Assembly (NCBI RefSeq): GCF_017875395.1
Contig: NZ_JAGGMO010000001.1
Span: forward strand, 248,001 to 312,000
Length of the DNA: 64,000 nt
Reading direction: 5' to 3'
DNA from: Methanococcus voltae
GTDB taxonomy: Archaea; AGJL01; Methanococci; Methanococcales; Methanococcaceae
Shown: positions 1 through 64,000 of the stretch, piece by piece
How positions within the stretch are numbered: position 1 is the first letter of the stretch
Layout of the letters: every line of letters starts with the position of its first letter
Position numbers and translations under genes: made by a program
Notes under the pieces: generated by a model
Database searches by the model: none
The model's input: the letters and a program-made list of their open reading frames with translations, nothing else
What the model was told of the DNA's origin: nothing

Positions 1-14
1 TTTTATAAAATATA

Positions 15-99
15 TGCGAGGGAAGGGATTCGAACCCTCGAACTCCTACGAGACTAGACCCTCAATCTAGCGCCTTTGACCAGGCTCGGCGACCCTCGC
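15..99 (-). tRNA. tRNA-Leu (anticodon GAG)
   Basis: Read on the minus strand, this 85-nt sequence folds as a cloverleaf. The acceptor stem pairs GCGAGGG with CCCTCGC, followed by discriminator A. The anticodon stem is CTAGA/TCTAG around the loop TTGAGGG, giving anticodon GAG. A long variable arm and the T-arm GGTTCGAATCC follow. The long variable arm plus GAG identify a class II leucine tRNA for CUC/CUU codons. The 3' CCA is not encoded. It is divergent from the tRNA-Met gene. Confidence 0.95.
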
Positions 100-176
100 A
101 CTAAAACAGCTTATATGCCGATAGCATACAGCATGAGGTATATAAATTAATTGCATAGTCTAATCATATCTTTAAA

Positions 177-277
177 TATATATAGTTTTCGCTAAATAAT
201 CTAAAAATAAATATTTTGGATAATAAATCCATAAACTTATATATTTGGGTATTTTAGGTAATAGAAAACTATATATA
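177..277. repeat. 14-bp inverted repeat between divergent tRNA genes
   Basis: TATATATAGTTTTC at 177-190 is the exact reverse complement of GAAAACTATATATA at 264-277, with about 73 bp between the arms. Both arms contain TATA-like sequence and lie between the two divergent tRNA genes. They could be symmetric promoter elements or chance in AT-rich DNA. Confidence 0.5.
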
Positions 278-343
278 GATGTTTTGAGTATGTTAAAGTA
301 GCCAAGATGAATTAGTAGGATTACGATGAATATGTGGAGATTT

Positions 344-458
344 GCCGAGGTGGCTTAGGCTGGTTATAGCGCTCGGCTCATACGGAAAATACCCAAGGAT
401 ATAATTCCTTGGGTCCTGGGAAACCGAGAGGTCGGGGGTTCGAGTCCCCCCCTCGGCA
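344..458 (+). tRNA. tRNA-Met (anticodon CAT), intron-containing
   Basis: The acceptor stem GCCGAGG/CCTCGGC encloses a cloverleaf with anticodon stem CTCGG/CCGAG and loop CTCATAA once a 40-nt insert is removed. The anticodon CAT lies at 379-381. The T-arm GGGGGTTCGAGTCCCCC matches consensus. The interruption after position 37 is the usual archaeal site for tRNA-Met and tRNA-Trp introns, so this is most likely the elongator tRNA-Met. Mature length is about 75 nt and the CCA end is not encoded. Confidence 0.95.
383..422 (+). other. Archaeal tRNA intron
   Basis: About 40 nt are inserted directly 3' of A37. The insert forms a strong 9-bp hairpin, ACCCAAGGA with TCCTTGGGT. Exon-intron junctions flank it as expected for the bulge-helix-bulge substrate of the archaeal splicing endonuclease. 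The exact cut sites are inferred from the requirement for a 7-nt anticodon loop and could shift by a base or two. Confidence 0.85.
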
Positions 459-602
459 TTTTTTTATAGGCAAATATATCTATTAATTTAGATTTATGAT
501 TATTTAGTATTTTAATACGATAATTCTATTTTTAAGATAAATTGATTTATTGAGTGATTAAAAATTTAAAAGAGTTATTTTTTATTTATTAGTTATTTTT
601 AG

Positions 603-1988
603 TTAATTATTTTTTATAGGATTTCCAAAGAAGTTTACTTTTTCAATTAATTCTGTGAAACATTCTTTTTCAAATTCGATTGCTTGTTCTTTTGTATAAA
701 CACCACTAACTTCACCATCTAACGTTAATTTATCAACGCCCCTCAATATAATTCTATCAATTCCATCCTTTTTCAAAATTTCCTCCATATCTCGATCATG
801 AACTAAAGCTCTTGAAGGAATTAAAACTGTTTCTTTTAACTCATTTAAATCTACTGTTTCTAAATCTTTTTTTGTTATAAGGTCTGAAATATCTTTATTA
901 ACCTTTATAACGTTTATAGGGGTATCTTTGAAAATTTTTGAAAGGAAAGTGTATGAAACCGAACCTGTTATAAGTGTTGCTTCTGACCTTATGCTTTTTC
1001 TTAATTCTTCCACTGTTTCTTCATCTTTCAATATTGCAAATGGTGTATCCGTTATAGGGTCATAAACTGGCGTTCCTGAAAGTCTTATTTGATTACCATA
1101 TAAATTATACATTTCTTCTACAACAGCCCTAAATTCATCCATTGTTTGAACATTTATACCCTCAATTAAAGGTTCATTTCCAAAAATTAATCCATTTTCT
1201 ATTTTATTTGCAAATCTCATTAAAATTATAGCATTTGCGCCCCAATCTATTAAATCAGCTATTGTTTTCTTTAAAACTTCCCCATCATTTACCCCTGGAA
1301 CCACAACTATTGCACAATGTGTCTCACAATTTTTACAAAAGTGTTTTAAACATTCTAGTGAAATTTCTGGAGTTTTATCATTCATCCATTCTTTTCTAAG
1401 TTCGATTTGTGTTGAAAAAACTGAAAATGTTACTTCATCAACCCCATAATCAACCATATTTTTTGCAGATTGTAGGCTTTTTATTCCTTTACCTGATGTA
1501 TAGCCTAAATGGATATTTAAACCCATACTTGCTATTTCTCGGCAAAGTTCCTCTAGATAAGGATAATAGCTTGTATCCCCGCCACTTGTGATATTTATTT
1601 TATCATATTTTTTAAACATGAGCGAATCTTGTATTTGCTGAATTGCAAACGGTAGAGGTATAAAATCGCCGTTAATTTCCCTTATGGAGTTAGTACAATA
1701 ATCACAACCGATGTGATATGTACACTGATTACATCCTAAAGGTTCTGGATTTTTGAAACTTACTTTTCTAAAGTAACAAAATTTACAGAAGCCCCCGCAA
1801 TTTTTACCGGGTTCACCTTTTAAATCAATAAGGAGTTGTGTTTTTAAATTATCATTTTTTTGATCGTTTTTTCTTTTTTCGTTTGCCATTTGAAAGGGGT
1901 CAAATGAGTTCAAATCGTCAAAATCGTCAAAATTATTGAAACTGTTAAAATCGTCAAAATTTTTCATAAAATCACTTGGTTTATTCAT
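603..1988 (-). CDS. mmp10: Mmp10, radical SAM methylase for the MCR active-site arginine
   Basis: The product is a 461-residue radical SAM protein. It has CX3CX2C at C64, C68 and C71 ([10 protein letters not shown]), followed by further cysteines at 86, 89, 95 and 98. This cysteine pattern and the gene's place directly beside mcrBDCGA match methanogenesis marker protein 10, the cobalamin-dependent enzyme that C-methylates an McrA arginine. The first 50 residues form a Phe/Asp/Asn-rich extension before the conserved start of the domain ([10 protein letters not shown]). The ATG at 1988 has no clear Shine-Dalgarno site. The ATG at 1967 follows AGTGATTTT and may be the true start. The gene is transcribed away from mcr. 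Function comes from family knowledge and context. Confidence 0.93.
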
Positions 1989-2659
1989 TACTTTATTAAT
2001 AGTATATTAACCACATTGTCTATGATATTTTGAAGTTGTGTAAAGTAAACTTATCTTGTAAACTTGTCTTTCAAAATATCAAATTCATTATAGAAATACT
2101 ATTATTTTTATAAATATAAATTAATTAGTATTGGATATCATAGTATATTATTTAATCTGTCTTAAATTTTTAGGGGTAAAATTATATGAATATATAATAC
2201 CATTTTATAATTTAGTAATACTGAAATATTATAATTTAATACTTTTTTAAATATTGATAATATAAAGTATTAAAAATTTTAAGATTTGTAGTACAAATTA
2301 GAGAATGATTAATTTTATAAGAGTCTTAAAAAATCTTCGGAAAATACTAGTAGGTAATAAAAAACGCCATGTTCGTAATATATTATTGAAAACCAAATAT
2401 TCGGCGAAATATTTAGATAATAATTAGTATTAATCTAATATTTAGATATTAAGATATAATAATAACATTTTTTTAAAAAATCATCTATTTTCATCTTAAT
2501 TTTATATATTAAAGCTCATTTTTTGAATATTTAAATTCAAATTATTGTGTTTTAAACATCTTATATATAAACTTTTCTATTTAATGTTAATGAAAAAGTG
2601 AATATATATACATAGAGTAATGTTATGATGTATATATCAAAAAAATAGGAGTGATTCCT
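1989..2659. promoter_or_regulatory. Divergent mmp10/mcr intergenic region with mcr promoter
   Basis: This is about 670 bp of AT-rich DNA without a supported ORF. The best mcr TATA box is TTATATATAA at 2561-2570, which would start transcription near 2590-2595 and give a leader of about 65 nt. A second TATA-like stretch (gaatatatatac) lies near 2598-2611. The ribosome binding site GGAGTGAT is at 2648-2655. No structured RNA or repeat was recognised in the rest. Confidence 0.55.
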
Positions 2660-3991
2660 ATGGTAAAGTATGAAGATAAGATATGTCTATTTGATGCGAA
2701 AGGAAACCAAGTAGCAGAAGATGTACCATTGGAAGCTATCAGCCCATTAAATAACCCAACTATAATGGGGATGGTTAAAAATATTAAAAGAACCGTTGCT
2801 GTTAACTTAGCTGGTATTGAAGAATCATTGGCTAAAGGTAAAATCGGCGGTAAAGGTTGCCAGGTTCCTGGTAGAGCTATAGAATTAGATGTTGTAAGCG
2901 ATGCAGAAGCTATCGCTGACAAAGTAAAAAGTATATTGCAAGTTTCAGCTGGCGATGATACCACAGTTAAATTAATTAACGGCGGTAAACAGATGGCTGT
3001 GCAGGTACCTACAAAAAGATTAGATGTTGCTGCAGAATACTCAGTATCAATGTTGTCAACTGGTATGGCTTTAAAAGAAGCTATTATCACAAACTTCAAC
3101 GTTGATATGTTTGACGGTTCAACAGTACACTCAGCTATCATGGGTCAATATCCACAAGATATGGACTACGCTGGTGGTAACATTGCATCATTATTAGGTG
3201 CTCCATCAAAATTAGAAGGTTTAGGTTACGCTTTAAGAAACATACCTGTAAACCACGCTGTAGCTACAACTAAAAAGAGTTTAATGAACGCTATCGCATT
3301 CTCATCCATCTTAGAACAAACAGCTATGTTTGAAATGGGAGATGCAGTTGGTTCATTCGAAAGACAACACTTGTTAGGTTTAGCTTACCAAGGTTTAAAC
3401 GCTGACAACTTAGTAGTTGAATTAGTTAAAGCTAATGCAAACGGTACAGTTGGTTCAGTTGTAATAAGTACAATAGAAAAAGCTGTGGAAGATGGTGTAA
3501 TTGTTGTAGACAAAACCATGGGTTCAGGCTTCAACATGTACAAACCTGCAGATGTAAACAAATGGAACGCTTACGCTGCTGCTGGTTTAGTTGCTGCAGT
3601 TATGGTAAGCTGTGGTGCTGCTAGAGCTGCACAGAACGTTGCTTCAACTATTTTATACTACAACGACATTCTCGAGTACGAAACTGGTTTACCAGGTGTT
3701 GACTACGGTAGATCAATGGGTACTGCAGTAGGATTCTCATTCTTCTCACACTCAATCTACGGTGGTGGAGGACCAGGTATCTTCAACGGTAACCACGTTG
3801 TAACAAGACACTCAAAAGGATTTGCTATACCACCTGTATGTGCAGCTATGTGTATGGACGCTGGTACACAGATGTTCTCACCTGAAAAAACTTCAGCATT
3901 AGTTGGTACAGTATACTCAGCATTTGATGAATTCAGAGAACCTTTAAAATACGTAATTGAAGGTGCTTTAGAAGTTCAAAACAAACTCTAA
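2660..3991 (+). CDS. mcrB: Methyl-coenzyme M reductase beta subunit
   Basis: The product is 443 residues, the usual McrB length. It begins [16 protein letters not shown] and carries the active-site segment [18 protein letters not shown] near its C-terminus. With McrA and McrG it forms the cytoplasmic alpha2beta2gamma2 MCR, which releases methane from methyl-coenzyme M and coenzyme B at coenzyme F430. A GTG at 2651 is in frame but lies inside the ribosome binding site, so the ATG at 2660 is taken as the start. It is the first gene of mcrBDCGA. A 158-bp gap before mcrD is the largest gap in the operon. Its codon use is strongly biased, with many C-ending codons, as in highly expressed genes. 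Confidence 0.98.
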
Positions 3992-4149
3992 TTAGATATT
4001 TGAATTTTATTAAATTTTAAATAATAAATTCCGAAAATCTAATTTCTAAATTTTATGTTACTGATAAAAATCGATTAAATTATAAAATGCAGTATAATGA
4101 ATAAAAATTAAATTGTATTTTAAAATAATCGAATAAACTAGGTAAGAAA

Positions 4150-4629
4150 ATGATTGAAATTGAAGTCTTTCCACATAGGTTCTTAAAAGCAAGCACTACG
4201 GAAAATTTCCTTAATAGTGTTTATTCATTAGAAACCGTACAAAGAGTAATTATGCACGGTGAATCATTACCTCAAAAAGTTAATTATGGACCTGCAAAAG
4301 GCACTCCTGTTAATCATAGTGAAAGAAAAATCATTAATGTTCAGGGTGTTGAGGTTCAATTGACCTTACAAGTAGGTAGATTTTGGATATTATTAGACGA
4401 TGAAACTGAATTGTCTAAAGTTGACGAAATTTGTAAAGAATTATTCCCATACGGATACAAAGTATCGGAAGGTAGATTTATAAAAGATTCTCCAACAGTT
4501 ACAGATTACATGAAATACGGTGAAAGTTTCGTAAATAGCATAGATAAGAGAATGCTCGGTGTTACGGACCCTAGAAGTAGATTTGAGAATTCTGTTTCAC
4601 TTATCCCTAAAAGCGAAAAAGGTGAATAA
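4150..4629 (+). CDS. mcrD: Methyl-coenzyme M reductase operon protein D
   Basis: The product is 159 residues and starts [12 protein letters not shown], as in McrD proteins. McrD is not part of purified mature MCR and is thought to act in assembly or delivery of F430 to the apoenzyme. It follows a 158-bp AT-rich gap after mcrB and has AGGTAAGAAA before its ATG. Its stop codon is separated from the mcrC TTG by a single base, so the two are probably translationally coupled. Codon bias is weaker than in mcrB, mcrG and mcrA, which fits an accessory role. Confidence 0.96.
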
Positions 4630-4630
4630 T

Positions 4631-5224
4631 TTGCCAGTAGGTAGGAGAGAGCAGATTGTTGACTGTAGAGCTGTTATGGGATTAGGTCAAGGTGGCGGAT
4701 TAGCTCAGAGAGGAACCTTTGCCGAAGGTCTAAAAAATGACGTTGTAGTAGTTGCAATGTCACCCGGCAGACGACATATCACAAAACCTGTTTGCGAAAT
4801 TACCTATGGAATAAGAGAATCTGGTATTCAAACAAGTGTACTTGTACTAAATGCAGGTAGTGGACTTCCAGCAGATGCACCAAATAGTTTAGGTTCAACT
4901 TTTGGTTTAAAACCTGAGGAAGTAGAGCAAGTTAATAGGCATAAATTATGTATTATTCACTTTGGGAACGTTAAAAGCCACGTTGTCTATAAAGCAAGGT
5001 TGTTTTTAAGATACGTAACCATACCTACAATAGTTGTTTGCCAAACTCCAATTGATATGGAAGACTTCGCTAAAATCGGAATTAAAACTGCTGATGTAAT
5101 CCCCATGGAACCTGAAACAAAGGGAACTATTGTTGAAATAGTTACTGGAGTTGTAAGAGGAGAATCATCACCACAATCTAAAATTGATGAAATTATTGAA
5201 AAAATAAAAAAACACTTGAAATAA
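4631..5224 (+). CDS. mcrC: Methyl-coenzyme M reductase operon protein C
   Basis: The product is 197 residues starting at TTG 4631 with N-terminus [17 protein letters not shown], typical of McrC. The frame is open upstream into mcrD from 4559, but GGTGA at 4621-4625 and family length support the TTG start. McrC belongs to the ATP-dependent MCR activation complex in studied methanogens. It is needed to reduce the F430 nickel to its active state and is not a structural subunit. The gene starts one base after mcrD ends and is followed after 9 bp by mcrG. Confidence 0.95.
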
Positions 5225-5233
5225 GGTGATCTT

Positions 5234-6019
5234 ATGGCATACAAGCCTCAGTTCTACCCTGGTGCAACAAAAGTTGCTGAGAACAGAAGAAATCACATTA
5301 ACCCAGCGTTTGAATTGGAAAAATTAAGAGAAATTCCAGATGAAGACGTTGTTAAAATCATGGGTCACAGACAACCAGGTGAAGATTACAAAACCGTTCA
5401 CCCACCTTTAGAAGAAATGGACTTAGCTGAAGACTACGTAAGAGATTTAGTAGAACCTATCAGCGGTGCAAAAGAAGGACACAGAATTAGATACATTCAG
5501 TTTGCAGACTCAATGTACTTTGCTCCATCACAACCATACGACAGATCAAGACTCTACATGTCAAGATTTAGAGGAGTAGACTGTGGTACATTATCAGGAA
5601 GACAAGTTGTGGAATTAAGAGAAAGCAACTTAGAAGACATCTCCAAAAACTACTTAGTTGACACAGAGTTATTCGACCCTGCTACAACAGGTATGAGAGG
5701 AGCTACTGTACACGGTCACTCATTAAGATTAGATGAAAACGGAGTAATGTTCGATGCATTACAAAGATACGAGTTTGACGAAGCAACAGGACATATATTA
5801 TATGTTAAAGATCAAGTTGGAAGACCATTGGACGAACCTGTTGATGTAGGAGAACCAGTACCTCAAGAAAAATTAAAAGAAATCACAACAATCTACAGAA
5901 AAGATGGCGTTGCTATGAGAGACGACATGGAAGTTGTAGAAGTTGTTAAAAGAATACACAGAGCAAGAACACTTGGTGGATACTGTCCACTCAATGAAAT
6001 CTTCGACGCATACTTATAA
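5234..6019 (+). CDS. mcrG: Methyl-coenzyme M reductase gamma subunit
   Basis: The product is 261 residues, the normal McrG length, starting MAYKPQFYPGATKVAENR. It carries the conserved block RFRGVDCGTLSGRQVVELRE. As the gamma subunit of MCR it contributes to the F430 pocket and substrate channel. GGTGAT lies at 5225-5230, just before the ATG. Codon bias is strong. It lies between mcrC and mcrA in the canonical BDCGA order. Confidence 0.98.
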   Translation: MAYKPQFYPGATKVAENRRNHINPAFELEKLREIPDEDVVKIMGHRQPGEDYKTVHPPLEEMDLAEDYVRDLVEPISGAKEGHRIRYIQFADSMYFAPSQPYDRSRLYMSRFRGVDCGTLSGRQVVELRESNLEDISKNYLVDTELFDPATTGMRGATVHGHSLRLDENGVMFDALQRYEFDEATGHILYVKDQVGRPLDEPVDVGEPVPQEKLKEITTIYRKDGVAMRDDMEVVEVVKRIHRARTLGGYCPLNEIFDAYL

Positions 6020-6077
6020 TTAAATATTACCACCCTTACGGGAGAGAAACCTCTCATAAATCTTGAGGTGAACCTAT

Positions 6078-7742
6078 ATGGAAGCTGAAAAAAGATTATT
6101 CTTAAAAGCATTAAAAGAAAAGTTTGAAGAAGACCCTAAAGAAAAATTCACCAAGTTCTATACATACGGTGGATGGCAACAATCAGAAAGGAAGAAAGAA
6201 TTCGTTTCAGAAAACGAAAAAATTGTTGCTGAGAAAAGGGGCGGAATTCCTATGTACAACCCAGACATTGGTGTACCTTTAGGACAAAGAAAATTAATGC
6301 CATACAAAGTTTCAAACACTGATACTTACGTAGAAGGCGACGATTTACACTTTATGAACAACGCTGCAATCCAACAATTATGGGACGATATCAGAAGAAC
6401 TGTTATCGTAGGTATGGATACAGCTCACATGGTTCTTGAAAAAAGATTGGGTGTTGAAGTAACTCCTGAAACAATCAACGAGTACATGCACACAATTAAC
6501 CACTCACTCCCAGGGGGAGCTGTTGTTCAAGAACACATGGTTGAAGTTCACCCTTCATTAGCATGGGACTGTTACGCTAAAATCTTCACCGGTGACGATG
6601 AGTTAGCTGATGAATTAGACGACAGATTTGTAATTAACATCAACAAATTATTCCCTGAAGAACAAGCTGAAGCTTTAAAAGCTGCTATCGGTAAAAAAAC
6701 ATACCAAGTATCAAGAGTACCTTCACTCGTTGGTAGAGTATGTGACGGTGGTACAATTTCAAGATGGTCTGCAATGCAGATCGGAATGTCATTTATTACA
6801 GCATACAAATTATGTGCTGGGGAAGCTGCAATTGCTGACTTCTCATACGCTGCTAAGCACGCTGACGTTATTCAGATGGGTAATGCTTTACCAGGAAGAA
6901 GAGCAAGAGGTCCAAACGAACCAGGTGGAGTTAGATTTGGTATCTTATCAGATGTTGTACAAACAACAAGAGTTAGCGAAGACCCTGTTGAGCAATCATT
7001 AGAGGTAGTTGCTACTGGTGCTGCTTTATACGACCAAATCTGGCTTGGTTCATACATGTCTGGTGGTGTAGGATTCACACAATATGCTACAGCATCATAC
7101 ACAGATGACATCTTAGATGACTTCTCATACTACGGATTAGACTACGTAGAGAAAAAATACGGAAGATGCGGAACTAAAGCTACAATGGATGTAGTAGAAG
7201 ACATCGCTTCAGAAGTTACACTCTACTCATTAGAACAATACGATGAATACCCAGCATTATTAGAAGACCACTTCGGTGGCTCACAAAGAGCTGCTGTTGC
7301 TGCTGCTGCAGCTGGTATTTCAGTATGTATGGCAACCGGTAACTCAAACGCTGGTGTTAACGGCTGGTACTTATCACAAATCTTACACAAAGAATACCAC
7401 AGCAGACTTGGATTCTACGGTTACGACTTACAAGACCAATGTGGTGCTTCAAACTCCTTAGCAATAAGAAACGACGAAGCTTCACCATTGGAATTAAGAG
7501 GTCCTAACTACCCTAACTATGCAATGAACGTAGGTCACCAAGGTGAATACGCAGGTATTGCACAGTCTGCACACTCAGCTAGAGGAGACGCATTTGCTAC
7601 AAGCGCATTAATCAAAGTTGCATTCGCTGACCCTTCATTAGTATTCGACTTCTCAAAACCTAGAAAAGAAATCGCTAGGGGTGCTTTAAGAGAATTCGAA
7701 GCTGCTGGTGAAAGAGACCCTATCTTACCTGCTAAAATCTAA
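6078..7742 (+). CDS. mcrA: Methyl-coenzyme M reductase alpha subunit
   Basis: The product is 554 residues and full length. All positions modified in characterised MCR are present: H261 (N-methyl-His), R275 in [14 protein letters not shown] (the Mmp10 target), Q403 in GGSQRAAV, G448 in [10 protein letters not shown] (thioglycine) and C455. Which modifications occur here cannot be read from DNA. McrA holds most of the F430 and substrate contacts in the terminal step of methanogenesis. The GAGGTGA ribosome binding site precedes ATG 6078. It is the last gene of the operon and is followed by a strong hairpin terminator. Confidence 0.99.
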
Positions 7743-7802
7743 TTTAATTAATAATTTATTATTGATTTATTATTAGACTAGGTAAAATAGTAAAAGAAAA
7801 CT

Positions 7803-7832
7803 AAAGGAAACCTAATATGGTTTCCTTTTTTT
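7803..7832 (+). terminator. mcr operon terminator hairpin
   Basis: A perfect 10-bp stem (AAAGGAAACC at 7803-7812 with GGTTTCCTTT at 7819-7828) with loop taatat leads into a T run. It lies 60 bp after mcrA. Archaeal termination mostly relies on T tracts, so a bacterial-like stem plus T run is notable. It may also stabilise the abundant mcr mRNA 3' end. Confidence 0.8.
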
Positions 7833-8344
7833 ATATATTTTAAAAATTGTTATATAACATGTAACAATTATAATTAAAGTTAATCGAATTCAATTTTTGT
7901 TTAATAAACTATGACATCAAAAAAGTGTTGAAATTAATTATAATTAATTATTTTTGTCAGTATATATTTTACCAATATTTAAATTTTAAAATATGATGCA
8001 GATTAAATCATAATATAATTATAATACTAGAAATAAAATAAATATTGATGTTAATTTTAGTACATGATATTAACATTCACCATTAATAAGTCGAATGTAA
8101 AACCATTTAAAAAGGTAATTAATTTAGTAAAAAAATCTTTAATTAAATTAAAGAGTTTTTTAATTGTATTTTTAAATATTAACGTCATTTTGCTTATTAA
8201 TGAAATGGAAAGTAATATATATCATATGATTAAATAATATTTGAATAGTTAACGCCATTAAATGTTTAAAGAAATGTTTAACGAATTCTTAAAATATTTA
8301 ATTAACAAATAGCCAATATTACCTTAATCAATGAGGTGAAAGAA
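7833..8344 (+). promoter_or_regulatory. mcr-mtr intergenic region with mtr promoter
   Basis: About 500 bp of AT-rich DNA separates the mcr terminator from mtrE. The best promoter candidate is TAATATATAT at 8213-8222, giving a leader of roughly 100 nt before mtrE. The ribosome binding site GAGGTGA is at 8333-8339. No ORF or stable RNA structure was recognised in the rest. Confidence 0.5.
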
Positions 8345-9253
8345 ATGGATCCAACATTATTAACCCTTGGAGCCCTAGCCTTGGCAGGTGCTGCCGCAAC
8401 TGTTTCCGGTTGTGCAGAAGACTTAGAATCTGATGTAGGTTCACAGTCTAACCCTAACTCTCAGGTGCAATTAGGTCCTCAAATGGGTAACATACACAGA
8501 TATTTCAACAAAGCTATCTCCGGTGAACCTGTATCCTACGGTTTATACGTAGCAGTTGCAGGAGCTGTAGCATGGGCTTTAATGAATGGCGGATACAATC
8601 CAATCTTAGGTTTAATAGTAGGTTCAGGAGTAGGTGCAATTACACATGGTGCATATTCATTGAGCGCATACTTAGGTAGAATTGTAGGTCAGTCCAAAAA
8701 CTTTAACCAACCAGTATACATGGACGTTATAAGTACACACATGGGTCCTATGATGGGACACGGTTTTATAGCAATTTTCACTATGTTATTAGCAGCTTAC
8801 TTAGCTACATTAGCATTAGGTAATCCATTCCCATTGCCATTGGTAGCTTTAATCTTCGGTATCACAGTTGGTGCTATCGGTTCATCAACCGGTGACGTTC
8901 ACTATGGTGCTGAAAGAGAATACCAAAAATACGCTTTCGGTGGTGGTATTCCTGTTGCTAACCAAGGTGACATTGATATTAAAGCAGAAACTGGTATTAG
9001 AAATGGTTTAGATTCATCATACTTCTGTTCAAGACTCGGAGGTCCATTAACTGGTCTCTGTTTCGGTTTAATCATCTTCTTAGATGGTTGGAGAACCGTT
9101 ACTGGTAACATTATCGGTGACTTGATGGGTGCAGACCTTGTTATGAAAGCAGTCATTGCAATTATATTAGGTACATTACTAGTAATTGGTGCTGCGATAA
9201 TTAACAGAAAAGTAGAAGTATATGCAAGAAACAAGTACGGGCCATACAAATAA
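8345..9253 (+). CDS. mtrE: Methyl-H4MPT:coenzyme M methyltransferase subunit E
   Basis: The product is a 302-residue integral membrane protein beginning MDPTLLTLGALALAGAAATVSGCAEDLESDVG, the MtrE signature. It has about six hydrophobic segments. MtrE, MtrD and MtrC form the membrane part of the MtrA-H complex, which couples methyl transfer from tetrahydromethanopterin to coenzyme M with sodium export. A GTG at 8336 is in frame but lies inside the ribosome binding site, so ATG 8345 is chosen. It is the first gene of the mtr operon. Confidence 0.97.
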   Translation: MDPTLLTLGALALAGAAATVSGCAEDLESDVGSQSNPNSQVQLGPQMGNIHRYFNKAISGEPVSYGLYVAVAGAVAWALMNGGYNPILGLIVGSGVGAITHGAYSLSAYLGRIVGQSKNFNQPVYMDVISTHMGPMMGHGFIAIFTMLLAAYLATLALGNPFPLPLVALIFGITVGAIGSSTGDVHYGAEREYQKYAFGGGIPVANQGDIDIKAETGIRNGLDSSYFCSRLGGPLTGLCFGLIIFLDGWRTVTGNIIGDLMGADLVMKAVIAIILGTLLVIGAAIINRKVEVYARNKYGPYK

Positions 9254-9275
9254 TTAATAAAGTAATGGTGATAAT

Positions 9276-9986
9276 ATGGATATTTCAAGTATTATATTAC
9301 CTCTTGTTGAAATCACCCTTGCAGGAGCAATTATTAACGCAAGTGTTCACTTTGTTCCAGTAGGTGGTGCACCAGCTGCGATGGCTACTTCAACCGGGGT
9401 AGGTACCGGTACAACTCAGTTGGCTGCAGGTGCAGGTTTCACAGGTTTATTAGCGGCTGCAGGAATGGCTGCACAACCTGGCATAATGATAAGCAACCCA
9501 GTTCACGCACTCTTGATTATGTTATCAGGTGCTGTTGGTGCTATGATTATGTTAGGATTAACTATGTTAATCGGTCAGTTAATTTACGTTTACGGTGTTG
9601 GTATTGTACCAGCAGCTGATAAATGTGATGTTGACCCTATCACAAAAGACCCACAAAGTGCATTTATCACACCAGGTACAACTGGTCACGGTATTCCAAC
9701 AGTTTGTTTCGTTAGCGGATTAATCGGAGCAGCTTTAGGTGGAATCGGTGGAGGAATGGCTTATGTAGGTCTTTTAGGATTAGGATTTACAATACCTGCA
9801 ATTGCGGGAGTATTAGCAATTGGATTCTTCTTCATGAATGCAGTTCTTGCTTCATACAACATTGGTGGTACCATTGAAGGTTTCCACGATCCTAAATTTA
9901 AGAAAATGCCTAATGGAGTTATTGCTTCGACAGTGTCATCATTAGTTGCAGCTATAATATTAATAGGAATGTCAATGGGACTTTAA
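9276..9986 (+). CDS. mtrD: Methyl-H4MPT:coenzyme M methyltransferase subunit D
   Basis: The product is 236 residues, very hydrophobic and rich in Gly and Ala, starting [20 protein letters not shown]. Several membrane segments cover most of its length. It is one of the three large membrane subunits of the sodium-pumping MtrA-H complex. It starts 22 bp after mtrE with GGTGAT just before the ATG. Confidence 0.97.
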
Positions 9987-10008
9987 TTAAAAATTATGAG
10001 GTGTAATT

Positions 10009-10800
10009 ATGTCACATGGTGGCGGAGGACACGCAGCAGAACTATTCCCTGAAACTCAAGTTCTCGGGATTGGTCTTGTATTATCATTAGTTGGAATGTA
10101 TATTGCAAACTTTCTTCCAGAATATGCAATGTTAATAGGTGGAGCATTAACTGTTCCAGCGTGTGTAGCGGGAGCTAACACAACAAGAAAAGTAGCAGCA
10201 TACGGTTTAGGTACCGGTGTTCCTTCAATTGGTATGGTAAGTTTAGGTATGGGTACATTATCAGCACTTGCAGCGGTATATTTACCAGTAGCATTTGGTA
10301 TTGATTCAATGGCTACACCGATAATTGCAGTTATTGTATCATTAGCAATTGGTGCGATTGTAGGTAAGTTAACACAAAACCCTGTAGGTATGAAAGTACC
10401 TATTATCGTATCAAGTATGATAAAATTATCATTAATGGGTGCTTTATCAATTTTGGGATTCTGTACTGCATTTGCAGGCGGATTTTCAGCAAACGTATTT
10501 ATTCCAGGTGCAATAGAAACAGGAATGATTGGTTTAGCATTTATTGCAGCAGGTATTGCAATTTTACACCCATTCAACGCATGTTTAGGACCTAATGAAA
10601 GTCACAGAAGAACAATGTACCTTGCAATTGCTTGTGGTTTATTAGCATGGTTAGTATTCGCAATCTCAAAATTAGATGCAATATCAACTGTTATCTCAGC
10701 AGTGTTATGGGTTGCTACATATGCTATGTTTGTAAAAATGTCTTTGAACGATGCTTCAGATGTTTTATACACACCAGAATTGCCTAAGAAAGAAGAATAA
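10009..10800 (+). CDS. mtrC: Methyl-H4MPT:coenzyme M methyltransferase subunit C
   Basis: The product is 263 residues starting [20 protein letters not shown], with repeated hydrophobic segments and a short charged C-terminal tail. It matches MtrC, an integral membrane subunit of the sodium-translocating methyltransferase. GAGGTG precedes the ATG. The gene lies 22 bp after mtrD and 9 bp before mtrB. Confidence 0.97.
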
Positions 10801-10809
10801 GGTGATAAA

Positions 10810-11136
10810 ATGGAAATTGTTAAAGTATGTCCCGATATAAATGTAGTATTGGACATCGATACAGGTTTAATTGCAGAAATGAGAAAAGATATTCTTGTTA
10901 CTGATTTAAAACCTGTTTCAGCAGAAATAGAACAATTAGAAAAACTTGCGATAGCATTGGAAAATTCATTAGACCCAAGAAACGCACCAATGAAATCATA
11001 CGCTGGTAGAGAAGGTACATACAAAACTGGTGGTTTATTCCAAGGTATGTTCTTCGGTTTCTGGATTGCCTTGTCAATTTTAATGCTCGCAGTATTCTTA
11101 ATCATTAAAACGGATTTAAGCCTAATCGGTCTCTAA
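10810..11136 (+). CDS. mtrB: Methyl-H4MPT:coenzyme M methyltransferase subunit B
   Basis: The product is 108 residues, starting [19 protein letters not shown], with a soluble N-terminal part and one C-terminal membrane anchor ([20 protein letters not shown], about residues 79-98). This is the MtrB architecture. GGTGATAAA precedes the ATG. It lies between mtrC and mtrA as in other Methanococcus mtr operons. Confidence 0.96.
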
Positions 11137-11153
11137 ATTGTTTAATTTGACAC

Positions 11154-11644
11154 GGAGGTGCTAAAATATGGCAGATAAAAAAGCCCCTGCAGCAGGATGG
11201 CCTGTTGCTAATGGTGAATATGTTGTAGGTAATCCTGAAAGCTGTGTAGCTGTTGTTACATTGGGTTCACACGGATTAGATGAAGCAGCTATCGAAGCAG
11301 GTGCAGCTATCTCAGGACCTTGCCACACAGAAAACTTGGGTATTGAAAAAGTTATTGTTAACTACATTTCAAATCCTAACATCAGATTTATGGTTGTGAC
11401 AGGTTCAGAAGTTCAAGGACACATTACAGGACAATGTTTCAAAGCTCTCTATGAAAACGGAATTGGTGACGATGGTGGTATTATCGGCGCTAAAGGAGCT
11501 ATTCCTTTCATGGAAAACGTTGGAAAAGAACCAGTTGCAAGATTCCAAAATCAAATCGTTGAATTAATTGATATGATTGATTCAGAAGATAAAGGAAAAA
11601 TTCAACAAACAGTTAAAGACTGTATCTCCAAAGACCCTGGTGCA
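11154..11644 (+). repeat. First copy of a 491-bp identical duplication (mtrA 5' region)
   Basis: The segment runs from the ribosome binding site GGAGGTGCTAAAAT through codon 157 or so of mtrA. It matches 12162-12652 base for base at an offset of 1008 bp. Similarity continues patchily for another 60 bp after the end. The bases before position 11154 differ from the second copy, so the boundary sits exactly at the ribosome binding site. Confidence 0.95.
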
Positions 11645-11896
11645 TTCGAAGAAGAAGCTATGGTTATAGACCTTGAGGGTAAAGCAGGCGGAGCTGGAGA
11701 AGAAGAAGGTTCATCAGTTAAAATGACATCCCCAGAAATGGCAATTATCGAATCAAGAATGAGAATCATCTCAAAACAGATCGAACAAGCTGCAATTGTT
11801 AACAAATACAACTCTGGATACTATAACGGTAAAATCCAAGGTATTGCAATAGGCTTATTCTTGTCACTTCTCATATACAGTATGTTATTAATCTAA
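11168..11896 (+). CDS. mtrA: Methyl-H4MPT:coenzyme M methyltransferase subunit A (cobamide carrier)
   Basis: The product is 242 residues. The N-terminal domain of about 170 residues binds the 5-hydroxybenzimidazolyl cobamide. H85 in [10 protein letters not shown] matches the known cobalt-ligand histidine (His84 in the Methanothermobacter protein). A charged linker and a C-terminal membrane helix ([22 protein letters not shown]) give the standard MtrA architecture. It receives the methyl group from MtrH and passes it to coenzyme M. The first 491 bp including the ribosome binding site are identical to the next gene, and the two diverge after DPGA (residue 159). Confidence 0.97.
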
Positions 11897-12161
11897 TTAA
11901 ATAATTTGATAGTTATTTATTAGAGATTTATTATTAGTTTATATTAGATTATATTAACTTATGATAAATAGATAAAATAATGATTATTGATTATTAATTA
12001 ATAATGATGAATTTAAACACGAATTGGTATCTAGCTAGGTTAGATAATTAATAATTACTGTGTAATAATTAATAATTATGTTAAATTACCAATTAAAACG
12101 TTGAACTTAAAATAAATTAATATGTAAATTCTAAACCAAACCAAAACATATATGCCTTCCA
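11897..12161. other. 265-bp gap inside the mtr operon
   Basis: An unusually long AT-rich non-coding gap separates mtrA from the second mtrA-containing gene. Other mtr genes are 9-47 bp apart. It contains many attaataatta-like stretches and a weak TATA-like acatatatgcc at about 12147-12157, too close to the start to serve as a normal promoter. It does not match the 31 bp in front of the first mtrA. It may be the remnant of a duplication or recombination event. Confidence 0.6.
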
Positions 12162-12652
12162 GGAGGTGCTAAAATATGGCAGATAAAAAAGCCCCTGCAG
12201 CAGGATGGCCTGTTGCTAATGGTGAATATGTTGTAGGTAATCCTGAAAGCTGTGTAGCTGTTGTTACATTGGGTTCACACGGATTAGATGAAGCAGCTAT
12301 CGAAGCAGGTGCAGCTATCTCAGGACCTTGCCACACAGAAAACTTGGGTATTGAAAAAGTTATTGTTAACTACATTTCAAATCCTAACATCAGATTTATG
12401 GTTGTGACAGGTTCAGAAGTTCAAGGACACATTACAGGACAATGTTTCAAAGCTCTCTATGAAAACGGAATTGGTGACGATGGTGGTATTATCGGCGCTA
12501 AAGGAGCTATTCCTTTCATGGAAAACGTTGGAAAAGAACCAGTTGCAAGATTCCAAAATCAAATCGTTGAATTAATTGATATGATTGATTCAGAAGATAA
12601 AGGAAAAATTCAACAAACAGTTAAAGACTGTATCTCCAAAGACCCTGGTGCA
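12162..12652 (+). repeat. Second copy of the 491-bp identical duplication
   Basis: This segment is identical to 11154-11644, starting at the ribosome binding site and ending where the two proteins diverge. No mismatch was found on line-by-line reading. Identity at synonymous sites implies a recent duplication or ongoing gene conversion. Confidence 0.95.
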
Positions 12653-12937
12653 ACAGATGAAGAAGCTATGGTTATAGACCTTGAGGGTAAAGCTGGTGAA
12701 GCAGGAGAAGATTCAGGCGATGGTTTCGCTATCGAAGGTATCCCTACTGTATCAGAACCAGACCTTGAATATATAAGGAAATTAAACGAAAGTCTCGACT
12801 ATAAAGTGGGCCTAACTACAAGAGATTTAGGTCTTGCTTCTGGAGTTCAGTCTGAAAGCCTCACCGGTTTATTATATGGTATGATGTTTGCATTAGTATT
12901 CGTTGCAATACCATTAATATTAAAAATTGGATTTTAA
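12176..12937 (+). CDS. mtrF: MtrA cobamide domain fused to MtrF-like tail
   Basis: The product is 253 residues. Residues 1-159 are identical to MtrA, including cobalt ligand H85. After an acidic linker, residues 191-253 ([21 protein letters not shown] to the end) look like a complete MtrF: a charged region with YIRKLN and TTRDLGL, then one membrane helix ([21 protein letters not shown]). The gene occupies the mtrF slot between mtrA and mtrG, and no separate mtrF exists in the window. It would therefore give the Mtr complex a second cobamide domain on the F subunit. Domain assignment of the tail is by recognition and position. Expression as a fusion is inferred. Confidence 0.85.
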
Positions 12938-12984
12938 ATATTAAGAGACTAATAATTCCATCATTAAATTTATAAGGTGATTAG

Positions 12985-13209
12985 ATGGCTGAAATTCCTA
13001 CAGTAATAACACCAAACAAGGAATTCAAAGAATTACAGAAAAAACTTGACGAAGTTGAAGATAGAGTTGAAAGAACAAATGCTGAAATCTTCCAAAGAAC
13101 AGGTCAAAAAACAGGAAGAGATGTAGGTATTGTACTTGGTTTCGCAGTTGGAACCGTTTTATTATACTCATTAGCAGGAGCTTTGCAGTTCTTCAATCTT
13201 ATAAAATAA
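12985..13209 (+). CDS. mtrG: Methyl-H4MPT:coenzyme M methyltransferase subunit G
   Basis: The product is 74 residues starting MAEIPTVITPNKEFKELQKK. A charged, probably helical segment (about residues 10-42) is followed by one membrane helix (GIVLGFAVGTVLLYSLAGALQFF). This is the MtrG layout. GGTGAT precedes ATG 12985. It lies between the mtrA-F fusion and mtrH in canonical order. Confidence 0.95.
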   Translation: MAEIPTVITPNKEFKELQKKLDEVEDRVERTNAEIFQRTGQKTGRDVGIVLGFAVGTVLLYSLAGALQFFNLIK

Positions 13210-13230
13210 CATTGTTACAGAGGTGGAATA

Positions 13231-14190
13231 ATGTTCAAATTCGACAAAGAACAGGAAATTATTGAATTAGCTGGTGCAAGATTTGGAGGACAACCAGGAG
13301 AATGTCCTACCGCATTATCCGGTACCATATTTTACGCAAGACACAAAATTGTAGAAGATCCTAAAAAAGGTATCTTCGATAAAGCTGCTGCTGAAGAATT
13401 AATCAACAAGCAAGCTGAAATGCAAGATATCACAGGTAACTCAGCATTAGTACAAGTATTCGGTGGTTCAGAAGAAGCACTCGTTAACTATATTGACTTC
13501 GTAGCTGATGTATGGGACGGACCTATGTTATTGGACTCAACATCCGGTAAAGCAAGAATGGCTGCAGCTACAAGAGCTACAGAAGCTGGATTTGCTGGAC
13601 AATGTGTTTACAACTCAATCAACGTTTCAATGGACGAAGAAGAGTTCCAAAACTTAGTTGAAAGTGACCTTGAAGCTTCAATCGTTTTATGTTTCGACCC
13701 AATGGACCCTTCAGTAGAAGGTAAATTGAACGTTTTAAACAACGGTGGTAAAACAGCTGAAACAGGTATGTTAGAACTCGCTGAAAAAGCAGGTATCAAA
13801 CACCCATTAATTGACGTTGCTGTAACCCCTATGGGTAACGGTGCAGGTCAAGCTGTAAGAGCTTCATTTGCTGTTAAAGCAAAATTAGGTTTACCAGTAG
13901 GTAGCGGTATACACAACATCCCATCAGCATGGGACTGGTTAAGAGAATTCAGAAAAGGATTAAGAGAAAACGACAAAGCACAGTTATCAAAAGACGTACA
14001 CCACGTATGTGACATTGGTGCTAACATTGTACAAACAATGGCTTCAGGAGACTTCGTTCTCTACGGTCCAATCGACAACTCAGAATTAGCATTCCCAGCT
14101 GTTGCAATGACAGATATGATTATTGCTGAAACCGCTAAAGATTTAGGTACAACACCTGATGAGAAACACCCATTAAACAAATTAATTTAA
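13231..14190 (+). CDS. mtrH: Methyl-H4MPT:coenzyme M methyltransferase subunit H
   Basis: The product is 319 residues, soluble, starting MFKFDKEQEIIELAGARFGGQPGE. MtrH is the catalytic subunit that moves the methyl group from methyl-tetrahydromethanopterin to the cob(I)amide on MtrA. It belongs to the TIM-barrel pterin-dependent methyltransferases, visible here in DPMDPSVEGK and LIDVAVTPMGNGAGQAVRAS. GAGGTGG precedes the ATG. It ends the mtr operon and is followed by T-rich and A-rich sequence. Confidence 0.97.
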   Translation: MFKFDKEQEIIELAGARFGGQPGECPTALSGTIFYARHKIVEDPKKGIFDKAAAEELINKQAEMQDITGNSALVQVFGGSEEALVNYIDFVADVWDGPMLLDSTSGKARMAAATRATEAGFAGQCVYNSINVSMDEEEFQNLVESDLEASIVLCFDPMDPSVEGKLNVLNNGGKTAETGMLELAEKAGIKHPLIDVAVTPMGNGAGQAVRASFAVKAKLGLPVGSGIHNIPSAWDWLREFRKGLRENDKAQLSKDVHHVCDIGANIVQTMASGDFVLYGPIDNSELAFPAVAMTDMIIAETAKDLGTTPDEKHPLNKLI

Positions 14191-14343
14191 TTAAAACATT
14201 AATTTGTTTATTATTTTATACACTTTTTTGAATAATTAAAAAATAAAAATAAAATATAATAAAAAATAAAAATAAAAAAGCTATTTTAAAAGTATATTAT
14301 TAAAAATTAATGTTAAAAATATAATATTAAAATATCACCAATA

Positions 14344-14880
14344 TTAATTTAAACTATTAAATTTCCAAATTACTGCCAAATCTTTTAAAGCAGTCATTAT
14401 TTTGGATTTTTCCCCTTCGATAAGTATTTTAAGATCTTCCTCTTCACTTTGTGAGAATATCAATCCATTATCCTCACTAAGTTCCCCTAAAATTTCAGGA
14501 TGCAATTCAAAAGGCATTTTTACACGGATAACTTCAGTTGCCTTTCTTTTTTTAACTTCTGGATTATAAGGAGTTTGTTTTAATGGAAATTCAACATCTA
14601 ACTCCCCTCTTGAAGCTTTTCCAAGTTTATCCAAAAAATCTTTAGCCATTTTTTCGTCACACATACCAAATAGTGCACCTTGTAACACCGAAATCTCTTT
14701 TTCAGCATCCATCAATACACTAAAATCTGCGTGCTCGTCTAAAATATAATACGTTATAATATTATTTGCAATTCTTAATCTATCAAAATATTCTTTTGGA
14801 ATAGGCCTCTTTCTTGAAAGTTCTAAAGTTAAGTTGTTTAAAACTACCCATTTCTTATCAATCCCTTTTGCATCCTTCAT
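14344..14880 (-). CDS. Conserved methanogen protein of unknown function (possibly DUF2096)
   Basis: The product is 178 residues, soluble and without signal or membrane segments. It has a helical N-terminal half (KKWVVLNNLTLELSRKRPIP) and a C-terminal part with repeated charged strands (VIRVKMPFELHPEILGEL). I assign it only tentatively to an uncharacterised methanogen family. Its start overlaps the 3' end of the upstream gene (14858-15187) by 23 bp in another frame, which suggests translational coupling and a shared role. It is convergent with mtrH. Confidence 0.8.
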   Translation of the reverse strand: MKDAKGIDKKWVVLNNLTLELSRKRPIPKEYFDRLRIANNIITYYILDEHADFSVLMDAEKEISVLQGALFGMCDEKMAKDFLDKLGKASRGELDVEFPLKQTPYNPEVKKRKATEVIRVKMPFELHPEILGELSEDNGLIFSQSEEEDLKILIEGEKSKIMTALKDLAVIWKFNSLN

Positions 14881-15187
14881 CGCTCATCATCTCAATGTAA
14901 TTTTTTAGTATTAATTTAGAATCATGATTTAAAACAGCCCCAAATTTCCGCAAATCTTCTTCAATATCATTAACATCCATATTTTTCTTCAAAAAATAAA
15001 TTTGATAGCTGTCAGTACCTTGGATATTTAATATAGCCACAGTATGGTTTTTAGAATACAAGTCTATATTCTCCCTGTTGGCCTTAGCTCGCATAGTTCC
15101 CGAGATTTCCGGAGAATCTAAAACTTCATTAGAGTCTATTATTGTAAGTAGTTTAGCTATGAAATTTCCACATTTGCAACTTTCCAT
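14858..15187 (-). CDS. Small conserved protein of unknown function (possibly DUF749)
   Basis: The product is 109 residues. An N-terminal CKCG pair is followed by a block NHTVAILNIQGTDSYQIYFLKK that resembles the small methanogen DUF749 family. That assignment is from memory and weak. It overlaps the downstream gene by 23 bp and probably shares its transcript. The start ATG at 15187 is preceded by GGGTGAAAAT. Confidence 0.75.
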   Translation of the reverse strand: MESCKCGNFIAKLLTIIDSNEVLDSPEISGTMRAKANRENIDLYSKNHTVAILNIQGTDSYQIYFLKKNMDVNDIEEDLRKFGAVLNHDSKLILKNYIEMMSDEGCKRD

Positions 15188-15232
15188 ATTTTCACCCGCT
15201 TACTCTAAACTTAAATTTAAACTTAAACTAAA

Positions 15233-16264
15233 CTATATGTTGAATAATCTTTTAGTTTGGGAATATATAAGTTTAGCTATATTAATTAAGTTATTATCTT
15301 GATTAATTATTTGATTGCCCATATCATTACATGAAATATCTAGATTATTACTGTTAATATTATTACTATTGGTAATAGTATTACTATTGTTACTATTGTT
15401 ACTATTGTTATTATGATTATTCTTATTTCTAATAGTATCTAATTTATTGTTTATATTATTAATACCGTTGCAATTATCTTTCTCATCATTCTCATCATTT
15501 AATAAATTATAAATTTTTCCAAATTCATTTACTACTAACCTTACATTTGAAGGCTCATTTTGTTCCCCTTTTATTGGCGATACAAACGGACTATCGGTTT
15601 CAGAAAGAGTATTCTTAAATAAATCCATATCATAAATACTCAATAACTCTTTTATTAAATTTTTATGATATTCTGAAAAACACAACTGTGTTGAAATTGA
15701 GATATAATTATCATTATCTATTAATTCTTTTGCTAGTTGATTACTTCCACTAAAACAGTGATATATAATTCTTATATCATTTTTGGTAATTTCATGTATT
15801 ATTTTGTACGCTTTATCTTCAAAACCTCTCGCATGAATGACTACAGGCATATCCAATTCTTTTGCTAAAGTTAAGTATTTTCTAAATATTTTTTCCTGCT
15901 TATCCAAATCGGCTTGACTATTTATCCCACTATCGAGACCTATTTCACCAACTGCCACTATTGAATCTTGATTTTTCTCAATAAACTTATATGTGTCCTC
16001 AATTACCTTCCAATCGGATTTTACCCTAGAAGGGTGGTACCCCATTGTAATATTGATATCTTTGGGATATTTAGTTTTTAAATCGAGTGCCCTTTTACAT
16101 CCACCTAAACTTTCGCCACTAGTAATCATTTCTACATTGTTATCGATTGCACCGGTTATCAATTCATCCCTATTTTTTAATCGCCTATATTCCATGTGGC
16201 AATGTGCATCGATATATCCCATATTTTTATTTTTATTTTTATTTCCATTATCCATCACTTTCAA
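15233..16264 (-). CDS. TatD-family metal-dependent hydrolase with Asn-rich insert
   Basis: The product is 343 residues. TatD motifs are in order: DAHCH (H21, H23), GEIGLD (E107), VVIHARG (H144), YHCFSG (H169) and ETDSP (D224). These metal ligands define the TatD DNase/amidohydrolase family. Between about residues 257 and 325 a low-complexity Asn/Ser-rich insert interrupts the C-terminal helical part, which resumes as IAKLIYSQTKRLF. Another Asn/Lys stretch sits at the N-terminus. The start is a TTG at 16264 behind GGTGA. An ATG at 16255 and an ATG just before GYIDAHCH are alternatives. The substrate is unknown, and TatD proteins are usually 3'-5' nucleases. Confidence 0.88.
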   Translation of the reverse strand: MKVMDNGNKNKNKNMGYIDAHCHMEYRRLKNRDELITGAIDNNVEMITSGESLGGCKRALDLKTKYPKDINITMGYHPSRVKSDWKVIEDTYKFIEKNQDSIVAVGEIGLDSGINSQADLDKQEKIFRKYLTLAKELDMPVVIHARGFEDKAYKIIHEITKNDIRIIYHCFSGSNQLAKELIDNDNYISISTQLCFSEYHKNLIKELLSIYDMDLFKNTLSETDSPFVSPIKGEQNEPSNVRLVVNEFGKIYNLLNDENDEKDNCNGINNINNKLDTIRNKNNHNNNSNNSNNSNTITNSNNINSNNLDISCNDMGNQIINQDNNLINIAKLIYSQTKRLFNI

Positions 16265-16476
16265 ACTTTCACCGTAAATTCCAAAATTCTAAAAAATACA
16301 TAAATACATAATAATTATATAATGGTGTTGTATTATAGATTATTTTAAATATTTTCTTTGTATATATTAAGTTCATTAACTATTAAAATATGAGATTATT
16401 AAATTTATTAAATTATTAGGATTATGATTATAATTATTGTGATTACAATTATTATGATAATACTTATGGTGATATT

Positions 16477-18138
16477 ATGACTTCGGAACTTTCAAAGATT
16501 AAGAAAACGGAAGAATATAAAAAATTTATAAGATATTTAATTGAAGAATTATTATCTAATAAAGAAAAAATTGAAGAATTAGATGCAAAAAGAAAAAAAC
16601 AGAAAGTGGAAGATATTAAAGCAAAAAGTCTTCGAAAATTCGATTTAAATATTGGATTCCCCCCTAATTCAGATATTCTTGCCCTTGCAACAGAAACGGA
16701 AAAAAAAGAATTATCTTTAATTTTACGAAAAAAGCCTATTAGGACACTTTCAGGCGTTGCAGTAGTCGCAGTTATGACTTCACCCGAACCTTGTCCACAC
16801 GGCAAATGTTCTTTCTGCCCGGGCGGTAAAGAAAGCGTATTTGGAGATGTTCCCCAAAGTTATACGGGAAAAGAGCCTGCAACTATGAGAGGCATTATGT
16901 ATAAATTTGACCCTTACGTACAGACTTCTGAAAGATTAGCACAACTTGAAAAAGTAGGTCATCCGACAGATAAAGTTGAACTTATCATCATGGGCGGTAC
17001 TTTCCCAGGGCGAGATATAGAGTACCAGGAAAACTTTATAAAAGGTTGTTTAGATGCTATGAATGGTTTAGTATCTGAAACGCTCGAAGAAGCTCAAAAA
17101 ATAAATGAAACTGCTTCCCATAGGTGTGTTGCTCTTACAATTGAAACACGTCCTGACTACTGTAAAGAAGAACATATAGACGAAATGTTAAAGTTAGGTG
17201 CCACACGTGTTGAATTAGGTATTCAAAGTACGTATGATGAAGTATTAGACTTTGTAAAAAGAGGTCACTCAGTTTCTGAGTCAATTAAGGCTACTTCACG
17301 TCTTAAAAACAGCGGTTTAAAGGTTTCTTACCACCTTATTCCAGGATTGCCACATACTACAGAAGAAATGGATAAAGAAAATATTGAAAGAGTGTTCAAT
17401 AATCCAGATTTTAAACCGGATTTAATAAAGTTCTACCCTTGTTTAGTTATTGAAGGGACAGAACTTTACGACTTATGGAAAAAAGGAGAATATAAACCAA
17501 TTACTGATGAAGAAGCGGTTGAATTAGTAACTTATGCTAAATCAATTATGCCGAAATGGATTAGAACGTCACGTATACAGCGAGATATTCCTGCAACAGT
17601 TATTGATGAGGGCGTTAAAAAAAGTAACCTTGGAGAATTAGTGTATAAAAACCTTGAAGAAAAAGGTATAAAGTGCAAATGTATTCGATGTAGGGAAGTA
17701 GGTCACGTTTGTTATAAAAAAGGTATAAAACCGGACTTATCAAGTATAAAACTACTTGTTGAAGAGTATGAAGCTAGTGGGGGTAAAGAATTTTTTATAT
17801 CCTATGAAGATGTTAAAAATGATTTATTAATCGGATACCTAAGACTTAGAATTCCAGATATGAAAGCAGTGTTTAGAGCAGAAATAGATGAAAATACTGC
17901 CCTAATAAGACAAGTTCATGTCTGCGGTCAGCAGGAAGAACTAGGTTCTAAAATAGAAGATACTAAAAACTGGCAACATAAAGGTTATGGAAAATTAATG
18001 CTCGAAGAAGCTGAAAAAATCGCAAAAAGTCACGGAAAATCAAAAATATTGATAACCAGTGGTATTGGAGTTAGAGAATACTATAAAAAACAAGGTTACG
18101 ACCGAGTAGGTGCCTACATGGGCAAAAAATTGAATTAA
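16477..18138 (+). CDS. elp3: Elp3-type tRNA wobble-uridine acetyltransferase/radical SAM enzyme
   Basis: The product is 553 residues. The radical SAM cysteines are C106, C111 and C114 (CPHGKCSFCPGG), spaced CX4CX2C as in Elp3. The C-terminal 130 residues form a GNAT acetyltransferase domain (HKGYGKLMLEEAEKIAKSHG, YYKKQGYDRVGAYMGKKL). Elp3 starts synthesis of carboxymethyl-type side chains on U34 of tRNA. Length and domain order match archaeal single-subunit Elp3. GGTGATATT precedes the ATG. The gene is divergent from the TatD gene across about 210 bp. Confidence 0.95.
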   Translation: MTSELSKIKKTEEYKKFIRYLIEELLSNKEKIEELDAKRKKQKVEDIKAKSLRKFDLNIGFPPNSDILALATETEKKELSLILRKKPIRTLSGVAVVAVMTSPEPCPHGKCSFCPGGKESVFGDVPQSYTGKEPATMRGIMYKFDPYVQTSERLAQLEKVGHPTDKVELIIMGGTFPGRDIEYQENFIKGCLDAMNGLVSETLEEAQKINETASHRCVALTIETRPDYCKEEHIDEMLKLGATRVELGIQSTYDEVLDFVKRGHSVSESIKATSRLKNSGLKVSYHLIPGLPHTTEEMDKENIERVFNNPDFKPDLIKFYPCLVIEGTELYDLWKKGEYKPITDEEAVELVTYAKSIMPKWIRTSRIQRDIPATVIDEGVKKSNLGELVYKNLEEKGIKCKCIRCREVGHVCYKKGIKPDLSSIKLLVEEYEASGGKEFFISYEDVKNDLLIGYLRLRIPDMKAVFRAEIDENTALIRQVHVCGQQEELGSKIEDTKNWQHKGYGKLMLEEAEKIAKSHGKSKILITSGIGVREYYKKQGYDRVGAYMGKKLN

Positions 18139-18652
18139 AAGAAATTAGTAAATAATATTGAATAATCGGTTTATTAATTTAATATACTACTTATTCTATT
18201 TCTAGTATTATATTCTATACTATACTATTTTATTCTATTTTTATATTTTAGATTTTATTTATTGGCATATTTTAATTTTGCAATATATTCTAAGATATAT
18301 CGCTCGTGTTTATCCTGATTATAATAACAGCATTAATAGTAATTTAGAGTTTTAAAAACTCTATTTCTATGCTATTTGGTATTGTACGGGCATATATAAC
18401 TACATCAACCAAATAATAAAAATTTTAGAAATTTTAGATTTAGAAATTTTAATGTATAATTTAGTAAAATTATCTAATAGAATTATTTAAGAAAATTTAA
18501 CTTATCATTTACAGTAATACAACCAACCAAATTAATATAAATGAAATTTATGAATCTAACTTATAGTTTTTTAACTCTTATGTGATTGATTCATTCAATA
18601 CAAGGGATAGTGCTAATCATTTCTATTTATATTCATTCATATGTTCAATAGT
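18139..18652. other. Gene-poor AT-rich stretch
   Basis: About 510 bp lack a supported ORF. A 9-bp inverted repeat, TAGAGTTTT and AAAACTCTA separated by one base, lies near 18344-18362. A second possible hairpin pairs ATTTGGT with ACCAAAT near 18375-18415. Either could be part of a terminator or a small RNA. Nothing else was recognised. Confidence 0.4.
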
Positions 18653-18784
18653 TTAAATTACTATAGATGAAACTGCTAGAATTCCAACTAGGTATGCTAC
18701 TACTTTAACTGCAACATTACCCCTAAAAGGTCGTCCCATATCATTTTTAAAATTTTTAAATCCCATTGTTCTTGAATTTACCAT
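18653..18784 (-). CDS. 43-residue membrane protein, unknown
   Basis: An ATG at 18784 follows a clear GGTGAT site (18788-18793) with 3-nt spacing and opens a 43-codon frame ending at TAA 18653. The product starts MVNSRTMGFKNFKND, has a basic GRPFRGN segment, and ends in one hydrophobic helix (VAVKVVAYLVGILAVSSIVI). A basic front and one terminal membrane helix suggest a small membrane-anchored peptide or a subunit of a larger membrane complex. It stands alone in a 1.1-kb gap, and no family was recognised. Confidence 0.7.
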   Translation of the reverse strand: MVNSRTMGFKNFKNDMGRPFRGNVAVKVVAYLVGILAVSSIVI

Positions 18785-19265
18785 CAAATCACCATATTTC
18801 ATATTTATTCTATTCTAATCATTATTAATTATGTGATAAAGAGCTACTATAATAAAATTATCCATTTATTTTATACTACATTACTATGTAACCGATTATT
18901 GCGAATAATACTATTAAATAACTAATATATATAGGTATTTGTACATTATAAATCATTATAAATGTTTTTAATGAAAAATAATGACAAATCATTGAGTTTT
19001 AATATTATTAATCATGACAAATATAAATCGTATAATTATATATTTGAATAAATAATTATAATAGTAGTGAATAATAATCATAAAAATATCAGTTATAATA
19101 ATATCGTATTACACTAAACATTCAAACAATATCAAAGTATAAATGTTTAAAAAACAATATATAATGTAATAAAAAATGAATAATCAAGATTATAAAATTT
19201 AAAATATAGTATGATATATTACAATATATTAAGCAAGACAATTAATAGTACGGAATGTTGATAAT
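18785..19265. other. AT-rich intergenic region before bioW
   Basis: About 480 bp of very AT-rich DNA contain no supported ORF. TATA-like sequences occur (for example atatatagg near 18930 and tatataatg near 19160), and either strand could be served. The bioW start is preceded only by a weak site (gttgataat). No repeat was recognised. Confidence 0.4.
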
Positions 19266-20078
19266 ATGAAAGAAGAAGATGAACAAGAGTATTACAGTCT
19301 AAAAATGAGAGCTTCAAATGAAGAAAAACATATTTCGGGTGCAGAAAGACTTTTAAAGGTTGAAAAAGTAGAAGATATTGAAGAAGTAGCTTCAGAACTT
19401 GTATCTCGCGCGTTGAGTCATGAAAATGGGATACCAGATTTTATAAACTTAAAAGTTGAAAAAGTAAACCAAAAAATTAAAAAAATCCCCCATATTCCTA
19501 TAGTGTACAATAAGGATAATATCGGAACTATTTGTGAAAAAAATTATGAAATGAGCAATAAAACAAATTCAAGGAATTATTGTCACGAATTACTAAAAAA
19601 TAAGTTTAAAGAATTTGGGGTCAATGATGTATTATGCGAATTCCTAATTAAATTAGGGTTTGAGATTATCGATGAAGGGGGCATGCGTGGAGCTGCAATA
19701 ATCTCCCTAGATGGCTCTCGATTAGATATTGCATTTAATGAAGACATTGACAAGGGCGTCAGGGTAAAAAACATAGATACTGACGATAATTTAAAGGAAA
19801 AAATAAGAAAAAACGACTTATATACTGAAAGAACCATCGAAGCAATAGCTATTGCCTCAAAAGTGATAGATTTAGGAGTAGTTGCAGAACTATGCACCTC
19901 GGATAATCCTTCGTATACCACAGGCTATGTTGCTACAGAAGACGGATACTTTAGAATTAAAAACTTAAAAGATCCGGGGGAAACGGGCGGCAGGGTATTC
20001 TACGTAAACAATTTGAATGAAGAATCCCTTAAAGAATTAATAGATAATTTAGAAGATAAGCCCTATTTAATATATTAA
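19266..20078 (+). CDS. bioW: 6-carboxyhexanoate-CoA ligase (pimeloyl-CoA synthetase)
   Basis: The product is 270 residues. It starts EEYYSLKMRAS-like (residues 7-17) and carries the conserved ISGAERLL and GMRGAAIISLDGSRLD blocks of BioW. The enzyme joins pimelate to CoA with ATP and opens biotin synthesis. The genes bioF and bioD follow on the same strand, supporting the role. Spacing to bioF is about 70 bp. The ribosome binding site is weak. Confidence 0.93.
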   Translation: MKEEDEQEYYSLKMRASNEEKHISGAERLLKVEKVEDIEEVASELVSRALSHENGIPDFINLKVEKVNQKIKKIPHIPIVYNKDNIGTICEKNYEMSNKTNSRNYCHELLKNKFKEFGVNDVLCEFLIKLGFEIIDEGGMRGAAIISLDGSRLDIAFNEDIDKGVRVKNIDTDDNLKEKIRKNDLYTERTIEAIAIASKVIDLGVVAELCTSDNPSYTTGYVATEDGYFRIKNLKDPGETGGRVFYVNNLNEESLKELIDNLEDKPYLIY

Positions 20079-20146
20079 ATAACCATATAGTACTAGATAA
20101 GTAATGATATGTAAAATAATGATATGCAAATAATTATTGGGATAAT

Positions 20147-21319
20147 ATGCTAAAAAATAGAATTAATTTAGAATTGGATGAAATTAAAAGAAATAATCTA
20201 TATCGATCCTTTAAGAATTTTTATGACCCTAATTATGAACATAATTTTAAAATTAATAAAAATATGGGCAAAAACTTTTCATCCAATGACTATCTATGTT
20301 TGTCATCTAATGTAGAGATACTAAATACCATAAAGGATGCTTTAAAATATGGATCAGGATCTACAGGATCACGTTTAACGTCAGGAAATATAAATCATGA
20401 AAAACTTGAAAAGACAATCTCTGAATTTAAAGATACTGATTCATCTCTTGTATACTCCTCAGGATATGCAACAAATTTGGGGGTTATAAGTGCGTTATGC
20501 TCCAAAAAAGATTTAATCCTAAGCGATAGCCTCAATCATGCGTCTATAATCGATGGTTGTAGGCTCTCGAATGCTGAAAAAATTATATATCCCCACCGTG
20601 ATGTGGAATTCATTAAAAAAATTCTTGAAGATGATAAATTCTTGAAAGAAAATCAATTTGGGAATATTTTTATAATAACGGACGGGGTTTTTAGCATGGA
20701 TGGAGATATTGCCCCGATTGATGAATTATTTAAGCTTTGTAATGATTTTAATTGTACTTTAATTATTGACGATGCGCATGGTACCGGCGTTTTAGGTAAA
20801 AAAGGTAAAGGAAGCTTAGAACATTTTAAAATTAAAGCTAATGAAAATGTTATACAAATTGGTACATTGTCTAAGGCTAATGGGTTAGTAGGCGGTTATG
20901 TTGCAGGCTATTCAGAATTAATAGATTATTTGATAAATAAATCACGTAGTTTTATATATTCTACTTCATTACCTCCTTACGTAATTGCTGGAGCAATTAA
21001 ATCTTTTGAATTAATTAAAAATGGAGATTACGTTTCCAAATTGCAAAAAAATGTATCGATTACTAATAAAATTTTCAGTGATTTAAAGAATATTAACTTT
21101 GACGATAAGCATAAAACTCCAATATATCCTCTTGTATTTGGTAAAAATACCATGGATATGTCCAATTACTTATATAATGCTGGTTATCAATGTATAGGGA
21201 TTAGATACCCAACCGTTGCTAAAGGTAGCGAGAGAATAAGAGTTTCAATTACTTCTTGCCATGAAAAAGAGGACGTTGTTAGTTTAAAAGATGAAATTAG
21301 TATATATCTTGAAAATTAG
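20147..21319 (+). CDS. bioF: 8-amino-7-oxononanoate synthase
   Basis: The product is 390 residues, the usual length for this PLP-dependent alpha-oxoamine synthase. It has NDYLCLSS, GSGSTGSRLTSGN, LNHASIIDG, DDAHGTGVLG and GTLSKANGLVGGY, whose lysine is the expected PLP-binding residue. It condenses pimeloyl-CoA and alanine in biotin synthesis. It lies between bioW and bioD. The start has a weak site (gggataat). Confidence 0.94.
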   Translation: MLKNRINLELDEIKRNNLYRSFKNFYDPNYEHNFKINKNMGKNFSSNDYLCLSSNVEILNTIKDALKYGSGSTGSRLTSGNINHEKLEKTISEFKDTDSSLVYSSGYATNLGVISALCSKKDLILSDSLNHASIIDGCRLSNAEKIIYPHRDVEFIKKILEDDKFLKENQFGNIFIITDGVFSMDGDIAPIDELFKLCNDFNCTLIIDDAHGTGVLGKKGKGSLEHFKIKANENVIQIGTLSKANGLVGGYVAGYSELIDYLINKSRSFIYSTSLPPYVIAGAIKSFELIKNGDYVSKLQKNVSITNKIFSDLKNINFDDKHKTPIYPLVFGKNTMDMSNYLYNAGYQCIGIRYPTVAKGSERIRVSITSCHEKEDVVSLKDEISIYLEN

Positions 21320-21514
21320 TATTATTTATTTCTTTTTTTATTTTTTATTTATTATATTTTTATTTATTATATTTTTATAATTTATATTTTTATAATTTAT
21401 ATTTTTTTTATTAAACATCGATTTTATTATATATGATTATAACAAATGTTATTATCAAAATTTATAATAATATTTTTATGATATAATATTTAATTTTCAA
21501 ATTTGGTGATATTA

Positions 21515-22165
21515 ATGATATTCGTTACAGGTACCGACACAGATATAGGGAAAACACACGTTTCAGGGATTATTGCTTCAGAAGTAAGTAAATTCAAAAA
21601 AACAGGCTATATGAAACCTGTTGAAACTGGCGGTAGACCGGATACCAATAAAATTATGAAATTATTGGATATGAAGGATTTAGATGGAAAAAATATTGAT
21701 ATAGATATAGTAAATCCCATTAATTTCAAAAATCCATTATCCCCAAACATATCTGCAATTGTAGAAAATTCAGAGTATAAAATGGACTTTGAAAAAATTA
21801 AAGAATCTTATGAATATTTAAAAAATATTTACGAATATATTATCGTAGAGGGGGCAGGAGGTGCTTGCGTACCTTTAAAAAAAGGCTATTATGTAGCAGA
21901 TATTGCCAAAATGTTAAACATACCTTGTGTAGTGGTTGCAAGACCTAACTTGGGTACTATCAACCATATTATTTTAACAACTGAATTCTTGAAAAACAGA
22001 GGTATCGAAGTATTGGGTATTATAATCAATAGTACTTGCGATTTAAAAGAAGTTCCTTACTACGAGGAGACCTTCAAAACTATTGAAGAATATTCGGGAT
22101 TTAAAATTATTGGAATTATTGAAAAAGATGACGTTAAATTAGATATAGATAAATTGTTAATTTAA
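21515..22165 (+). CDS. bioD: Dethiobiotin synthetase
   Basis: The product is 216 residues. The P-loop GTDTDIGKT at residues 5-13, the MKPVETGG block and VEGAGGACVPL are diagnostic of BioD, which closes the ureido ring of dethiobiotin using ATP and CO2. TTG at 21503 is in frame but overlaps the GGTGAT site, so ATG 21515 is used. A 195-bp T-rich gap separates it from bioF and may hold a terminator or promoter. No bioA or bioB is in the window. Confidence 0.94.
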   Translation: MIFVTGTDTDIGKTHVSGIIASEVSKFKKTGYMKPVETGGRPDTNKIMKLLDMKDLDGKNIDIDIVNPINFKNPLSPNISAIVENSEYKMDFEKIKESYEYLKNIYEYIIVEGAGGACVPLKKGYYVADIAKMLNIPCVVVARPNLGTINHIILTTEFLKNRGIEVLGIIINSTCDLKEVPYYEETFKTIEEYSGFKIIGIIEKDDVKLDIDKLLI

Positions 22166-22259
22166 AATTAAATTATACAATAAATTTATAAAATAGAGCA
22201 TATAGAGGTATAAATAAGAATAAATATTTTAAAATCAGGATATAATCACTAAAAGGTAA

Positions 22260-22781
<522 letters not shown>

Positions 22782-22825
22782 AATTATTACTTTTATTATT
22801 ACTAAATTTTAATATCTATTTTTAC

Positions 22826-22958
22826 GTTCGTTACATATATATACAAGATTAAACTATTAGGTTTTATTCGAGAAGTAATGTAATTATAAAACATATGATT
22901 GATTTATAATTCATTTGCTCGAACTGGGAATCATCAACGAATGTAACGAGGTTATATT
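22826..22958 (+). promoter_or_regulatory. rps15 promoter and leader
   Basis: A TATA box (catatatatac) at about 22833-22843 should start transcription near 22868. The leader of about 90 nt contains less AT-rich sequence (22918-22950) that can form TTCGAG/CTCGAA and CTCG/CGAG pairs close to the GAGG ribosome binding site. Such a leader could permit autoregulation by S15, but that is speculative. Confidence 0.4.
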
Positions 22959-23414
22959 ATGGCAAGATTACACTCTGGTAAAAGAGGTTCCTCCAGTTCA
23001 ACAAGACCTTTGAGAACAGAAGTTCCTGCATGGGTTATTTTGAATGCTGAGGAAGTAGAAGCAAGAATTATCGAAATGGCAAAAGAAGGAAAGCAATCAG
23101 CTTTAATCGGTAACATAATGAGAGACATGTACGGTGTACCTAACGTTAAGTTAATGACCGGAAAAAGTGTTTCAACAATCATGAAAGAAGCTGGATTCTA
23201 CCCTGAAGTTCCAGAAGATTTATTAAACTTGATGAAAAAAGCTATCAACTTAAGAAACCATTTAGAAAACAACCCAAGAGATACACACTCAAAAACAGGT
23301 TTACACTTAATTGAGTCAAAAATCAGAAGGTTAGTTAAATACTACAAAGGTACAAAAGTATTACCTGCTACATGGAGATACTCACCTGAAGCTGCAAGAT
23401 TATTAGTAGAATAA
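22959..23414 (+). CDS. rps15: Ribosomal protein uS15
   Basis: The product is 151 residues. It starts [19 protein letters not shown] and carries the S15 block [16 protein letters not shown]. Archaeal and eukaryotic S15 proteins have this N-terminal extension and length. It binds 16S rRNA in the platform of the small subunit. GAGGTTATATT precedes the ATG. Codon bias is strong. Confidence 0.97.
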
Positions 23415-23520
23415 TTGAAAACTTGCGTTTCATACCTTTATCATATTTTTTTCTTTTTAATTTATTATGTGCAATTTAAAAAAGTTATAATATTAAAATT
23501 ATAATATTAAAATTATAAGA

Positions 23521-25299
23521 TTATTTTAAATTCAAATTCCAAAAATCATTATAATACAATTCAAAGTCTTGATTATATTTTTTTCCGATTTTTAAGGCAA
23601 TTTCTGCTTTTTCTAATTCTTTACCAAAATAAGCAGCATGGTCCATTTTTGTAATCATTTTTAATCTAAGAGCGGTTTCATAAATTTCCTTTGGATTTTT
23701 ACCTTTTAAAATTTTCTGAGGTTGCCCATATACATAATATATTGCAATTATGTTTGAATTTTTCCTATCTAATTTTATTTTAAAGCTTCCTTTGTCCAAA
23801 ACTTGCTTTTCGTTCTCTTTTGCAATTATTATATCGTTTTCTGTTAAACCATTCATATATGTACCATTAAATTTGTTATTGATTTTACTATTAAGTTTAT
23901 CATCATCTTTATTAATTTTATTTAACAGTTTAACTTCTTCAGATTTATTATAAATTTCTTCATCGTTCTTTTTATCTTTATAATTTATCAAAGTATAACC
24001 TAAATCTTTTGGAAGGCTATTCTTAATTTTAGCTAAAAATGTTATTTTTGAAGCTATTTTTAATTCTTTTATAGAATATTTACATTTATCCGAGGCTTCT
24101 GGCGTAAATAATATATTACCCCCTACTTCTTGACCTATTGCGCATAAAGTGGCATTTACCCCGTTACTGTCCACATCAAAAAGTTCCGTTACATTACCAA
24201 TACCAAAAAACATTGGTAATTTATATTTTTCTTTGAATAATTTGCATGCAATGATACTATCAGTAAAATTGCACCCTAAATTATTAATTGGCTCCAAAAT
24301 TGGGTCTGCAACTACCTTTAAATCATTATTTAATAATTTTTCCACGTTGTTCTTTAAGGTGGCTATTTTATTATCTATTGTATGAGGTACTTCATTTGTC
24401 TTGTAATTCGTAGGTAAAACAACCGATGCAGTATTAGAATTAGTTAAATAAGGTATTAAATCGTCAGAGTTACCTGCATCTACGCTTAAAATCATGTCTA
24501 CATCTAATTTTATAGCTTCGATTAATTCTTTTGTATTTAATGTATCTACACTAATCGGTTTATCGGTTAAATCTCTTGCAATAGAGATTATTCTGTGTAA
24601 ATCTTTGGAGTTATCCTCATTGCTTACCATACCTAAATCAATCATGTCCACCCCTGAATCAAGGTAGTAATTGATTTTATTTTCCAACTCCATATCGGAT
24701 AACCATGGGGTGTGGACTATTTCACCCAATACTCTCATGGGATACTTATCGCCAATTTTCAGGTTTCCGATTTTTATATTGCTTAAATTATTCTTTGAGT
24801 TAAGACTACTATTTGTAGTCATTTCATGAGCATACTCATGGTTTTCATTATTATTGGGATCATATAATGGCAATTTTTCGGCATTTTGTAGTTCTTTTTC
24901 TGCTTCTTTGATAATGTATTGTGCAATTTGGTCATCCGCATAATCTGTAGTTGATAAAGAGATATTTTCCAAATTGTTAATTAGGAGGGGTATATCAGAA
25001 GCTTCACGAGTAGATTTATAACATTTTATACCGATACTGTCTTCTATTATTTTTAAATCGTGTCTAATTAATCCGGTTACCAATATAAAATCATAAATTG
25101 TGCTTAATTTTTTTTCAGAAATATTTAGTTCTGTTGAATAATCAGATATTGCTTTCAATATTAGATTAGGGGTTAAAAATGCAGCTATGGAAATATCTGT
25201 TTGATATATGTCGATATTTTTGTATTTTAAGACTGCTTTATTTACTCTTTCGTAAGCTTGTTTTCCTGTGATTATTAATATTTTAGAGGTTTCTTTCAT
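23521..25299 (-). CDS. Dihydropteroate synthase-like protein
   Basis: The product is 592 residues. The first 150 form a separate domain (ILIITGKQAYERVNKAVLKYKN). The centre resembles a dihydropteroate-synthase TIM barrel (GEIVHTPWLSD, DMIDLGMVSNED, KPISVDTLN). The C-terminal part includes an HAAYFGKELEKAEIALKIGKKYNQD block. This is the large methanogen DHPS-related family. A role in methanopterin metabolism has been suspected but is not established. Asn/Lys-rich inserts at about residues 165-185 and 445-480 enlarge it. GGTGAATTC precedes the ATG. Tandem repeats lie upstream in its promoter region. Confidence 0.85.
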   Translation of the reverse strand: MKETSKILIITGKQAYERVNKAVLKYKNIDIYQTDISIAAFLTPNLILKAISDYSTELNISEKKLSTIYDFILVTGLIRHDLKIIEDSIGIKCYKSTREASDIPLLINNLENISLSTTDYADDQIAQYIIKEAEKELQNAEKLPLYDPNNNENHEYAHEMTTNSSLNSKNNLSNIKIGNLKIGDKYPMRVLGEIVHTPWLSDMELENKINYYLDSGVDMIDLGMVSNEDNSKDLHRIISIARDLTDKPISVDTLNTKELIEAIKLDVDMILSVDAGNSDDLIPYLTNSNTASVVLPTNYKTNEVPHTIDNKIATLKNNVEKLLNNDLKVVADPILEPINNLGCNFTDSIIACKLFKEKYKLPMFFGIGNVTELFDVDSNGVNATLCAIGQEVGGNILFTPEASDKCKYSIKELKIASKITFLAKIKNSLPKDLGYTLINYKDKKNDEEIYNKSEEVKLLNKINKDDDKLNSKINNKFNGTYMNGLTENDIIIAKENEKQVLDKGSFKIKLDRKNSNIIAIYYVYGQPQKILKGKNPKEIYETALRLKMITKMDHAAYFGKELEKAEIALKIGKKYNQDFELYYNDFWNLNLK

Positions 25300-25360
25300 G
25301 AATTCACCGGCTAAATAAATATTTTTGTGTACGTGTGTAATTGAGTAATTTTATACTTGA

Positions 25361-25470
25361 ATAATTGTATATTTGGATAATTGTGTATTTGGATAATTGT
25401 GTATTTGGATAATTGTGTATTTGGATAATTGTGTATTTGGATAATTGTGTATTTGGATAATTGTGTATTT
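25361..25470 (+). repeat. 16-bp tandem repeat
   Basis: The unit ataattgtgtatttgg is repeated head to tail about six times from 25361, the first copy with two variants, and it ends in a partial seventh copy. It lies in the spacer between the divergent DHPS-like and helicase genes. Units are directly adjacent with no spacers, so it is a minisatellite and not a CRISPR array. Confidence 0.92.
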
Positions 25471-25519
25471 TGTATTTTGTATTTTGTATTTTGTATTTTG
25501 TATTTTGTATTTTGTATTT
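25465..25519 (+). repeat. 7-bp tandem repeat
   Basis: The unit gtatttt is repeated about seven times directly after the 16-bp array and shares its gtattt core, which suggests it arose from that array by slippage. Arrays of this kind are prone to change copy number. Confidence 0.9.
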
Positions 25520-25625
25520 GTGCATAATTATTAATTTAAATTAATAATAAAATGATAGTATTATATAGCGTTTTAATTATATAATATATATTTTATAATT
25601 TAGGTATAAATTTATTAGGTGTATT

Positions 25626-27884
25626 ATGGATTTAAAAAGTTGTTATTCAGGAAATTTTAAAAAATTAATTAAAAAAGAGCGAGATTATGAAATAAATTTT
25701 CATAGAAATGAAATTAAAAGGATGGGGGAGAAAAGAGAAAATACAGGTCGTGCAATATTAAATTTAAATGGAAAAGTTATAAAACAGATTTTTAATGAAA
25801 AAATTGTTCGATACGGTAGAAAAAAGAAGTTTGAAAAAATTGACATCTCCGTTGGTGATGTAGTTCTTATAAGTAAAGGCAATCCACTCTTAAGTGATTT
25901 TTACGGCAATGTAATAGCAATTGGGGGTAATCACATTGATGTTAGTGTTGAAAGCGTTCCAAAATGGGCTGTAAAAGATGTTAGGATTGATTTATACGTT
26001 AATGATGTAACATTTAAAAGAATGACCAAAGCACTTGAAAAATTTGAGGTAACGAGAAATAAAATTGCCAACATAATCATTGGTATTGAAAAGCCCAAAT
26101 ACTGTGCAATTAATGAAAAAACATTAAAATATTTGGAAATTAATGCAAATATTGATTTATCATCCACCTCTACTCTTGAACTAGATGAGATTATTAAAAA
26201 TTTTGATTATTGCGATAATAGTTTAAATTTTTATCAAAAAGAGGCTGTAATTCGTGCTTTATTAGCTAATGACTTGTACATGGTTCATGGACCTCCTGGG
26301 ACGGGTAAAACTCGTACAATTACCGAATTAATCATTCAGGAGACTAAGCGTGGAAATAGCGTTATTGCAACTGCTGATTCCAATACTGCGGTAGATAATA
26401 TATTAGAAAACTTATCTAAAGCCCCGAAAATAGCCAAAAAATCAAAAATAAAATATGAAACAAAATATGGGAAATATGATTCAAAACAAAATCCAAAATT
26501 TGAAAATCCGCAAAATGGAAAACTTGAAAAATTAAAAATTGTTAGGATTGGGCACCCCTCTAGAATTTCAAAAGAATTAATTGACTACTCCTTACATTCT
26601 AAAATAACAAAACATGAGTTATATATTAAAATTGTAAAGTTACGGGAATTATTAGAGCGAGAATATTTAAAAAGAAAAGAAATCCCAAGTCCTGACCCAA
26701 AATATAGACGTGGACTTACTAATGATGATATAATACTATATGATAAGTTAAAACAACATATTCGAGGAATACCACCTAAAAAACTTGAAGAAATGGCGTT
26801 ATGGGTTAGATGTAATGAAAAAATTGCAAAAATTAAGGATAAAATTGCAAAAACTGAAAAACAAATAATCACAGATATTATTGAAAACTCCGATGTAGTT
26901 CTCGCCACTAATTCAATGGCAGGTAGTGAATATTTGGAGGATTTTAACTTTAATGTAGGCGTTATTGATGAATGTAGTCAATCAATGGAACCTTCTACGT
27001 TAATTACTGCTTTAAAATGTGATAAAATTGTTATGGCGGGAGACCACAAGCAATTACCTCCTACAGTATTGTCCGATGAAATTGAATTGAAGAATACATT
27101 ATTTGAAAGAATGATTAAGGAAAATAAAGAGTTTTCTCAAATTTTAAAGATACAGTATCGTATGAATGATAAAATTATGGGTTTTTCAAACAAATTGTTC
27201 TATGAAAATCAGCTTATTAGTGACGAATCGGTTAAAAATAGAGTATTAAGTGATTTAGATTATAAATTGGATAGTGAATTAGATGGTGAATTAAAAAGTC
27301 ATGTTGGTATTGGTACCGATATTAGTACTGATGTCGATAGTGAGATAGATGCTAAAATAAATAATAGCCTATTTAACGATAATCCTCTTGTATTAATTAA
27401 TACTGAGGGAAATGAAAAGCGTGACGATTTCAAATCGTATTATAATAAGTCCGAATTAAAAATTATAGATAAAATAATAAACAAATATCTAAAAAATGGC
27501 TTAGCTATCAGTGTAATAAGTCCTTACGATGCACAAGTTAAAAAAATAAAAGAAATAGTTTCAAGATATGAAACTAGTGAAAACGAACTTAATGAAGCTA
27601 ATGAATCTAATGAAACCGATAATCAAACCAATGCCTTAAAAATCAAAGTAAAATCTATTGATGGATACCAAGGTAGGGAAGATGAGATTATAGTTGTATC
27701 TTTTGTGAGGAGTGAAAAAATAGGATTTTTGTCCGATTTAAGAAGATTAAATGTTGCATTGACTCGTGCAAAGCGTAAACTTATACTTGTTGGTAATTTT
27801 GATTTTCTGACGTCCAATAGTACTTATCTAGAATTATACGATTACATGATCGAAAAGAACGCAGATATAATTAATATAAGATAA
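25626..27884 (+). CDS. Superfamily 1 DNA/RNA helicase, UPF1/IGHMBP2-like
   Basis: The product is 752 residues. A beta-rich N-terminal domain (about 1-195) precedes the helicase core. Core motifs are Walker A GPPGTGKT (222-229), DECSQ (motif II), AGDHKQLPPTV (motif III), a QYRMND block, and VALTRAKRKLILVGN (motif VI). This is the UPF1-like SF1B group, including IGHMBP2/SMUBP-2-like proteins of archaea. Two acidic, Asp/Asn/Glu-rich inserts lie near residues 540-585 and 640-670. GGTGTATT precedes the ATG. The substrate is not known. It is divergent from the DHPS-like gene. Confidence 0.93.
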   Translation: MDLKSCYSGNFKKLIKKERDYEINFHRNEIKRMGEKRENTGRAILNLNGKVIKQIFNEKIVRYGRKKKFEKIDISVGDVVLISKGNPLLSDFYGNVIAIGGNHIDVSVESVPKWAVKDVRIDLYVNDVTFKRMTKALEKFEVTRNKIANIIIGIEKPKYCAINEKTLKYLEINANIDLSSTSTLELDEIIKNFDYCDNSLNFYQKEAVIRALLANDLYMVHGPPGTGKTRTITELIIQETKRGNSVIATADSNTAVDNILENLSKAPKIAKKSKIKYETKYGKYDSKQNPKFENPQNGKLEKLKIVRIGHPSRISKELIDYSLHSKITKHELYIKIVKLRELLEREYLKRKEIPSPDPKYRRGLTNDDIILYDKLKQHIRGIPPKKLEEMALWVRCNEKIAKIKDKIAKTEKQIITDIIENSDVVLATNSMAGSEYLEDFNFNVGVIDECSQSMEPSTLITALKCDKIVMAGDHKQLPPTVLSDEIELKNTLFERMIKENKEFSQILKIQYRMNDKIMGFSNKLFYENQLISDESVKNRVLSDLDYKLDSELDGELKSHVGIGTDISTDVDSEIDAKINNSLFNDNPLVLINTEGNEKRDDFKSYYNKSELKIIDKIINKYLKNGLAISVISPYDAQVKKIKEIVSRYETSENELNEANESNETDNQTNALKIKVKSIDGYQGREDEIIVVSFVRSEKIGFLSDLRRLNVALTRAKRKLILVGNFDFLTSNSTYLELYDYMIEKNADIINIR

Positions 27885-28136
27885 TCATCTATATCATTAT
27901 TTGTTTTTTTAAATATATATGGTTATTTTTTAATTTTATTAATTTTTAAGAGTTTTTTGGTTAAATAAACCATTTATACTAATATTTATGTGTTTGACCG
28001 AATTATTTATATAATATAATGGGATAATTAATTTAAAATTATAACATATAATTTATAAACTATTTTTTAACTAACATTTTAAAAAAAACTAAACAAAAAT
28101 AGCCAAAAATATGAAAAAATATGAGGTGTTTGTTAT

Positions 28137-28631
28137 ATGATGCAATCAAGTGCAATACACTCCCCATTCAACGCCCCAAATACTATATCATTAGTAGCTG
28201 GTGAAGGAGACGCGGAAATACCATTAAACGCTTTCGATATGTGCCTTTTAGAGTCAGGTATCGCAAACGTTAACTTAATAAGAATTAGCAGTATCATGCC
28301 CCCAAAAGCTGAAGTAATCCCATTACCTAACCTCCCTATGGGTTCATTAGTACCTACAGCATACGGATACCAAATGAGTGATGTTAAAGGAGAAACAGTT
28401 GCTGCATCCATTGGTGTTGCTATACCAAAAGATAAAGAATTATGCGGTTTAATCATGGAATACGAATGTGTTGGAGGCAAAAAGGAAGCAGAAGACACAG
28501 TTAGAGAAATGGCAAAAGACGGATTTGAAATGAGAGGCTGGGAAATTGATGAAATTATATCAATTGCTGCTGAACATACCGTTGAAAAAGTAGGCTGTGC
28601 ATTTGCTGCTGCTGCATTATGGTACAAATAA
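28137..28631 (+). CDS. pdaD: Pyruvoyl-dependent arginine decarboxylase
   Basis: The product is a 164-residue proenzyme. The self-cleavage site is the Ser-Ser pair at 51-52 in [10 protein letters not shown]. The second serine becomes the pyruvoyl group. PdaD makes agmatine from arginine, the first step of archaeal polyamine synthesis. Two adjacent ATG codons (28137 and 28140) follow GAGGTG, and the second has slightly longer spacing. The genes speH, speE and speB follow on the same strand. Confidence 0.95.
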
Positions 28632-29010
28632 TTTAAAAAATAAAAATAATAAAATATTAAAAAATAAAATATGAAAAAATAAGTTATTTAACTTCACTAA
28701 AAATTAAAACAATAAAGCCTAAATAACTTAATAAAAATATTTTATAATTGTATAAAGATTACATAAATTCATAAAACCATATACTATAATTTTAACTAAA
28801 ATTTTAACTAAATTACTGTTAAAAATCCAAAAAATGAATAATCCAATTAAAAGGAACTCGAAACTATGTTGTTTAATCAACCGAAATCAGTTAATTCAGG
28901 CGGAAAATTCAAATTTTTGAAATTAAGTGATATTCACAATAAAAAAACAAATATCAATAAATCCAATACTAACAATATTAACCTTTTAAAAATTAAAAGA
29001 GGCGAGATAG
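28632..29010 (+). promoter_or_regulatory. pdaD-speH intergenic leader region
   Basis: About 380 bp of AT-rich DNA. A TATA-like sequence (ccatatactataat) lies near 28779-28792. A 69-codon frame opens at ATG 28866 and runs past the speH start in a different frame. It has poor base composition for a gene and only a weak ribosome binding site, so it is not called as a gene. If translated it would overlap and could modulate speH. Confidence 0.4.
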
Positions 29011-29364
29011 TTGAAACAGTTAGGAAAACACATCATCCTCGAACTTTGGGGATGCGAGAAGGAAGCTCTGGATGACCAACCAGGTATTGAAAAAATGTTA
29101 ATTGACGCAGTTAAAGCTTGTGGAGCTACATTAATATGCGTAAAAACCCATAAATTTTCACCACAAGGTGTTACCGGTGTTGCAGTACTTGCAGAAAGCC
29201 ACATTAGTATACACACATGGCCAGAATTAGGCTATGCAGCTATGGATGTATTTACTTGTGGCGCACACGTTGAACCTGAAGATACTATCACCACATTAAA
29301 AGAATTCTTAAAACCTAACCATATTGATATTATGGACATTAAAAGAGGAAATATTGTAGAATAA
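29011..29364 (+). CDS. speH: S-adenosylmethionine decarboxylase proenzyme (short class)
   Basis: The product is 117 residues starting [15 protein letters not shown]. The pyruvoyl cleavage site is E62-S63 in [12 protein letters not shown]. It supplies decarboxylated SAM for aminopropyl transfer by SpeE. The start is TTG at 29011. The preceding in-frame codon is TAG, and no ATG or GTG is available before conserved sequence, so TTG is forced. The weak site AGAGGCGAG lies upstream. Confidence 0.95.
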
Positions 29365-29539
29365 GTATGAATTAATTTTATGAATTATCATTATCATAAT
29401 TATATTCAAGAATTATTCTATAAGTATTACTCATTTGGACATTGTTTATAGTTATAAACAGAATTTCATTGAATTTAAATTAATATAGATATAAATTATT
29501 AAAATATTGAACATTAACAATTAATAATATGGTGATATT

Positions 29540-30394
29540 ATGAAATTCGACGCATGGTACACAGAACCACAAACTGAAAATTTAAGCTTATCTACAAAAA
29601 TTAAGGATATATTATATGTTGGAAAATCAGAATATCAAGAAATTCAAATTATAGATACGTACGAATACGGAAAAACCTTGATATTAGAAAATACTTACCA
29701 AACAACTGAAAGAGACGAGTTTATATACCACGAATTAATATCCCACCCTGCATTATTTACACATGGAAACCCTAAAAATGTGCTTGTAATTGGCGGTGGA
29801 GATGGAGGAACAGTTCGTGAAGTTTTAAAACACGAAACCGTTGAATCTGTTGATTTTGTAGAATTAGATGGTATGGTAATTGAAGCTTGTAAAAAGTACA
29901 TGCCTACCCTAAGTTGCAAAATTGACAATGAAAAAGTGAACGTTATTGTAACAGACGGTATTAAATACGTTGCAGACGTTGCTAAAACCGAAAAAAGGTA
30001 TGATGTAATTATTGTAGACTGTCCTGACCCAGTTGGACCAGCAGCAGGTTTATTTGAGATGGAATTTTACAATAACTTATACAAGTGCTTAACTGATGAC
30101 GGAGTTATGGTTCAACAAACCGAAAGTCCATTATTACACGAAAATCTTATTTCCAAAATCAAAGGACACTTAAAAGACGCAGGATTTGGATTTATAAGAC
30201 CTATGGTGTGTTCAATCCCTACATACCCAAGTGGATTTTGGAGCTTTACATTAGCATCAAAACAAAACAGTCCTTTAGAAACAAATTCCGATGAAATTGT
30301 TGCTAAAATGGAAAAATACGGTATGGAAACTAAATACTATGATGAAGAAGTTCATAAAGGAGTATTTTTGGCTACACCTAAATTTTTAAAATAA
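29540..30394 (+). CDS. speE: Spermidine synthase (aminopropyltransferase)
   Basis: The product is 284 residues. The decarboxylated-SAM binding motif VLVIGGGDGGTVREVLKH lies at about residues 86-103, and DCPDPVGPA follows near 155. SpeE transfers an aminopropyl group to putrescine or a related diamine. GGTGATATT precedes ATG 29540. The position between speH and speB fits a polyamine pathway cluster, although gaps of 175-210 bp allow separate promoters. Confidence 0.95.
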   Translation: MKFDAWYTEPQTENLSLSTKIKDILYVGKSEYQEIQIIDTYEYGKTLILENTYQTTERDEFIYHELISHPALFTHGNPKNVLVIGGGDGGTVREVLKHETVESVDFVELDGMVIEACKKYMPTLSCKIDNEKVNVIVTDGIKYVADVAKTEKRYDVIIVDCPDPVGPAAGLFEMEFYNNLYKCLTDDGVMVQQTESPLLHENLISKIKGHLKDAGFGFIRPMVCSIPTYPSGFWSFTLASKQNSPLETNSDEIVAKMEKYGMETKYYDEEVHKGVFLATPKFLK

Positions 30395-30601
30395 ATATTT
30401 GGATAAATGCTAAATAGACATTAAAATACATATTAAATAAATTATAAGTTATTTGGATTATATAACTTATAATAAAATATTATTTTTAATTTTAATTGCC
30501 AAAGAAATAACCTATTTTTAACAAAATATAATACGTAGTATAACATATAAGATGATATATAAAAGTTAATATACCAAAATATTAAATTTCCGGTGATATA
30601 G

Positions 30602-31492
30602 TTGTATTTTGAAGATTTATCTCAATTTATTTGTGCATATGAAGAATTTGAAACAGCTGATTTCGTAATATTTGGAATTCCATACGATTCCACCACATCA
30701 TATAAACCAGGTGCAAGATTTGGACCGGATGAAGTTAGAAAATCATCTTGGGGTCTTGAAACATATAGTCCTAATTTAAATTTGGATTTAATATATGCAA
30801 AAGTTCACGACGCAAAAAACGTTGATATTGACGGTTGCCAATCTGAATTAATAGAAAAAGCATACAAATCGACTAAATACTTGCTTGAACATAAAAAAAT
30901 ACCTGTAATGATTGGAGGGGAACACTCCGTAAGTTATCCCGTTATTAAAGCAGTTGCTGAAGAATACGAAGATATTGTTGTCGTACATTTTGATGCTCAT
31001 TGCGATTTGAGAGATGAATACCACAATAATCCTCAATCCCATGCCTGCGTAATAAAACAGAGTTTAAACCATGTTTCAAACGTATTTCAATTTGGGATAA
31101 GAAGTGGAGATTCTGAGGAATGGGAATTTGCTAGGGAAGATGAACGGATGAATACATCTCAAGAATTACCAACCGCGGAAGACGTTAAAAAAATTGCAGA
31201 ATTGAACAAACCGATTTATATTACAGTGGATATCGATGTTTTAGACCCTGCATTTGCCCCAGGTACTGGCACCCCAGAACCTTGCGGATTTTCCACTAAA
31301 GAATTAATAAATTCTCTTTATTTGTTTAGAGATATCTTCGATAAAGTTGTTGGTTTTGACGTTGTTGAAGTTTCCCCACCTTATGATATGAGCGGGATTA
31401 CTTCAATTGCTGCTTCAAAGATATTGCGTGAAATGATACTAATGAAAAATGAAAAGAAAAATGAAACTGGGTTAAAAACCGATATAAAGTAG
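30602..31492 (+). CDS. speB: Agmatinase
   Basis: The product is 296 residues of the ureohydrolase family. The binuclear manganese ligands are in GGEHSVS, HFDAHCDLRDEY and TVDIDVLDPAFAPGTGTPEP. It hydrolyses agmatine, the PdaD product, to putrescine and urea. The start is TTG at 30602 behind GGTGATATAG. It ends the pdaD-speH-speE-speB group. The C-terminus has a short Lys/Asn-rich tail. Confidence 0.95.
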   Translation: MYFEDLSQFICAYEEFETADFVIFGIPYDSTTSYKPGARFGPDEVRKSSWGLETYSPNLNLDLIYAKVHDAKNVDIDGCQSELIEKAYKSTKYLLEHKKIPVMIGGEHSVSYPVIKAVAEEYEDIVVVHFDAHCDLRDEYHNNPQSHACVIKQSLNHVSNVFQFGIRSGDSEEWEFAREDERMNTSQELPTAEDVKKIAELNKPIYITVDIDVLDPAFAPGTGTPEPCGFSTKELINSLYLFRDIFDKVVGFDVVEVSPPYDMSGITSIAASKILREMILMKNEKKNETGLKTDIK

Positions 31493-31837
31493 ATTTCTTA
31501 TATTTTACTTTTTACTTTTTATATTTTATATTTTACTTTGTATATTTTATATTTTACTTTTTATTTATTTTTTAGTTATTCTTTATACTATTATTTCATA
31601 ATTTTTTTATTATTAGGTATCTTCATTTATTATTATTTATTTTCGATATTCTCGCTAATTTGTTAATATATTTTGTAAATTTTGTAAATTTTCTATATTT
31701 TTTAAGGTAGTTTAATATATCATCCCTCAGTATTGCAAAATTAAATAAAAAAGGTTTTAAAGTTTAAAAGCAAATATTAAATTATATATAGTTAAAATTA
31801 GATAAGTCATAACATTATGTAATAACTTGGTGATAGA
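31493..31837. terminator. T-rich intergenic region with repeated terminator-like tracts
   Basis: After speB come repeated T-rich units (tattttactttt, tatattttatattt) between about 31500 and 31580 that probably end transcription. A TATA-like box (aaattatatatag) near 31778-31790 could serve the next gene. No ORF is supported. Confidence 0.5.
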
Positions 31838-32083
31838 TTGGCATCAGAAACTGTTAAAAAAACTATTGACGATATAGAAAATCAAATACAAAATGATAGC
31901 AGGTATATCGAATTGGTAACCACTGTTGAATACATGGTTAACATGGTTGTAGATGAAACTAAAAAAGAAACATTTAAAAGAGCATTAGAAGATGCTGAAA
32001 ATGTTGAAGACGTTAAAAAGTTATTAAACGTTATAAAATTACAAATCGGTTCGCAAGGAGCTAAAAAATTCTTAGGAATTTAA
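31838..32083 (+). CDS. Small helical protein of unknown function
   Basis: The product is 81 residues, charged and predicted helical (KKTIDDIENQIQNDSRYIELV, RALEDAENVEDVKKLLNVIKL), with no cysteines or membrane segment. The start is TTG at 31838 behind GGTGATAGA. The clear ribosome binding site and even amino-acid composition support a real gene. No family was recognised. Confidence 0.78.
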   Translation: MASETVKKTIDDIENQIQNDSRYIELVTTVEYMVNMVVDETKKETFKRALEDAENVEDVKKLLNVIKLQIGSQGAKKFLGI

Positions 32084-32284
32084 ATTAATGGGCATATTAA
32101 ATATTATTAAAAATAATTCATAATCATTTATAACATATTTATTGTATCTATTATATTTCATATAAATACAATTAAAACTATTTTTTTATTAATTTTGGTT
32201 ATTTTTTGCTTATTTAAAGAAAATAAAAATAAAATAAAAAAAGTATTTTTGAAAGATTAATCATTTCAATTATGATATAATCAA

Positions 32285-33856
32285 TTATAATGTAACCATT
32301 TTTGCGGTTCTTACATTATCCATGTTTTTCAATTTTGACATTACATCTTCGGAGATTGTGTGGTCAACATCTAATATCATTATACTGTGACCTCCAGGTT
32401 CTTTCCTACCCACTTGCATCTTTGCAATGTTAATTCCGTATTCCCCAAGTAAAACGCCAACTTTTCCAACCATTCCTGGTCTATCAATGTGTCTTATAAC
32501 GCATAAGTCGCCTTCTGGTTTAACATCAATATCATATCCATTTATTTTTCTGAATACAACTTCACCATCTACGATGTTACCAATAATTGAAATTTCATCG
32601 TTGTTACCTTTTGCAACAATCTTTAAAGCGTTTCCGTATTGATTTTCCTTCATTGTACCTTCAGAAATCTTTATGTTTCTGTTTTTAGCAACTACTGGAG
32701 CATTTACTAAGTTTACACCTGCCAATAAGATAGGTGATAAAATACCTCTTAAAAATGACCTTTTAATCATTTCAGTTTTTTCTGTTGCTAAATCGCCCAA
32801 ATAGGTAATTTCAATGTTATCTATTGTATGGTCTAACAATTGAATAGCCATTAAACCCATCTTTTCAGCTAAAATCATATATGGTTTAATTTTATTCATT
32901 TTTTCAGATGGTAACATTGGTAAATTTACCACGTTTTCAGCAGATTCGCCTTTTAAGATTTTTATGGCTTGTCTTGCTACGATTGTACCTGCACTTATCT
33001 GTGCTTCTTCTGTAGAAGCTCCTTGGTGAGGTGTACCAATAACATTATCCAATTCTAAAAGTGGATTTCCTTTAGGTGGCTCTTGTTCGAATACATCCAA
33101 AGCAGCGCCTCTAATTTTATTATCCTTTAAAGCGACGTATAATGCTTCTTCGTCAATTAAACCGCCTCTTGCACAATTCATGATGATTGTATTAGGTTTC
33201 ATGAGTTCTAATTGTTCTTTGCCAATCATATGTTTTGTTTTAGGGGTTAATGGAACGTGTAAGGTTATAAAGTCACTTACTTCGCATAAATCATTTACGC
33301 TCATTAAATCGATACCTAATGAATTAGCTACATCTTCAGGGATGTATGGGTCGTAGGCTACTACCTGCATACCAAAAGCTTGTGCTCTTTTTGCAACTTG
33401 TTGACCTATTCTACCAAGTCCTACGATACCTAAAGTTTTTCCGTAAACTTCGAGACCTTTGAAGGATTTTCTGTCCCATTCGCCTCTTTTTAATGATGCA
33501 GTAGCTTGTGGAATGTTTCTTACAGCAGATAACATCATACCAAATAATAACTCTGCTACAGATATTGAAGATGCGTCAGGTGCGTTTAAAACAATAATAC
33601 CTTTTTCAGTTGCTGCGTTGATATCAACGTTATCTACACCTACTCCAGCTCTTGCAATAACTTTTAAATTCTCGCTTGCGTCAATGATTTCTTTTGTGGC
33701 TTTTGTACCACTTCTAATAACCAAAACGTCTGCATCTTTAATTTTTTCCTTTAATTCTTCTACAGATAATCCGGTTGCCACTTCAACGTTGCCAGCTGCT
33801 TTTAAAATGTCAACTGCGTTTTCGTGTAAAGCGTCAGTAATGAGGATTTTTGACAT
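32285..33856 (-). CDS. serA: D-3-phosphoglycerate dehydrogenase
   Basis: The product is 523 residues, matching the long form of SerA. The NAD-binding domain has GLGRIGQQVAKRA, a conserved arginine in NCARGGLIDEEAL, and the catalytic Glu/His region ending PHQGAST. An intervening domain (about 320-445) and a C-terminal ACT domain (VIRHIDRPGMVGKVGVLLGEYGINIAKM) follow. It oxidises 3-phosphoglycerate in serine synthesis, and the ACT domain usually gives serine feedback. GGTGATGGT precedes the ATG. Strong codon bias suggests high expression. Confidence 0.97.
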   Translation of the reverse strand: MSKILITDALHENAVDILKAAGNVEVATGLSVEELKEKIKDADVLVIRSGTKATKEIIDASENLKVIARAGVGVDNVDINAATEKGIIVLNAPDASSISVAELLFGMMLSAVRNIPQATASLKRGEWDRKSFKGLEVYGKTLGIVGLGRIGQQVAKRAQAFGMQVVAYDPYIPEDVANSLGIDLMSVNDLCEVSDFITLHVPLTPKTKHMIGKEQLELMKPNTIIMNCARGGLIDEEALYVALKDNKIRGAALDVFEQEPPKGNPLLELDNVIGTPHQGASTEEAQISAGTIVARQAIKILKGESAENVVNLPMLPSEKMNKIKPYMILAEKMGLMAIQLLDHTIDNIEITYLGDLATEKTEMIKRSFLRGILSPILLAGVNLVNAPVVAKNRNIKISEGTMKENQYGNALKIVAKGNNDEISIIGNIVDGEVVFRKINGYDIDVKPEGDLCVIRHIDRPGMVGKVGVLLGEYGINIAKMQVGRKEPGGHSIMILDVDHTISEDVMSKLKNMDNVRTAKMVTL

Positions 33857-34030
33857 ACCATCACCAGTATAAAAATATATTATTTAATTAATGATTAATC
33901 GAATAAAGTTAAATAATTATCTTTATTTTATTATTTTTATCCATATTATACTAATTTGTACTCATATTTAAAAGTAATTTATAACATGAATAGATTAAAA
34001 TTTAATTAATGATATATGATATAATTCTAA

Positions 34031-35359
34031 TTATAAAAATTTAGAAATATATTTTACAATTTTTGAAGCAATTTCATCTTTAGAGCCTTTTAAATTAACT
34101 CCATTTGTATTATAAGTGTCAATTACCAACACATCATTGTAATCATCGCCAAAATAATGCTTTGAAAGGTCATTTGCAATAATTGCGTCTATTCCATATT
34201 TATAAAGTCTATCCAATGCTTTTTCCATTAATTCTGACTTTTTTAAATTATATTCTGCTTTGTAACCAATTATTATTTTATCAGGGTAGTTCTTTTTTAA
34301 TTCATATATGACTTTTGGCGTTTTTACAAGTTTTATGGTCTTTTCTTCCAAATCAGAATTTAGTTTACCTTCAACTTCTTCGTAAGGGGCGTAATCCGAA
34401 ATAGCTGCACATGAAATAATGATATCCGCATCTTTTCCATGTTCCAAAGCTTTTTCAAGCATGTTTTCAGCGGATGTAGCTTTAATAGTATCCACATAAT
34501 ATGGCATATCAATACCATTACCCATTATAACTTTTACGTTATGTCCTGCCTTACAAAAAGCTTCTGCTAAGGATTTAGCAGTCTTACCCGAAGATAAATT
34601 TGAAATTACCCGTACTTTGTCGATAAATTCTACAGTACTACCACCTAAAATTAAAATATTCTTTTTAGGCATTACTTTATTTTTAACTTTTAAAGCCACA
34701 TTTGAATTTAATTCTATTTTATTTTCATCTAAATTTTCTAAAGTATCCAATTCTTCCGAATCTTCGGCTATAACTGCATCATTTTCTTCACTATTGTTGA
34801 ATATATCAATTACATATTTAGAAACTTCATATATGGATAAAACTTTAGCTTTTTCTTCTTCCATCTTTGAATTTGTTACATATACTTTTTCTTCAGCACT
34901 TAATTGTTTTACATGTTTCCATATTGTGTCAACCATGTTTTCGTGCATTGCTGGAACGAGTATTAACGGTTTTTTATTAAAAAACACTGTTGCAGTAGTT
35001 GTAACAATATTATCTGCGATTCTTAAGTTTATTTTACTTATTGCGTTTGCAGTAGCTGGATAAACTACCATTGCATCACAATGATGATATAGTCCCACAT
35101 GTTCGATATTTCCTGTTATTTCACTATATATTTGATTACCACAACCAAAAATTAGTGCAGCTTTTCCGACTATCTTTTCAGTTTCGGGAGTATAAATACA
35201 CTCTACATCGGCACCATGCCTTATTAATTCCCTCATTAATCTCGGTGCTTCTATAGCCGCTATAGACGATGTAACTGCCACCAATATAGTTTTACCATCT
35301 AACAATCTTGACTTTTCGTATTTTATAGACTTTGTCGGGTGCATTAAATTACTGTACAT
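34031..35359 (-). CDS. coaBC: Bifunctional phosphopantothenoylcysteine decarboxylase/phosphopantothenate-cysteine ligase
   Basis: The product is 442 residues. The N-terminal flavoprotein half has TSSIAAIEAPRLMREL, a catalytic-type histidine in NIEHVGLYHH, YPATANAISK, and PAMHENM. The C-terminal CoaB half has GGSTVEFIDKVRVISNLSSGKTAKSLAEAF and a late KYGIDAIIANDL. Together they convert phosphopantothenate and cysteine to phosphopantetheine for CoA. An acidic Asn/Glu-rich linker of about 40 residues near 190-230 separates the halves. GGAGTACGATATT precedes the ATG. Confidence 0.94.
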   Translation of the reverse strand: MYSNLMHPTKSIKYEKSRLLDGKTILVAVTSSIAAIEAPRLMRELIRHGADVECIYTPETEKIVGKAALIFGCGNQIYSEITGNIEHVGLYHHCDAMVVYPATANAISKINLRIADNIVTTTATVFFNKKPLILVPAMHENMVDTIWKHVKQLSAEEKVYVTNSKMEEEKAKVLSIYEVSKYVIDIFNNSEENDAVIAEDSEELDTLENLDENKIELNSNVALKVKNKVMPKKNILILGGSTVEFIDKVRVISNLSSGKTAKSLAEAFCKAGHNVKVIMGNGIDMPYYVDTIKATSAENMLEKALEHGKDADIIISCAAISDYAPYEEVEGKLNSDLEEKTIKLVKTPKVIYELKKNYPDKIIIGYKAEYNLKKSELMEKALDRLYKYGIDAIIANDLSKHYFGDDYNDVLVIDTYNTNGVNLKGSKDEIASKIVKYISKFL

Positions 35360-35670
35360 AATATCGTACTCCTTTTTAAGTAACGTAATATGGTTAAGAT
35401 ATATAATTAGAATATAGGATTATAAAAATTTTAATTAATTTGTAAAATAATTAAGTAGTAATGGATAAACTTAAATCTAAGTCGTAAATGAAATAATTAA
35501 TTATTAGGTATATTACACTATTTATTAAAACTATTTATAATATTAGGTAGGTCACAGGATAAAAATTAGAAATTTAAAAATAAATCCAAAATAAAATATA
35601 AAAAAATAATGTAGAATATAAAAAATAATGTAATAATTAATGTAAAAAATAAATAAAATCTATAATTTTT
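35360..35670. other. AT-rich spacer with no recognised gene
   Basis: About 310 bp separate coaBC from a minus-strand methyltransferase gene. The part nearest coaBC probably carries its promoter. The rest has A-rich runs (aaaaaataatgtag repeats near 35590-35650) downstream of no plus-strand gene. Nothing else was recognised. Confidence 0.4.
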
Positions 35671-36486
35671 TTACTCTAAACTTAGTTTAACGTTTTCAAA
35701 ATCTCCACCCATAATATACGAGATTTTGAATGTGTAAGTACCCTTTTTAAGAGGTTTATTTAATGGAACTATCAAAGGTGGGTTTAACATTGGAGTTGCA
35801 CCTACAATAAGACCATCTTTTAATTTAGTATAGGTATTTAATCGTAAACCTGCATTATTACAATCGTTTAGTAATGTAAATTCGATGTTATAAGACACCT
35901 TTGGGTCATTTATTTTGTAGAAGTTAATCTGACTATATAATTTTTCATCAGAAGCAGGTTTTGAAATAACTTCCTCGTCGTAGTAGATATGATTAGTCCT
36001 ACAATCCACAACTTGAGCAGTGTTATAGACTGATTCAGGGATTAAAATACCGCCATCTTTTAAAAGCCCTTTTTTAAGTATTTCATTTAAAACCGGAACT
36101 TGTGGTTCGGTTATTAATGCAGTGTCTAGCATTTCAGCGATTATAACGTCTGCTTTTTCTGCATTTCCATTTTCGTCTTTAAAGGAATATTCACTTGCAT
36201 CCGCCTCTACAAGTTTTATGTTTTCAAAACCATTTTCCTTGATATTTTTATCGGTGTAATAAGCAGTGATAGGGTCCAATTCTATTGCATAAACTTTTTT
36301 AGCTTGCTTTGCTGCAAACATTGCTAAAACACCACTTCCAGTGCCTAAATCAAATACTAAATCATCTTTTTTTACAGTACCCACAATCGCTTCATGAAAT
36401 ACAGAAACTCTTTCTTCGTCTACTAGCATACTATAATGCCATTGTGGTGACTCCATTTTTAATTTAAGGTTTTTTTCGGATTCCAT
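35671..36486 (-). CDS. SAM-dependent methyltransferase, PRMT-like
   Basis: The product is 271 residues. The Rossmann methyltransferase motif VFDLGTGSGVLAMFAAKQ lies at about residues 44-61, followed by AIELDP and an AEMLDTALITEPQVP loop that recalls the double-E loop of protein arginine methyltransferases. A C-terminal beta-rich part follows. The N-terminal block SPQWHYSMLVDEERVSVFHEAI also resembles PRMTs. The substrate is unknown. GGGGTAAAA precedes the ATG. Confidence 0.85.
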   Translation of the reverse strand: MESEKNLKLKMESPQWHYSMLVDEERVSVFHEAIVGTVKKDDLVFDLGTGSGVLAMFAAKQAKKVYAIELDPITAYYTDKNIKENGFENIKLVEADASEYSFKDENGNAEKADVIIAEMLDTALITEPQVPVLNEILKKGLLKDGGILIPESVYNTAQVVDCRTNHIYYDEEVISKPASDEKLYSQINFYKINDPKVSYNIEFTLLNDCNNAGLRLNTYTKLKDGLIVGATPMLNPPLIVPLNKPLKKGTYTFKISYIMGGDFENVKLSLE

Positions 36487-36696
36487 TTTTACCCCTACAC
36501 TAATTTATATAATTTTAAGATTACGATTAACATTAAGATTATAAAATTATCAAAATAAATTACCAAATTGTCAATAAATTTATGTTAATAAATATATAAA
36601 AAAAGGTATATTTTTATTTTTTTATTTTTTATTTTTTTACAATTTACGCTTTAAGAATTACTTTTTTATTATTTTTTTAGCATGTGTTAGTAACCA

Positions 36697-37806
36697 TTAC
36701 TCCAATATTTTTTGGGCAACTTCCATTGCGTTATCCCTTTTTTCCTTCAAATCTGTTAAAAATTCAGAAACTTTCTCGTAACACTGTTTTTTACAGTTTC
36801 CGCAAGTTAATTTTCCAGATTTACAATCTTCGTACAATTCTTTTAATTCTTTATCATTCATGAAGTGGTATGCACAGATTTCGTAAATGACACATTCTTC
36901 AGGCATTCCACCTTTTTCCTTTTGTTCTTCTAAAGTTTCTCTGCCGCCAGTCTTACAAGACATTACTTTCTTTTTAAAGGATTTTGTAGTCTCATCAGTT
37001 AAATATATGGCTGTTTCAGGCTTTGAAGAACTCATTTTACCGCCAAGTAAACCAGTCATAAATCTATGGTATGTTGATGCAGGAGGTATAAACTTAAAAT
37101 CTTTATATCTGCCGGCAATATCTCTCGTAAGCCTTATGTGTGGGTCTTGGTCAATTCCCACAGGTACTAACACAGGTACTTTTGATTTGTTACCTTTTAT
37201 GCCTAATTTCTCATTTTCCACCATTTGTGGGTGAAGAATGTCTGCAACTTGAACTAATGGCGCGTATATGTGTCCAATATTTGTTTCATTTTTAAAACCG
37301 TATATTGCTTTCATTTCAGTGAAGTTGACTCTTTTTGCCAATCTGAGTGCTAAATCTTTTACGCCTTCATTTTTAGATTGTAAATATACGTTTATTTTTT
37401 CAGGATTAAGCCCTAATGCAATGTAATTTGCAATGTATTCTTCTATTGCAAGTTTTTTTGTTGTTTCAAAGCTTAAATCTCTTGCCCAGTATGCTTCCAA
37501 ATCTGCAATAGGTATATAAATTTCAGCACCTAAGTTTTGGTAGTATATTAACTGGTCTACAACCATTTTATGACCCATGTGCATTTTTCCAGACGGCATC
37601 ATACCACTAACTACTGCAAACTTCTTTTTTTCCTTTATAGTGTCTGCTATCTTATCAAAATCCCTGTGACCAAATATGATTCCCCTATTCATAAATTGGT
37701 GAGGCTCTTCTAATTTAGCCACTGCTTCCTCAATGCCCTTTATTCCAAAATTTTCCATTATATTTTTGTAATTTACATCATCCGTAACTTCCCAAGGGGT
37801 TATCAT
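36697..37806 (-). CDS. trpS: Tryptophanyl-tRNA synthetase
   Basis: The product is 369 residues, the archaeal/eukaryal TrpRS type. The HIGH-like motif is HMGH at 76-79 in PSGKMHMGHK, and the KMSSS motif is in LLGGKMSSSKPETAIYL. It charges tRNA-Trp. A C-terminal CGNCKKQC cluster plus an upstream Cys may bind a metal, as in some archaeal enzymes. GGTGATATT precedes the ATG. Confidence 0.97.
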   Translation of the reverse strand: MITPWEVTDDVNYKNIMENFGIKGIEEAVAKLEEPHQFMNRGIIFGHRDFDKIADTIKEKKKFAVVSGMMPSGKMHMGHKMVVDQLIYYQNLGAEIYIPIADLEAYWARDLSFETTKKLAIEEYIANYIALGLNPEKINVYLQSKNEGVKDLALRLAKRVNFTEMKAIYGFKNETNIGHIYAPLVQVADILHPQMVENEKLGIKGNKSKVPVLVPVGIDQDPHIRLTRDIAGRYKDFKFIPPASTYHRFMTGLLGGKMSSSKPETAIYLTDETTKSFKKKVMSCKTGGRETLEEQKEKGGMPEECVIYEICAYHFMNDKELKELYEDCKSGKLTCGNCKKQCYEKVSEFLTDLKEKRDNAMEVAQKILE

Positions 37807-38052
37807 AATATCACCATAATTTTGATTAATATTACATATTACAATTTAATAATATGTTAATTGATTTTAAAATATAATATTTCTAAACAATTTCTAATAA
37901 CTTATATTTAAGAATATTGAAATTAAAAAGTAAAAAAAAGTAAAAAAAGTAAAATATAAAAAAAATAGGATTTTAATTAAAAATTGGTTTTAAAAATAGA
38001 TATAATGGATAATAGATAATATTTTAATATATTATTTGTAATTAATATTTAA

Positions 38053-38961
38053 TTAATGTTTATAAACAATATCTTCTGGCAATTTAGATGCCATATCGTG
38101 ATTTTCTGATAAACCCAAAGCTGCTACAGCACCGATAATTCCACCGTCACCAGTAACTTCCATTATATCAATATTATTTCTCATTGCCACCATTTTAGCA
38201 TCTTCGATTGAAACCATTTCTCTTTTTGCATTTAAAGTATACAATCTCATACTTTTGGAGGGGGTTATACCAAAGTAAATTGCTATTGAAGTTTTATTTG
38301 AAAGAGTTTTTTCTTTTAAGATTTTCTTAATTTCTTTTCCGATTTCATACTTGTATTTTGGATAAATTGCAAATGTTAAAGCAATTGATACGCAATTTTG
38401 TGTTTTATTTGGATTTCCAGGGAATAACTGGGTTATTGTATGGTCTAAGTAGTAGCCCATACCTTTTTGCTGAATTAATTGACCAACTTCATTTGCCAAT
38501 ACCCAAGTTGCCCCTTCTTCCTTTGTATCCGTATCATCAATACCTACAGTTATCTTTTCCATTTTAGGGGTGATTAAAACTCCTTTTCCTAATTTAGAGC
38601 CCCCTCCTTTTTCAAGTATTTGTGTAGATATAACATTTTCAGCTTCTTTCCTTAATCCTACGCCTACACCGGCACCTGCCAATCCTGCGTAAGTTATTTC
38701 TACATCTTCATCTTTTAAGGAGATGCTTTCAATACCTGCTGCAGATAATGAAGGAACTAGCTCTAAATCCCCTTTTCCGAGTTTAAAAACGTAGTGGTGT
38801 TTGTTACCATCTCTCCACGCAGATATTATATTTGGAGATGTACGACTATATTGATATATCATCCATTCGGAACCACTTGGACATGGGTGTTCTTCCACCA
38901 ATTCTACTAAATCAAGTTGTTCATCAACCATTGCAATTATTTTCTTGTAGGAAACATTCAT
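38053..38961 (-). CDS. mmp11: Methanogenesis marker protein 11
   Basis: The product is 302 residues, ending in conserved GGIIGAVAALGLSENHDMA. The block VGIDDTDTKEEGATWVLANEVG (about 137-158) resembles the GIDDTD motif of TiaS-type enzymes and marks the Mmp11 family, which is found in methanogens. Its biochemical role is unknown. The family assignment is by recognition. GGTGATATT precedes the ATG. It is the third methanogenesis-marker gene in the window, along with mmp10 and mmp16. Confidence 0.85.
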   Translation of the reverse strand: MNVSYKKIIAMVDEQLDLVELVEEHPCPSGSEWMIYQYSRTSPNIISAWRDGNKHHYVFKLGKGDLELVPSLSAAGIESISLKDEDVEITYAGLAGAGVGVGLRKEAENVISTQILEKGGGSKLGKGVLITPKMEKITVGIDDTDTKEEGATWVLANEVGQLIQQKGMGYYLDHTITQLFPGNPNKTQNCVSIALTFAIYPKYKYEIGKEIKKILKEKTLSNKTSIAIYFGITPSKSMRLYTLNAKREMVSIEDAKMVAMRNNIDIMEVTGDGGIIGAVAALGLSENHDMASKLPEDIVYKH

Positions 38962-39309
38962 AATATCACCGATATAATTAATTTTAAATAATTAAGACCA
39001 TTATTTGGGTTATTAATGCTATTAATGTTACAGGAGATTTTATTTAATATATTTAATGGTATTCATTAATTTGTCATACTATATTAATTTAATTTTTATA
39101 TAGTTAATTTTTATATAATATTACTAAACGTATAAATAATATTATTATTCTTTTAAACTAAAAATATAAATTCAAAATAGAATATTTGACCATAAAAATA
39201 TTAGACATATTAAATTTAATATATAAAATTTAAAATGATTTTGAGGGTATGGAATATAAAAAATAATTAAATAAGTATAAGTTAATCCTGTGTAAAATTA
39301 ATTTATTAA
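38962..39309. other. AT-rich intergenic region
   Basis: About 350 bp between mmp11 and an unknown gene on the same strand. TATA-like stretches near 39100-39120 could supply the mmp11 promoter. No ORF or repeat is supported. Confidence 0.4.
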
Positions 39310-39855
39310 TTATTCTATATTCGGGGTTAAATAAGAGGTTATTTCTTGTTTTAATAGTTCAAATATGTCTTGAGTAGGATACTCCGATATTTTTAAATCA
39401 ATATCAGTATTGCAAAGTGCATAATTTAAAACATTTAGCTCTAAATCTCTTTCTACTTTATGAAAGTTTTCTTCTAAGCCTCTTAATCTATTGTATAAGT
39501 CCCATCTAACTTCATCATTCGTATTTACTTTTAAATCTTTTAATTTATTGATAGTTTCCATTATTTCTGCATAATTATAAAGTTTATGGTCCCTATTTAT
39601 TTTTCTTAAATATTCTTTTAATTCGTCAACCATTTTTGCATAAATTCTTAATTCTTCGTTAAAAACCTGGATTTGAGACATATTTATTGAACATATATCC
39701 AAATCATTTAAAGTTTCTTCCAATATTTCTATTTCATTGTACAAACTTATATACTTTTTAAAAATAGTCTTCAAATTTTCTGAATTCTCATATTGTGGGT
39801 CTTTTAATAGAATAAGTTCGGCTAGTTTCTTTAATTCTGAATTAAATTGAACCAT
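39310..39855 (-). CDS. Predicted coiled-coil protein of unknown function
   Basis: The product is 181 residues, almost entirely charged helix with heptad-like stretches (ISLYNEIEILEETLNDLD, EELRIYAKMVDELKEYLRKI, RGLEENFHKVERDLELNVLNYA). There is no membrane segment or signal. The start ATG at 39855 follows GTGACACC. Neighbouring gaps of about 350 bp on both sides suggest its own transcript. No family was recognised, and a structural or adaptor role is only a guess. Confidence 0.75.
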   Translation of the reverse strand: MVQFNSELKKLAELILLKDPQYENSENLKTIFKKYISLYNEIEILEETLNDLDICSINMSQIQVFNEELRIYAKMVDELKEYLRKINRDHKLYNYAEIMETINKLKDLKVNTNDEVRWDLYNRLRGLEENFHKVERDLELNVLNYALCNTDIDLKISEYPTQDIFELLKQEITSYLTPNIE

Positions 39856-40202
39856 GGTGTCACATTTTTAAATTGAATTATAAATTGGTTAAAATTACAA
39901 ATTTAAGTTATTAACTATTTTAATTTATTAACTATTATATGTTTATAAATATATTAATTAATAGTTGTTTTTTAAAAGTAGGTGAAAATTTCTATATTTT
40001 GGCTCATGCGTTATAAATTTTACAAATTATTGACTTTTAGTCTATGACTTAAAGTATTATAATTATATTGGTGGTTAAATTTTATTAATATTCTTATTAT
40101 TTGTATTACCATTCTTATTAGTTTGCATTTAATTCGGTATTTAGCTAAAAAAATAAAATTATTAGTAAATATGTATTAATGTTGAGAAACATTGACATTT
40201 AT
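39856..40202. other. AT-rich intergenic region
   Basis: About 350 bp between the coiled-coil gene and arcS. A TATA-like ttataaatatatta near 39941-39955 could serve the minus-strand gene. No ORF, repeat or structured RNA was recognised. Confidence 0.4.
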
Positions 40203-42074
40203 TTACTTAAATACATGCCTTATGTTTAAAAGTATGCCACTTGTTGCTTTTTTCATCTCTGAAGCATTCATTAATGCCCTACCAACGCCAATATACTTAT
40301 CCTCGTAGTAAATTACGACCTCGTCATTTACCGAAATAATATCCTGTGCATCTTTAAATCCTGGAGCAAATAAGGAACCTTTTTTAGCTTTGAAATTTAA
40401 TTCTACCCAGTTTTCTTTACCGAGTAATTCTCCACCATTAACGGTCAGTACGAAAAGTCCTTTTCTGTCATTCAAAGTACATATTTGAACTTCTTTACCA
40501 TTTTGCTTTATAAAGAATTTCTTATGTTTTCCTTTGACCACTACGTCATTTGGTATGAAATTCTTACCAAATTGGAATTTTGCAAGTTCTTGGTAGTTAT
40601 GGATAACTTGTCCCCTTCTTGTAAATCTTAAAGGTTTTTCAGCTTCTATTTCGTGTTCATCTTCATTTGTTTTTTCAGCTTCTATTTCGCCTTCTTTCCT
40701 AGCCATTGCATTTAATTTTTGTTCTTCACGATTTTTTATTTCTAAATCTTTTAAAATTGCTTTTAAATTTGAAATTGAATCGTTTGTAGTTGGATTTCCA
40801 TCTATTGATGAAACTATAAATTCATCCATATCATCCAATACTGAATTTATTTTTTCCATATCCAATATTTCTAAATAATGTTCTGGTAAGTGTGCAACAA
40901 TTTTTAATCCTTTTTTGGAAGTTTCATCATTAGCGAATTTATCTTTTGCATTTTTCAAATATTTTAAAAGATTTTCATTTATAAAGTCGATTTCATCCGC
41001 ACTCCATTCACCAGTTACTGGAATATCATATTTTACGGATAGTTCTAAAGCTCTTGGCACTATACCGTAAGGTGATGTTAAAATTAACTCATCTACAGGT
41101 GTTTTTATAGAATTAATAGCACCAATAAACTTTTGGTGTGATTTAGATAATGAATAAGGTTTTTTTGAAGAGCAAGGTAGTAAAACTATTAAATTACTAA
41201 ATGGAGTATAATTAACAGCTCTTTCAATGTATTTCTTTACTTCAGGTATTTTAACTTCATCCATTGTTACAATTAATTTATTTTCCGTAGAAAGTGGTAT
41301 ATTTCTAAGGTCTGGTGCGTATCTTCTATAATTAGCTCTTAAATACGGGTCGGAAATTGTAGTTTCTTCCACTAAATTCCTTAACTTTTTATTTTCGATA
41401 CAGTATAGTGTTTCTTCAATTATTGAATCCATTACTTGCCTATTGTGGATTTTTAAGTTTATATTATTCTTATTATTATTCTTATTATTATTATTATTAT
41501 TATTATTATTGTCGTTACCTTTTATTAACTCTTTTTTAGTAGCTGAAGCAGTGTATTGTCTATTTTTTGATAATTGGTAGCCCATTGCTGAATAATAGTC
41601 CACAGCCCCATAATCAAAGTAATCTACACCCATATAAACCAGTAAAGGTACTTGAGAAGGCAATACATTTGGTACGTATATTCCAGCATTTGGGGAAATC
41701 TTTTCCCTTATTTTAGGAATTATGTTGATTAATTCTTTCCTAGATATCATTTGTACGATATCAGTTATAACGTATAATTCTTTAGTTGGGTCGATATCTT
41801 CCAAATTTTCAGATATATTCTTCCCAAAATTTATTATTTGTATTTTATTGTCGATATTGTCTTCATTATTTTGAATATTTACCGATAAAATCGTATTTTT
41901 TAAAGATTCGGGACAATCGAATGGAACTTTTAAAATAGCATTATTACTATTGTTACCATTATTTTTTAAATAATTTTTATCAATTATTTTAGGAGTTACA
42001 CCTATTTTTTCGCCTTCAATTTCAATTGTTTCTTTGCAAATTCTTCCTATATCATACATTAGTGGCTCTAACAT
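40203..42074 (-). CDS. arcS: Archaeosine synthase (TgtA2/ArcS) with poly-Asn insert
   Basis: The product is 623 residues. It carries the ArcS catalytic-type block LLPCSSKKPYSLSKSH (C301, K305PYS308) and a C-terminal PUA domain (about 545-623: DVVVKGKHKKFF upstream, then NDEVVIYYEDKYIGVGRALM). ArcS converts preQ0 at position 15 of tRNA to archaeosine. The N-terminal TGT-like domain is interrupted at about residues 187-204 by a nearly pure Asn tract encoded by AAT/AAC triplets. A Glu-rich linker lies near 485-510. GGTGTAATA precedes the ATG. Confidence 0.92.
   Translation of the reverse strand: MLEPLMYDIGRICKETIEIEGEKIGVTPKIIDKNYLKNNGNNSNNAILKVPFDCPESLKNTILSVNIQNNEDNIDNKIQIINFGKNISENLEDIDPTKELYVITDIVQMISRKELINIIPKIREKISPNAGIYVPNVLPSQVPLLVYMGVDYFDYGAVDYYSAMGYQLSKNRQYTASATKKELIKGNDNNNNNNNNNKNNNKNNINLKIHNRQVMDSIIEETLYCIENKKLRNLVEETTISDPYLRANYRRYAPDLRNIPLSTENKLIVTMDEVKIPEVKKYIERAVNYTPFSNLIVLLPCSSKKPYSLSKSHQKFIGAINSIKTPVDELILTSPYGIVPRALELSVKYDIPVTGEWSADEIDFINENLLKYLKNAKDKFANDETSKKGLKIVAHLPEHYLEILDMEKINSVLDDMDEFIVSSIDGNPTTNDSISNLKAILKDLEIKNREEQKLNAMARKEGEIEAEKTNEDEHEIEAEKPLRFTRRGQVIHNYQELAKFQFGKNFIPNDVVVKGKHKKFFIKQNGKEVQICTLNDRKGLFVLTVNGGELLGKENWVELNFKAKKGSLFAPGFKDAQDIISVNDEVVIYYEDKYIGVGRALMNASEMKKATSGILLNIRHVFK
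41468..41512 (-). repeat. Trinucleotide microsatellite coding poly-Asn in arcS
   Basis: On the plus strand the sequence is a run of tta/att triplets with occasional variants, read as AAT and AAC codons on the coding strand. It is in frame and adds about 18 residues to ArcS. Slippage would change its length without breaking the frame. Confidence 0.85.
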
Positions 42075-42227
42075 TATTACACCATTATTATATTAATAAA
42101 AATACTCATAATTTATACTATCATATAAATTCAATACTATAAATAATAATTTAATAATTATAACTTTGGATAATATACAAATAATAATATAATTTTACAA
42201 TACTATTACAACAAGAAAGATGATAAA

Positions 42228-43412
42228 ATGGAAAATTGTGAAAAAATTATTGTAACAGTTGAAGAATTAAAAAAAATGGTAAAAAATAATGAAGAAGACA
42301 AAATTAACGAAGTAGATATCGTTACTTGCGGTACTTGTGGTATAATGTCTGGCACCATGGCGATAATGCACGTCCCAATGAGTCAAAAATTTAGAAAAGC
42401 GGAAAAATTCACATTAAATGGAATTAATTGTAATGTTGGTCCTTGTCCTAATGAGTATTTGGGTAGTGTAGATATTACAGTGAATGGAACAACCCATACC
42501 GAAGATTATGGCGGTGGATTTTTATTTAAGGATTTAATAGCGGGAAAAGAAGTAGTAGCTAAAGCTTACTGTGATAATGTAGTTTACGAAAAAACATTGA
42601 CATTATCTGAAATACCTACTGCGGAGCTTATAGGTACTAGAATGGCTTTTAAAAACTACGTTGCTTTAACAAACCTTGGAGAACCTGTTAATACAATATT
42701 CCATAGGGTTGCTTTGAAAAAAGGAGAAGCTTCATTTTCAGGCTGTGGAGAATACAATCCCCTTCAGAACATGAATACAGAATATTCTAATTTATTTGGA
42801 AAAAAAATCTTGTTAAATGGTTCTGAAGGTCTTATATTAGGATATGGTACAAGATATTCCGCAGAAAAGCCGAATTTGATGGTTAGTGCAGATATGCACA
42901 ATATGGATGACTATTATATTGGAGGATTCCATACTTCTGCAGGAGCTGAAATTTATGATACAGTTGCGTTACCAATTGAAATGAACGAGAAAAATAAAGA
43001 ATACCTCATGACTGTTGACGATGAGATAGTACTACCCCTTACAAACGTATTGGGTCGTGAACTAATCAAAAAAGCCAACTATAGCGAAGCTTGGAGCAAT
43101 ACTGATTTAAGACCAAAAGTAGACTTGAGCAAGTGTACTGAAAATAAACATCGCAATGGAAAAATACCTTTAAGTAAGTTTTGTGAAGCCGTAGCTTTGT
43201 GTCCAACGAAGGCTCTTGAAAATGGTATTCCTTCGAAAGATTGCTTTGGTTGTGGCGTTTGTGCCACCATATGTCATGAAGGTGTTTATAGCATGAATAT
43301 GAACACTGTTGGAGGTATTCCTGTTACTTGCCGTCAATCTGATAGAGTTAGAGCGTTAACACTTTCAAAAGAGCTTAAAAAACGAATTGAAAAAGGAGAA
43401 TTTAAATTATAG
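42228..43412 (+). CDS. mmp16: Methanogenesis marker 16 metalloprotein
   Basis: The product is 394 residues. The N-terminal 270 residues match the DUF39/homocysteine-biosynthesis-like fold (VTCGTCGIMSGTMAIMHVP, GINCNVGPCPNEYLGSV, SGCGEYNPLQN). The C-terminus has a ferredoxin-like cluster CFGCGVCATICHEGVYSM plus an earlier C-PTKAL segment. This arrangement is methanogenesis marker protein 16. Related proteins act in sulfur incorporation to homocysteine, but the role here is not established. The start follows GATGATAAA. Confidence 0.87.
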   Translation: MENCEKIIVTVEELKKMVKNNEEDKINEVDIVTCGTCGIMSGTMAIMHVPMSQKFRKAEKFTLNGINCNVGPCPNEYLGSVDITVNGTTHTEDYGGGFLFKDLIAGKEVVAKAYCDNVVYEKTLTLSEIPTAELIGTRMAFKNYVALTNLGEPVNTIFHRVALKKGEASFSGCGEYNPLQNMNTEYSNLFGKKILLNGSEGLILGYGTRYSAEKPNLMVSADMHNMDDYYIGGFHTSAGAEIYDTVALPIEMNEKNKEYLMTVDDEIVLPLTNVLGRELIKKANYSEAWSNTDLRPKVDLSKCTENKHRNGKIPLSKFCEAVALCPTKALENGIPSKDCFGCGVCATICHEGVYSMNMNTVGGIPVTCRQSDRVRALTLSKELKKRIEKGEFKL

Positions 43413-43469
43413 ATTTATTTTATATTTTATCTATAATTTAATTATAGTCCTATGTGTATGAGTTAAAAA

Positions 43470-44366
43470 TTATTCTTCCAAATCATAATATTCTAATTCT
43501 TCATTTATTTTTTTATAATAAGTTCCATAACACCGGTATATGTATACGGAAACTAATGGTAGGGTTATTGAAGCATAAAGTATGCCTACTACGCCCAAAA
43601 CAGTTGCCAACATAAGGCTTTCGGTTATAATTCCGAAAACTATTGCGAAAACTATTAAGGCATATAATGGTAACTCGATTATCAAAGCCACAATGGTCGC
43701 AACAATAAGTATTGCTAGCCACTTTAAACTCATCATTTTAACTATTTTTTTAACTTCAAAAAATGCTTTGAATTCCTCTGTATGGGCATAGTTAGAAAGA
43801 GCAAGGGGCGTATATATTGCTTGGATTATTGAAAGTATAAGTTTGAAGAACAAGACTATTAGTGAAACAAATAACGCAAATATTCCTATATCAGAATACG
43901 CGAGCAAAAATGTACCCATATAATCTATAATTTCAAAACCTAAATTAAGTAAGAAGAATACAATACTTAAAATTACACTACCTATGAAAAATACGAAACC
44001 TTTAGAAAATAATTCTTTCCAATTTTCCCAGTCCGGTAGTTTTTGTTCTCCTTGGATTGTAGTGCTCAATATTTTCATAATATAGCCATTTAAAAATATG
44101 GATATTATCAAATCGATTATAATTCCAAAAAAGAGGAAAATAACAAAACCGACACCCAATGAAAACATCAACATTACGAAAGATTCCGGTGACATTTGTC
44201 CCATATCAACTGCAGATTTGGAAATAAATGGGGTCACTATTGTCACCAACATTATTAAAAACATTGCAAGTGGTATAAATTCGAGTATTGCGAATATTAA
44301 AAGTGCTTTAATATTACTTATGGCATATTTCAAAGGATTTATAATATAATCGTCTCCAAATCCCAA
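43470..44366 (-). CDS. DUF4013 family membrane protein
   Basis: The product is 298 residues with about six hydrophobic segments. The N-terminal block GFGDDYIINPLKYAISNIKALL and the EGEQKLPDWENWKELFSKG loop are typical of DUF4013. It is paralogous to the next gene upstream, which shares NYAHTEEFKAFFEVKKIVKMM-like and MSLKWLAILIV segments. The start is TTG at 44366 behind GGAGGAGAG. Function is unknown. A membrane role is inferred from topology only. Confidence 0.85.
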   Translation of the reverse strand: MGFGDDYIINPLKYAISNIKALLIFAILEFIPLAMFLIMLVTIVTPFISKSAVDMGQMSPESFVMLMFSLGVGFVIFLFFGIIIDLIISIFLNGYIMKILSTTIQGEQKLPDWENWKELFSKGFVFFIGSVILSIVFFLLNLGFEIIDYMGTFLLAYSDIGIFALFVSLIVLFFKLILSIIQAIYTPLALSNYAHTEEFKAFFEVKKIVKMMSLKWLAILIVATIVALIIELPLYALIVFAIVFGIITESLMLATVLGVVGILYASITLPLVSVYIYRCYGTYYKKINEELEYYDLEE

Positions 44367-44482
44367 TTTCTCTCCTCCATAAAAATTAAAAATTATGAAT
44401 TAATAATAACCTAAATAATACAATATTATATTTGTATATATATTTTTGACTATTTAAAAATTACAGTGATTAAAATAATAAG

Positions 44483-44527
44483 AATAAAAATAATACTAAG
44501 AATAATACTAAGAATAATACTAAGAAT
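44483..44527. repeat. 12-bp tandem repeat between DUF4013 paralogues
   Basis: Three and a half adjacent copies of aataatactaag lie between the two paralogous genes, with related shorter units on either side. It is a simple minisatellite in non-coding DNA. Confidence 0.8.
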
Positions 44528-44600
44528 GATAATATTAAAATAATATCGTTAAAAATTAAAAATATTTAAAAAAATTAAAAAGAATGAGATTATTTAATAT

Positions 44601-45485
44601 TTAATCCATATCTTTTGTAGATTCATCCATATCTGCATGTTCTACTTTATTAAACACCATTCTACCGATAGGGTTGCCTATTACGGACTTATAGTATGTA
44701 GCATAACATCTGTATCCATAGAATGAAACTATCGAAGATGTAAATGCTGCTAATATTGCTGCTAATATACCTATAATAGCACTCATCTCATAGCTACCGC
44801 CGATTATAGACATTACAAAGCCTGCAACTAATGCGAATGTAGGTATCATCATTATAATAGACACAATAATCACTACAATTAGTATTGCAAGCCATTTTAA
44901 ACTCATCATTTCAGTTATTTCTTTAACCCTAAAGAAAGCCGTGAACTGCTCTGTATAGGCATAGTTAGAAGCTGCTAATGGCGTATAAAGCATTTGGAAT
45001 ACGGATACGATAATAGATATAAGTCCCGCAATTGCAGGTATTCTCAAATAATCAAATGGCAATGCAAGTATAGTACTTATTATAGAGAATGCTACAGCCA
45101 CTAAAAAACTACCAATTACAAATATAAGACCTTTAGTTAATAAATCGCCCCATTCTTCCCATTCTGGTAGTTTTTGTTCCCCTTCTACCGTAGTTTTTAT
45201 TAATTTTACAATATAACCATTTGTAGCTAAGGAGATTAATATAGATACAATCAACCATATTAAAAACCCAATTCCTGCAGTTGTTAACAACATTATTATT
45301 GTTTCAGGCGTCATACTGTCCATACTTGAACCATATTGCGAAATAAGTGATATTCCAGTTGTTAATACTACTATCAACAATAAAGCCAAGGGTATAAATC
45401 CCAATACCGTATATATCAAAAGTGCTTTAATATTACTTATTGTATATTTCAAAGGATTTATAACATAATCATCTCCAAATCCCAT
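44601..45485 (-). CDS. DUF4013 family membrane protein (paralogue)
   Basis: The product is 294 residues. The N-terminus MGFGDDYVINPLKYTISNIKALL is nearly the same as in the adjacent downstream gene. Shared blocks are EGEQKLPEWEEWGDLLTKG and MMSLKWLAILIV. It has six or so membrane segments and an acidic C-terminal tail. The start is ATG at 45485 behind GGAGGTATATT. It probably arose by tandem duplication, followed by clear divergence. Confidence 0.85.
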   Translation of the reverse strand: MGFGDDYVINPLKYTISNIKALLIYTVLGFIPLALLLIVVLTTGISLISQYGSSMDSMTPETIIMLLTTAGIGFLIWLIVSILISLATNGYIVKLIKTTVEGEQKLPEWEEWGDLLTKGLIFVIGSFLVAVAFSIISTILALPFDYLRIPAIAGLISIIVSVFQMLYTPLAASNYAYTEQFTAFFRVKEITEMMSLKWLAILIVVIIVSIIMMIPTFALVAGFVMSIIGGSYEMSAIIGILAAILAAFTSSIVSFYGYRCYATYYKSVIGNPIGRMVFNKVEHADMDESTKDMD

Positions 45486-45707
45486 AATATACCTCCGCTT
45501 AACTTAAGCATTTTACCGATACTAACCTCAAATAAGATGATATAATTCACCCCCAAATCCTCATATCTCTATTTTTTGGTTAGTATTCTGCCACTCTGTA
45601 TTTCTATTTACAATAATATATTTGATACTCATAATATATATACAAATATTAAATTAAATAAAATAGTAAAAAAATAATTTATTAAAAATGTCGAATATGG
45701 TGATATT

Positions 45708-46631
45708 ATTAAAATCGGAATATTATGCGGTAAAAAAACCCGTGAAAATTTAAGGATATTTGAAGAATTTAAATACTACTTTGAAAATAGTGAAAAAAAG
45801 GAAAATAAAAGAAATAAAAAAACTGAAGAAGATAGTAATTCTATAGAATTTATAGATACAAACCAATTTATCAACTTTAGAAGTGAAGAAGAGATATTGA
45901 AATATGATATAATTATATCAAGAGTTGAAAGAGATTTTTTAATAAAAGGATTGTATGTGTTAAAATATATTGAAAGTATCAATGAAAAGAATTCAAAAAA
46001 TGGATTAAAAACTGTAAAAATTATTAATGGTTCTAAAGCTGTTGAAACTTGCCAAAATAAATATTTAACATACGTAAAACTAAATGAAGTTATGCCAAAA
46101 TCCTATTTGACATTTTCAAAAGAATTTAAGGCTATTAAAGAATTAATAGAAAAAACTATCGAATATCCCGTAGTTGTAAAGCCTGTTTACGGCGGTTATG
46201 GAAATAATGTACTTATGGCAAGAGATTCAAAAGAGCTAAACAACATTTGTGATTTAATTAACTCTTCTGGCGGAGAAATATTTTTACAGGAATATATCCC
46301 ATATAAGCACGATTTAAGAGTTTTTGTCCTTGGAAACGAAGTTATCGGCTGTATGGAAAGAATACCCCAGGATAATTGGAAAGCAAACTATTCACTTGGT
46401 GCTACAATTAAAGAATTTGAAATTAGTGAAGAGATTAAAAAGTGCGTATTAAATGCCACTAAGCAATTGGGAGCGGAATTAGTGGGAGTAGATGTTTTAA
46501 TAACAGAAAAAGAGTTCAAAATTTTAGAAATGAACATTACCCCTCAATTTAGCGGAATGATACATTTTGTAGATGTTCCTAAAAAAATAATAGAATATTG
46601 CCTGAATTTATCAAAAAAGGACAGTGAATAA
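45708..46631 (+). CDS. RimK-family ATP-grasp ligase with apparent ATT start
   Basis: Read from ATT 45708 the product is 307 residues, beginning (M)KIGILCGKKTRENLRIF. The first 100 residues form the RimK-type pre-ATP-grasp domain, ending in NGSKAVETCQNKYLTYVKL. The ATP-grasp follows: PVVVKPVYGGYGNN, FLQEYIPYKHDLRVFV, NWKANYSLGA and EMNITPQFSGM. Relatives in methanogens add glutamate to methanopterin (MptN) or F420 (CofF), but the substrate here is not decided. The perfect site GGTGATATT (45699-45707) directly precedes ATT, and there is no in-frame ATG, GTG or TTG before 45897, which would remove the first 63 residues. Confidence 0.82.
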   Translation: MKIGILCGKKTRENLRIFEEFKYYFENSEKKENKRNKKTEEDSNSIEFIDTNQFINFRSEEEILKYDIIISRVERDFLIKGLYVLKYIESINEKNSKNGLKTVKIINGSKAVETCQNKYLTYVKLNEVMPKSYLTFSKEFKAIKELIEKTIEYPVVVKPVYGGYGNNVLMARDSKELNNICDLINSSGGEIFLQEYIPYKHDLRVFVLGNEVIGCMERIPQDNWKANYSLGATIKEFEISEEIKKCVLNATKQLGAELVGVDVLITEKEFKILEMNITPQFSGMIHFVDVPKKIIEYCLNLSKKDSE

Positions 46632-46699
46632 GTTGATAATGTAGGATATAAAAATAAAAAATAAAAAAATATTAATTATTTACTTTTTTAATTATTAAA

Positions 46700-47359
46700 T
46701 TATAATTCTCCGCTTGAAAACGTTTTTCTCACAGTGTCTAAAGACTCTGACTTAGCTAGCAATAATATTCTATCATAAGGCTTTAATTCAGTGTTTCCGT
46801 CAGGTATTTTTAATTCATTACCTTCGTAAATTGCAATTATGACATAATCTTTCGCACCCAATTCCTTAATTTGTTTATCTGCAACCTCTGAATTAGGTGG
46901 TATGATTAATTCCAAAATTTCTGCGTCTCCCCTACCTATTATAGCCAAATCCACAACACCCGGTCTGTCAATTAGCTTTTCCAAGTATTTTGCAGCTACT
47001 AATTCAGGACTTATGATTACATCAATTCCTAAACTCTCGAAAACTTCCTTGTAACTTGGCTCGCTCACTCTTGCAATTGTTTTTGCCACACCGTGTTTTT
47101 TTGCAATCAAACCACTTATTAAATTCAATTCTTGATTACCAGTTACTGCAATAAATACATCTGCTTCCTCAATTCCTGCATTTTCTAAAGTTTTAACTTT
47201 AGTACAATCCCCATTCAATACTAAAGCGTCCAACTCTCCAGCAACTTCGTCACAGACTTCTTTTCTGCTATCAATAACTACTAAATCATAGTTCTTCTCA
47301 GATAATGATTTAGCAAGCGTACTTCCAACTCTACCCATACCTGCTACGATAATATACAT
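46700..47359 (-). CDS. trkA: Potassium uptake regulatory protein TrkA
   Basis: The product is 219 residues. The N-terminal RCK domain has the NAD-binding motif IVAGMGRVGSTLAKSL and VIDSRKEVC. A C-terminal TrkA-C domain follows (IIPPNSEVADKQIKEL, GNTELKPYDRILLLAKS). TrkA proteins gate Trk/Ktr potassium channels at the inner membrane face. An in-frame TTG at 47371 overlaps the GGTGAT site, so ATG 47359 is chosen. No channel subunit is adjacent. Confidence 0.93.
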   Translation of the reverse strand: MYIIVAGMGRVGSTLAKSLSEKNYDLVVIDSRKEVCDEVAGELDALVLNGDCTKVKTLENAGIEEADVFIAVTGNQELNLISGLIAKKHGVAKTIARVSEPSYKEVFESLGIDVIISPELVAAKYLEKLIDRPGVVDLAIIGRGDAEILELIIPPNSEVADKQIKELGAKDYVIIAIYEGNELKIPDGNTELKPYDRILLLAKSESLDTVRKTFSSGEL

Positions 47360-47491
47360 AAATATCACCAAAATATAAATTTAAATAGAATATTCATTAA
47401 TTAGTTAATTATTTAAAATTGATATTAATTATTAAGCATTAATTAATATTATTGATTAAAAATTATTATAGTTAATATTAATATAATTTAA

Positions 47492-48121
47492 CTATAATTT
47501 ACCATCTAAGACTATTTTTTCAAAATATTCTTCATAAGCCCCGTGTAAGTGAGGTAATTCACAGTAAAGTAATTTTTCCAACTCTTCTAACTGTTTAAAC
47601 TCCTTTTGATTAACTGTTCCTATCAATTTATTTTCCCAGGCTTCTTTACACATAATACTACAAGGTATAAACCCTGATGGTAAAACTATAGCATATACAT
47701 CATTTATATTTGGAATATATTGCTTAAAAAATTTATAATCTTCAGAATCGATAACTTTATCATCTTCTGTTTTTAGTAATTTTATTAAATTATCTACATC
47801 TTTTAAATGTTCTGAATCAATACCGAACCTACATTCTTCGGAAAATGAGTTTACACAACATTTTGGGTAATTTAGCAATTTTCCAAGTTCCATATCATCT
47901 AATCGTCGGTATATGCCTAATTCCGAAGAAACGAAAGGATCTATGGCGGGCCTAACTACTGGATTATATTTATCAACGATGTAAATCTGTTTTCTTAGCC
48001 TTCCAATTACTTCATCTAGCACAAATGGATCCATTCTTGTAATATGGCTTTTTAAAATGGGAAATTCGTCCTCAAGGCTTTCAATATTTGTTATTTTTTC
48101 ATATAAATATTTTATATCCAC
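47492..48121 (-). CDS. Conserved archaeal protein, probable DUF483
   Basis: The product is 209 residues and soluble. The block LGKLLNYPKCCVNSFSEE and a later GFIPCSIMCKEAWENK contain paired cysteines that could bind a metal or cluster. The family resembles DUF483, whose function is unknown. The start is GTG at 48121 behind GGGATATT. It lies on the same strand as a PgpA/CobZ-type gene 118 bp upstream. Confidence 0.8.
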   Translation of the reverse strand: MDIKYLYEKITNIESLEDEFPILKSHITRMDPFVLDEVIGRLRKQIYIVDKYNPVVRPAIDPFVSSELGIYRRLDDMELGKLLNYPKCCVNSFSEECRFGIDSEHLKDVDNLIKLLKTEDDKVIDSEDYKFFKQYIPNINDVYAIVLPSGFIPCSIMCKEAWENKLIGTVNQKEFKQLEELEKLLYCELPHLHGAYEEYFEKIVLDGKL

Positions 48122-48239
48122 AATATCCCTTTTTTAACTATTTTAAATAATATTAATTCATAAGTTTAATAATTTAATAGTTTAATAATTTAACAATTCA
48201 ATGGTTATTGCCTTAGTAGCCTAATAATCTATTAATAGA

Positions 48240-48719
48240 TTAATTTATGTTTTCAAATAATTTAGACATGCAACCTGCGACCAATCCTGCTACGGCATCA
48301 TCCAAATACATGTATCCTTCTTTATCCAATTTACCAATTATACCGGGTTTTTTAGCATCATACCATTTAAAATTAAAGGTTCCTTTAGTACCTGCTATTT
48401 CATTTGCAATACTCATTCCAATTACTTCGTCAGTATATATGTATGTAGGGTCGCTTTCGTAATCAAACGGCATATTTCCAGCCTTTCCCTCTTCATCCAT
48501 CAATATTGCACAAATTAATAATGTGTAGACGTTGGGATTTTGTACAGATATGTGTAAAATTTTGTAAAATTCATTCTTTATTTTTTCTTGTTCATCATCT
48601 TCACAAATACACATTTTCATTCCTGAATCCAATAATAATTCTGAATTTACGGCATATTTGGCCAATTTTTTCATTATATATTGATTATCGATTAAATTTG
48701 TAATATTTTTATCATCCAT
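48240..48719 (-). CDS. cobZ: PgpA/CobZ-family phosphatase, probable alpha-ribazole phosphatase
   Basis: The product is 159 residues. The C-terminal half has the PgpA-family pattern EVIGMSIANEIAGTKGTFNF, YDAKKPGIIGKL and LDDAVAGLVAG. In methanogens this stand-alone form corresponds to CobZ, which removes phosphate from alpha-ribazole phosphate late in cobamide synthesis. Phosphatidylglycerophosphatase activity cannot be excluded. cbiG, another cobamide gene, lies about 1 kb away on the other strand. The cobZ label is an inference from family and genus. Confidence 0.75.
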   Translation of the reverse strand: MDDKNITNLIDNQYIMKKLAKYAVNSELLLDSGMKMCICEDDEQEKIKNEFYKILHISVQNPNVYTLLICAILMDEEGKAGNMPFDYESDPTYIYTDEVIGMSIANEIAGTKGTFNFKWYDAKKPGIIGKLDKEGYMYLDDAVAGLVAGCMSKLFENIN

Positions 48720-48935
48720 TTGAAAACCTATATGCTATTTTTTATACCATGTTTTGTAAATTAATAAGTTATAAACTACAAGTTATAATTTTATTAAATA
48801 TAAAGATAATATATACTATTTGGAATATAATTATTATTGTAATTTTATAAGTATTTATTTAATAATGTTAGCTTTAATTTTAATAAGTTTTAAATAAATA
48901 AGTTATGGTTTGGCAACAAAATATAAGGGGATAGG

Positions 48936-49520
48936 ATGAGCAAAAATGTTTATGCAGTATTGGAAACATTTTACGCATTTAAAAGGCAAAAATACATCAT
49001 ATATGCAACAACAGCGATATTTTTAATTTCTTTTATAGTGTCATATTATATGATATTATATAACGTGATGGGCTGTGGAGACTTCGGAAATACCGTATTT
49101 CAGAGTTTAGCACCTCAATTCGAACAATTTAGAAATATGGGGTTCATAGATTTGACTATTGCAATAATTATAAACAATCTATTTGTTATATTTTTAAACT
49201 TGATATTAACAATATTTTCATTGATTATATTGGTATTTAATTCGTTTGTATTAGCATATGTTGCTTCTATTAGTGATTTACCAACCTTTTTGTTATTGGT
49301 GATCCCACATGGAATATTTGAGATACCGGGATTTATACTATCTAGTAGTGCAGGGATTATTGTATTTATCGGTATTTTAAGGTGGATAAAAGATTCTAAA
49401 TTCCATAAAATATATTTGCAGGACGCTTTAAGGATATTTGTTGTTTCTGTTATCTTAATAGTAATTGCAGGAATAATTGAGGGCACAGTTACATTTTCAA
49501 TTGCAAAAGCGCTCGTATAA
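48936..49520 (+). CDS. SpoIIM-like membrane protein
   Basis: The product is 194 residues with about five hydrophobic helices. The motif PHGIFEIPGFILSSSAGI is the hallmark of the stage II sporulation protein M-like family (DUF95). Archaeal members have no known function in the absence of sporulation. Family relatives in bacteria are linked to membrane remodelling or cell-wall hydrolysis. The start ATG at 48936 follows GGGGATAGG. Confidence 0.87.
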   Translation: MSKNVYAVLETFYAFKRQKYIIYATTAIFLISFIVSYYMILYNVMGCGDFGNTVFQSLAPQFEQFRNMGFIDLTIAIIINNLFVIFLNLILTIFSLIILVFNSFVLAYVASISDLPTFLLLVIPHGIFEIPGFILSSSAGIIVFIGILRWIKDSKFHKIYLQDALRIFVVSVILIVIAGIIEGTVTFSIAKALV

Positions 49521-49659
49521 TAAAATAAATTAAATAAATTAAAATAAAATATTCTTTTTTTTATTATTTTAAAGATTACTTTAATTAAATTAATAGTAAA
49601 TTTAATATATTTTAAAAAATATACTAAAAATAAATTGATTGACTAAAAATGGTAAAAAT

Positions 49660-50718
49660 ATGATAAAAATTTTATATATTACGAAAAATGGCAAAGTAAT
49701 TGGCGAAAAAATAAAAAAAGTATTGGAATTTTACAAATATGACTGTTCAATCGAATATTCGAAAGAATTCAAGCCTGAAGGAAATGAAAAAGGTTTTATA
49801 TTTATAATGGCTACAGGAATAACCTTAAGAAAATATGTACTTGGAGAATTGAGAGATTATATTAAAGATAAAACCAAAGACCCGTTTATTATTGCAGTTG
49901 ATGAAATGGGAAATAATATAATACCCCTATTATCAAGCCATTTGGGGCATGGCATGTATTTCTCTAAATTATTAGGCGATGAATTACAAATTAATGTTTC
50001 AAAAACCACTGCTTCGGACGTTAACAATAAAATTGGTATTGACGTACTCTCTGAAAAATATTTTTTAGAAACACCTTCTAAAAAAGCTATACTAAAGATA
50101 AATAAGGCCGTTTTGGAATATAAACCAAAGTTAAGTATCCCAATATCTTGGAAAAATTCAGAAACTGAAAAATTAAGCGAAAGTTACGAATTAGAGTATC
50201 ATGATTCAAAAGATAGTGATTTAGGGCATAAATATGATAGTTGGATATTTGAAGATACTATGGTATTAAAAGCAAAACCAATTTGTTTTGGTATTGGTGC
50301 AAGAAAAGATATTCCAAGTCATAAAGTATATTGGACAGTTAAAAAAGCTTGTTACCTCAGGAATATACCTGCATGGCGTATTAATAGCTTTTCAACAGTT
50401 GAAGTGAAAAAAAACGAGAAAGGAATTATATATACTGCGTCAAAGTTTAAAAAACCATTGAATATCTACTCGATAGATGAATTAAATAATATTTACAATA
50501 ACTTCGATAAAAAAGGTACTTTGAAACGTTCTGAGTTTGTACACAAAAATATTGGAACTTATGGAGTTTCTGAGCCTTGTGCAATCTTGGATGTACTTAA
50601 TCATATTGATTATAACTTAGATGAGCATAATAAAAAAGATATTTTAGAATCTATTGATTTAATATTGCCTAAATTAAAAAATGATGGCGTAACAGTATCA
50701 ATTTGTTCTACAATTTAA
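49660..50718 (+). CDS. cbiG: Cobalt-precorrin-5A hydrolase
   Basis: The product is 352 residues starting MIKILYITKNGKVIGEKI. The N-terminal half has MATGITLRKYV, DPFIIAVDEMGNNIIPLLSSHLGHG. The C-terminal CbiG domain has GIGARKDIPSHKVYWTVKKA and NIGTYGVSEPCAIL. CbiG opens the delta-lactone ring in anaerobic cobamide synthesis. An in-frame TTG at 49639 is ignored because the family start is at ATG 49660, although its ribosome binding site is weak (GGTAAAAAT). Confidence 0.93.
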   Translation: MIKILYITKNGKVIGEKIKKVLEFYKYDCSIEYSKEFKPEGNEKGFIFIMATGITLRKYVLGELRDYIKDKTKDPFIIAVDEMGNNIIPLLSSHLGHGMYFSKLLGDELQINVSKTTASDVNNKIGIDVLSEKYFLETPSKKAILKINKAVLEYKPKLSIPISWKNSETEKLSESYELEYHDSKDSDLGHKYDSWIFEDTMVLKAKPICFGIGARKDIPSHKVYWTVKKACYLRNIPAWRINSFSTVEVKKNEKGIIYTASKFKKPLNIYSIDELNNIYNNFDKKGTLKRSEFVHKNIGTYGVSEPCAILDVLNHIDYNLDEHNKKDILESIDLILPKLKNDGVTVSICSTI

Positions 50719-50785
50719 TTTTTATATTGATTTTAGATTAATTTTAGATTAATTTTAGATTAATTTTTATATTATTTTTTTTAAA
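50719..50785. terminator. Shared T/A-rich terminator between convergent genes
   Basis: Three copies of an attttagatta unit and T runs on both strands lie between the ends of cbiG and the PP-loop gene. The short convergent gap suggests a bidirectional terminator. Confidence 0.55.
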
Positions 50786-51580
50786 TTAGCTTATTACATC
50801 CTTTATATTTTTTAAACCTTCTTCTTTTGTTATTACCTGTGCTCTTACTTCCCTTAATATACGCTGAATTGTAAATTTCTGCATATTTTTGTTTTTATTA
50901 GCTATTTTTAATAAATTACAGCCATAAGATTGCACAATATTTATTTTTTCATGTTTTAACAATTTTCTACTACCATTTTTTTCCAAAGCTAAAAATGAGG
51001 GCATATTTAGCCTAATAATACCATTTTTCAAATAATGAATAGATAAAGGACCTGTAGACAACATATCCCCATAAATTATATAATCATAACTATTATTTAG
51101 GGCATAAGTTAATGCTGTGTTCTCTATTGCTGTGTGACACTTACCACAAGGGTGATATTTCTTTTTAATAGTATTTTCTTTAATTTCCGATAAATCAACG
51201 TCTACGAAGGTATGTGAAAGCCCTAATTTTTGAGCTAAGTTACTTATTTCGTGTTTTCGATCGTCATTTATGATTATAGGGGAATAAACCGTTATTAAAT
51301 CAGTTTTAAACAGTTTTTTTGCAAGTACTGCCGAAACAGTGCTATCTACGCCACCACTAAAAGCTACGAGAGCTTTTGAGTTTGAAATATCGAGGGCATT
51401 ATCATCATTTGTAGGGTTGGTATTACTAGTCATACTTATGTTTAAGGAATCCGTCCAAAAATCATCATGTAATTTATTTAAATTATCAAAATCTATCTTT
51501 GAAATAAGCTTTTTATTATTTAATAGACTCAGAGCATCTTTTGAAGATGTTAAAGCTCTTTTTCTAAGTTCTAAATCCAT
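50786..51580 (-). CDS. PP-loop ATP pyrophosphatase
   Basis: The product is 264 residues. The PP-loop SGGVDST lies at 75-81 after a roughly 65-residue variable N-terminus. A CX2C pair at C145 and C148 (HPCGKCHTAIE) follows, and YDYIIYGDMLSTG is conserved. The family activates a substrate by adenylation, often for tRNA thiolation or sulfur transfer. The exact target is not clear. The start follows GTGATATT. Confidence 0.85.
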   Translation of the reverse strand: MDLELRKRALTSSKDALSLLNNKKLISKIDFDNLNKLHDDFWTDSLNISMTSNTNPTNDDNALDISNSKALVAFSGGVDSTVSAVLAKKLFKTDLITVYSPIIINDDRKHEISNLAQKLGLSHTFVDVDLSEIKENTIKKKYHPCGKCHTAIENTALTYALNNSYDYIIYGDMLSTGPLSIHYLKNGIIRLNMPSFLALEKNGSRKLLKHEKINIVQSYGCNLLKIANKNKNMQKFTIQRILREVRAQVITKEEGLKNIKDVIS

Positions 51581-51748
51581 AATATCACAAAATATTTTTA
51601 AATTAAATAACCCATTATATATCGTAAATAATTAGAATATCTGTATAATATACATAATATAATATAAAAATACAATTAAGTTTAAAAAAGTTGTTTTAAA
51701 ATAAATGAAAATGAGAATTTATTTAATTTTTAATTTTTAATTTTAAGT

Positions 51749-52870
51749 TTAATTTTTGTACTCTAATGCCATTTCTATCATTTTATCGAATAAAAATCTT
51801 GCATCGTGTGGACCAGGTCCTGCTTCTGGGTGGTACTGTACACTCCAAACTGGCATTTTTGTATTACTTTCATTTTCTACAACCAATTTATGGATTCCTT
51901 CCACAGTGTTATCATTTAAATTAATATTTGCTATTTCATAACCTTCAGGTATGCTTTCGTAATCTGTTGCAAAACCGTGGTTTTGTGAAGTCATGTAAAC
52001 CTTTCCAGTTTCTAAATCTTTAACAGGTTGGTTTCCACCCCTGTGACCAAATTTAAGCTTGTAAGTTTTACCACCTAACGCCAAAGTTAATAACTGATTA
52101 CCCATACAAATTCCAGTGACTGGAAGTTTGCCGATTAATTGCTTTATTGTAGCAATTGTTTCAGTTACCAATTCAGGGTCTCCAGGACCATTTGAAATTA
52201 AAACAAAGTCTGGTTTTTCATCCAATATCTCTTTTGCAGTTGTATTGTAAGGTACTTGAATAACTTCACAATTTCTTTCAGTTAAACAATCTATGATACT
52301 TGATTTAACACCACAATCGATTAAAACACATTTTACTGCGTCCTTGTTATTGTTATTGTTATTTTCGTTATTAGGATTGTGAACTATTTTTTTAGTTGTT
52401 GAAACTTTTGAAACTAATTCTATTTCTGAAATATCTTGGTATTCTAATACCTTTTTTACAAGATTTGCTATTTCATCTTCTTTTATTTCAGTTTTTGAAG
52501 ATTTTAAAAGTGCTTTTAACACACCTTTTGACCTTATTTTTTTGGTGATATATCTTGTATCTACGCCATAAATTCCAGGGATTGAATGTTCTTTTAAAAA
52601 ATCGTCTAATTCGTTGCTTGTAAGGTCTTTTATGACAAAACCTTCTGAATGGATTGCTTCAGACTCGTACCATTCTTTTTCTACACCGTAATTTCCTTCT
52701 AATGGATATGTCATAGTAACAATCTGTCCTTTGTAGGAAGGGTCGGTTAAAACTTCCACATAACCAGTCATACTTGTATTAAAAACCAATTCGCCTAAAA
52801 CTTCGGATTCTGCCCCGAATCCTTTTCCTTGTATAACCGTTCCATCTTCTAATATCAAAACTGCGTACAT
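51749..52870 (-). CDS. carA: Carbamoyl-phosphate synthase small subunit
   Basis: The product is 373 residues. The N-terminal CPSase domain ([20 protein letters not shown]) is followed by a class I glutamine amidotransferase with nucleophile C255 in GICMGNQLL and partners H347 and E349 in [12 protein letters not shown]. It releases ammonia from glutamine for carbamoyl phosphate, feeding pyrimidine and arginine synthesis. A short Asn tract at residues 166-175 sits in the linker between the domains. carB is not in the window. Confidence 0.97.
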
Positions 52871-53040
52871 GTTATATCAACCTAATTTTTATAGAGGTTT
52901 TGTTTTTATACTATTTATTTTTATGGATATATTTATAAATTCAAATTAATTTATTTAACTTATTTATTAAATTATATTGTTATTTAATAAATAAAATAAG
53001 AATAAAACTGAAAAATTAAAAAAGAATGAAAAAATAGAAT

Positions 53041-53110
53041 ATTTGTTTTATATTTTTATTATATTTTTTAATTTTATATATTTTTATTATATTTTTATTA
53101 TATTTTAATT
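53041..53110. terminator. Repeated tttttattata tracts after the ABC operon
   Basis: Several copies of a T-rich unit (ttttattatatt) follow the permease gene on the plus-strand side. The same unit recurs after the MFS gene (59440-59486) and, less regularly, after bioF (21345-21412). These are probably poly-T transcription terminators or their expansion. Confidence 0.5.
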
Positions 53111-53115
53111 TTATA

Positions 53116-54345
53116 TTAATCGTGTCTTAGAGCATCTACAGGTTTCAATTTTGAAGCGTTATAAGCAGGTACAACTCCAGAAATAAGTCCTGCAAGTATT
53201 GATACAGCCAATGATATTATAATACCGTTTATACTGATTACGAACTCATATGGTGTTTGCATTTGCATTGCTATTGCGTAAGCTACGATTTGAGTAATTA
53301 CAATTCCGATTATTGCCCCCAACATACCGCCAATTAGACCAATTAATGCTGAATTAAATAAGAATAACATTAATATATCCCTATTTTTAGCACCTATTGC
53401 TTTCATAATACCTATTTCCTTTGTTTTCTCCAAAACTGAAGTAAACATGGTGTTTGCAATACCTAAAGAGCCTACGAGTAAGGCAATTCCCGCAATAAAT
53501 GCCAGGAATATTGTTATGTAATTCAATATATCTTTTGTACCTTCCAATATATCTTTTGAAGAGAATATCGTAAAGTCTTCGTTAGATTCGGTTACGTGTC
53601 TTGAAGTCCTAAGAGCTTTTTTAATTGAATTCATTGAATAGTTATAATCCGCATCATCAACTAATTTGATTTCTATAGAATCATAAACGTCTCTTTTTTT
53701 AGTTCTTGACAATCCTTCTTTTTCAGGTATTTCATAAGCCATTTTGTATGGAATATATACTCCAGATGCGAAAAAGCTACTCATTCCCCTATTATCATCT
53801 AAAATACCAATTACTCTGAAAGACTTTCCATTTAAATTTATCATTTGGTTTAAACCAACTTCTCTATCGAATGAATTCTCTGCGACATCTTTCGTAATTA
53901 AAATTACATTTCTATCGGATGGTGAAAACATTCTACCTTCAAGCAATTTTTGGTCGGATATTTGAGGCCAAACTCCTGGGTCAACACCTTCTACATAAAA
54001 ATTAGTCTTTTTAGTTCCATACGTGGCTTCTGCAAAAACCGACACTTTCGGATTAACGTATTTCACAACGGGCAGACCTTGTAGCACCATTACATCAGTA
54101 CGGGTAAGTTCGGGGTCTTTATCATGAATAGAACTTTCACCGTTGCTTTGCGCATGTATAGATATCGTGCTACCTCCGAAGCTTGTAATAGTTTCGGAAA
54201 CTTTATCTTGGAATAATTCACCCGTGGAAATTATGGTAATAACTGAAGCCACGCCAACTACGATTCCTATTATGGTTAACCAGCTTCTTAATTTACTGTT
54301 TTTAACCATGTTTATTGACATGTTAAATAGTTTTAATTTATTCAC
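53116..54345 (-). CDS. MacB-like ABC transporter permease
   Basis: The product is 409 residues. One N-terminal membrane helix (LRSWLTIIGIVVGVASVITII, about 18-38) precedes a large external domain (about 45-275). Three C-terminal helices follow with the FtsX/MacB signature SVLEKTKEIGIMKAIGAKNRDIL. MacB-type transporters export peptides or lipoproteins or transmit signals mechanically, and do not import. The start is GTG at 54345 behind GGGTGTAACT. It is the last gene of a four-gene minus-strand operon. Confidence 0.93.
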   Translation of the reverse strand: MNKLKLFNMSINMVKNSKLRSWLTIIGIVVGVASVITIISTGELFQDKVSETITSFGGSTISIHAQSNGESSIHDKDPELTRTDVMVLQGLPVVKYVNPKVSVFAEATYGTKKTNFYVEGVDPGVWPQISDQKLLEGRMFSPSDRNVILITKDVAENSFDREVGLNQMINLNGKSFRVIGILDDNRGMSSFFASGVYIPYKMAYEIPEKEGLSRTKKRDVYDSIEIKLVDDADYNYSMNSIKKALRTSRHVTESNEDFTIFSSKDILEGTKDILNYITIFLAFIAGIALLVGSLGIANTMFTSVLEKTKEIGIMKAIGAKNRDILMLFLFNSALIGLIGGMLGAIIGIVITQIVAYAIAMQMQTPYEFVISINGIIISLAVSILAGLISGVVPAYNASKLKPVDALRHD

Positions 54346-54464
54346 AGTTACACCCTTTGGGTATTTGTTTAAATTAAGCGATTATTTTAAATTTTTAGTA
54401 AATTAAAATAAAAAATATTTGGAAATATTTTGAAATAGATATTAATATAAGAATATTAGATAGA

Positions 54465-55742
54465 TTAAATATCTAATTTATTTTTTGAATTTTTTCTTCT
54501 TCTAATGATGTAATATGCTACACCACCAACTAATAATATGCCAACTATTATATATGGCACAAAGCTATAGTCCATACCTTCAGTTTCGTCATTAGTTCCT
54601 TTTAATCCACTGAATTCTGACATGCTGTCTACATTATCGGGTAAGTTTACTACTTTTTTAAGGGTCTGCCTAACGCCCTTGTCGTCAGTGTATTTTACAC
54701 TTATAGTAATATTTTGAGTATCTTCCTCAGGAAGTAAGCTAAAACTTGCGTAGGTATAATCTCCTTGTAATAAATTACCTATAATTACCGTATCTGGTCC
54801 CGATATTTTCCAACCGTCTTGTCTAGGCACACTTACTGAAACAGAGTTTGCTTGAATTTTTCCAGTATTTGAAACAGAAAATGAATATGAATTACCTTGA
54901 TTTTCTGAATAAACTACTTCAAAGTCTGTATTACCGGTTATTATAACTCCGGCTGTTGTAAGTATTGATTGTTTGCTACCATTTTTATAATCATTAAATG
55001 TCATGTTAATATTTAACTGATATAAACCAGGGTCTGCGTCAGTACTTGAAGAAACGTCATATTCAATATTTGTAGACTGACCTACATCCAATTCTTGAAT
55101 ATATCTTGAATTGCCAGAACCTACAGGTAATAAAACATTATCTGCAGTATCCCATGAGAATGTTACATCTTTTAAATTAGCAGAACCTACATTCTTAACG
55201 GTAAATACCATTTTAGTAGTTTCTCCGGCATTGAATTCCTTTTTACTTATTTTAACTTCTGTAGCTTCCTTATTTGCAACGTTAATATATACTTCTTTCT
55301 TTAAACCAGTGTCTTTTTCGCCCACTTTGTAAAGTATTATTTCAACAGGGTAGTCTCCTGCATATACGCCTTTTGCAACTTTTAATTTAAATTTTGAGAT
55401 AATTGCGTCCTTACCATCTTGGTAATCTGCAATAACTCCGATTTGTGATTTTAATGATTCGCCAGGTACGGCTTCAAAAGGATATTTTGGGTTAACCTCT
55501 AAAATATAATTTCCATCAGATAAACCACCAATATTCTCTACGCTGACTCTAAATTCGAATACGTCACCTGCAATAGCAGGGTCGGGGTTCTGATTAACCA
55601 TTTTCATGTTTATTAATTGAATTACTTCAGGGTCATTGAACTTTGCCAAATCACTGTATGTATAGTCTGCAGTTTCTGCATATGCCGGTATTGTGAAAAT
55701 TAATAGAACCGACAGTAACGTGATAATTCTTTGAATATTCAT
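54465..55742 (-). CDS. Extracellular S-layer-like/CARDB-type protein with membrane anchor (COG1361-like)
   Basis: The product is 425 residues. It has a signal peptide (IITLLSVLLIFTIPAYA, about 6-22), several beta-rich repeats resembling CARDB/NEW3 adhesion-type domains (VSVENIGGLSDGNYILEV, FTVKNVGSANLKDVTFSW, FSVSNTGKIQANSVSV), and a C-terminal helix (YIIVGILLVGGVAYYII) with a basic tail. In methanogens such proteins occur with MacB-like ABC permeases. It may act as an external accessory for export, but its substrate is unknown. Confidence 0.9.
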   Translation of the reverse strand: MNIQRIITLLSVLLIFTIPAYAETADYTYSDLAKFNDPEVIQLINMKMVNQNPDPAIAGDVFEFRVSVENIGGLSDGNYILEVNPKYPFEAVPGESLKSQIGVIADYQDGKDAIISKFKLKVAKGVYAGDYPVEIILYKVGEKDTGLKKEVYINVANKEATEVKISKKEFNAGETTKMVFTVKNVGSANLKDVTFSWDTADNVLLPVGSGNSRYIQELDVGQSTNIEYDVSSSTDADPGLYQLNINMTFNDYKNGSKQSILTTAGVIITGNTDFEVVYSENQGNSYSFSVSNTGKIQANSVSVSVPRQDGWKISGPDTVIIGNLLQGDYTYASFSLLPEEDTQNITISVKYTDDKGVRQTLKKVVNLPDNVDSMSEFSGLKGTNDETEGMDYSFVPYIIVGILLVGGVAYYIIRRRKNSKNKLDI

Positions 55743-55983
55743 TTCTACACCTTTACTGTAAATTGTAAATTATAATGTTTTGGAAATTTTAGATTAATTA
55801 TTTTATATTTTATAGTTTATATTCGGTATTTCGTATTCCATATTCTTTAGCCTACATTCCATATTTGGTACGTTTATTATCCTTATTATTTAAATTATCT
55901 TGGCTATCTTAGTTATTTTTAATTTTAATTCAATATAATACAAAATAATATAAAAATAAAGTATTTTAAGAATACAATATTAT

Positions 55984-56478
55984 TTAATTCCTAAAGTAAT
56001 CCTTATTTTTTAATATGTAATACAATATGCCTCCGGATATCAATATTACGATGATATCTGATGCAATTACGCTGTATTTCATAACTTCTAAAATCATTGC
56101 ACTTTCAGCTGCAGTCGTTCCTGCCAATACTTCAGCCTTCATATCTGCAGGCAAGGTATTTAATAGTGAATCAGGCATTGTGATAACCATGACTAGGTTT
56201 ATTAGAGAAAACAGGACCCCATAAGCATTCCAGGCAAGCACTCCCTTTTCAGCCCATTTCTTTGCAGAATAGATACCGTAAGTAAGCACTGTCCAAATAC
56301 CAAACACTAATATATTTATTGCAATTGCAGGCATTCCCTGGAAAAATCCTGTTAATAATCTAGGTTCGAGGTATGCCATAGCGGTAGCAGTACCCATTAA
56401 TGCAAAAACTGATGCTAATGCGTAGTATAGGAATACAAATTTCATTCCTAATTTCATTTCTTTAAAATTCTCCAACAT
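55984..56478 (-). CDS. Four-helix membrane protein of unknown function
   Basis: The product is 164 residues starting MLENFKEMKLGMKFVFLYYALAS. It has about four hydrophobic helices and no recognised family. An in-frame TTG at 56493 overlaps the site GAGGGTAATT, so ATG 56478 is chosen. It sits between the ABC ATPase and the extracellular protein, which makes an accessory role in that export system likely. Confidence 0.8.
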   Translation of the reverse strand: MLENFKEMKLGMKFVFLYYALASVFALMGTATAMAYLEPRLLTGFFQGMPAIAINILVFGIWTVLTYGIYSAKKWAEKGVLAWNAYGVLFSLINLVMVITMPDSLLNTLPADMKAEVLAGTTAAESAMILEVMKYSVIASDIIVILISGGILYYILKNKDYFRN

Positions 56479-56582
56479 AATTACCCTCTTCAAAATTGCT
56501 ATTATTCTTATTATTAGTATTACTGTCTGTATTACAATATTATCAGTATTATTTTTTATTAAATTCTTATCTGTTAGCTAAT

Positions 56583-57443
56583 CTATTCCAAATTTAAATC
56601 ATCCAAATCTTCAAAATCTTTCCGATTTCTATTTATTTCATTTCGAACAATTTGTCCGTCTTTTAATTCAACTTGCGTATTTGCATATTTTGCAAGATTT
56701 AAATCGTGTGTAATCATGATTATTGTTTTACCAGATTTCCACAATTTTTGTAATATTTTTAAAACCTGAGTACCTGTTTTACTATCTAAAGCACCGGTTG
56801 GCTCATCTGCAAGCAGTATGTCAGGATTGCAAGCTAAAGCCCTAGCAATAGAGACTCTTTGTTGCTGACCTCCCGAAAGTTGGGAAGGTGAATTTTTTAT
56901 ACGGTCCCCTAGACCAACCATTTCTAAAACGCGTATTGCCCTTTTTTTTGCATCTTTGTCGTTTACATCCTGGAATTGTAAGGGCAACATAACATTTTCG
57001 AGTGCACTCATACTTGGTATTAAATTATACTGCTGAAATATGAAACCAATTGAACGACCCCTTAATTCTGATAGGGTAGATTCTGAAAGCTTTGATATAT
57101 TTTTATCGTATAGATAAACGTCCCCTTTTGTAGGTATATCTAAACAGCCTATCATATTCATCATGGTTGATTTACCGCTACCTGATGAACCAATAATTGC
57201 TACAAAATCTCCTTTTCGGATATCTAAATTAATATCCCTAAGTGCTGTAACTTTATAATCTCCCATAGGATATATTTTCCATATGTTTCTTAAAGAGATT
57301 ATAACTTCAGAGTCTAAAGTATCTGGCGTATTTGTATTTTCAACTTCAGAATCTTCCTTGATATCAGCTTCAGCTTTTACAGTATTTTGAATAGTATTTT
57401 CAGTACCACTTACGGTTTCAATGGTTTTTTCGTTATTTTCCAT
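56583..57443 (-). CDS. MacB/LolD-type ABC transporter ATP-binding protein
   Basis: The product is 286 residues. Walker A is GSSGSGKST at 85-93, the signature is LSGGQQQR, Walker B is ILLADEPT, and the H-loop is ITHD. A Thr/Glu-rich N-terminal tail of about 45 residues precedes the domain. It is the first gene of the minus-strand operon that also encodes the small membrane protein, the external protein and the permease. The frame is open upstream to 57569, but GGGGATAAA before ATG 57443 and poor sequence upstream decide the start. Confidence 0.93.
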   Translation of the reverse strand: MENNEKTIETVSGTENTIQNTVKAEADIKEDSEVENTNTPDTLDSEVIISLRNIWKIYPMGDYKVTALRDINLDIRKGDFVAIIGSSGSGKSTMMNMIGCLDIPTKGDVYLYDKNISKLSESTLSELRGRSIGFIFQQYNLIPSMSALENVMLPLQFQDVNDKDAKKRAIRVLEMVGLGDRIKNSPSQLSGGQQQRVSIARALACNPDILLADEPTGALDSKTGTQVLKILQKLWKSGKTIIMITHDLNLAKYANTQVELKDGQIVRNEINRNRKDFEDLDDLNLE

Positions 57444-57897
57444 TTTATCCCCAAATAGTGGTTGTAAATTAAATTTTATGTAAATTTTGTATAAATTATA
57501 TATCACATAATTAATGATATATTGTATATTAATAGATTTAAAATTAAATTTTACGTTAATTGAATCCAAAATTTGGACAATAATACTATGGGCACATAAT
57601 ATATAAAATTAATTAGGTAATATTCGATAATGACAAATATGGCCATTGAATATGCGAAAAAATAAAAATAAAAATAAAATCATTAAAGAGCATGTAGATG
57701 TTTTTATAAAAATTATAGTTATATCTGTAAAAATATCTGTAAAAATAACAATAACACATGTAAAATAATTTTCTAGTAAATATAATATTATAAAATAGCA
57801 TGATTAATTCATAACGATTAAGTAGATATTAATTATTAATAAATTTTTAATAAAATCTTATTAAAAGTCATTTTGTATTATTAAGTGATATAATTCA
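57444..57897. other. AT-rich spacer between peptide ORFs and the ABC operon
   Basis: About 450 bp with no convincing gene. TATA-like stretches (for example ttatatattatgtg on the minus strand, around 57590-57605) could provide an ABC operon promoter. A minus-strand Tyr/Phe-rich frame at 57613-57801 lacks a ribosome binding site and is not called. It is not clear whether transcription from the peptide ORFs reads through. Confidence 0.4.
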
Positions 57898-57942
57898 TTA
57901 AGGAGTAATTTTGATACCGTTAGGTCCTACTCTGGTAAACAT
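57898..57942 (-). CDS. 14-residue peptide ORF 1
   Basis: ATG 57942 is preceded by the strong site GGGGGTGT with 6-nt spacing and opens a 14-codon frame ending in TAA: MFTRVGPNGIKITP. It is too short to be recognised by length alone. However, it matches the adjacent ORF at seven of fourteen positions (MF.R.G..GIK), is the same length, and carries its own good ribosome binding site. It is basic and has no membrane segment. It could be a secreted signal or a modified-peptide precursor, or a leader peptide. Confidence 0.6.
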   Translation of the reverse strand: MFTRVGPNGIKITP

Positions 57943-57998
57943 TTTCGTACACCCCCTTGAATTTTTGTATTATTTTTGTATTTAAATAACATATTTCA

Positions 57999-58043
57999 TT
58001 AATTGTTAGCTTTGATACCTTTGAGCCCTGTTCTAGAAAACAT
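57999..58043 (-). CDS. 14-residue peptide ORF 2
   Basis: ATG 58043 follows a perfect GGAGGTGT with 6-nt spacing and opens a 14-codon frame ending in TAA: MFSRTGLKGIKANN. An in-frame TAA lies about 30 nt upstream with no alternative ATG, GTG or TTG between, so it is a closed ORF. It is the first of two tandem, similar 14-residue ORFs. A TATA box at 58089-58100 on the minus strand lies at a normal distance to start transcription near 58068. Confidence 0.6.
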   Translation of the reverse strand: MFSRTGLKGIKANN

Positions 58044-58088
58044 TTTTTTACACCTCCAATTTCTTGTAATAATAGGTTAGTGTTTCTA

Positions 58089-58100
58089 GTATATATATTT
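58089..58100 (-). promoter_or_regulatory. TATA box for the tandem peptide ORFs
   Basis: On the minus strand the sequence reads AAATATATATAC. A start about 25 nt downstream would leave a leader of roughly 25 nt before the ribosome binding site and ATG of peptide ORF 2. Confidence 0.5.
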
Positions 58101-58278
58101 AACTATGCTTAAATTTATTAAGCACAATTAAAGATATATTTTACTCATGAATAAGACTATATATCAAAACTTGTAAATATTAATCAATTAATACTCAAAA
58201 AATAGAAAAATAAAAAATTAAATTAATATAACTTAAAAAAAGATTAAATTAGTAACACTTACGTATTTGATGGTATAT

Positions 58279-59421
58279 ATGAAAGAATTTAAAGAATTAA
58301 AAAACAATCCTATGTATTATTATTTAATACCGTTATCCATCCTCGCTACAATAGGTTTGCAAATATGGAATACATTGTTTAACAACTTTGGGGTGGATAT
58401 CGTAGGTATCAATGGTTTGCAGGTTGGTATGATTCAATCTATTAGAGAGATACCAGGATTTCTAACATTTTTAGTAGTTTATATATTGTTAATAATAAAA
58501 GAACACAGATTAGCTGCGTTATCCATAGTTATTTCAGGAATTGGGGTTGCGTTAACAGGTTATTTCCCATCCGTAGAAGGCTTAATGTTTACAACATTTA
58601 TGATGTCGTTAGGGTTCCACTTTTTCGAAACCACAAATCAATCTTTGACATTACAACACTTTACAAAACGTCAGGCTCCTTTAATGTTTGGAAAAATAAA
58701 AAGCCTTTCTGCGTTGGGCAATATAATAATTGGGATTATAATCTGGTTTACCGCATCATATTGGTCATTGAAATATAATTATTTAGTATTGGGGTCAATT
58801 ATATCACTTGGAGGATTATATCTCTTATTAAATTCTCCAAATGTTCCGGAAACCACTCCTCAAAAGAAAAAAATGATGATAAAGAGCAAATACTGGCTTT
58901 ATTATGTGCTTAATTTCCTTAGTGGTGCGAGAAGACAAATATTTATGGTCTTCGTATTGTTCCTATTGGTTGAAAAATATCATTTTAGCGTAATACAAGT
59001 AACTACTTTGTTTATAATGAATAATATCATTTCATTTTTGGTTTATCCGAAAATTGCTAAATATATTAACGTATATGGCGAAAAAAAGATGTTATCTATC
59101 GAATATACGATGTTAATATTCGTATTTCTTATATATGCCTTTGTAGAAAATCCACTAGTTGCCGCCCTTATGTATATCGTGGACAACTTCTTTTTTAACT
59201 TTGCAATAGGTATAAATACATATTTCCAAAAAACAGCTGAACCTGAAGACATTGCACCTTCTGTGGCGACAGGATTTACAATAAATCACATTTTAGCGGT
59301 TTTAATGCCCTTAATTGGTGGTGCATTATGGCTTGTAAACTGGAAAATACCATTTGTCATCGGCGCTGTAATTTCTTGTATTTCATTATTATTTGTACAA
59401 AAAATAAAGTACGCTAAATAA
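58279..59421 (+). CDS. Major facilitator superfamily transporter
   Basis: The product is 380 residues with about 11-12 hydrophobic helices and MFS-like loops (LQHFTKRQAPLMFGKIKS in the middle and YPKIAKYINVYGEKKM in the C-terminal half). Substrate is unknown. TTG 58267, ATG 58270 and ATG 58279 are in frame. The last has GGTATAT at normal spacing and is chosen. The gene is divergent from the peptide ORFs, which may be coincidental. Confidence 0.87.
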   Translation: MKEFKELKNNPMYYYLIPLSILATIGLQIWNTLFNNFGVDIVGINGLQVGMIQSIREIPGFLTFLVVYILLIIKEHRLAALSIVISGIGVALTGYFPSVEGLMFTTFMMSLGFHFFETTNQSLTLQHFTKRQAPLMFGKIKSLSALGNIIIGIIIWFTASYWSLKYNYLVLGSIISLGGLYLLLNSPNVPETTPQKKKMMIKSKYWLYYVLNFLSGARRQIFMVFVLFLLVEKYHFSVIQVTTLFIMNNIISFLVYPKIAKYINVYGEKKMLSIEYTMLIFVFLIYAFVENPLVAALMYIVDNFFFNFAIGINTYFQKTAEPEDIAPSVATGFTINHILAVLMPLIGGALWLVNWKIPFVIGAVISCISLLFVQKIKYAK

Positions 59422-59439
59422 AATATTTATTAATTCTTT

Positions 59440-59486
59440 TTTATTATATTTTTATTATATTTTTATTATATTTTTATTATATTTTA
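59440..59486. repeat. 11-bp T-rich tandem repeat after the MFS gene
   Basis: About four adjacent copies of ttattatattt directly follow the MFS stop, then a T run. It resembles the tracts after the ABC permease and probably acts as a terminator. Confidence 0.7.
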
Positions 59487-59726
59487 TTTTTTTTTAAATT
59501 ATAATATGACGCTAAATTAGTATCATAATTCATTATTTTGAAGATTCAAAGCCATTATATTTTGTAATATCGTTTAAAAAAAAGATATATTTTTAAATTA
59601 AAGGCTAATCAGTTAAATTTTAGCATATATCTAACCATAAGGATAATTAGACGCCTAATATTCTTATAAACATTCTTAAATTAAATGATAAAATATATAA
59701 AGATATAATAACTTATAATATAATAG

Positions 59727-59993
59727 GGACGTAATTAAAATAAATAAATTAACTAGGATAATCGAATAATTTAATACCTAATTATTTAGAATAGTTGGAA
59801 AGTCTAATTTTGGGAGGGAGGCGGGCACTACATCATAGCCATAACTATCAAATCTATGCTGTTTTAAGTTAGACTGTTTTAACGGGGATGGGAAACACGG
59901 TGTTATAAGGGGTTGTACTATAAATGATAATCTTTTTGGGGGAAAAGGTTATTATTTAGTTTTCTCATTCATCACATTCTTTTTTATTTTTTA
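59727..59993 (+). ncRNA. Putative structured non-coding RNA
   Basis: A segment (about 59795-59960) is clearly richer in G than its very AT-rich surroundings and has no ORF. Pairings are AGTCTAA (59801-59807) with TTAGACT (59869-59875), CATAG with CTATG inside it, and AATCTTTT with AAAAGGTT as a G-rich-loop hairpin at 59929-59949. A TATA box (aaatatataa, 59691-59700) lies upstream, and T runs at 59979-59992 end it. No match to RNase P, SRP, 5S or tRNA was found. Boundaries are approximate. Another transcript form or strand cannot be excluded. Confidence 0.5.
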
Positions 59994-60092
59994 TAAATTT
60001 AACAATACATTAACTCAAAAAGTTTAAAAGTTTAAAACATGTTTTTTTAAATATTTATAATATCGAAACATTTAATTATACGAAGTAAAAAT

Positions 60093-60229
60093 CTTTATAT
60101 ATTCCCTATTAGTCATATATATACCGAAGTGGTTACAATTGACCGTCTGAATTTTTTTATAATATTATTTATTACTAACTTAATAAAACTTAACAAGTAA
60201 AAAAAGCCGAAATATTGAGAGGTGCTATT
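60093..60229 (+). promoter_or_regulatory. Thermosome gene promoter region
   Basis: A TATA box (ctttatatattcc, about 60093-60105) follows an A-rich BRE-like stretch (cgaagtaaaaat). A second TATA-like run (catatatatacc) lies at about 60114-60125. The ribosome binding site GAGAGGTG is just before the ATG. Whether both are used, for example in heat-shock control, is unknown. Confidence 0.5.
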
Positions 60230-61855
60230 ATGGCAAGTCCAAACCAAGGTGTATTACCTGAAAATATGAAAAGATACATGGGTAGAGATGCTCAAAGAAT
60301 GAACATCTTAGCTGGTAGAATAATCGCTGAAACAGTTAGATCAACATTAGGTCCAAAAGGAATGGATAAAATGTTAGTTGACGACATGGGAGATGTTGTT
60401 GTAACAAACGACGGTGTAACAATCTTAAGAGAAATGAGTGTTGAACACCCTGCTGCTAAAATGTTAATCGAAGTAGCAAAAACACAAGAAAAAGAAGTTG
60501 GAGACGGTACAACAACCGCTGTTGTTACAGCTGGTGAATTATTAAGAAAAGCTGAAGAATTATTAGACCAAAACGTACACCCAACAATCGTTGTTAAAGG
60601 ATACCAAATGGCTGCTCAAAAATGTCAAGAAGTTTTAAAAGAAATTGCTTGCGAAGTAAGCTCAGAAGACAAGGAAATCTTAACAAAAATCGCAATGACC
60701 TCAATCACCGGTAAAGGTGCTGAAAAAGCTAAAGCTAAATTAGCTGACATCATTGTTGATGCTGTATCTGCAGTAAGCGAAAACGGAGAAGTTGAAAAAG
60801 ACTTAATCAAAATTGAGAAAAAAGCTGGTGCTTCAATCGATGAAACCGAATTAGTTAAAGGTGTTTTAATCGACAAAGAAAGAGTAAGCGCACAAATGCC
60901 TAAAAAAGTTGAAGGTGCTAAAATTGCATTATTAAACTGTGCAATTGAAGTAAAAGAAACTGAAACAGACGCTGAAATTAGAATCACAGACCCTGCAAAA
61001 TTAATGGAATTCATTGAACAAGAAGAAAAAATGTTAAAAGACATGGTTCTTGAAATCAAAAACGCAGGAGCTACAGTATTATTCTGTCAAAAAGGTATCG
61101 ATGACTTAGCACAACACTACTTAGCTAAAGAAGGAATCATGGCTGCAAGAAGAGTTAAAAAGTCAGATATGGAAAAATTAGCAAAAGCTACAGGCGCTAA
61201 CATCATCACAAATATCAAAGACTTATCAGCTGAAGACTTAGGTGACGCTGGAATCGTAGAAGAAGAAGCAATTTCAGGAGACAAAATGATTTTTGTTAAA
61301 GAATGCAAACTTCCTAAAGCGGTTACCATGTTAATCAGAGGTACAACAGACCACGTTATTGAAGAAGTAGCTAGAGCTGTTGACGACGCTATCGGTGTTG
61401 TAGCATGTACAATCGAAGATGGTAAAATAGTTTCAGGCGGAGGTTCAACAGAAGTTGAATTATCCATGAGATTAAGAGAATTCGCTGAAGGAATCGATGG
61501 AAGAGAACAATTAGCTGTTAGAGCTTTCGCTGATGCTTTAGAAGTAATTCCAAGAACATTAGCTGAAAACGCTGGTTTAGACGCTATTGAAATCTTAGTT
61601 AGAGTTAGAGCTGCTCACGCAGGTAACAACAAATGCGCTGGTTTAAACGTATTCACTGGCGAAGTTGAAGACATGTGTGCAAACGGCGTTGTTGAACCAT
61701 TAAGAGTTAAAACACAAGCTATTCAGTCAGCTGCTGAATCAACAGAAATGTTATTAAGAATTGACGATGTAATTGCTGCTGAAAAATTAAGAGGAGCTCC
61801 TGATATGGATATGGGAGGAATGGGCGGAATGGGCGGTATGCCTCCAATGATGTAA
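60230..61855 (+). CDS. ths: Thermosome subunit (group II chaperonin)
   Basis: The product is 541 residues and begins [22 protein letters not shown]. It has the ATP-binding block [24 protein letters not shown], and the GDGTTT motif at about 90. A C-terminal Gly-Met repeat ([14 protein letters not shown]) is typical. It forms the archaeal cytoplasmic folding chamber. A TTG at 60215 is in frame but overlaps the ribosome binding site. Codon bias is strong and composition is low in AT, as in highly expressed genes. Confidence 0.97.
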
Positions 61856-62057
61856 TTGATTTAATTTGATTAATTAAATATCAATTATATTTTTAAATTC
61901 CATTCTTTCTTAATTATTATTTTTTTGAATACATTTTATGGTTATTTCATTTTATAAATCATTTTATTTGTGATATTATAATATAATAGCAAAGACAATA
62001 TATTTTTTTATAAAATTTTATAGAATTTATAACTTAATCAATTTTATTTGTGATATT

Positions 62058-63140
62058 ATGGATTTAAAACGTTCAAAAATTTCAGTTTCCATAATTGGTG
62101 GAACCGATGGTCTTGGAAAATGGTTTGCCAAATTTTTAAAAGAAAAAAATGACAATTTTAATTTTGAAATAACCGTTACAGGTAGAAATAAAGAAAAAGG
62201 CAGTGCTGTAAGCCAAGAACTCAGCGTAAACTATTGTTCGGATAATATTAATGCCGTAGAAAAAGCAGATATTGTGATAATAGCAGTACCCATTAGTCAT
62301 ACCCTGTCAGTTATAGAAGAAGTAGCCCCCCATGTACCAAAAGGTAGCATATTAATGGATATGACTTCAGTTAAGGAAAAACCGTCTTTAAAAATGATAG
62401 AATTTACAAAAAAAGGTGTTTCTGTTATTCCAACCCACCCAATGTTTGGACCTTCAGTACCTTCAATTGCTGAACAAGTTGTAATTCTTACACCCGTGGA
62501 GAAGTGTGATAATAAGCACTTTGAGAGAGTTAAAGAGTTCTTAGAAAATGCGGGGGCGAAGGTAATCGTCGTTACCCCCCAACAGCATGATGAAATTATA
62601 AGCGTAATTCAAGGTTTAACTCACTTTGTCCATATTTCATTAGGCTCTACCCTTAGAGAGCTTGGCGTAAGTATTAAGGACTCCAGGAATTTTGCATCTC
62701 CGATTTATGAAATGATGATTAATATGGTCGGTAGAATCGTAGGGCAAAATGCAAATTTATACGCCGATATTCAAATGAACAATGACCGGGTTACAAACGT
62801 TCACGACACTTTTATAAATGAATGTATTAAATTACGCGATACAGTTGCAAATAAAGATAAAAAAGCATTTATTGAAGATATGGAATTGACTTCTGCTTAT
62901 TTTGGTGAAGAAACTAAAAAAGGTCTGTATTATTCAAATAAAGCCGTTAATGCCATAGTTAATGAGAATATGGCACTAAAAGAATCTATTGGTAAAGAAA
63001 TTACTTTAAAACATATATACACTGGTAAAATTTATAACGGAATCCTAAATAATATTATTGACGATAAATTAATTCTTAAAGACCTTAAAAATGATAAAAA
63101 AGAATATGAATTAAATATTTATGAATTTAATTTGCTATAA
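62058..63140 (+). CDS. tyrA: Prephenate dehydrogenase
   Basis: The product is 360 residues. The NAD(P)-binding motif is IIGGTDGLGKWFAKFL, followed by VIIAVPISHTLSVIEEV and the conserved PTHPMFGPS. A helical domain (ISVIQGLTHFVHISLGSTL) carries the substrate region. It makes 4-hydroxyphenylpyruvate for tyrosine. The C-terminal 50 residues (KHIYTGKIYNGILNNIIDD onward) form an extra beta-rich tail of unknown role. GTGATATT precedes the ATG. Confidence 0.94.
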   Translation: MDLKRSKISVSIIGGTDGLGKWFAKFLKEKNDNFNFEITVTGRNKEKGSAVSQELSVNYCSDNINAVEKADIVIIAVPISHTLSVIEEVAPHVPKGSILMDMTSVKEKPSLKMIEFTKKGVSVIPTHPMFGPSVPSIAEQVVILTPVEKCDNKHFERVKEFLENAGAKVIVVTPQQHDEIISVIQGLTHFVHISLGSTLRELGVSIKDSRNFASPIYEMMINMVGRIVGQNANLYADIQMNNDRVTNVHDTFINECIKLRDTVANKDKKAFIEDMELTSAYFGEETKKGLYYSNKAVNAIVNENMALKESIGKEITLKHIYTGKIYNGILNNIIDDKLILKDLKNDKKEYELNIYEFNLL

Positions 63141-63197
63141 CTTCACTATTTTATTTTTTCTATTTCTTAGTTTTTAGTTTTTCTGTTTTCTTTTTAT

Positions 63198-63908
63198 TCA
63201 TTGTTTTGATTTTAATTGAACATATAATTTTTCAAATAATTCTTCCTGTAATAAATCTATTTTACCGTCATTTGCTAAATACAGGGATGGTAAAAAGTTT
63301 TTTATAACTTTTTCTCTCGTATCAAATTTTTCTTGGAATATAAAATTTCCATCTTTTGAATTTTCCAATTCTTCGATTATATAATCCATAATATCTGAAA
63401 TATCGTCTTCTTCAATCATTTCTTCGATTAAATTATTTAAATTGGTTGCAATGGTACCGGGAGATTGAGTTCTTTTTTTTCTAGGTTTTTTGGATTTTAT
63501 TTTATTAAGTTCCGATTGTAACGTAGTTATAAGACCATCTAAAGTTACAGTGGTTTGTTTTGTAGGTTTCTCATTTGTTTTTTCGTCCATTATTACAGGG
63601 ATAGGTTGAGTTTCTAAATCGTTGTATTCTTCATCCCTTCTATCATCCTCGTTGATTTCCTCTTCCCCTTCCTCTTCTTCATCATCGAAAGCATTCTCGC
63701 ATTCCCCGTATAAAATTTCAGATTTCATCCTTAGCAAAATGCTAGCTACTAAAACGACATCTGCAGAGAGTCTTATGTCAAATTTTCGTAACTCTTTAAT
63801 CGTTTCTAGATATTCATTTGCAATATCTGAAATATTGATATTCCAAGGGTCTACTTGCTTTTTAGAAATGTTTTCTTTAATAATCCGTACCCATAACTCA
63901 AATTCCAT
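63198..63908 (-). CDS. scpA: Segregation and condensation protein A
   Basis: The product is 236 residues. The N-terminal block VDPWNINISDIANEYLETIKEL and SADVVLVASILLRMKSEIL are typical of ScpA, the kleisin that bridges SMC dimers in chromosome condensation. An acidic low-complexity linker (about 85-115, DDEEEEGEEEINEDDRRDEE) separates it from a C-terminal winged-helix part. GGGGATTTT before ATG 63908 decides the start over the in-frame position 63962. It is convergent with tyrA. Confidence 0.9.
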   Translation of the reverse strand: MEFELWVRIIKENISKKQVDPWNINISDIANEYLETIKELRKFDIRLSADVVLVASILLRMKSEILYGECENAFDDEEEEGEEEINEDDRRDEEYNDLETQPIPVIMDEKTNEKPTKQTTVTLDGLITTLQSELNKIKSKKPRKKRTQSPGTIATNLNNLIEEMIEEDDISDIMDYIIEELENSKDGNFIFQEKFDTREKVIKNFLPSLYLANDGKIDLLQEELFEKLYVQLKSKQ

Positions 63909-64000
63909 AAAATCCCCTAATTTTATATTTTTTCTAGATTTAACCACATTATAATAATGCACTGATTATTGTATTTACAATTGTACTATTGAATAACCAG

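Follow-up and report, generated by a model that had tools for sequence, protein, structure and literature searches.

The mtr locus of Methanococcus voltae raises the question of how two neighbouring genes of one operon came to be identical over almost half a kilobase, and what the second of them does. The window analysed here, a 64-kb stretch of DNA, holds a complete mtr operon in the order E-D-C-B-A1-[A2F]-G-H, with all genes on the + strand. Profile matches place mtrE, mtrD, mtrC and mtrB at 8336..11136 and mtrG and mtrH at 12985..14190. Between them lie mtrA-1 (11168..11896), encoding a 242-aa protein with cobamide domain, linker and stalk/membrane anchor (PF04208, E 2.5e-80; TIGR01111, 364.9 bits against a cut-off of 249), and mtrA-2a (12176..12937), encoding a 253-aa protein in which a cobamide domain is fused to a complete MtrF (PF04208, E 1e-79; PF09472, E 2.5e-18). 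A self-comparison of the window revealed that positions 11154..11644 and 12162..12652 (both + strand) are identical at 491/491 bases, at a spacing of 1008 bp. The tract opens with the ribosome-binding site (GGAGGTG) and closes with the final codon of the KDPGA motif; 3' of it, four mismatches in six bases are followed by 35 further identical bp. The shared 5' end occurs twice in the window, where none would be expected by chance, and no third copy of the tract was found elsewhere in the 64 kb. An additional MtrA copy outside the locus is ruled out by the PF04208 domain count of exactly two in the genome.

In the fusion protein, the MtrA domain (PF04208) covers residues 4-175 and the MtrF domain (PF09472) residues 188-249, corresponding to profile positions 1-62 of 62. 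A second MtrF model (TIGR02507, 79.5 bits against a cut-off of 25) matches residues 188-251 (12737..12928, + strand) over positions 1-64 of 65. The MtrF part thus spans the full PF09472 profile, including the stalk/membrane helix, in one reading frame with the MtrA domain. Residues 1-170 match the solved structure of an MtrA domain (5l8x, E 1.1e-88), with further matches to 5laa, 8q3v and 9qtq. The cobalt ligand of MtrA has been identified as His84/His85 (PMC4915002, PMC12774963), and residue 85 lies within the motif GSEVQGH in both copies (codons at 11420..11422 in mtrA-1 and 12428..12430 in the fusion, + strand). The first-pass annotation of this DNA had claimed the exact 491-bp identity, the retention of H85 in both copies and a C-terminus of the second gene resembling a full MtrF; all three are confirmed, and its coordinates and protein lengths are right. 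Its proposal that the complex gains a second tethered cobamide domain also holds up, with PF04208 and the full MtrF in one frame and cobamide binding predicted. The influence on methyl transfer or sodium coupling that it put forward is conjectural.

We consider the second gene to be an old mtrA-2a fusion that occupies the place of mtrF, is homogenised with mtrA-1 by gene conversion and probably provides a working second shuttle; the probability of this explanation as a whole is put at about 0.9. The arrangement itself has been known since 2015, when Wang et al. found that Methanococcales have two mtrA genes, one of which (mtrA-2a) is fused to mtrF (PMC4632066). The mtrA domains within each species were near-identical (mean 99.7%), which was attributed to gene conversion (PMC4632066). 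Whether the fusion had been recorded for related strains, a question left by the first-pass annotation, is answered by the same study, as its taxa include Methanococcus voltae A3, M. maripaludis and M. vannielii. In M. maripaludis, both mtrA paralogs are essential, according to Sarmiento et al. 2013 as cited in PMC4632066. The second gene of the window is this known mtrA-2a: the fusion is in one frame and at the same operon place, the paralogs are closer to each other than to their orthologs, and the genome is that of a member of the Methanococcales.

A survey of 36 genomes of the order recovered the mtr locus in 31, and the DNA of each locus was read. An MtrA-MtrF fusion was present at the same operon place in 20/31 loci, in both families of the order. 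A full MtrA-1 together with the fusion was found in 11 loci (including the window), an anchor-only MtrA-1 with the fusion in seven, MtrA with a stand-alone MtrF in 11, and a fusion for which no MtrA-1 was seen in two. One of the latter, G034 (about 120 contigs; L011:1109-2214, operon orientation), has mtrB directly followed by the fusion, and may represent collapse of an identical repeat, since its one-contig sister G035 has both copies. In the other, G001 (single contig; L014:304-1525, operon orientation), two copies of mtrB flank a C-terminal fragment of mtrC, and a search for the MtrA-1 anchor found none anywhere in the genome; the partial duplication upstream is either a real rearrangement or an assembly error. 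The stand-alone MtrF of G029 (L022:1581-1814) starts with a fusion-like linker (MTNGEEGSSIKGIPTV) and has the ribosome-binding site GGAGGTGCT upstream, and looks like a fusion minus its MtrA domain. A contig of a MAG named Bacteroidales (L085, JASGMZ010000055.1) encodes a 90%-identical Methanococcales MtrA, which is likely a contamination of the MAG.

Comparison of the copies within and between genomes revealed concerted evolution. Of the 11 genomes carrying both copies, 10 have paralogous domains that are distinguished by 0-2 of 477 sites (0/477 in the window); comparisons between genomes yield as many as about 130 differing sites. Differences between genomes are, almost without exception, common to both copies; against the window, this applies to 1/1 sites in G019, 7/7 in G020, 74/74 in G017, 89/89 in G033 and 119/119 in G002. 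Relative to G020, the window shows 1.5% divergent sites in the domains, against 9% in the MtrA-1 anchor region and 11% in the MtrF region. In a phylogenetic tree, paralogs pair within genomes, and the grouping of all fusion copies as one clade is rejected (AU test, p-AU 4.9e-52). The sharing of differences by both copies, the pairing within genomes and the AU rejection together mean that the identity is maintained and not recent in origin. The fusion is therefore old. Recurrent gene conversion between it and mtrA-1 keeps the cobamide domains identical, whereas the anchor, linker and MtrF regions drift apart. The last homogenisation in the lineage of the window may have been recent, an event that a tract of 477 sites cannot date. 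In G016 (L008:853-1572 and 1589-2350), the two MtrA domains have diverged at 53 of 477 sites; conversion has possibly stopped in this lineage, and homogenisation of the mtrA domains is thus not obligatory.

The first-pass annotation had offered very recent duplication or gene conversion as causes of the identity. Gene conversion is borne out by the paralogs evolving in concert, as seen in both the shared differences and the tree. Its main reading, a recent duplication and fusion particular to the strain or species, would account for 491 bp being wholly identical, synonymous sites included. However, both families of the order have this fusion at an identical position, and it was published in 2015. 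The close relatives G019 and G020 carry it with the tract bounded at both ends as in the window, and the reading would require 11 independent recent duplications that all share one fusion point. The conserved fusion and the concerted changes rule this reading out, and we give it next to no probability. The same can be said of an assembly artefact, in the form of a false join or a repeat expansion. Exact repeats of 0.5 kb do break or collapse short-read assemblies, and several Methanomicrobiales contigs end inside mtrA, but the same arrangement is present in the single-contig genomes G015, G018, G022, G033 and G035. Further, the two copies are separated by a unique spacer with a homologous counterpart in G019 and G020, which, together with the single-contig relatives, rules out an assembly join. 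Assembly error and strain-specific duplication are thus both excluded by the fusion in 20/31 loci (single-contig chromosomes included), the near-identity of the paralogs and the tree test.

The spacer between mtrA-1 and the fusion (11897..12175, + strand) is 279 bp long and 81% AT. Its length is 266-297 bp in the two nearest relatives and 7-40 bp in most others. No Rfam match to an RNA element was found in it. The last ~60 bp are better conserved than the remainder, and an internal promoter is possible. Elsewhere in the window, a TatD-family nuclease gene (15233-16264; TIGR00010, slightly under its cut-off) contains a long asparagine-rich low-complexity insert near its C-terminus, the coding DNA of which is a 9-bp-periodic repeat.

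In Mtr complexes, MtrA, MtrB, MtrF and MtrG form a stalk, and the cobamide domain is carried on a flexible MtrA linker (PMC10998594, PMC12774963). At its cytoplasmic end, this stalk has the N-terminal segments of MtrA and MtrF as direct neighbours (PMC10998594), so that a domain placed on the N-terminus of MtrF would start from nearly the same point. The tethers are also alike in length: from the end of KDPGA (residue 159) it is about 28-30 residues to the start of either anchor, near residue 187 in MtrA-1 and 188 in the fusion. The fusion protein most likely fills the MtrF place in the stalk and, with its tether next to that of MtrA, most likely provides a second functional cobamide shuttle. 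Such a shuttle would take the methyl group from MtrH and hand it over to coenzyme M in MtrCDE. If each protomer contains one MtrA and one MtrF, a trimer would have up to six cobamide domains, not three, although some Methanococcus Mtr complexes may lack a full complement of MtrA or of the fusion. Alternatively, the second domain might have only a structural or dosage function and take no part in catalysis, with conversion merely stopping its drift. This is improbable, as His85 and the surrounding motif GSEVQGH are kept in every domain-bearing copy surveyed, seven genomes yielded no MtrA domain other than that of the fusion, and mtrA itself is fused to a copy of mtrF in TACK archaea, Methanoliparia and ANME-1 (PMC9982363).

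The seven genomes concerned are relatives from one neighbouring genus (clade support 100/100), in which the gene at the mtrA-1 place has only 106-127 codons (L013:827-1210, L015:911-1294, L017:1089-1421, L018:1214-1534, L019:1205-1528, L020:1181-1513 and L021:1145-1465, operon orientation). This anchor-only MtrA-1 lacks the cobamide domain and keeps the ribosome-binding site, linker and stalk/membrane helix; its match is confined to the C-terminal part of the MtrA model. In each of the seven, the domain fused to MtrF is the sole PF04208 domain detected, and the assembly of one member, G028, consists of a single 1.5-Mb contig. In G026 and G030, the anchor-only gene still starts with the initial residues of the former domain, from which an origin by internal deletion appears likely. 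A frameshift is ruled out, since the gap between mtrB and the short gene is only 10-30 bp and leaves no room for the domain. Among the anchors, median pairwise dN is 0.04 against a dS of 1.3, with several dS values saturated, which points to purifying selection. Since the rest of the mtr operon is complete in this clade, all methyl transfer presumably runs through the domain tethered to MtrF. The anchor-only clade thus strongly suggests that this domain is catalytically competent and, to judge from the lineages without an MtrA-1 domain, it would be able to suffice. No description of the clade was found in the literature examined, although it may still have been reported.

The linker of both copies may also be a substrate for connectase. 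This reversible protein ligase cleaves the Asp-Pro bond of the MtrA linker; its recognition site consists of KDPGA and the next ten residues, and the reaction swaps prime-side partners (PMC10154401; PDB 6zw0 for the connectase structure). Based on this motif, recognition sequences are predicted in mtrA-1 (11630..11674, + strand) and in the fusion (12638..12682, + strand). The connectase gene (PF09894) is present in the genome of the window and in 33/36 genomes of the order. No earlier mention of a connectase site on both MtrA copies was found in the literature examined. With the whole site in both copies of the window, an exchange of domains between the MtrA and MtrF anchors is conceivable in chemical terms.

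The site has come apart into its two halves in the anchor-only clade. The fusion keeps KDPGA, and its prime side carries acidic residues (TEEDAEEIDL) where it is otherwise hydrophobic. On the anchor, the segment PGAxDE(E/D)PMILDLEGG is invariant except at two positions, over varied, synonymous codons, and Asn, not Asp, directly precedes PGA; at positions -16 to -5 before this segment, 0/12 columns are invariant. This pattern suggests a separate role for the linker segment, be it in connectase action, MtrH binding or another function. In G016, MtrA-1 has SQDPDA in place of KDPGA.

As an addition to the old, conversion-homogenised fusion, and not as an alternative to it, connectase might re-ligate at KDPGA and thereby make both copies one exchangeable pool. 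The sites on both copies, the distribution of PF09894, the reversibility of the reaction and the prime-side segment kept on anchors, with synonymous change and with no conserved columns upstream, all speak for such a pool. On the other hand, the M. jannaschii connectase has been called inactive (PMC11745163), and with Asn before PGA on the anchor and an altered prime side on the fusion, the anchor-only clade may contain no good substrate in either protein. On balance, we regard the pool as rather unlikely. Somewhat more doubtful is the wider proposal that the Methanococcales cobamide domain is not bound to one anchor at all. Here, the MtrF copy would be a full carrier, one clade would have dropped the MtrA-borne domain while keeping anchor and prime side, and connectase would move the domain between anchors post-translationally. 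If true, a core energy-converting enzyme would be assembled by protein ligation.

The finding is an instance, already in the literature, of gene conversion that has gone on for a very long time, and it concerns the enzyme behind the sodium pumping of methanogenesis. One order also offers a natural experiment, with relatives that have two cobamide domains, an MtrA-borne domain only or an MtrF-borne domain only. This allows one to ask how many shuttles an Mtr complex requires, which anchors are usable and what purpose connectase serves. The arrangement itself is of modest interest; the parts worth following are the anchor-only relatives and their parted connectase site.

Several known systems can be compared with this locus. 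The mtrA-1/mtrA-2a pair of Wang et al. matches the window in its fusion and operon place, in the near-identity of its domains alongside differing membrane parts, and in concerted evolution through gene conversion; nothing of substance differs (PMC4632066). The anchor-only mtrA-1 clade, found among the relatives surveyed here, is without description in that study. In mtrA-2b of Methanomicrobiales, a second MtrA domain is likewise joined to one of the small stalk proteins and undergoes homogenisation with mtrA-1, but the partner is MtrG instead of MtrF, and the origin is independent (PMC4632066). Most of 60 genomes of Methanomicrobiales, the order of G036, have two PF04208 domains. The operons EDCB[AF]FGH of TACK archaea, Methanoliparia and ANME-1 resemble the window in the fusion of mtrA to an mtrF copy; however, they contain a single mtrA plus a separate mtrF and belong to another lineage (PMC9982363). 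Lastly, the connectase-MtrA pair (PF09894; PDB 6zw0; PMC10154401) acts on KDPGA and ten further residues, a sequence present in both copies of the window, whose genome also encodes connectase. That pair is known with one MtrA anchor, whereas the window has two possible anchors.

What the first reader, a model, noticed from the sequence alone, without database searches (positions are those of the whole stretch)
57898..58100. Two tandem 14-residue peptide genes with strong ribosome binding sites
Two closed ORFs of exactly 14 codons lie in tandem, each behind a near-perfect GGRGGTGT site at identical spacing. Their products align without gaps (MFTRVGPNGIKITP and MFSRTGLKGIKANN; MF.R.G..GIK conserved). 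A TATA box precedes them. Identical length, conserved pattern and duplicated translation signals are unlikely by chance in AT-rich DNA. They may be secreted peptides, signalling peptides, modified-peptide precursors or a regulatory leader pair.
Basis: seen in the sequence. Interest (0 to 1): 0.78.

Follow-up and report, generated by a model that had tools for sequence, protein, structure and literature searches.

The report
Iron-regulated 14-residue peptide genes
Two tiny genes, each for a 14-residue peptide, are real and evolutionarily maintained in a Methanococcus-type archaeon, and they sit behind the same tandem switch sequence that precedes this group's iron-uptake genes, so they are probably made when iron runs short.

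Summary
Two 14-codon ORFs (58043-57999 and 57942-57898) have identically spaced SD sites and a TATA box upstream. They are kept at the same place in two sister species (five ORFs in three genomes). Between the two closest species only 1 residue changes among 9 base substitutions, against 6.6 expected (P about 1e-4), so the peptides are under selection.

The promoter carries two TTTAA-N6-TTAAA palindromes 19 bp apart (58132-58098). A matrix trained only on feoB upstream regions of other genomes scores this site 30.4 bits, the best in the 64-kb window (next 7.6). In this genome near-perfect tandem boxes were found at five loci: feoA/feoB, dtxR/feoA2, an iron-type binding protein, ArsR plus a metal ATPase, and these peptides.

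A pattern search not conditioned on the box found, in a fourth species, an exactly 14-residue relative (MNSRSGISGKKRNK) directly behind such boxes. A fifth species has a 27-residue relative behind boxes upstream of feoA-feoB.

Best reading: a new micropeptide family of the DtxR-type iron regulon, made in iron shortage. The molecular target is inferred only; an MntS-like intracellular effector is the leading guess. Secreted-signal, modified-peptide and leader readings are not supported.

The parts
57999..58043 (-). peptide gene 1, 14 codons + stop, MFSRTGLKGIKANN
   Evidence: ORF with SD; identical peptide in G005 with 4 substitutions, all third-position synonymous; MFSRIGIKGIKVNP in G006
57898..57942 (-). 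peptide gene 2, 14 codons + stop, MFTRVGPNGIKITP
   Evidence: ORF with SD; G005 has MFNRVGPNGIKITP, 4 of 5 substitutions at third positions
58050..58057 (-). Shine-Dalgarno site GGAGGTGT of gene 1
   Evidence: GGAGGTG kept in G005 and G006
57949..57956 (-). Shine-Dalgarno site GGGGGTGT of gene 2
   Evidence: GGAGGTGT in G005
58117..58132 (-). upstream half of tandem iron box, TTTAATTGTGCTTAAT
   Evidence: 19 bp from the second half; kept in G005 and G006
58098..58113 (-). downstream half of tandem iron box, TTTAAGCATAGTTAAA, overlapping the 5' end of the TATA region
   Evidence: tandem unit 58098-58132 scores 30.4 bits with feoB-trained matrix, rank 1 in the window; only window site with <=2 mismatches
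58086..58102 (-). BRE/TATA region TTAAATATATATACTAG
   Evidence: TTAAATATATATACTA invariant in three species; promoter function inferred from sequence
57838..57869 (-). T-rich stretch after gene 2, possible archaeal-type terminator
   Evidence: sequence only; inference
57593..57617 (-). separate conserved promoter block of the ABC operon (not part of the peptide unit)
   Evidence: CCTAATTAATTTTATATATTATGTG in all three species, while the linker to the peptides is unconserved

Best explanation
This is a mini-operon of two tandem-duplicated genes for 14-residue basic peptides, members of a previously undescribed micropeptide family (M-x-[STN]-[RK]-x-G-[ILP]-x-G-x-[KR]) that belongs to the DtxR-type iron regulon of Methanococcus. 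SHOWN by sequence: two intact ORFs with strong SD sites, purifying selection on the peptide, a tandem 19-bp-spaced box overlapping the BRE/TATA and shared with feo and dtxR promoters, and relatives behind the same boxes at other loci and next to feoA-feoB in another species. INFERRED: Fe(II)-loaded DtxR binds the two palindromes, blocks TBP/TFB, and keeps the unit off when iron is sufficient; when Fe(II) falls it is derepressed together with feoAB, and the SD sites give high translation. LEAST CERTAIN: the peptides then act inside the cell as small cationic effectors of the low-iron response, most likely by binding a transporter or regulator of iron homeostasis, as MntS is proposed to do for manganese in E. 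coli.
For: Same locus and promoter in three species; 1 amino-acid change in 9 substitutions versus 6.6 expected, P ~1e-4. FeoB-trained matrix: peptide promoter 30.4 bits, next best in 64 kb 7.6, no score >=15 in 600 kb of AT-rich Markov DNA. Box control: 20 of 25 feo loci have the tandem box upstream, 0 in 63 kb elsewhere in the same loci, 0 in six 1.9-Mb Markov genomes. Own-genome boxes with <=1 mismatch lie at feoA, dtxR/feoA2, SBP, ArsR/P-type ATPase and the peptides. Unconditioned pattern search in 37 genomes hits only the known peptides plus two G003 ORFs, both directly behind boxes, one exactly 14 aa; G002 relative lies behind boxes upstream of feoA-feoB. Box-to-ATG distance is 89 bp in all three sister species. 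Published M. voltae proteomics: FeoA, FeoB and DtxR rise together in FeS2-grown cells (PMC8516115, PMC9431491).
Against: No expression, binding or phenotype data for the peptides. That DtxR, rather than another regulator, reads the box is inferred from the box's place at feo and dtxR. The box also lies upstream of the divergent MFS gene. The function step rests on analogy. The family was not found in G001 or G004 of the same genus. The matrix was trained on the best-matching site of each feoB upstream region, which sharpens it.
Confidence: 0.62

Rival explanations
1. The active product is the iron-responsive RNA (a RyhB-like iron-sparing sRNA); the ORFs are incidental or secondary.
For: Iron-regulated sRNAs are common in bacteria (established knowledge); the iron box would fit equally; MntS of E. 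coli itself was first seen as an RNA, RybA (PMC4361602).
Against: Substitutions between G000 and G005 fall at third positions in 8 of 9 cases; SD sites and ORF length are conserved while the sequence between the two ORFs is not; the RNA folds no better than shuffles (z = 0.54); no Rfam match.
Confidence: 0.12
2. Exported peptides: signals, antimicrobials or iron-carrier precursors handled by the neighbouring MFS or MacB-type ABC system.
For: In three species the peptides sit between an MFS permease and a MacB/FtsX-type ABC operon; they are cationic.
Against: No signal sequence; the 14-mers contain no Cys, His, Asp or Glu, so an unmodified peptide is a poor metal ligand; the ABC operon has its own promoter block; MFS and ABC homologues in G001-G004 lack the box; G002/G003 relatives have other neighbours.
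Confidence: 0.1
3. The iron box serves the divergent MFS gene and the peptides are bystanders with an unrelated role.
For: The box lies between the two divergent promoters, about 140 bp from the MFS start.
Against: Box-to-peptide-ATG distance is 89 bp in all three species while the MFS side carries an insertion in G006; the box overlaps the peptide TATA region; MFS orthologues in G001-G004 have no box; unrelated-locus relatives of the peptides do have it.
Confidence: 0.08
4. A translated leader (attenuator) controlling the ABC operon downstream.
For: Same strand and upstream of the ABC operon in three species.
Against: Unconserved ~450-bp linker with a separate conserved promoter for the ABC operon; no run of regulatory codons; relatives elsewhere are not upstream of such operons.
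Confidence: 0.04

Closest known systems
MntS of Escherichia coli (42 aa, repressed by MntR with Mn)
   Same: Small protein gene under a metal-responsive repressor, induced when the metal is scarce; MntR belongs to the DtxR family (general knowledge).
   Different: MntS is 42 aa, concerns manganese and MntP, and is bacterial (PMC4361602); these are 14 aa, archaeal, tandem, behind iron boxes, and no sequence relation was shown.
Bacillus subtilis FbpA/FbpB/FbpC small basic proteins (Fur regulon)
   Same: Small basic products induced by iron limitation (PMC papers listed and general knowledge).
   Different: Fur rather than a DtxR-type box, longer, and tied to the FsrA sRNA; no sRNA partner seen here.
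FeoC and other small Feo accessory proteins
   Same: Small products tied to the feo system; in G002 the relative is encoded immediately upstream of feoA-feoB.
   Different: FeoC proteins are far longer winged-helix proteins (general knowledge); the G002/G003 relatives match no Pfam or NCBIfam model, and the 14-mers are too short to scan.
DtxR/IdeR-type operators
   Same: Paired palindromes in tandem upstream of iron genes, read by Fe_dep_repress-type proteins; such a protein (PF01325+PF02742) is encoded beside boxes in this genome.
   Different: Sequence is AT-rich TTTAA-N6-TTAAA rather than the actinobacterial TTAGG type (general knowledge); no binding data.

Membership tests
Protein-coding micropeptide gene | Purifying selection on the amino-acid sequence | tested here: met
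   1 residue change versus 6.6 expected, P ~1e-4
Protein-coding micropeptide gene | Translation shown by footprints or mass spectrometry | not testable with these tools
   no such data held
DtxR-type iron regulon | Operator shared with feo promoters | tested here: met
   30.4 bits with feoB-trained matrix, rank 1 in window; control 20/25 feo loci versus 0 in 63 kb
DtxR-type iron regulon | DtxR homologue encoded in the genome | tested here: met
   L154:3378-2959, PF01325 and PF02742, beside boxes and feoA2
DtxR-type iron regulon | Iron-dependent expression and binding by DtxR | not testable with these tools
   needs experiment
Methanococcus iron-box micropeptide family (defined here) | M-x-[STN]-[RK]-x-G-[ILP]-x-G-x-[KR] N-terminus behind a tandem box | tested here: met
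   G000, G005, G006, G003 (two), G002; G006 and G003 14-mers 8/14 identical ungapped, shuffle P 2e-4
MntS-like small metal effectors | Repressed by a DtxR-family regulator | tested here: inconclusive
   operator present, regulation not measured
MntS-like small metal effectors | Sequence homology to MntS | not tested
   no comparison made; functional analogy only
MntS-like small metal effectors | Effect on metal pools or a transporter | not testable with these tools
   needs experiment
Secreted signalling peptide | Export signal or dedicated exporter kept with all members | tested here: not met
   no signal sequence in 14 residues; MFS/ABC neighbours only in the three sister species
Ribosomally made modified peptide (RiPP) | Modification enzyme encoded nearby | tested here: inconclusive
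   adjacent genes are ABC ATPase, unnamed membrane protein, CARDB protein, MacB permease and MFS; the rest of the genome was not searched
Leader peptide/attenuator | Cotranscription with and location just before the regulated gene | tested here: not met
   ~450-bp unconserved gap and separate promoter block before the ABC gene; cotranscription itself not measured

The most novel reading that the evidence does not exclude
Archaea of the genus Methanococcus use a family of independently transcribed ~14-residue cationic peptides as dedicated effectors of iron homeostasis, derepressed with feoAB by the DtxR-type regulator and acting on the Feo system or on iron-protein expression, which would place them among the shortest standalone protein-coding genes with a defined regulon.
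Probability: 0.45. Interest if true: 0.85.

Novelty: new variant of a known kind. Interest (0 to 1): 0.7.

Why it matters
Genes this short are invisible to normal annotation. Here the regulon membership comes from an independent signal (the feo-type box), which turns an orphan peptide into one with a specific, cheap test: iron limitation. It suggests archaea, like bacteria, add tiny proteins to their metal-starvation response, and the box-plus-SD approach could find more in methanogens, which have an exceptional demand for iron. It also gives a predicted iron operator and regulon for Methanococcus.

Tried and rejected
Narrow MF.R.G..GIK pattern in 85k species and in viral contigs: only chance hits, inside larger or out-of-context frames. 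The MFGRHG ORFs of three related-genus genomes looked similar but are the N-termini of 74-93-aa proteins. Rfam: nothing. RNA structure: not better than shuffles. Small ORFs near MFS and ABC homologues of G001-G004: none of the family and no box. Microcin C-like precursor (short peptide ending in Asn beside an MFS exporter): considered because gene 1 ends in NN, rejected because the other members end in P, P and K; no search for the adenylating enzyme was made. Pfam/NCBIfam on the 27-28-aa relatives: no match. Fully quantitative homology of 14-mers is limited; I relied on length, ungapped identity and shared box.

Full report
OBSERVATION. The two ORFs exist exactly as described, on the minus strand: MFSRTGLKGIKANN (58043-57999) and MFTRVGPNGIKITP (57942-57898), behind GGAGGTGTAAAAAAATG and GGGGGTGTACGAAAATG. 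The combined pattern occurs twice in the window and never in 100 shuffles. In sister species G005 the repeated unit includes flanking bases (ATTACAAGAGATTGGAGGTGTA before and TAATGAAGTATA after), so the pair arose by tandem duplication.

CONSERVATION. The strict pattern was found in 3 of 61 genomes, all of one genus, at the same place between the ABC ATPase and the divergent MFS gene: two copies in G000 and G005, one in G006 (MFSRIGIKGIKVNP). G000 versus G005 shows 9 substitutions in the two ORFs, 8 at third positions, with 1 residue changed against 6.6 expected for random placement (P about 1e-4). The promoter, SD and ORF are conserved, while the linker towards the ABC gene is not, and that gene has its own conserved promoter block. 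The unit is therefore an independent gene pair and not a leader.

THE PROMOTER. The DNA search returned a 26-30-bp stretch of this promoter elsewhere in Methanococcales, beside feoB and an iron-type substrate-binding protein. Inspection of feoB upstream regions showed TTTAA-N6-TTAAA palindromes repeated at 19-bp steps. The peptide promoter has the same arrangement: TTTAATTGTGCTTAAT-AAA-TTTAAGCATAGTTAAA (58132-58098), ending in the BRE/TATA region. A matrix built only from feoB upstream regions of other genomes gives 30.4 bits here, rank 1 in the 64-kb window (second 7.6), with no score of 15 or more in 600 kb of Markov DNA of intergenic composition. As controls, 20 of 25 feo loci have a tandem box with at most one mismatch within 900 bp upstream, there were none in 63 kb elsewhere in the same loci, and none in six simulated 1.9-Mb genomes. 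The reversed-pattern control at two mismatches was less clean (14 versus 4 in G000), so only sites with at most one mismatch are used.

THE REGULON IN THIS GENOME. Sites listed with at most one mismatch lie at the feoA-feoB operon, between a DtxR homologue (PF01325, PF02742) and a second feoA, at a Peripla_BP_2 protein pair, at ArsR plus a heavy-metal P-type ATPase, and at the peptides. In M. voltae A3 grown on FeS2, FeoA, FeoB and DtxR rise together, read by the authors as sensed Fe(II) limitation (PMC8516115, PMC9431491). That the window's organism is close to M. voltae is inferred from gene order and content, not shown.

RELATIVES AT OTHER LOCI. A broader pattern, not conditioned on the box, was run over 37 genomes. 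It hit only the known peptides and two ORFs in G003. I designed the pattern after noticing one of those two (the 28-aa MGSKNGISGNKKKGYSFYKMYLEGCFDE behind a box), so that one is not independent. The other, MNSRSGISGKKRNK, is independent: it is exactly 14 aa, has a GAGGTG SD, lies behind a triple box at a different locus, and is identical to the G006 peptide at 8 of 14 positions (shuffle P 2e-4). A scan of held loci added G002: MSSKSGITGKRKNCQFYKMYMGRCFDE behind a triple box, overlapped by a 16-aa ORF that G003 also has, then a further box, feoA, a small Cys-rich ORF and feoB. In both G002 and G003 this pair follows a tpiA-like gene. The link to iron genes is thus seen through the box in five species and through gene neighbourhood in one.

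HOW IT MOST LIKELY WORKS. Shown: ORFs, selection, SD sites, box and its sharing with feo/dtxR. Inferred: Fe(II)-DtxR covers the BRE/TATA and represses; low Fe(II) derepresses the peptides with feoAB. Least certain: the product. The 14-mers are cationic (+2 to +5) and contain no Cys, His, Asp or Glu, which argues against a simple metal carrier; no signal sequence or consistent exporter argues against secretion. A small intracellular effector in the manner of E. coli MntS, a 42-aa protein repressed by MntR and proposed to block an exporter (PMC4361602), fits best, with an RNA-binding role as in the Fbp proteins of B. subtilis as an alternative form.

LIMITS. No expression or binding data. The family was not detected in G001 and G004, but the pattern needs a GGTG site that the G002 member lacks, so absence there is not proven. 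Novelty is judged against the tools and papers searched, not the whole literature.

Noticed in passing
window 11168-11896 and 12176-12937: Two mtrA-type ORFs in tandem share about 180 nearly identical N-terminal residues and then differ completely at the C-terminus, as after gene conversion.
   Followed up: no
L165, L166:7079-7213, L167:6909-7064, L168:7549-7698: A 41-52-aa Cys-rich ORF lies between feoA and feoB in four Methanococcus species; the G002 copy has no convincing Pfam or NCBIfam match. Candidate Feo accessory protein.
   Followed up: partly
L161:2307-2644 (G003): A tandem iron box precedes a 49-aa Asp/His/Cys-rich ORF (MSKDFESCDCGSSALQDLKDHLNDLDSHLHDVLAHVGHVKAHSDEDNIK), a possible metal-binding small protein.
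   Followed up: no
L160 and L165: A 16-aa ORF (MNNLVISKFGFRMRFI / MNKFFITKCGYRLRFI) overlaps the stop of the 28/27-aa relative by its ATGAATAA start in two species, suggesting translational coupling.
   Followed up: partly
window 57565-57617, minus strand: Conserved promoter block of the ABC operon contains the palindrome TCCAAATTTTGGA in G000 and G005, a possible operator of a different regulator.
   Followed up: no
L082-L084: A 74-93-aa protein starting MFGRHGFF with a CRCGLGPHAYY motif lies beside a ParA/Mrp-type ATPase in three related-genus genomes; a similar MFGFGRK protein in L005 lies behind a single iron-like palindrome.
   Followed up: partly
L153:1199-3859 (G000:C7): An ArsR regulator plus heavy-metal P-type ATPase carries one of the best iron boxes of the genome (31.9 bits), suggesting iron control of a metal ATPase.
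   Followed up: no
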